NCBI GenBank assembly: GCA_016188575.1
Contig: JACPHN010000106.1
Coordinates: forward strand, 1-15,694
Direction: 5' to 3'
DNA length: 15,694 nt
DNA from: Candidatus Schekmanbacteria bacterium
Lineage (GTDB): Bacteria > CSSED10-310 > JACPHN01
Shown: one piece after another, positions 1 through 15,694 of the stretch
How the letters are laid out: the number at the start of each line of letters is the position of its first letter
Position numbering within the stretch: position 1 is the stretch's first letter
Position numbers and translations under genes: made by a program
The notes under the pieces: generated by a model
Database searches by the model: none
What the model was told of the DNA's origin: nothing
The model's input: only the letters and a program-made list of their open reading frames with translations

Positions 1-42
1 CGGCGTCAGCGGCCGTTTGCGCTTGTCTAACACAAAAACCAT
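1..42 (-). CDS. iscB: IscB RNA-guided nuclease, N-terminal fragment (runs off left edge)
   Basis: Only 14 codons are inside the window, reading MVFVLDKRKRPLTP. This matches the start of IscB proteins, the RNA-guided HNH/RuvC nucleases ancestral to Cas9, whose N-terminal domain is named after the motif PLMP; here it reads PLTP. The start is supported by a good ribosome binding site, GGAGG on the minus strand (positions 52-48), 5 nt before the ATG. The long structured leader upstream is what an iscB gene should have. Catalytic domains cannot be checked because the RuvC, bridge helix and HNH regions lie off the window, so whether the gene is intact is unknown. Confidence 0.72.
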   Translation of the reverse strand, partial: MVFVLDKRKRPLTP

Positions 43-366
43 CGTTACCTCCAATACCTCCGAAGAGGTCCCCGTAAAGGGCTTGTGACGCCGCCAAGCG
101 GGCTTGCTCGATGGTCTCCCCTCGACCCTGTTGAACAGCAGCCGTCTGTGCACATCCGTTTCGTGCCGACCCTACGGTTTGTCTGCAATGCGCACTTACA
201 GAGTCCGAGGCTGAGGAAGCACCTCGGAATGTTACTTCTGCTGATTGTCCAACGCATCTGTTTCAACGATTGCCAATCTCAACAACTTGGCTGGTCAACA
301 TGCAAGCCTCGCGGCTTACGGCCTTCCACCGGAGCAAGCTCCGGCCTTCAGGCCGGGGCAGTTGAC
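43..366 (-). ncRNA. HEARO / omega RNA of IscB
   Basis: This roughly 320-nt non-coding leader sits directly upstream of iscB on the same strand. It starts with GTCAACTGCCCC and a hairpin CCGGCC-TGAA-GGCCGG (plus-strand 341-356, extendable to 339-358). That hairpin overlaps an alternative 7-bp stem at 329-344, so the two are mutually exclusive. Further in, the RNA has AAGCC-GCGA-GGCTT with a GNRA tetraloop (304-317), a 7-bp stem around 204-228, and ACCTC-TTCG-GAGGT with a UUCG tetraloop (56-69) just before the iscB ribosome binding site. Known: HEARO RNA lies upstream of IscB, binds it and carries the guide at its 5' end. Exact ends are estimated. No competing protein-coding explanation fits this stretch. 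Confidence 0.65.
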
Positions 367-382
367 GGCAGCATCTCATCCT
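367..382 (-). other. Predicted natural guide segment of the omega RNA
   Basis: The 16 nt 5' of the RNA scaffold on the minus strand read AGGATGAGATGCTGCC. In IscB systems the guide is the host DNA flanking the element at the omega-RNA end, so this should be the segment that programs the nuclease. It matches DNA just downstream of the CPBP protease gene. The exact boundary (plus or minus a few nt) and guide length are inferred from family knowledge, not from a mapped transcript. Confidence 0.45.
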
Positions 383-392
383 TCCTGATCAG

Positions 393-431
393 TTGAGCCT
401 TCCCGGCCGCCAACCCGGGAGTTGGGCTCAA
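393..431 (-). terminator. 3' hairpin of the CPBP gene, possible terminator
   Basis: TTGAGCC (393-399) pairs with GGCTCAA (425-431), and TCCCGG (401-406) pairs with CCGGGA (415-420). Together they give about 13 bp of stem with a small internal bulge and an 8-nt loop. The hairpin overlaps the CPBP stop codon (428-430). No U-tract follows on the minus strand, so it may stabilise the 3' end rather than act as a classical intrinsic terminator. Confidence 0.4.
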
Positions 432-1402
432 GCACTGGCAGCGTCAGGGCGAGCACCGCCGACAACAGCACCTGGGGCGCCTGCGGGCATGGGGCTACGA
501 TGGCGCAGCACGAGAGCTACCGGCCAGGTAGCAAGCAACACGAGCAAGCCGGCCAGGCCTGTCATGCCGATCAAGGTGTCATCGCCTCCCGCCGTCACGA
601 GCAAGGGCATGCCGGCACAAGCGTTCAGAGTGCCATGAAAAAACGTCGGCGCCACAAGTGTACGGGAAGCTTCCCGCAGGTAGCCCATTGGCACGGCGAG
701 AAGCACGCAAAACACTATCATCAAGATCACACCCTGCAACGGGTGGCGCGGATAGTTATGACCCTGCAGGATAAGCGGAACATGCCAAATACCCCACAGC
801 GCGCCGATGGTAGCGTGACGCCGCGTAAAGCTCATAGTCCCAAGCGCCTGGTGGAGATAGCCACGCCACCCAAGCTCCTCACCGAGAGCTGCAATTGAAT
901 TGACAGTCGCCCCGGCCAGGAGCGCTTGCGGTATTGACAGCCAAAACGGATGAATGGGAAGCGACGTAACCTGCGCTCTCGCTGCTGCGATCTGCTGCGG
1001 TGTGAGCATGTCATGTAACCGTTGAAACAACGCTTCCATGGTTGGATCGAAGGAAGTGCCGGGGAGGAGCAGGCCTACGCCCGTCGCGGCGACCGCCAGC
1101 ACCACGGGCCCGAGAAGCGCAGCGCCCAGCAGCCAGCTCCAGCGCCAGCGCAGAGCCAACGCATCGCGCCAGTTGCTGCCGTGCTGCCGGCGGGCGAGGA
1201 CAACGGCGACGATGCCGGGTATCCACATGTAGACGGGACCGACGACAATGGGGACGAGCCCTATCCAACGAAAGCCGGCGGCCCACACGACCGCGGCCAA
1301 TGCCCACGACAACACAACGGTGAGCGCATAAAACCGCGCTGCACGGCGGGCGGGCCGAATCAAATCATTGACTGGGGGCGTGTTTTCGGCTGGAAGCATC
1401 AT
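428..1402 (-). CDS. CPBP family intramembrane metalloprotease (CAAX/Abi type)
   Basis: A 324-aa multi-spanning membrane protein with about seven or eight hydrophobic segments. It carries the signature motifs of the CPBP (CAAX protease and bacteriocin-processing, Abi) family: EELGWR (E175, E176, R180), WGIWHVP (H207) and FFHGTLNA (H256, N260). These glutamates and histidines are the expected metal and catalytic site within the membrane. Family members include eukaryotic Rce1-type prenyl proteases and bacterial proteins linked to bacteriocin immunity or processing; the substrate here is unknown. The start is a double ATG (1402 or 1399) with only a weak GGTGG ribosome binding site. The Ala/Gly/Pro-rich tail after residue 305 is cytoplasmic-like. 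It is transcribed away from the amylase gene from its own promoter and has no partner gene that would suggest a bacteriocin role. Confidence 0.9.
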   Translation of the reverse strand: MMLPAENTPPVNDLIRPARRAARFYALTVVLSWALAAVVWAAGFRWIGLVPIVVGPVYMWIPGIVAVVLARRQHGSNWRDALALRWRWSWLLGAALLGPVVLAVAATGVGLLLPGTSFDPTMEALFQRLHDMLTPQQIAAARAQVTSLPIHPFWLSIPQALLAGATVNSIAALGEELGWRGYLHQALGTMSFTRRHATIGALWGIWHVPLILQGHNYPRHPLQGVILMIVFCVLLAVPMGYLREASRTLVAPTFFHGTLNACAGMPLLVTAGGDDTLIGMTGLAGLLVLLATWPVALVLRHRSPMPAGAPGAVVGGARPDAASA

Positions 1403-1459
1403 GCGCCACCGAGGGTGAGAACGGTGATTTTGGGCTGCCCGTCGATTGCTCTTGGCGCC

Positions 1460-1488
1460 AATGTACTGAGGCGCACGGCGCGTGTCCA
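1460..1488 (-). promoter_or_regulatory. sigma70-like promoter for the CPBP protease
   Basis: On the minus strand TGGACA (1488-1483) is followed after 17 nt by TACATT (1465-1460). The -35 box matches 5 of 6 consensus positions and the -10 box 4 of 6. It ends about 58 nt upstream of the ATG. Confidence 0.45.
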
Positions 1489-1542
1489 GCCCGGGCGCGG
1501 CGCTCGCTTGCTTTTTCTGATCCGATCGGGCGGTTCGCCCTG

Positions 1543-1571
1543 TTGTCTCGCCGCGTGCTCACCCATACAAT
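1543..1571 (+). promoter_or_regulatory. sigma70-like promoter for the amylase and perhaps the downstream genes
   Basis: TTGTCT (1543-1548) and TACAAT (1566-1571) are separated by 17 nt, and the start codon follows 35 nt later. The -10 box matches 5 of 6 consensus positions. Together with the leftward promoter it makes a compact divergent control region in the 204-bp gap. Confidence 0.5.
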
Positions 1572-1606
1572 GCGGCCAGGCACGGCTCAAGACTGGCGAG
1601 GCGACT

Positions 1607-3295
1607 ATGGCACGACATCGATCTCTCTGGCTTCTGGTTTCGCTCCTTTGCATTGCGCTGCCGCTGCCGCTGCCGCTGCGCGCCTCCGGCGGGGACGAAA
1701 GCGACGCGTGCCCGAGCTACGCGGCGCGACCCGGTGGCTTCTGGGCCCGGGAGGCGGTTTTCTACGAGATTTTCGTGCGGAGCTTTGCCGACAGCGACGG
1801 CGACGGCATCGGCGACTTTCGCGGTCTGCGCGCCCGCCTCGACTATCTCAACGACGGCGCGTCGAGCTCGGGTCAGGACCTGGGGGTCACGGGGATCTGG
1901 CTGATGCCGATCACCCGCTCGCCGAGCTACCACGGCTACGACGCCACGGACTACCGTCGAGTCAATGAAGCGTATGGCACGGAGGCCGACTTTGACGAGC
2001 TCCTGACGGCGGCACACCAACGTGGCATCCGCGTCATCATGGACCTGGTCGTGAACCACTGCTCGGCGCGCCACCCGTGGTTCGAAGAAGCCCGGCGTGA
2101 CGCGAAAAGCCCGCATCACGACTGGTTCATCTGGCGCTCCGATGACCCCGGCTGGACGCAACCATGGTCCCAGTACGGGACGTGGCACCTGGTCCGTGAG
2201 CTCGGCGCGTACTACTACGGCCTGTTCTGGAGCGGTATGCCCGACCTCAACTACGAGAATCCGGCGGTGCGCCGCGAGATGATCGACACGGCGCTGTACT
2301 GGCTCGGGCGGGGTGTGGACGGCTTTCGCCTCGACGCTTCGCGGCACATCATCGAGGCGGGCGAGCAGAGCAAGATGGCGGGTTCTCCGGAAACCCACGC
2401 CTGGTGGCGGGAGTTTGCGGCGGCGGTCCGCGAGCGCTACCCGCAGGCGCTGCTCGTCGGGGAAAACTGGACGCACATTTCCGAGGTGGCGGCGTACTTT
2501 GGCAGCGCGGCGAAAGACGAGCTCGACATGAGCTTTGACTTCGACCTGTCCGAGGCGCTGCTTGGCGCCGTCAACGAAGGCGACCCGGAACGTCTGGGGG
2601 CGGCGCTGTGTGCCGTGTCCCGCCACTATCCGGAGCACGCGCTCGACGGGACGTTTCTCACCAACCACGACATGACGCGGGTCATGACCCAGCTTGGCGG
2701 CGACTGGGGGAAGGCGCGGTTGGCCGCTTCACTCCTGCTCACCTTGCCCGGCGTCCCCTTCCTTTATTATGGAGAGGAGATCGGGCTGAGCAACGGCCCG
2801 GCGCCCGACGATGAGGACAAGCGCCGGCCGATGCAGTGGACGGCCGGCGGCGGCTTCAGCTCGGAGTCGCCGTGGCGCGCGTACGGCGATGACGTGGCCC
2901 GGGTGAACGTCGCGGCGGAGAGCGGCGATGCCGCCTCGCTGCTGGCGGAATACCGGCGCCTGATTCGCCTCCGCGCGGAAAACCCGGCGCTGTCCGCCGG
3001 GGCGTACCAGCGCCGCCGCGTTCTCGGCCCCGACAGTGCGCACGTTTTCGCCTTCGCGCGCCGCGCGGGTGCAGGCGGCGGCGAAGGAGAGAGCGAGCAG
3101 CGCTTACTAATCGTCGCTAACCTCAGCGGTGAGGAGCGGCGCGACGTCGTCGTCGAGATGGCGGAGGCGGGAAAACCGGGTGGTGGCGATGGCGCTCGCG
3201 CGTTGTATCCCAAGTCAGCCGCATCCACCGCGGTGACCCGCGCCCTCACCGTATCCTCGATTCCGCCCGGAGACATCGTCGCCGTGCGGTTCTGA
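1607..3295 (+). CDS. Exported GH13 alpha-glucosidase / alpha-amylase
   Basis: A 562-aa glycoside hydrolase family 13 enzyme that should hydrolyse alpha-1,4 or alpha-1,6 glucosidic bonds of starch-derived oligosaccharides outside the cytoplasm. It has a signal peptide (about 1-26, hydrophobic core then LRAS) and then a TIM-barrel. Visible motifs are the calcium-site loop DSDGDGIGD (62-70), DLVVNH (146-151), GFRLDA with nucleophile D243, VGENW with acid/base E286, and TNHD with D355. The loop and the MPDLNY segment (about 221-226) resemble oligo-1,6-glucosidase/alpha-glucosidase-type GH13 proteins. A C-terminal beta domain ends in GDIVAVRF. The ATG at 1607 is chosen over longer in-frame starts because it begins the signal peptide and has GAGG 5 nt upstream. 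The gene is full length with all catalytic residues. Confidence 0.92.
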   Translation: MARHRSLWLLVSLLCIALPLPLPLRASGGDESDACPSYAARPGGFWAREAVFYEIFVRSFADSDGDGIGDFRGLRARLDYLNDGASSSGQDLGVTGIWLMPITRSPSYHGYDATDYRRVNEAYGTEADFDELLTAAHQRGIRVIMDLVVNHCSARHPWFEEARRDAKSPHHDWFIWRSDDPGWTQPWSQYGTWHLVRELGAYYYGLFWSGMPDLNYENPAVRREMIDTALYWLGRGVDGFRLDASRHIIEAGEQSKMAGSPETHAWWREFAAAVRERYPQALLVGENWTHISEVAAYFGSAAKDELDMSFDFDLSEALLGAVNEGDPERLGAALCAVSRHYPEHALDGTFLTNHDMTRVMTQLGGDWGKARLAASLLLTLPGVPFLYYGEEIGLSNGPAPDDEDKRRPMQWTAGGGFSSESPWRAYGDDVARVNVAAESGDAASLLAEYRRLIRLRAENPALSAGAYQRRRVLGPDSAHVFAFARRAGAGGGEGESEQRLLIVANLSGEERRDVVVEMAEAGKPGGGDGARALYPKSAASTAVTRALTVSSIPPGDIVAVRF

Positions 3296-3314
3296 AGGGC
3301 TTTCGAGGCGCCGC

Positions 3315-4745
3315 ATGAGTGGCGGCGTGTCACCGGTTGCAACAGGCGCCCCACCGGATTGGCAGCCGCTCGCGGCGCGCTTGCATTCACCTGGGCGCGA
3401 TGATTTACTGACCTCGGCCATGCCTGTCGGAGGGCGTGAACGCCGCGGGTGGGAGTGGCAAGAAGCGGAGACCAAAGAGATGGGAATCGAGGTGGATGCG
3501 GCCAACGTGTCGGGGTTGTCGTCCTACCGGCCAGACCAAGAGCTGGAAGAGGGCAGGACGCCGGATTCGGGTATCGCGACCGAGGAATCGGCGCGCGGCG
3601 GTGTCCAGGAGGTACCGCCGGACGCGTGCGGGGCATTTCCGGACGAGCTCCCCGGTGGCGGCGGGCAGGAGAGCGGCTATTCACCCGACGAATCCGCAAG
3701 CAGGAGCCAGATGCAGCGCATGTTTGGCAGATCATCCATGACGAGCCGGTTCGCCGCATCCCGGCTCGGCGAGCTCGAGGCCGGCGCGGGCGAGGCCGAG
3801 GCACCCGCTGCGGGGGCCGCGCCGGCCGGCAGCGGCGACGCCAACGCGCCGGGGCCGGATGCTCGTGCCAGCAACCCCGCGGACGGCGCGGCGCCAGCGC
3901 CGACAAGCGCGGCCAGGGGGCCCGCGGCTTCCGGAACGGCAAGCGCGCAGCGCGACGGCAGCGACAGCGCCGCCGCCGTCAAGGCCCCAGACCCGTCGTC
4001 GCCAGGAGGCGCCGCCCCTGCGGCCGCTGTCAGGCCCGCCACGCCGGCCGCTTCCGCGGCCACCACCCCCGCGGCGGCCTCTCCGGGCGGCACGGACTAC
4101 AGCAAGCTCTCCGACAATCTTACCATCGCGGGCGGCGTGCAGGGCACGCCCGGGTTCGCCATTGATCAGGCCAGGAAACTGCCCACAGGGTCGAATGTTC
4201 GGGCGCTCGCGGAGCGGGGTGAAAAGATGGCCGAAAACGCTATCAAGTCCTCCCCTGCCGCGAAGACGCTGGCCGGCATCTACAGGGCCGCGGGACCGGC
4301 ACTTACTGTCGCGGGCGGCGCCGCGACGTTTGCCGATCGCTATCAAAAGAGCGACGCCAGCAGCGGCGGCATGAAGGCGCTCGAGGCCGGCCTCGCCACG
4401 GCTGGAAACGTCGCTTTTGGCATCGCGGCTCCGCCAATCGCCGCTGTCGATGCGGCCACTGGGGGAAACGTCTCCGGGATCTACAACAGCATGGCGGCCT
4501 ACGTGCGCGCCGGGATCGACTCTATCCGCACCGGTTCCACGGCGCCCCTCGACCGCGTCGTAGCGGCGGCGAAGGACCCGAAAAACCCTGCCTTCGGAAA
4601 AATTATCGGCGGCTACACCGTGTTGGGTGAGAAAGTCGGCGATGCCGCGTACTACGCGAGCAACGTCGCGGGGCGGGGCCTCGCGAGTGCCGCGGACGCG
4701 GCGAAGGGCGCCTGGCGCACGGTGGCCGGTTGGTTCGGGCGGTGA
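3315..4745 (+). CDS. Unknown Ala/Pro-rich protein with helical Gly/Ala-rich C-terminal domain
   Basis: A 476-aa protein I do not recognise. Residues 1-140 are polar and low in hydrophobics. About 145-250 is an Ala/Pro/Ser/Gly-rich, probably disordered linker. About 251-476 is a compact helical domain with several small-residue hydrophobic stretches: ALTVAGGAATFA (about 309-320), NVAFGIAAPPIAAVDAATGG (about 345-364) and IIGGYTVLGEKVGDAAYYASNVAGRG (about 430-455). These glycine-zipper-like segments suggest membrane association or packing in an assembly, but that is inference. There is no signal peptide. The start at 3315 has GAGG 6 nt upstream; ATGs at 3420 and 3480 (the latter with GGAG 9 nt before) are alternatives. 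It begins 19 nt after the amylase stop and ends 23 nt before the next gene. The layout (disordered N-terminus, long linker, helical tail) could suit a secreted or structural protein. Confidence 0.75.
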   Translation: MSGGVSPVATGAPPDWQPLAARLHSPGRDDLLTSAMPVGGRERRGWEWQEAETKEMGIEVDAANVSGLSSYRPDQELEEGRTPDSGIATEESARGGVQEVPPDACGAFPDELPGGGGQESGYSPDESASRSQMQRMFGRSSMTSRFAASRLGELEAGAGEAEAPAAGAAPAGSGDANAPGPDARASNPADGAAPAPTSAARGPAASGTASAQRDGSDSAAAVKAPDPSSPGGAAPAAAVRPATPAASAATTPAAASPGGTDYSKLSDNLTIAGGVQGTPGFAIDQARKLPTGSNVRALAERGEKMAENAIKSSPAAKTLAGIYRAAGPALTVAGGAATFADRYQKSDASSGGMKALEAGLATAGNVAFGIAAPPIAAVDAATGGNVSGIYNSMAAYVRAGIDSIRTGSTAPLDRVVAAAKDPKNPAFGKIIGGYTVLGEKVGDAAYYASNVAGRGLASAADAAKGAWRTVAGWFGR

Positions 4746-4768
4746 GCGCGCGAGAAGGAGAGAAGCTC

Positions 4769-5797
4769 ATGCAAACCTCAGGTTGGGATGGCGCTGCCGC
4801 GCTCACTGCAGATCCGTTGCGTATTCCCGTCCTCGCCCTGGCATCGCTGGTGGAGGCCGGGCATCTCGAGGTGAACGCCGCCTCGCCGTTTGGCTTTCTG
4901 CTCGTTGCCGAATCACGGTCGACGCTGGCGCAACGGCAGAAAGCGGCCAAGGAGCTGTCCGCTCTCGGCGTCGAGCTGCGGGTGCCCGAGCGGACTCCGG
5001 GGGGCCCGGAGCCCGCGGCGCAAAGTCGCATGTTTCGCCGCGGACTGGAAATCCTGGCGCAGCCGCAGGCGCGCCTGGGCGTCGCCATCACCAGGCCCGG
5101 CGAGGAGCCGGTGGTGGCGACGATGTTTGTCCGCGACGGCGAGGCGGCGCTCGGCGCTCTCGACGACGAGGCGGCGTACGTCGGCCCCCCCGTAAGGCTC
5201 GCGGACCTTCTCGAGCGGCTGGGCGAGCAGCTTGGCGGACCCACGCGGGCCCCGGAACCGCCGGGCATCATGGCGTGGCCGTCCCAAGTGCGGTTTGCCG
5301 CGGCGCTCTGGCCGGGCTCGGGGCGGACCGCGCGCGACGACCTGTCCGCCGACCAGGCCGCTACGCGCCTGACGTCGCTGGGCTTGAGCGCCAGCGCGGC
5401 TCGCGCCGTGATCGGGCTGCTCGTCGAATCGGGCTTTGTTGAACAGCGCTCCAACGGATTGCTCCGCGTCGGCGCCCCCTACGCCCCCTGGATGGAAGCG
5501 ATGTGGTCCGGGCATGCGATCGAAGTCGAGGCCACACCGCTGCCGCCGGGCGCTGCCGCCGACCTCGGCGGCGTGCCGCTGCGGTCTCGCCGGCTGCTGT
5601 TCGTGGGCGCCCCGGGCGCACGAGTACTTTGCGAGCGCCTGGGGTTGGAGCAGCTCCGGCGCGAGCTGGGCGAGCTGGCGGCCCGCGCCGCGGAGGGTGG
5701 CGACGAGGCCATGATTGCCTTTACGATCGTGCCGCCCGCGGCGGTGATGGCGGAAATCGCAGGTGTGATCGCGGAAAGCCGGCCGGGAAAAAACTGA
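4769..5797 (+). CDS. Unknown 342-aa soluble protein with two similar-looking halves
   Basis: There is no signal peptide or membrane segment. The protein appears to have two halves, each with a helical part followed by a strand-rich part. In the first, SALGVELRVPERT leads to LGVAITRPGEEPVVATMFVRDGEAALG and VGPPVRLADLLERLGEQL. In the second, LSADQAATRLTSLGLSASAARAVIGLLVESGFVEQ is followed by RSRRLLFVGAPG and an Ala/Glu-rich helix. The segment at about 205-245 reads like a winged-helix pattern. The overall run of patterns faintly recalls EspG-type chaperones of type VII secretion, but I see no diagnostic motif and do not assign it. The start at 4769 has GGAGA about 8 nt upstream; an in-frame ATG at 4730 overlaps the previous gene and lacks this. 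It lies between the Ala/Pro-rich gene and the kinase, so it is probably a partner of one of them. Confidence 0.8.
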   Translation: MQTSGWDGAAALTADPLRIPVLALASLVEAGHLEVNAASPFGFLLVAESRSTLAQRQKAAKELSALGVELRVPERTPGGPEPAAQSRMFRRGLEILAQPQARLGVAITRPGEEPVVATMFVRDGEAALGALDDEAAYVGPPVRLADLLERLGEQLGGPTRAPEPPGIMAWPSQVRFAAALWPGSGRTARDDLSADQAATRLTSLGLSASAARAVIGLLVESGFVEQRSNGLLRVGAPYAPWMEAMWSGHAIEVEATPLPPGAAADLGGVPLRSRRLLFVGAPGARVLCERLGLEQLRRELGELAARAAEGGDEAMIAFTIVPPAAVMAEIAGVIAESRPGKN

Positions 5798-5841
5798 GGC
5801 GTAGCACCTTCCACGCGGAGCAGGCGTTTGCGTCTCTCGCA

Positions 5842-5862
5842 GGAGCGCGGCAGCGGCGCTCC
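5842..5862 (+). other. Hairpin between the 342-aa gene and the kinase gene
   Basis: GGAGCGC (5842-5848) pairs with GCGCTCC (5856-5862) around a 7-nt loop, in the 88-nt gap before the kinase. No U-tract follows, so this is more likely an attenuating or RNA-processing element than a terminator. The kinase start itself has no strong ribosome binding site (AGAGAT is the best match), which suggests lower translation of the kinase than of the genes before it. Confidence 0.3.
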
Positions 5863-5885
5863 CGGCATCCCCAGAGATCTGCGCC

Positions 5886-8800
5886 ATGACGACATTGCCG
5901 AACAGCCTCGGCCCGTACCGCCTTCTCGACGTGCTCGGTTCCGGCGGCATGGGCGTGGTGTATCGCGGGGTCCATCGGGATACGGGGCAGGTCGCGGCCA
6001 TCAAGACGGTGCGCTTGCCGCGCTCGGGAATCCTCGCGAGCCTGCGGCGCGAGATTCACGCGCTCTCCCGCCTGCGACACCCCGGGATAGTGCGGATCTT
6101 CCACCATGGGGTCGCCGACGGGCTGCCCTGGTATGCCATGGAGCTTCTCGAAGGCGAACGCCTCGATCACTATGCTCGCGTGCGCTTGCATCGGGCGACG
6201 GCTGCGGGAGATCGTGCCACCCTGGTGGCGGGAACCCAGGCGAGCGAAGGGGCTCCGCCGCCGACGTTCCTGTCGCAGACGCAAGATCGCTCCTCAGGCG
6301 AGGCGACCCTGGTCGAGGGCATGCGCAACCGCCACGAGGCAACCCTGTTCGGCCGCGAAGAGATGCTGCCGCCGCCGCCGCCGAAGGAGGACCAGGAGGA
6401 GCCGCCCCCGCTGCCGGTGAGCACGGCGGCGCCCGAGCCGCAGCACGCGATCCTGCCCGCCGCGGGGCTGCGGGCGGTGCTGTCGGTCCTGTGCCGCCTC
6501 TGCGAGGCGCTCGCATTCCTGCACGGCGAGGGGTTCGTGCACCGCGACCTGAAACCGGCCAACGTTCTCGTGCGCGCCGACGGGACGCCGGTCCTCGTGG
6601 ATTTCGGGCTGCTGGCGCGGTTCGGCGGCAAGGTGAGTCGCGAAGTCCTGCAGCCGCTCGCCGCCCTGGAGGGCACCCTGCCGTACATGTCTCCTGAGCA
6701 GATCGACGGCCGGGTGATCGATGCGCGCGCCGACCTGTATTCGCTCGGTTGCATGATCTACGAGCTCGTCACGGGGCGGCCGCCGTTTGTCTCCGAGGTC
6801 GCCATGCAGCTCATCGGGCAGCACCTCATGGGCAAGCCGGAGCCTCCGTCTGCCCTGGTTGGAGAGCTTCCCGAGGACCTGGAGCGTCTCACTCTCCGGC
6901 TCCTCGAAAAGGCGCCCGTGGATCGACCGGGGTACGCCGACGTCGTCGCTGCGGCACTGCGGGACCTCGGAGGTGGTGGCGCGCCCGCGCCCGCAGCACC
7001 GCCGGCGAGGCCGTATCTGCACCGGCCGGCGCTCGCGGGACGAGCGGACGCTCTCGAGCGGCTCGTCGCCTACCTCGACCCGCTCACGGAGGGCCGTGGC
7101 AATCTCGTATTCCTCGGCGGGGAAAGCGGCGTCGGCAAGACCCGGCTGGCGCTCGAGGTGGCCTGGGAAGCGCAAAAGAGGAACATTCGCGTGCTTTCGG
7201 GCGAGTGTCTGGGGGCGATCGAGAAGCCACTGGAGCCGTTCCTGCGACCGCTGCAAGCCCTGGCCGATGCTTGTCGCGAGGGTGGGGTGGACGAGACGAA
7301 CGCGGTGCTGGGAGAGCGCGGCAAGCTGCTCGCGGTCTACCAGCCGGCGCTGCTGGGGCTTCCCGGCCAGGCGGCATACGGGGAGCCGGCCGAGCTACCG
7401 TCGGCGGCGGCTCGCCTGCGTCTGGCCAAGGCGCTGATGGAATCGCTGGCGGCGCTGGGCAGGGCCAGACCGGTGCTGCTCATTCTGGACGACTTGCAAT
7501 GGGCGGACGAGCTCACCGCCTACGTGCTCGGGCATCTGTGGCGGACCCGGGCACTGCCGCGCGCGAACGTGCTCGTGCTCGCGCTGTTCCGCAGTGATGA
7601 AGAGAATCAGCGCCTGCGGAGTCTGATCGCGACCGCGGGTGCGACGGCGTTGCGACTCGATCGCATCGATTCCGGTGCGGTCAGCAGGGTCGTCCGCGAG
7701 ATGCTGGCGTTGCCGGCGCCGCCGCTCGGGCTGGGACAATTCCTGGCGCGGCATTCGGAAGGGAACCCGTTCTTTGTAGGCGAGTATTTGCGGGCGGCGG
7801 TCGAGGAAAGTCTGCTGTGGCGAGATCCGCAGGGCCATTGGCGCACGGCGGGCGGCGGTGCCGCCGAGGCCGACGAGACGGTCTTTGCGCGCTTACCGCT
7901 GCCGACCGTGTTGCAGGAGCTGGTTGCGCAGCGGCTGCACAGGCTGTCGGCCGACGAGGTGCGCCTTGTCTGGGCGGCGGGGCTGTGCGGGCGGGAAATT
8001 TCGGGGACGCTCTTGCGCGAGATCGCAAAGCTTGGCCTGGAGCGTTACTTCGAGTCGTTACAGACGCTGCTTCGCCGCGGCGTGTTCGAGGAGGCAGGGG
8101 ATGACCGCTTGCGCTTCACGCACGACAAGCTGCGTGCGGCGGCCCACGAGCTCATCCCGGTGCGCGAGCGGCCGCGCCTGCATCGCACCGTGGCGGAGAG
8201 CATCGAGCACCTATCTGAGGGCGACTCCGGGGACGTTCTGGGCGAGCTCGCATTTCACTGGGAAGCGGCGGGTGAGCGCTCCAAGGCTCGCCGGTACTAC
8301 CTCGAGGGCGCGCGGCACGCGAAGTCACGGTATGCCAATGAGGAGGCAGAGCGGCTCTACCGCGGCTACCTCGCTCTCGTCGAGGCGCCGACCGAAGAGA
8401 GCGTGGCGGTGCGCCGCGAGCTCGGTCTGGACGTGCTTTCACCGGCGGGACAGACGGCCGCGGCGATCGCCGAGCTGGAACGGTCACTTGCCGATGCCCG
8501 CCTGCTTGGTGACCGGCGCGGTGAGCTGCGGGCGCACACGGCGCTGGCCTTCGTGGGCTACGTAGCGGGAGAGCACACGCTGCTGTGGGACAACGCGGAG
8601 CAGGCGATCGACCTGGCGGGAACGCTGAATGATCCGGTGGAGCTGGCCCGCGCGGAGAATATCATGGGGATCGGGTGGGGCTATAGCGGTCGCTCGGACA
8701 AGGCGATCGCGCACTGCTCGCGAGCGGCGGCGATCGCCAAGGACCACGGGGATCAGGCGGCGCTGGCCATGTATCTGGGCAATGTTGCGCTCGAGCACAG

Positions 8801-9512
8801 CATTCTCGGCCACCATGAAAAAGCGCGCACGATGCTGCGCAAGGTGCTCAAGATTCACCGCGATGCCGGCGACCGGCACAAAGAGGCGACAGTGCTCACG
8901 AACCTGGCGAACGATTACTATGCGGCGGGGGAGCTGGACATGGCGTGCCGGCTGAGCGAACGGGCTGCCGAGCTGCACCGGCAGGTGGGTAATCGCGGAG
9001 CCGAGGCAGTGACGCTCAGCAATCTCGTAGACGTGCTGCTGGATCAGGGCCACCTGGGGCGAGCGCGGGCGCAGGTGCGCGAGGTGCTGGGTCTTTGCGC
9101 GGAGATCGGTGACCGGGTGCTCGAGGCGAGCTCGCTGTGCCGGCAGGCGCGGATCCGGCGGCACCGCAACCTGCTGCGCGAGGCGGAAGCGAGCATCGAC
9201 AAGGCCATGCAAACGCTGTCGACATCCGGCGCGGAGCTTACGACCGGTCTGTTTTTGTGCGAAAAAGGCCACCTTGCTCTGGCCATGGGGCGGTCCGCGG
9301 CGGCCGTGTTGGCACGCGCGAAGGAGCTTGCGGCGGCGTTGGGGTCAGGAGAAGAGAGCCTGCTCGGGGTGGGAGTAGCAAAACTGGCGCGCGCTCAGGA
9401 GGCGTTCGCGGCGGGCGAACGGGATCGCCTGTTGCGCGGCGAGCTGCTGGCGGAGATGCCGGAAGGGTTGCGACGCGTGCATTGCGGCGGCGGGAAGGCG
9501 AACGCGGAATGA
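5886..9512 (+). CDS. Ser/Thr protein kinase fused to AAA-type ATPase and TPR region (PknK-like)
   Basis: A 1208-aa cytoplasmic signalling protein. The kinase domain (about 10-360) is complete: GSGGMG loop (18-23), K40, helix C E56, HRDLKPAN (219-226), DFG (239-241) and GTLPYMSPE (263-271). Between the hinge (MELLEG) and the catalytic loop it holds an unusual insertion (about 101-185) with three ATL[V/F] motifs at T112, T141 and T153 and a Pro/Glu-rich run. An AAA_16-type ATPase follows, with Walker A GESGVGKT (412-419) and Walker B LLILDDLQWAD (531-541). From about 780 to 1190 there are tetratricopeptide-like helical repeats with about 40-residue spacing. Known: kinase-ATPase-TPR fusions of this type (PknK in mycobacteria, many in myxobacteria) couple phosphorylation to MalT-like signal sensing. 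There is no membrane segment, so input is probably intracellular. It is the last gene of the run. Confidence 0.93.
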   Translation: MTTLPNSLGPYRLLDVLGSGGMGVVYRGVHRDTGQVAAIKTVRLPRSGILASLRREIHALSRLRHPGIVRIFHHGVADGLPWYAMELLEGERLDHYARVRLHRATAAGDRATLVAGTQASEGAPPPTFLSQTQDRSSGEATLVEGMRNRHEATLFGREEMLPPPPPKEDQEEPPPLPVSTAAPEPQHAILPAAGLRAVLSVLCRLCEALAFLHGEGFVHRDLKPANVLVRADGTPVLVDFGLLARFGGKVSREVLQPLAALEGTLPYMSPEQIDGRVIDARADLYSLGCMIYELVTGRPPFVSEVAMQLIGQHLMGKPEPPSALVGELPEDLERLTLRLLEKAPVDRPGYADVVAAALRDLGGGGAPAPAAPPARPYLHRPALAGRADALERLVAYLDPLTEGRGNLVFLGGESGVGKTRLALEVAWEAQKRNIRVLSGECLGAIEKPLEPFLRPLQALADACREGGVDETNAVLGERGKLLAVYQPALLGLPGQAAYGEPAELPSAAARLRLAKALMESLAALGRARPVLLILDDLQWADELTAYVLGHLWRTRALPRANVLVLALFRSDEENQRLRSLIATAGATALRLDRIDSGAVSRVVREMLALPAPPLGLGQFLARHSEGNPFFVGEYLRAAVEESLLWRDPQGHWRTAGGGAAEADETVFARLPLPTVLQELVAQRLHRLSADEVRLVWAAGLCGREISGTLLREIAKLGLERYFESLQTLLRRGVFEEAGDDRLRFTHDKLRAAAHELIPVRERPRLHRTVAESIEHLSEGDSGDVLGELAFHWEAAGERSKARRYYLEGARHAKSRYANEEAERLYRGYLALVEAPTEESVAVRRELGLDVLSPAGQTAAAIAELERSLADARLLGDRRGELRAHTALAFVGYVAGEHTLLWDNAEQAIDLAGTLNDPVELARAENIMGIGWGYSGRSDKAIAHCSRAAAIAKDHGDQAALAMYLGNVALEHSILGHHEKARTMLRKVLKIHRDAGDRHKEATVLTNLANDYYAAGELDMACRLSERAAELHRQVGNRGAEAVTLSNLVDVLLDQGHLGRARAQVREVLGLCAEIGDRVLEASSLCRQARIRRHRNLLREAEASIDKAMQTLSTSGAELTTGLFLCEKGHLALAMGRSAAAVLARAKELAAALGSGEESLLGVGVAKLARAQEAFAAGERDRLLRGELLAEMPEGLRRVHCGGGKANAE

Positions 9513-9611
9513 GCCGCCGCGGCGGTGTGTTGGGCGGGCGCGGTTTTGCCCCGCGCAGCGTTTGCTGGCGGCCCGCCGGAGCAGGAAGCGCCGCGGCGGG
9601 TCGCCGCGGGC

Positions 9612-9923
9612 CTAGCCCATGTTGGTTACCGCTTTACCCTCTGCTTCGCGGTTGACGCCGAACGACTGAGCGAAAGCGGCGCCGATCTGCAAACCGAGAA
9701 AGCCATATCGGTTCGCGGCAGCGCCCATGTCTTCGTAGGCGTCCTCGTCCTGCAGGCCTTGGTTTGCGGCGGCGTTCGCCTGTGGAGCTGCGCTCGCCTC
9801 CTTGGCAGCGGCAGCCTTGGCGGTTTTCATTCCCGCTCCGGCATCGATGGCGAAGAGCGCCTCGGATCCTCCGAGTCGCAGCATTTGATGGCTTACGGAT
9901 GCTTGTGGCGGCCACTCACCCAT
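9612..9923 (-). CDS. Small orphan protein, 103 aa, unknown
   Basis: This short gene converges on the kinase gene with a 99-bp gap. The start at 9923 is chosen over an upstream in-frame ATG (9968) because AAGGAGGTT stands 3-4 nt before it, one of the best ribosome binding sites in the window. The protein begins MGEWPPQASVSHQM. It has an Ala-rich middle (AKAAAAKEASAAPQANAAANQG), an acidic patch (DEDAYEDMG) and a hydrophobic segment FLGLQIGAAFAQSFG (about 75-89). There is no signal peptide, no Cys and no catalytic motif. Size and composition suggest a small structural, secreted or regulatory protein. I looked for similarity to RebB/R-body proteins and did not find a convincing match. Its position beside the uncharacterised kinase cassette makes a functional link possible but unproven. 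Confidence 0.68.
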   Translation of the reverse strand: MGEWPPQASVSHQMLRLGGSEALFAIDAGAGMKTAKAAAAKEASAAPQANAAANQGLQDEDAYEDMGAAANRYGFLGLQIGAAFAQSFGVNREAEGKAVTNMG

Positions 9924-9973
9924 CTGAACCTCCTTGGTGAAACACCTGTTCCGAGAAAACTTTCCCACTCAAC

Positions 9974-10003
9974 ACCATACCACCGCCGCGTATCGGCGCG
10001 CAA
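9974..10003 (-). promoter_or_regulatory. Possible promoter of the 103-aa gene
   Basis: On the minus strand TTGCGC (10003-9998) and TATGGT (9979-9974) are 18 nt apart, about 50 nt upstream of the start codon. The match to consensus is moderate. Confidence 0.3.
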
Positions 10004-10067
10004 GACCCTGAACGGAACGCTAATTCCACGGCCCATTCACCGCCGGCGCGACAATGGCCCGCACCTC

Positions 10068-10093
10068 CCCTCCTCCCGAAAGCGTTGGGAGGG
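10068..10093 (+). repeat. 26-bp imperfect palindrome, copy 1
   Basis: The element begins CCCTCCTCCC, ends GGGAGGG and has AGCG in the centre; CTCCC (10073-10077) can pair with GGGAG (10087-10091). A second copy at 11239-11264 is identical at 22 of 26 positions. The two bracket the exported-protein gene 10222-11196. This copy overlaps the -35 region of the putative promoter of that gene. Confidence 0.5.
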
Positions 10094-10114
10094 ACGCAGG
10101 GGGACGGGTACAAT
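10085..10114 (+). promoter_or_regulatory. Possible promoter of the exported beta-rich protein
   Basis: TTGGGA (10085-10090) and TACAAT (10109-10114) are 18 nt apart and lie about 108 nt upstream of the ATG. The -35 box falls inside the right arm of the palindromic repeat, so the repeat could influence transcription. Confidence 0.35.
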
Positions 10115-10221
10115 AACTTCGCGCCGTCCTCCGTTATGACTCCTGCAAGGCGCCTCAGGCGCGCCGCGTGCACCCCGTCCGTGGCGCTCGCGGAAGCCAA
10201 CTCGTACAGAGGGAGTCAATC

Positions 10222-11196
10222 ATGGGATCAAGTCGCGCTAACGTGCTTGTACGGTCTGCTGCCACTGCTTTCGGCCTGGCCTTCGTCGTGGGACTCGCCG
10301 GTCCGGGATGGGCGCAAGAGCCGGGCTCACCGTTTCTCTTGGGGCCCGAGGTGTTGACCAAGGAGACCGCCGCTGACCTCGCACAAGTGTGGACCAGGCG
10401 CTTTGAGACACCGGCGGAGCAACCCGGAGAATACGTGTTGTCGCTGCGCAACGGCGACGAGACCGGAGAACATCGGGTGGCGTCGGCAACCGTGTTCCTC
10501 AATGGCGCCGAGGTGGTGGAGGCAGCGGACTTTACGGTTCTCGAAGGCGATGTCGAAGTACCGATCTCGGTCGCTGGCGATGGCAACGAGCTCGTCGTCA
10601 CGGCGCGGGGTGAGCCGGAAAGCCGCGTCACGGTAGCGGTGCTCGTTCATCGACCTCCCGTGGGCTTCGTTTGGGGCGGCGTGCTGTCGGTGCCGTGGAT
10701 TCTGCTGACGGACGGAGCCGCCGCCGGCCTGGACGCGCTCGTTCACCTCAAGTCCATGGCGCCAGATGGTGCTCCTGCGGAGGTCGTCGTCGCCTTCTTC
10801 GCGCCTGATGGCACGCCGGTCTTTTCCTCGGAGCCGTTTGTTCTGGCCAACAACGCCTCGATCGGCATCAACTTGGAGGAGCTTCTTGCCAGCGCCAGCA
10901 GCCCCGAGGATCCGGAAACAGCAGACGATCCGGACCATCCCGCCGAGCCGTTCGCGGGAAGCTTCTCGGTTCACTGGCTGTCGCCCGCGCCCTCCCGGGT
11001 GCAGGGGACGATAACCTGGTTCACGGCCGGAGAGTCACAGGCGGCCGCAGGCAACATCGTGGAGCTCGTAGCGGTGGGGCCGATCGCGTGTCCCGAGTGC
11101 GCGGGTGAGGCCGGCCCGACAGAGAAGGGGGCGGGCCGCCGCCACGACATCGTCGCACTGACGAGAACACTGCGTCTGCCAAGGCCGACTCGCTAG
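10222..11196 (+). CDS. Exported beta-rich protein with LNGxEVV-type domain
   Basis: A 324-aa protein. The signal peptide (about 1-27) ends GLAGPGWA-QE and is preceded by a GGGAG ribosome binding site 7 nt from the ATG. Residues about 70-150 carry the pattern SATVFLNGAEVVEAADFTVLEG, followed by VPISVAGDGNELVVTARGEPESRVTVAVL. This pattern recurs in exported proteins of environmental bacteria and looks like a small beta-sandwich in which a bound ligand or surface is held; no enzyme activity is evident. Residues about 150-290 are also strand-rich, with an acidic stretch EDPETADDPDHPAEP (about 233-247). A Cys pair (CPEC, about 290) sits near the C-terminus. An upstream in-frame ATG at 10168 is less likely because it would bury the signal peptide. 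Function unknown; probably periplasmic or surface-located. Confidence 0.82.
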   Translation: MGSSRANVLVRSAATAFGLAFVVGLAGPGWAQEPGSPFLLGPEVLTKETAADLAQVWTRRFETPAEQPGEYVLSLRNGDETGEHRVASATVFLNGAEVVEAADFTVLEGDVEVPISVAGDGNELVVTARGEPESRVTVAVLVHRPPVGFVWGGVLSVPWILLTDGAAAGLDALVHLKSMAPDGAPAEVVVAFFAPDGTPVFSSEPFVLANNASIGINLEELLASASSPEDPETADDPDHPAEPFAGSFSVHWLSPAPSRVQGTITWFTAGESQAAAGNIVELVAVGPIACPECAGEAGPTEKGAGRRHDIVALTRTLRLPRPTR

Positions 11197-11238
11197 CCCC
11201 GAAGCCGCGGGGTGCGCTGCATATTCCCCCCACCACAA

Positions 11239-11264
11239 CCCTCCTCCCGGGAGCGGGGGGAGGG
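11239..11264 (+). repeat. 26-bp imperfect palindrome, copy 2
   Basis: Same orientation as copy 1 at 10068-10093. It differs only at four central positions, where AA and TT in copy 1 are both GG here. It lies about 43 bp past the stop codon of the exported protein and could serve as a 3' hairpin. Confidence 0.5.
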
Positions 11265-11376
11265 GAAACTGAGCCTGCCCGGTTCTTATCCGAGCACCTC
11301 TGTCACGTCACCCCCCCTCCGAGCATCGCCCACTCGTTCCGCACCGATGCCTCATCCATTCGTCAGCCGGTCTGAA

Positions 11377-11398
11377 ACCCCGCCCTTCAACGCGGGGT
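11377..11398 (+). repeat. 7-bp intergenic hairpin
   Basis: ACCCCGC (11377-11383) pairs perfectly with GCGGGGT (11392-11398) around an 8-nt loop. With the palindrome 28 bp further on it makes a two-hairpin unit, the usual layout of BIME/REP-type intergenic repeats. Confidence 0.45.
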
Positions 11399-11425
11399 GC
11401 GAATTGTCGCGCCAGCACGGGCATT

Positions 11426-11450
11426 GCGGCGCGATGAATCGCGCCGCTAC
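11426..11450 (-). repeat. REP-like palindrome with GTAG tetranucleotide
   Basis: GCGGCGCGAT (11426-11435) and ATCGCGCCGC (11438-11447) form a 10-bp perfect inverted repeat with a 2-nt spacer. On the minus strand the palindrome is preceded by GTAG (11450-11447, its last G shared with the outermost base pair). A GTAG/GGAG tetranucleotide 5' of a hairpin is the mark of REP sequences mobilised by TnpA-REP (RAYT) Y1 transposases. No RAYT gene is in the window. Confidence 0.5.
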
Positions 11451-11608
11451 GGTCACGCGAAGAGCGTAGACGCGCGATTTATCTCGGGCTTGGCGCGCGA
11501 GCTCACCCAATGGTACGCTGAACCCGCCCAACGGAGGCGTTTGGAGCAAGGGTAACAATGGGGGTCTGGCACGGCCGAAAACCCTGGAGATGGAGGAGTT
11601 GAAGAGAA

Positions 11609-12487
11609 ATGCGTATCCTGGCAGTAATGGGATGCTGGTTGCTGTTGCCGGCGTTGTCGCTGGCGTGGGCGGATGACCTGGAGGATACTCTCGAGGACAC
11701 GTGGAACGGTGCCGCGGTGGTGGTGCGAGTCGATCTTCGTTCCGATTGCGGCGGTACGTTTACGGACAACGACATCAAGCACGGTCGCGTGAGCAGCTCG
11801 GGCGAGCACCGCTTTGTGGCCGGCGAGATCGGCCGCGTCAGCGACACGGCGCTGCACCGGCGCTCGTTCGACCTCGAGATCGAGCTCGAGGAACCGCTGC
11901 TCGCGCCGTACACCGAGGGTCCGTTCACACTCTACCGGGAGCTGCGCTGCAAGGTGGAGCTGCAGATCGAGCTACCCGACGAGGTGCGCGAGAGCGAGCG
12001 GATGGAGGCGGTGGAGGCGTTTCTGGCGCCGTCGGTGACGCGCCATCGGGGCCACTCGGAGGCAGCGGCGGACCGCGGCGCCAACGGCCGTCGGCGCATT
12101 CCGTATCCGGAGGACTACGCCGATACGGTCGCGCATCTTGCCGAGTGGAAAGTCGACAACCTCAGGCGGCAGGCGGCGCGGACGCTCGGAGAGGCCGGGC
12201 GAGTCGTGCGGGCCGTGACCGAACGGGTGAGATCCGACCCCGAGCTGCTGCGAGGCCTTGCCGAGGGCTTGCACGCCGGCCGGTACTCGTCGGACCCGTC
12301 ATGCGAGACGTTGATCGCAACGAGCGTCGGTATTTCGACTTCCTTCTCGTCGGAGAGTCCCTTTGCGGAGGGCAAGCGCTACGGTCAGGCGTTGATGAGC
12401 GCCGCGGAGGTGCTGGGGCGGCTGCCGGAGTGCCATTTCGATCCTGAGGAGATTCGGCTGCAGTACCTGCCGCGGGAGCTGCCGTAG
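11609..12487 (+). CDS. Exported protein of unknown function, 292 aa
   Basis: The signal peptide (about 1-21, MRILAVMGCWLLLPALSLAWA) is followed by an acidic start DDLEDTLEDTW. The mature part has a strand-rich N-terminal half containing two Cys (RSDCGG and LRCKVEL, possibly a disulfide). A helical C-terminal half follows (DTVAHLAEWKVDNLRRQAARTLGEAG), with two further Cys (DPSCET and PECHFD). I recognise no family or catalytic motif. The ATG at 11609 has AAGAGA directly before it and a stronger GGAGGAG about 8 nt further up. Likely periplasmic. It converges on the leftward operon with a 63-bp gap. Confidence 0.8.
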   Translation: MRILAVMGCWLLLPALSLAWADDLEDTLEDTWNGAAVVVRVDLRSDCGGTFTDNDIKHGRVSSSGEHRFVAGEIGRVSDTALHRRSFDLEIELEEPLLAPYTEGPFTLYRELRCKVELQIELPDEVRESERMEAVEAFLAPSVTRHRGHSEAAADRGANGRRRIPYPEDYADTVAHLAEWKVDNLRRQAARTLGEAGRVVRAVTERVRSDPELLRGLAEGLHAGRYSSDPSCETLIATSVGISTSFSSESPFAEGKRYGQALMSAAEVLGRLPECHFDPEEIRLQYLPRELP

Positions 12488-12499
12488 CGCTGGCGCGGC

Positions 12500-12522
12500 G
12501 TCGAGCCGCCGCGCGCCTCGAC
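12500..12522. terminator. Possible shared hairpin between convergent genes
   Basis: GTCGAG (12500-12505) pairs with CTCGAC (12517-12522) around an 11-nt GC-rich loop, in the 63-bp gap between two convergent stop codons. The position suits a bidirectional terminator but there is no U-tract on either side. Confidence 0.25.
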
Positions 12523-12550
12523 TCGGGGACAGCGGGATCTCGCCGGTGAG

Positions 12551-13546
12551 CTACGGGGGTGGGAACGCGGGCTGGGCATACCTGCCGGCGCGCAACACCG
12601 CGATGGTTCTCTTCAAGTTAGCCTCGACCTTCTTCAGCTCCGCCTTCGGGTCGAACCACCGCCGTTCGTGGGGGGGCGCCGGGGAAATGTCTTCGAAGGC
12701 CCGGTAACCGGGGGTGGCGTGCTCGACGTTCCACCGGAGGGCCTCGAGGTGTTTCTCCAGGTAGTCGGCGGCGCGATCGTAGTTGCCTTGTTCGTTCGTG
12801 ACGTGGTATGCCCAATAATAGATGCCGGGAATCGTGCTCTTTTCCGCCGCGGCCGAGAGAAAGTGGCCGACGGATTCCGATTCGCAGCCGAGACGGGTGT
12901 AGTGGCAGTATCGGCCCCACTGGAAGTGGTACAGCGCCCGGGAGTCGGCGAAGTCGTCTGCGAGGATGGTGAGCGGCTGCTCGCCGCGCACGAGTGACCC
13001 GTCGGCCCAAACCGCGGAGCACGCGATGCGGTGCTCGCCCACCGGCAGCGGCGCGGTCACGGCGCCGCTCAAGGCCACGTCGAACTGCGGGACGGGGCTG
13101 TAGTGTATCCCCAGTCTGGGCTCCCAATAAACCCGGTAGGACGGTTCGAGGTCGCCATAGCTCATGAAATGCTGCCACCAGGAAAACGGTACCTCCCCGC
13201 CGCCGGTGACCTCGATCCGGCACTGCACGGACTGCAGCCACTCCCGCGTGAAGATGACCTCCTTGGGATTGGAGCCACCCGGCTGCCACTCATCGTAGTC
13301 AAGGCGCGGGCTGCCGAAGCCAATCTCGAAGATGTACGGCGCGCCGCGCACCGCGATCGTCCAGGGGAAAAGAGCCATATCGGGCGAAAAGGCTTCGTTC
13401 GCGAGGTAGAGCAGATCGTCGCCGGGGCGCGAGTATGTTGTGCTCAACAGGTCGATCTCCACCAGCGGCTGCTCCTCCGCTGCCGACGCCACCGCGGCGA
13501 GCACCAGCGCGGCGAGAGCGGCAGCACCACAAGCGATTCTCTTCAT
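12551..13546 (-). CDS. Exported protein of unknown function, 331 aa
   Basis: The signal peptide is clear (about 1-22, MKRIACGAAALAALVLAAVASA, then AEEQ). The start at 13546 is chosen over a longer frame because of this peptide and because it lies 2 nt past the stop codon of the upstream gene (TAG-AG-ATG), an arrangement that favours translational coupling. The mature part is strand-rich and aromatic (WTIAVRGAPYIFEIGFG, EVPFSWWQHF). An Ig-like segment LPVGEHRIACSAVWADGSLV (about 170-189) is followed by a helical C-terminus (about 215-320) with NYDRAADYLEKHLEALRWNVEHA and AELKKVEANLKRTIAVLRAG. The helical end recalls a TPR-like or four-helix bundle fold, but I do not recognise the family. Co-expression with the HExxH protein suggests a partner, inhibitor or substrate-handling role (inference). 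Confidence 0.82.
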   Translation of the reverse strand: MKRIACGAAALAALVLAAVASAAEEQPLVEIDLLSTTYSRPGDDLLYLANEAFSPDMALFPWTIAVRGAPYIFEIGFGSPRLDYDEWQPGGSNPKEVIFTREWLQSVQCRIEVTGGGEVPFSWWQHFMSYGDLEPSYRVYWEPRLGIHYSPVPQFDVALSGAVTAPLPVGEHRIACSAVWADGSLVRGEQPLTILADDFADSRALYHFQWGRYCHYTRLGCESESVGHFLSAAAEKSTIPGIYYWAYHVTNEQGNYDRAADYLEKHLEALRWNVEHATPGYRAFEDISPAPPHERRWFDPKAELKKVEANLKRTIAVLRAGRYAQPAFPPP

Positions 13547-13548
13547 CT

Positions 13549-15396
13549 CTACCAATCCTTGATGTCGAGCTTGCCCTGGTCCTTGTCTTCCGACGCCGGA
13601 CCGCACAGCTCGTAGGCTACGGTGACCTTGGAGTAATCGGGAGGCGAGACGCCGGCGTGGTTGGCCTGGTAGACCGCCCACAGCGGCGCCCTGAGGGTGC
13701 AGCGGTCGCCGCTGGCTTCTGCCTGCAGCCGGCACTCCAGGCCCTCCGGCGCGGCCGGGCACTGATCAGGATTGCCGTGGTCGTCGATGCTGCTGGCGTG
13801 CAGCAACTCGTGGGCGGCGATGTTGCGCATCAGAGACTCCCGAAACGCCAGCGGCGCGGGGTTGGTATCGTCCCGGATCTGATCGATGGCGACCCTGCTG
13901 GCGCCCGCGAACCCCGGCGAACCAAGGTGCTCGGTCATGCCCCAATAGTAGGGTTTGGGTTGAACGAAGGTGAGCTTTCTCAGGTGCGCGGCGTGCTGCC
14001 GGCCGCTGGCGACCCCGTGGGAATTGATCTCCAACCACGCCCGGACGTCGGTGCGGTCGGGAACGGCGCGGGGAACCAGCGTTATGCCGGTCGCCCACCC
14101 ATAGCCCTCTTGAAATCGCTTGAGCGAGTCCTCGACCAGCGCGAAGAGGTTCTTGCGGTACGGGTCGGTGCGGACATGCGGCGGCGGGTTGCTGCTGCCG
14201 AAGACGAAGCCGCGGAATTCATCGTAGGCCACCAGGCCGTCTCCCGGCAGCGAAATCCGCGCGTACCGATCGGTATCCTGGTCGTCGAGCGGGTCGATGG
14301 CCATGCGGGACGAAGCTGCCCGGAGCGGGGTGATCCAGTTGCCGTCGGGGATCGCCTCGCCAGGGCGGGTGAGGGGAATCTGCATCACCTTGTCCGCGTC
14401 GGTGGCCGGCGGCGCGAGCGGGTCGAGGCCGATGGGGATCGGAGTCGTGGCATAGTCCGGTGTCCAGCGCGCGGCGAAGAACCCCTTGGCGCCGAAGTCG
14501 GTGGATTGCGCCGTGAGCTGGACGACGCGTTTGGGGGCCTTCGGCGTGACGTGGTCGTAGGTGGCCGTCCAGTAGGCGGTGCGGCCGTCGTTGAAGAACG
14601 GGTGCACGACGGCGGCGAACGGGTCTACCCACGGCGCGGCCCACGGGGTCGTCGTCACGGTCGTGGCCTGGGCGCCCGCGGTGACTGGCGTGAAGATCAT
14701 GTCGGCCTGGTTCGCGGGCACCGATCCGAGTGGCCAGTTGCTCGCGATCCCGGGGAAGCGGCTCGTGGCGAAGGCGAGCTCGAGCTTAGCGTGGCTGAAG
14801 GCAAAGTTCGGCTTGGCCTCGATGCCGAAAGTCAGGGTGCTGCCGGCGGGCGGGCCGTTTTGCAACCAGGCGTGCCAGGACCGCCAGGAGGCTGGCACCC
14901 GGTTCTTCGTGGTCACCGTGGTGGACGCGCCGGCGCGTTCGTCGACCGGGGTTGTCACCGTCGACTCGCCGGAGAACCCTGGGAGGGCGCGGTCGGCCTC
15001 GAGCTCGGTGCCGAAGCCCACGCCCTGGGGAAAGTCAGCGAAGGTGTAGCACTCGTGGGACCGCGATCCGTCCGGCTCCTGCACGCGCAGCACCGTGAGC
15101 GTGCCGCTCGCGAGGTCGAACGGCAGCTCGGGTTCCGCGCGGCCCCGGAGGACGTCGGCCCGGTCGCGGTCGAGGTGCGCGGCGAAGCGCACCGGCTTGC
15201 CCGGGTAGAACCACACCTTGTAGGTTCTGCCGTCCTCCGTCGTGACCTCGGCCACCTTGTCCTCGCCGCCGCCGAGCTCGTAGGTAAACTGGGCTGGCTC
15301 GGTGGTGACCCGCAGCCAGTCGCCGCCGTCCTCGTGCTTGTGCCACGCGGGAGAACCGTCGTAGATCTGCACGTTCCACGCGCCGTGGCGGCGCAC
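13549..15396 (-). CDS. Secreted HExxH metallopeptidase-like protein, downstream part of a frame-broken gene
   Basis: This is 615 codons of a larger gene, beginning at a GTG only because the frame breaks upstream. Most of it is strand-rich extracellular sequence (for example GTLTVLRVQEPDG and STLTFGIEAKPNF). Near the C-terminus it has IAAHELLHASSIDDHG: H529, E530 and H533 form an HExxH zinc motif, and D539 stands where metzincins place the third metal ligand (HExxHxxGxxH/D), with H540 next. Four Cys follow in about 45 residues (for example PDQCPAAPEGLECRLQAE), likely disulfides. A zinc peptidase or an inactive relative is therefore likely. The stop codon lies 2 nt before the next gene. The true N-terminus is in the upstream frame, interrupted by the 82-bp duplication at 15321-15485. 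Confidence 0.75.
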   Translation of the reverse strand: MRRHGAWNVQIYDGSPAWHKHEDGGDWLRVTTEPAQFTYELGGGEDKVAEVTTEDGRTYKVWFYPGKPVRFAAHLDRDRADVLRGRAEPELPFDLASGTLTVLRVQEPDGSRSHECYTFADFPQGVGFGTELEADRALPGFSGESTVTTPVDERAGASTTVTTKNRVPASWRSWHAWLQNGPPAGSTLTFGIEAKPNFAFSHAKLELAFATSRFPGIASNWPLGSVPANQADMIFTPVTAGAQATTVTTTPWAAPWVDPFAAVVHPFFNDGRTAYWTATYDHVTPKAPKRVVQLTAQSTDFGAKGFFAARWTPDYATTPIPIGLDPLAPPATDADKVMQIPLTRPGEAIPDGNWITPLRAASSRMAIDPLDDQDTDRYARISLPGDGLVAYDEFRGFVFGSSNPPPHVRTDPYRKNLFALVEDSLKRFQEGYGWATGITLVPRAVPDRTDVRAWLEINSHGVASGRQHAAHLRKLTFVQPKPYYWGMTEHLGSPGFAGASRVAIDQIRDDTNPAPLAFRESLMRNIAAHELLHASSIDDHGNPDQCPAAPEGLECRLQAEASGDRCTLRAPLWAVYQANHAGVSPPDYSKVTVAYELCGPASEDKDQGKLDIKDW

Positions 15397-15485
15397 GGTG
15401 CCCGCCGCCGTCCTCGTGCTTGTGCCACGCGGGAGAACCGTCGTAGATCTGCACGTTCCACGCGCCGTGGCGGCGCACGGTGCCC
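15321..15485. repeat. Perfect 82-bp tandem duplication inside the metallopeptidase-like gene
   Basis: Positions 15321-15403 repeat exactly at 15403-15485 (83 identical bases at an offset of 82). Each copy encodes the stretch RRHGAWNVQIYDGSPAWHKH. Because 82 is not a multiple of 3, the second copy moves the reading frame by one, splitting the gene. Removing one copy restores a single frame from the right edge of the window to 13549. Confidence 0.95.
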
Positions 15486-15694
15486 TCCAGCTTCAGCTCC
15501 GTCAAATAGGGGAGCGGCTGCGCCACGGTGTCGACCTTGAGGTCGAGGTCGATGTTCCAGACCTCGACCGTGTCGGCCGCCCGCGCCGCGACGACGTTGC
15601 TTTCGGTGCGCGCCTCGCTGCCGGCGCCGTCCGCGGTCACCAGGACCACCACGTATTCGTAGCTCGAGCCGGGCACCACGCCGGTGTCGGTGAA
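15404..15694 (-). CDS. Upstream part of the same gene, end of a fibronectin III-like domain (runs off right edge)
   Basis: The frame is open from the right edge and begins FTDTGVVPGSSYEYVVVLVT, the typical last strands of a fibronectin type III domain (pattern YTDTG..PGTTYTY). A linker, ADTVEVWNIDLDLKVDTV, and the segment LEGTVRRHGAWNVQIYD follow. Meaningful sequence stops near 15404 where the duplicated unit shifts the frame; beyond that the frame stays open to 15035 but reads an Arg/Gly-rich shadow of the true protein. The start codon and signal peptide must lie beyond 15694. Confidence 0.7.

What the first reader, a model, noticed from the sequence alone, without database searches (positions are those of the whole stretch)
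1..366. IscB and its omega/HEARO RNA at the window edge
The leftward start MVFVLDKRKRPLTP with a GGAGG site, preceded by about 320 nt of non-coding, hairpin-rich leader opening with GTCAACTGCCCC, is the arrangement of an RNA-guided IscB nuclease locus. GNRA and UUCG tetraloop stems support a folded RNA. The motif reads PLTP in place of PLMP. An RNA-guided nuclease of the Cas9-ancestor lineage in this genome would be easy to miss, because only the RNA and 14 codons are here.
Basis: partly seen in the sequence, partly recalled or inferred. Interest (0 to 1): 0.75.

Follow-up and report, generated by a model that had tools for sequence, protein, structure and literature searches.

The report
IscB transposon wedged before start codons
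The window's left edge really is the guide-RNA gene and first 14 codons of IscB, a small RNA-guided nuclease of the Cas9-ancestor lineage, and its sister copies show that this jumping element settles exactly between a host gene's ribosome-binding site and its start codon.

Summary
Window 366-110 (minus) is a HEARO/omega RNA (73.8 bits, E 3.6e-15; just under Rfam's curated 83). The contig ends 14 codons into iscB. The same genome holds eight more near-identical copies; seven of its HEARO RNAs pass Rfam's cut-off, and intact iscB genes (446 aa, RRXRR + HNH domains) sit directly behind four of them. This is a new member of a known kind: an IS200/IS605-type IscB element without its own transposase. 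Its closest relatives are in Allochromatium (65%).

Following the copies to their right ends gave something less ordinary. The element ends exactly at ATGA (sometimes GTGA), and that ATG is usually the start codon of a host gene. The left flank, which is the RNA's guide, is usually that gene's Shine-Dalgarno region (10/15 versus 12% background). In this genome the right end carries its own GGAG just before the host ATG, and iscB's stop codon is the TGA of the host's ATGA. In Paraburkholderia, eleven sister genomes without the element show the empty site to the base. The ATGA/NTGA motif is known; I found no description of the start-codon habit in the papers held.

The parts
1..42 (-). first 14 codons of iscB (MVFVLDKRKRPLTP), cut by the contig end
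   Evidence: intact homologue in C90 of the same genome
43..57 (-). iscB ribosome-binding site (GGAGG) and spacer
   Evidence: direct reading
110..366 (-). HEARO/omega RNA; base 366 is the left end of the element
   Evidence: RF02033 73.8 bits, E 3.6e-15, model 1-211 of 211; homology between copies stops at 366
367..386 (-). host flank that would serve as the 5' guide (RNA sense AGGAAGGATGAGATGCTGCC); contains AGGA, a Shine-Dalgarno core
   Evidence: guide role by analogy with characterised IscB/IsrB
428..1402 (-). host gene upstream in the same orientation: CAAX-type (Rce1-like) membrane protease, 324 aa
   Evidence: PF02517 3.9e-12

Best explanation
A mobile IscB element of about 1.67 kb: guide RNA (HEARO) first, iscB second, no transposase of its own. 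It is inserted with its left end after a host gene's Shine-Dalgarno region and its right end directly at that gene's (A/G)TGA start codon, in the gene's orientation. Shown: the RNA, the iscB family, the element ends, the repeated insertion at SD|ATGA, and one precise empty site without target duplication for a related element. Inferred: an IS200/IS605-type TnpA moves it in trans; the host promoter transcribes flank + omega RNA + iscB + host gene; the host flank becomes the guide; IscB cuts the empty allele (host SD region followed by the ATGA motif), so that repair from a sister copy restores the element; the host gene keeps being translated because the right end supplies GGAG and iscB's stop codon overlaps the host start codon.
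For: HEARO hit in the window; 15 HEARO hits in the genome, 7 over the cut-off; intact iscB behind it. Copies match from 1 to 1666 and diverge directly after, at GG|ATGA. Of 16 right ends, 12 have an ORF of at least 130 aa starting at that ATG (background 31%, p 4e-4), including glutamate-cysteine ligase, rhomboid, M50 peptidase, phosphonate-binding, SnoaL and DUF4386 proteins. SD core in 10/15 left flanks versus 11.8% background, p 9e-7; anti-SD pairing p 3e-6. Relatives in other phyla: UbiA, HisH-like amidotransferase, phosphomannomutase, peptidyl-tRNA hydrolase, prephenate dehydrogenase, AlgH and ThiF proteins start exactly at the right end; 28/45 with ORF >=100 aa versus 25%, p 1e-7. Public plasmid annotation puts the next CDS start exactly at the right end in 7 of 12 loci. 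Empty site exact to the base in 11 Paraburkholderia genomes. Characterised IsrB enzymes use NTGA/NTG target-adjacent motifs (PMC9581776).
Against: The window's own right end, downstream gene and most of iscB are not in the contig. Its HEARO scores 9 bits under the curated cut-off. The guide, cleavage and homing steps are not tested here. No TnpA was found inside these elements; the eight found in the genome lie elsewhere, several in what look like TnpB-type elements. Three of 16 right ends do not open a convincing ORF. Some copies are broken: the C5 79.6 kb copy has a stop and an internal deletion.
Confidence: 0.87

Rival explanations
1. The start-codon position is only survivorship: the transposase inserts at any TCAT/ATGA, insertions inside genes are lost by selection, and those before a start codon are simply the harmless ones. 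(This concerns how the pattern arises and is compatible with the anatomy in the best explanation.)
For: ATGA as target alone explains the sequence; IS200/IS605 elements are known to choose short target words. No sequence bias beyond ATGA and the SD signal was shown.
Against: By a rough estimate start-codon ATGA sites are 3-7% of all ATGA sites and 22-35% of those outside genes, against 12 of 15 observed (p 2e-6 to 6e-4 for the latter, rests on assumed gene density). The orientation matches the gene and the right end brings its own GGAG.
Confidence: 0.5
2. The element has been domesticated: IscB with host-derived guides regulates or protects the host genes it sits in.
For: Guides correspond to host ribosome-binding sites, and some iscB genes are intact.
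Against: Many copies are broken or lack iscB, positions vary, and the Paraburkholderia site is empty in 11 sister genomes, as expected of a mobile element.
Confidence: 0.07
3. A decayed HEARO remnant in front of an unrelated short frame.
For: Score below the curated cut-off; only 14 codons present.
Against: Copies with 90-97% identical RNA run into intact iscB with the same N-terminus; the 14 codons match the IscB start.
Confidence: 0.06

Closest known systems
IscB / HEARO-omega RNA elements (OMEGA family; Allochromatium and Cupriavidus iscB)
   Same: RNA then iscB, RRXRR (split RuvC) and HNH domains, HEARO 5' end at the element edge, CTCCCC-hairpin right end, right end abutting (A/G)TGA
   Different: 60-65% protein identity at best; in this genome the right end adds a GGAG before the host ATG and iscB stops on the target's own TGA
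DtIsrB and other IsrB nickases (PMC9581776)
   Same: omega RNA with 5' guide; NTGA/NTG target-adjacent motif 3' of the target
   Different: IsrB lacks the HNH domain that this IscB has
IS605-type elements with TnpA in the same genome (C154, C128, C160)
   Same: similar hairpin at one end (82-88% over 26-42 bases, weak E-values); possible source of TnpA
   Different: different ends and flanking target, carry tnpA, no HEARO

Membership tests
IscB/HEARO (OMEGA) element | HEARO/omega RNA upstream of the nuclease gene | tested here: met
   RF02033 E 3.6e-15 in the window; sister copies up to 92.4 bits
IscB/HEARO (OMEGA) element | nuclease with PLMP N-terminus, split RuvC (RRXRR) and HNH | tested here: met
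   in sister copy C90: RRXRR 3.2e-70, HNH 9e-12, PDB IscB chains 1e-50 to 1e-17
IscB/HEARO (OMEGA) element | the same nuclease complete in the window's own copy | not testable with these tools
   contig ends after codon 14
IscB/HEARO (OMEGA) element | RNA 5' end coincides with element end so that the guide is host flank | tested here: met
   copies diverge upstream of GTCAAC; empty site for a Paraburkholderia relative
IscB/HEARO (OMEGA) element | RNA-guided DNA cleavage next to a target-adjacent motif | not testable with these tools
   ATGA at nearly every right end is consistent; no enzyme assay
autonomous IS200/IS605 element | Y1 transposase TnpA inside the element | tested here: not met
   full element C90 is 1666 bp with iscB only; TnpA genes lie elsewhere

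The most novel reading that the evidence does not exclude
IscB elements are specialised start-codon transposons: they settle between Shine-Dalgarno and ATGA, use the host ribosome-binding site as guide and the start codon as target motif, borrow the host promoter, and give the host gene a replacement ribosome-binding site with a stop-start overlap, so that even essential genes can be occupied.
Probability: 0.5. Interest if true: 0.65.

Novelty: new member of a known kind. Interest (0 to 1): 0.42.

Why it matters
It explains where IscB guides come from in nature and why ATGA/NTGA is the motif: natural IscB guides here are host ribosome-binding sites. It also suggests how a nuclease-carrying element can sit in front of genes as important as peptidyl-tRNA hydrolase or glutamate-cysteine ligase without killing the host, and makes the homing model testable with defined empty and filled sites.

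Tried and rejected
Default Rfam scan gave no hit; a scan of the short stretch at relaxed threshold did. Closing the window's gap: five contigs end in a left end (C214, C69, C170, C172, C161) and five begin with a right end (C88, C152, C129, C150, C168), but nothing tells which is the window's partner; the upstream protease gave no close syntenic relative. Search for these ends around the genome's TnpA genes gave only a shared hairpin. First idea that iscB's own stop is always ATGA in all relatives was wrong: in most, iscB stops earlier and only the right end abuts ATGA. Covariation within the nine own copies is uninformative (96% identity, 2 compensatory pairs). Papers by Weinberg 2009, Kapitonov 2016 and Altae-Tran 2021 are not held; from memory, ATGA/GTGA integration of HEARO and an ATGA motif for an Allochromatium IscB may be stated there, so I do not claim that the motif is new.

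Full report
Observation. The leftward frame MVFVLDKRKRPLTP with GGAGG, and the structured leader beginning GTCAACTGCCCC at 366, are in the sequence as described. The default Rfam scan shows nothing, but the relaxed scan of the first 420 bases matches HEARO over the full model, 366-110 minus, 73.8 bits, E 3.6e-15. The next best family is at E 0.24. The window is contig C214 of a 9.2 Mb genome in 275 contigs and starts at base 1 of that contig: the gene is cut by the assembly, as expected for a repeat.

Sister copies. Window 1-366 has eight further long matches in the genome (90-97% identity), almost all stopping at base 366. HEARO has 15 hits, seven over the cut-off, none in 14 control genomes. 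Pfam RRXRR has 15 hits, with intact genes on C90, C5, C162 and C174. The C90 copy is RNA + 446-aa IscB, 1666 bp in all, RRXRR 3.2e-70 and HNH 9e-12; the nearest solved structures are IscB proteins. The best public relatives are Allochromatium IscB at 62-65%, then Cupriavidus, Pseudomonas, Polaromonas, Bacillota and cyanobacteria.

Right ends. Aligning copies shows that similarity ends at GG|ATGA. Fifteen pattern-found ends plus C90 were read. Twelve of 16 open an ORF of 130 aa or more at that ATG (background 31%, p 4e-4). Several are clear families: GCS2, Rhomboid, Peptidase_M50, Phosphonate-bd, SnoaL/DUF4440, DUF4386. One (C150) has the radical-SAM start three bases further on. The pattern used included ATGA and so favours it; the alignment of C90, C5 and C162, the ORF test and the left-flank test do not depend on that. 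In this genome the right end reads CCGGAGAYCGG|ATGA: a GGAG 5-6 bases before the host start, and iscB's last codon and TGA stop are completed by the host's ATGA.

Left flanks. The 15 flanks upstream of the HEARO 5' end carry AGGA, GGAG or GAGG 4-18 bases before the junction in 10 cases versus 11.8% of random positions (p 9e-7), and pair with the anti-Shine-Dalgarno sequence far better than background (p 3e-6). The window's own flank, ATCAGGAAGGATGAGATGCTGCC, is one of them. So the element splits host genes between ribosome-binding site and start codon.

Generality. In relatives, a CTCCCC-hairpin-GGTTTC-CGCGC right end is followed by (A/G)TGA, and the ORF starting there reaches 100 aa in 28 of 45 (background 25%, p 1e-7); the (A/G/T)TGA itself was part of the search pattern. 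Pfam shows UbiA, phosphomannomutase, GATase (HisH-like), peptidyl-tRNA hydrolase (GTG), prephenate dehydrogenase (GTG), AlgH, CDP-alcohol phosphatidyltransferase, ThiF and ImuB-like proteins starting at the junction. In 12 plasmid loci annotated by others, the next CDS starts exactly at the right end in seven, with 1- or 4-base overlaps with iscB in three. For Paraburkholderia nodosa, joining the two flanks gives a sequence found unbroken in eleven sister genomes at 88-95% over the stretch matched: CAGGACGTGAGCCTCAAC^ATGATTTCG; the element is 1679 bp, inserted exactly 5' of the start codon, without duplication.

Mechanism. Shown: RNA, gene, ends, target. By established knowledge, HEARO-type RNAs guide IscB/IsrB with a 5' guide from the flank and a motif 3' of the target; NTGA and NTG motifs are measured for IsrB (PMC9581776). 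Hence the natural target of each copy is host SD region + ATGA, which is the empty site. Inferred: homing after excision; trans mobilisation by TnpA (eight Y1 genes in the genome, none found inside these elements); transcription from the host promoter; rescue of host translation by the built-in GGAG and stop-start overlap. Whether start codons are chosen or only survive is open.

Novelty. The window holds an ordinary if truncated member of a known kind. The start-codon habit was not found in the papers searched, but the key founding papers are not held, so it may already be described.

Noticed in passing
G000:C177 88885-89328 (L040): A roughly 440-bp element with HEARO-like left end and GGATGA right end but almost no iscB, also between AGAGGTG and a start codon of a probable secreted protein: a miniature derivative.
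   Followed up: partly
G000:C162 118248-118883 (L015): IscB copy with an in-frame insert of about 35 residues (RSAEFRVLSTEKGQGQEEDPRLSSSSLSTRDSALSTC) in the RRXRR domain; part of it also occurs in the broken C5 copy.
   Followed up: no
G000:C157, C174, C117, C131, C201: A second HEARO/IscB subfamily opening GTCACC, with its own intact iscB on C174, coexists in the genome.
   Followed up: partly
window 5886-9512 (+): 1208-aa Ser/Thr protein kinase with AAA ATPase and TPR repeats, a large signalling protein.
   Followed up: no
L104 1993, 4408 and 6878: Three right ends of IscB elements within 5 kb in Allochromatium humboldtianum, each followed by ATGA: dense or repeated insertion.
   Followed up: no
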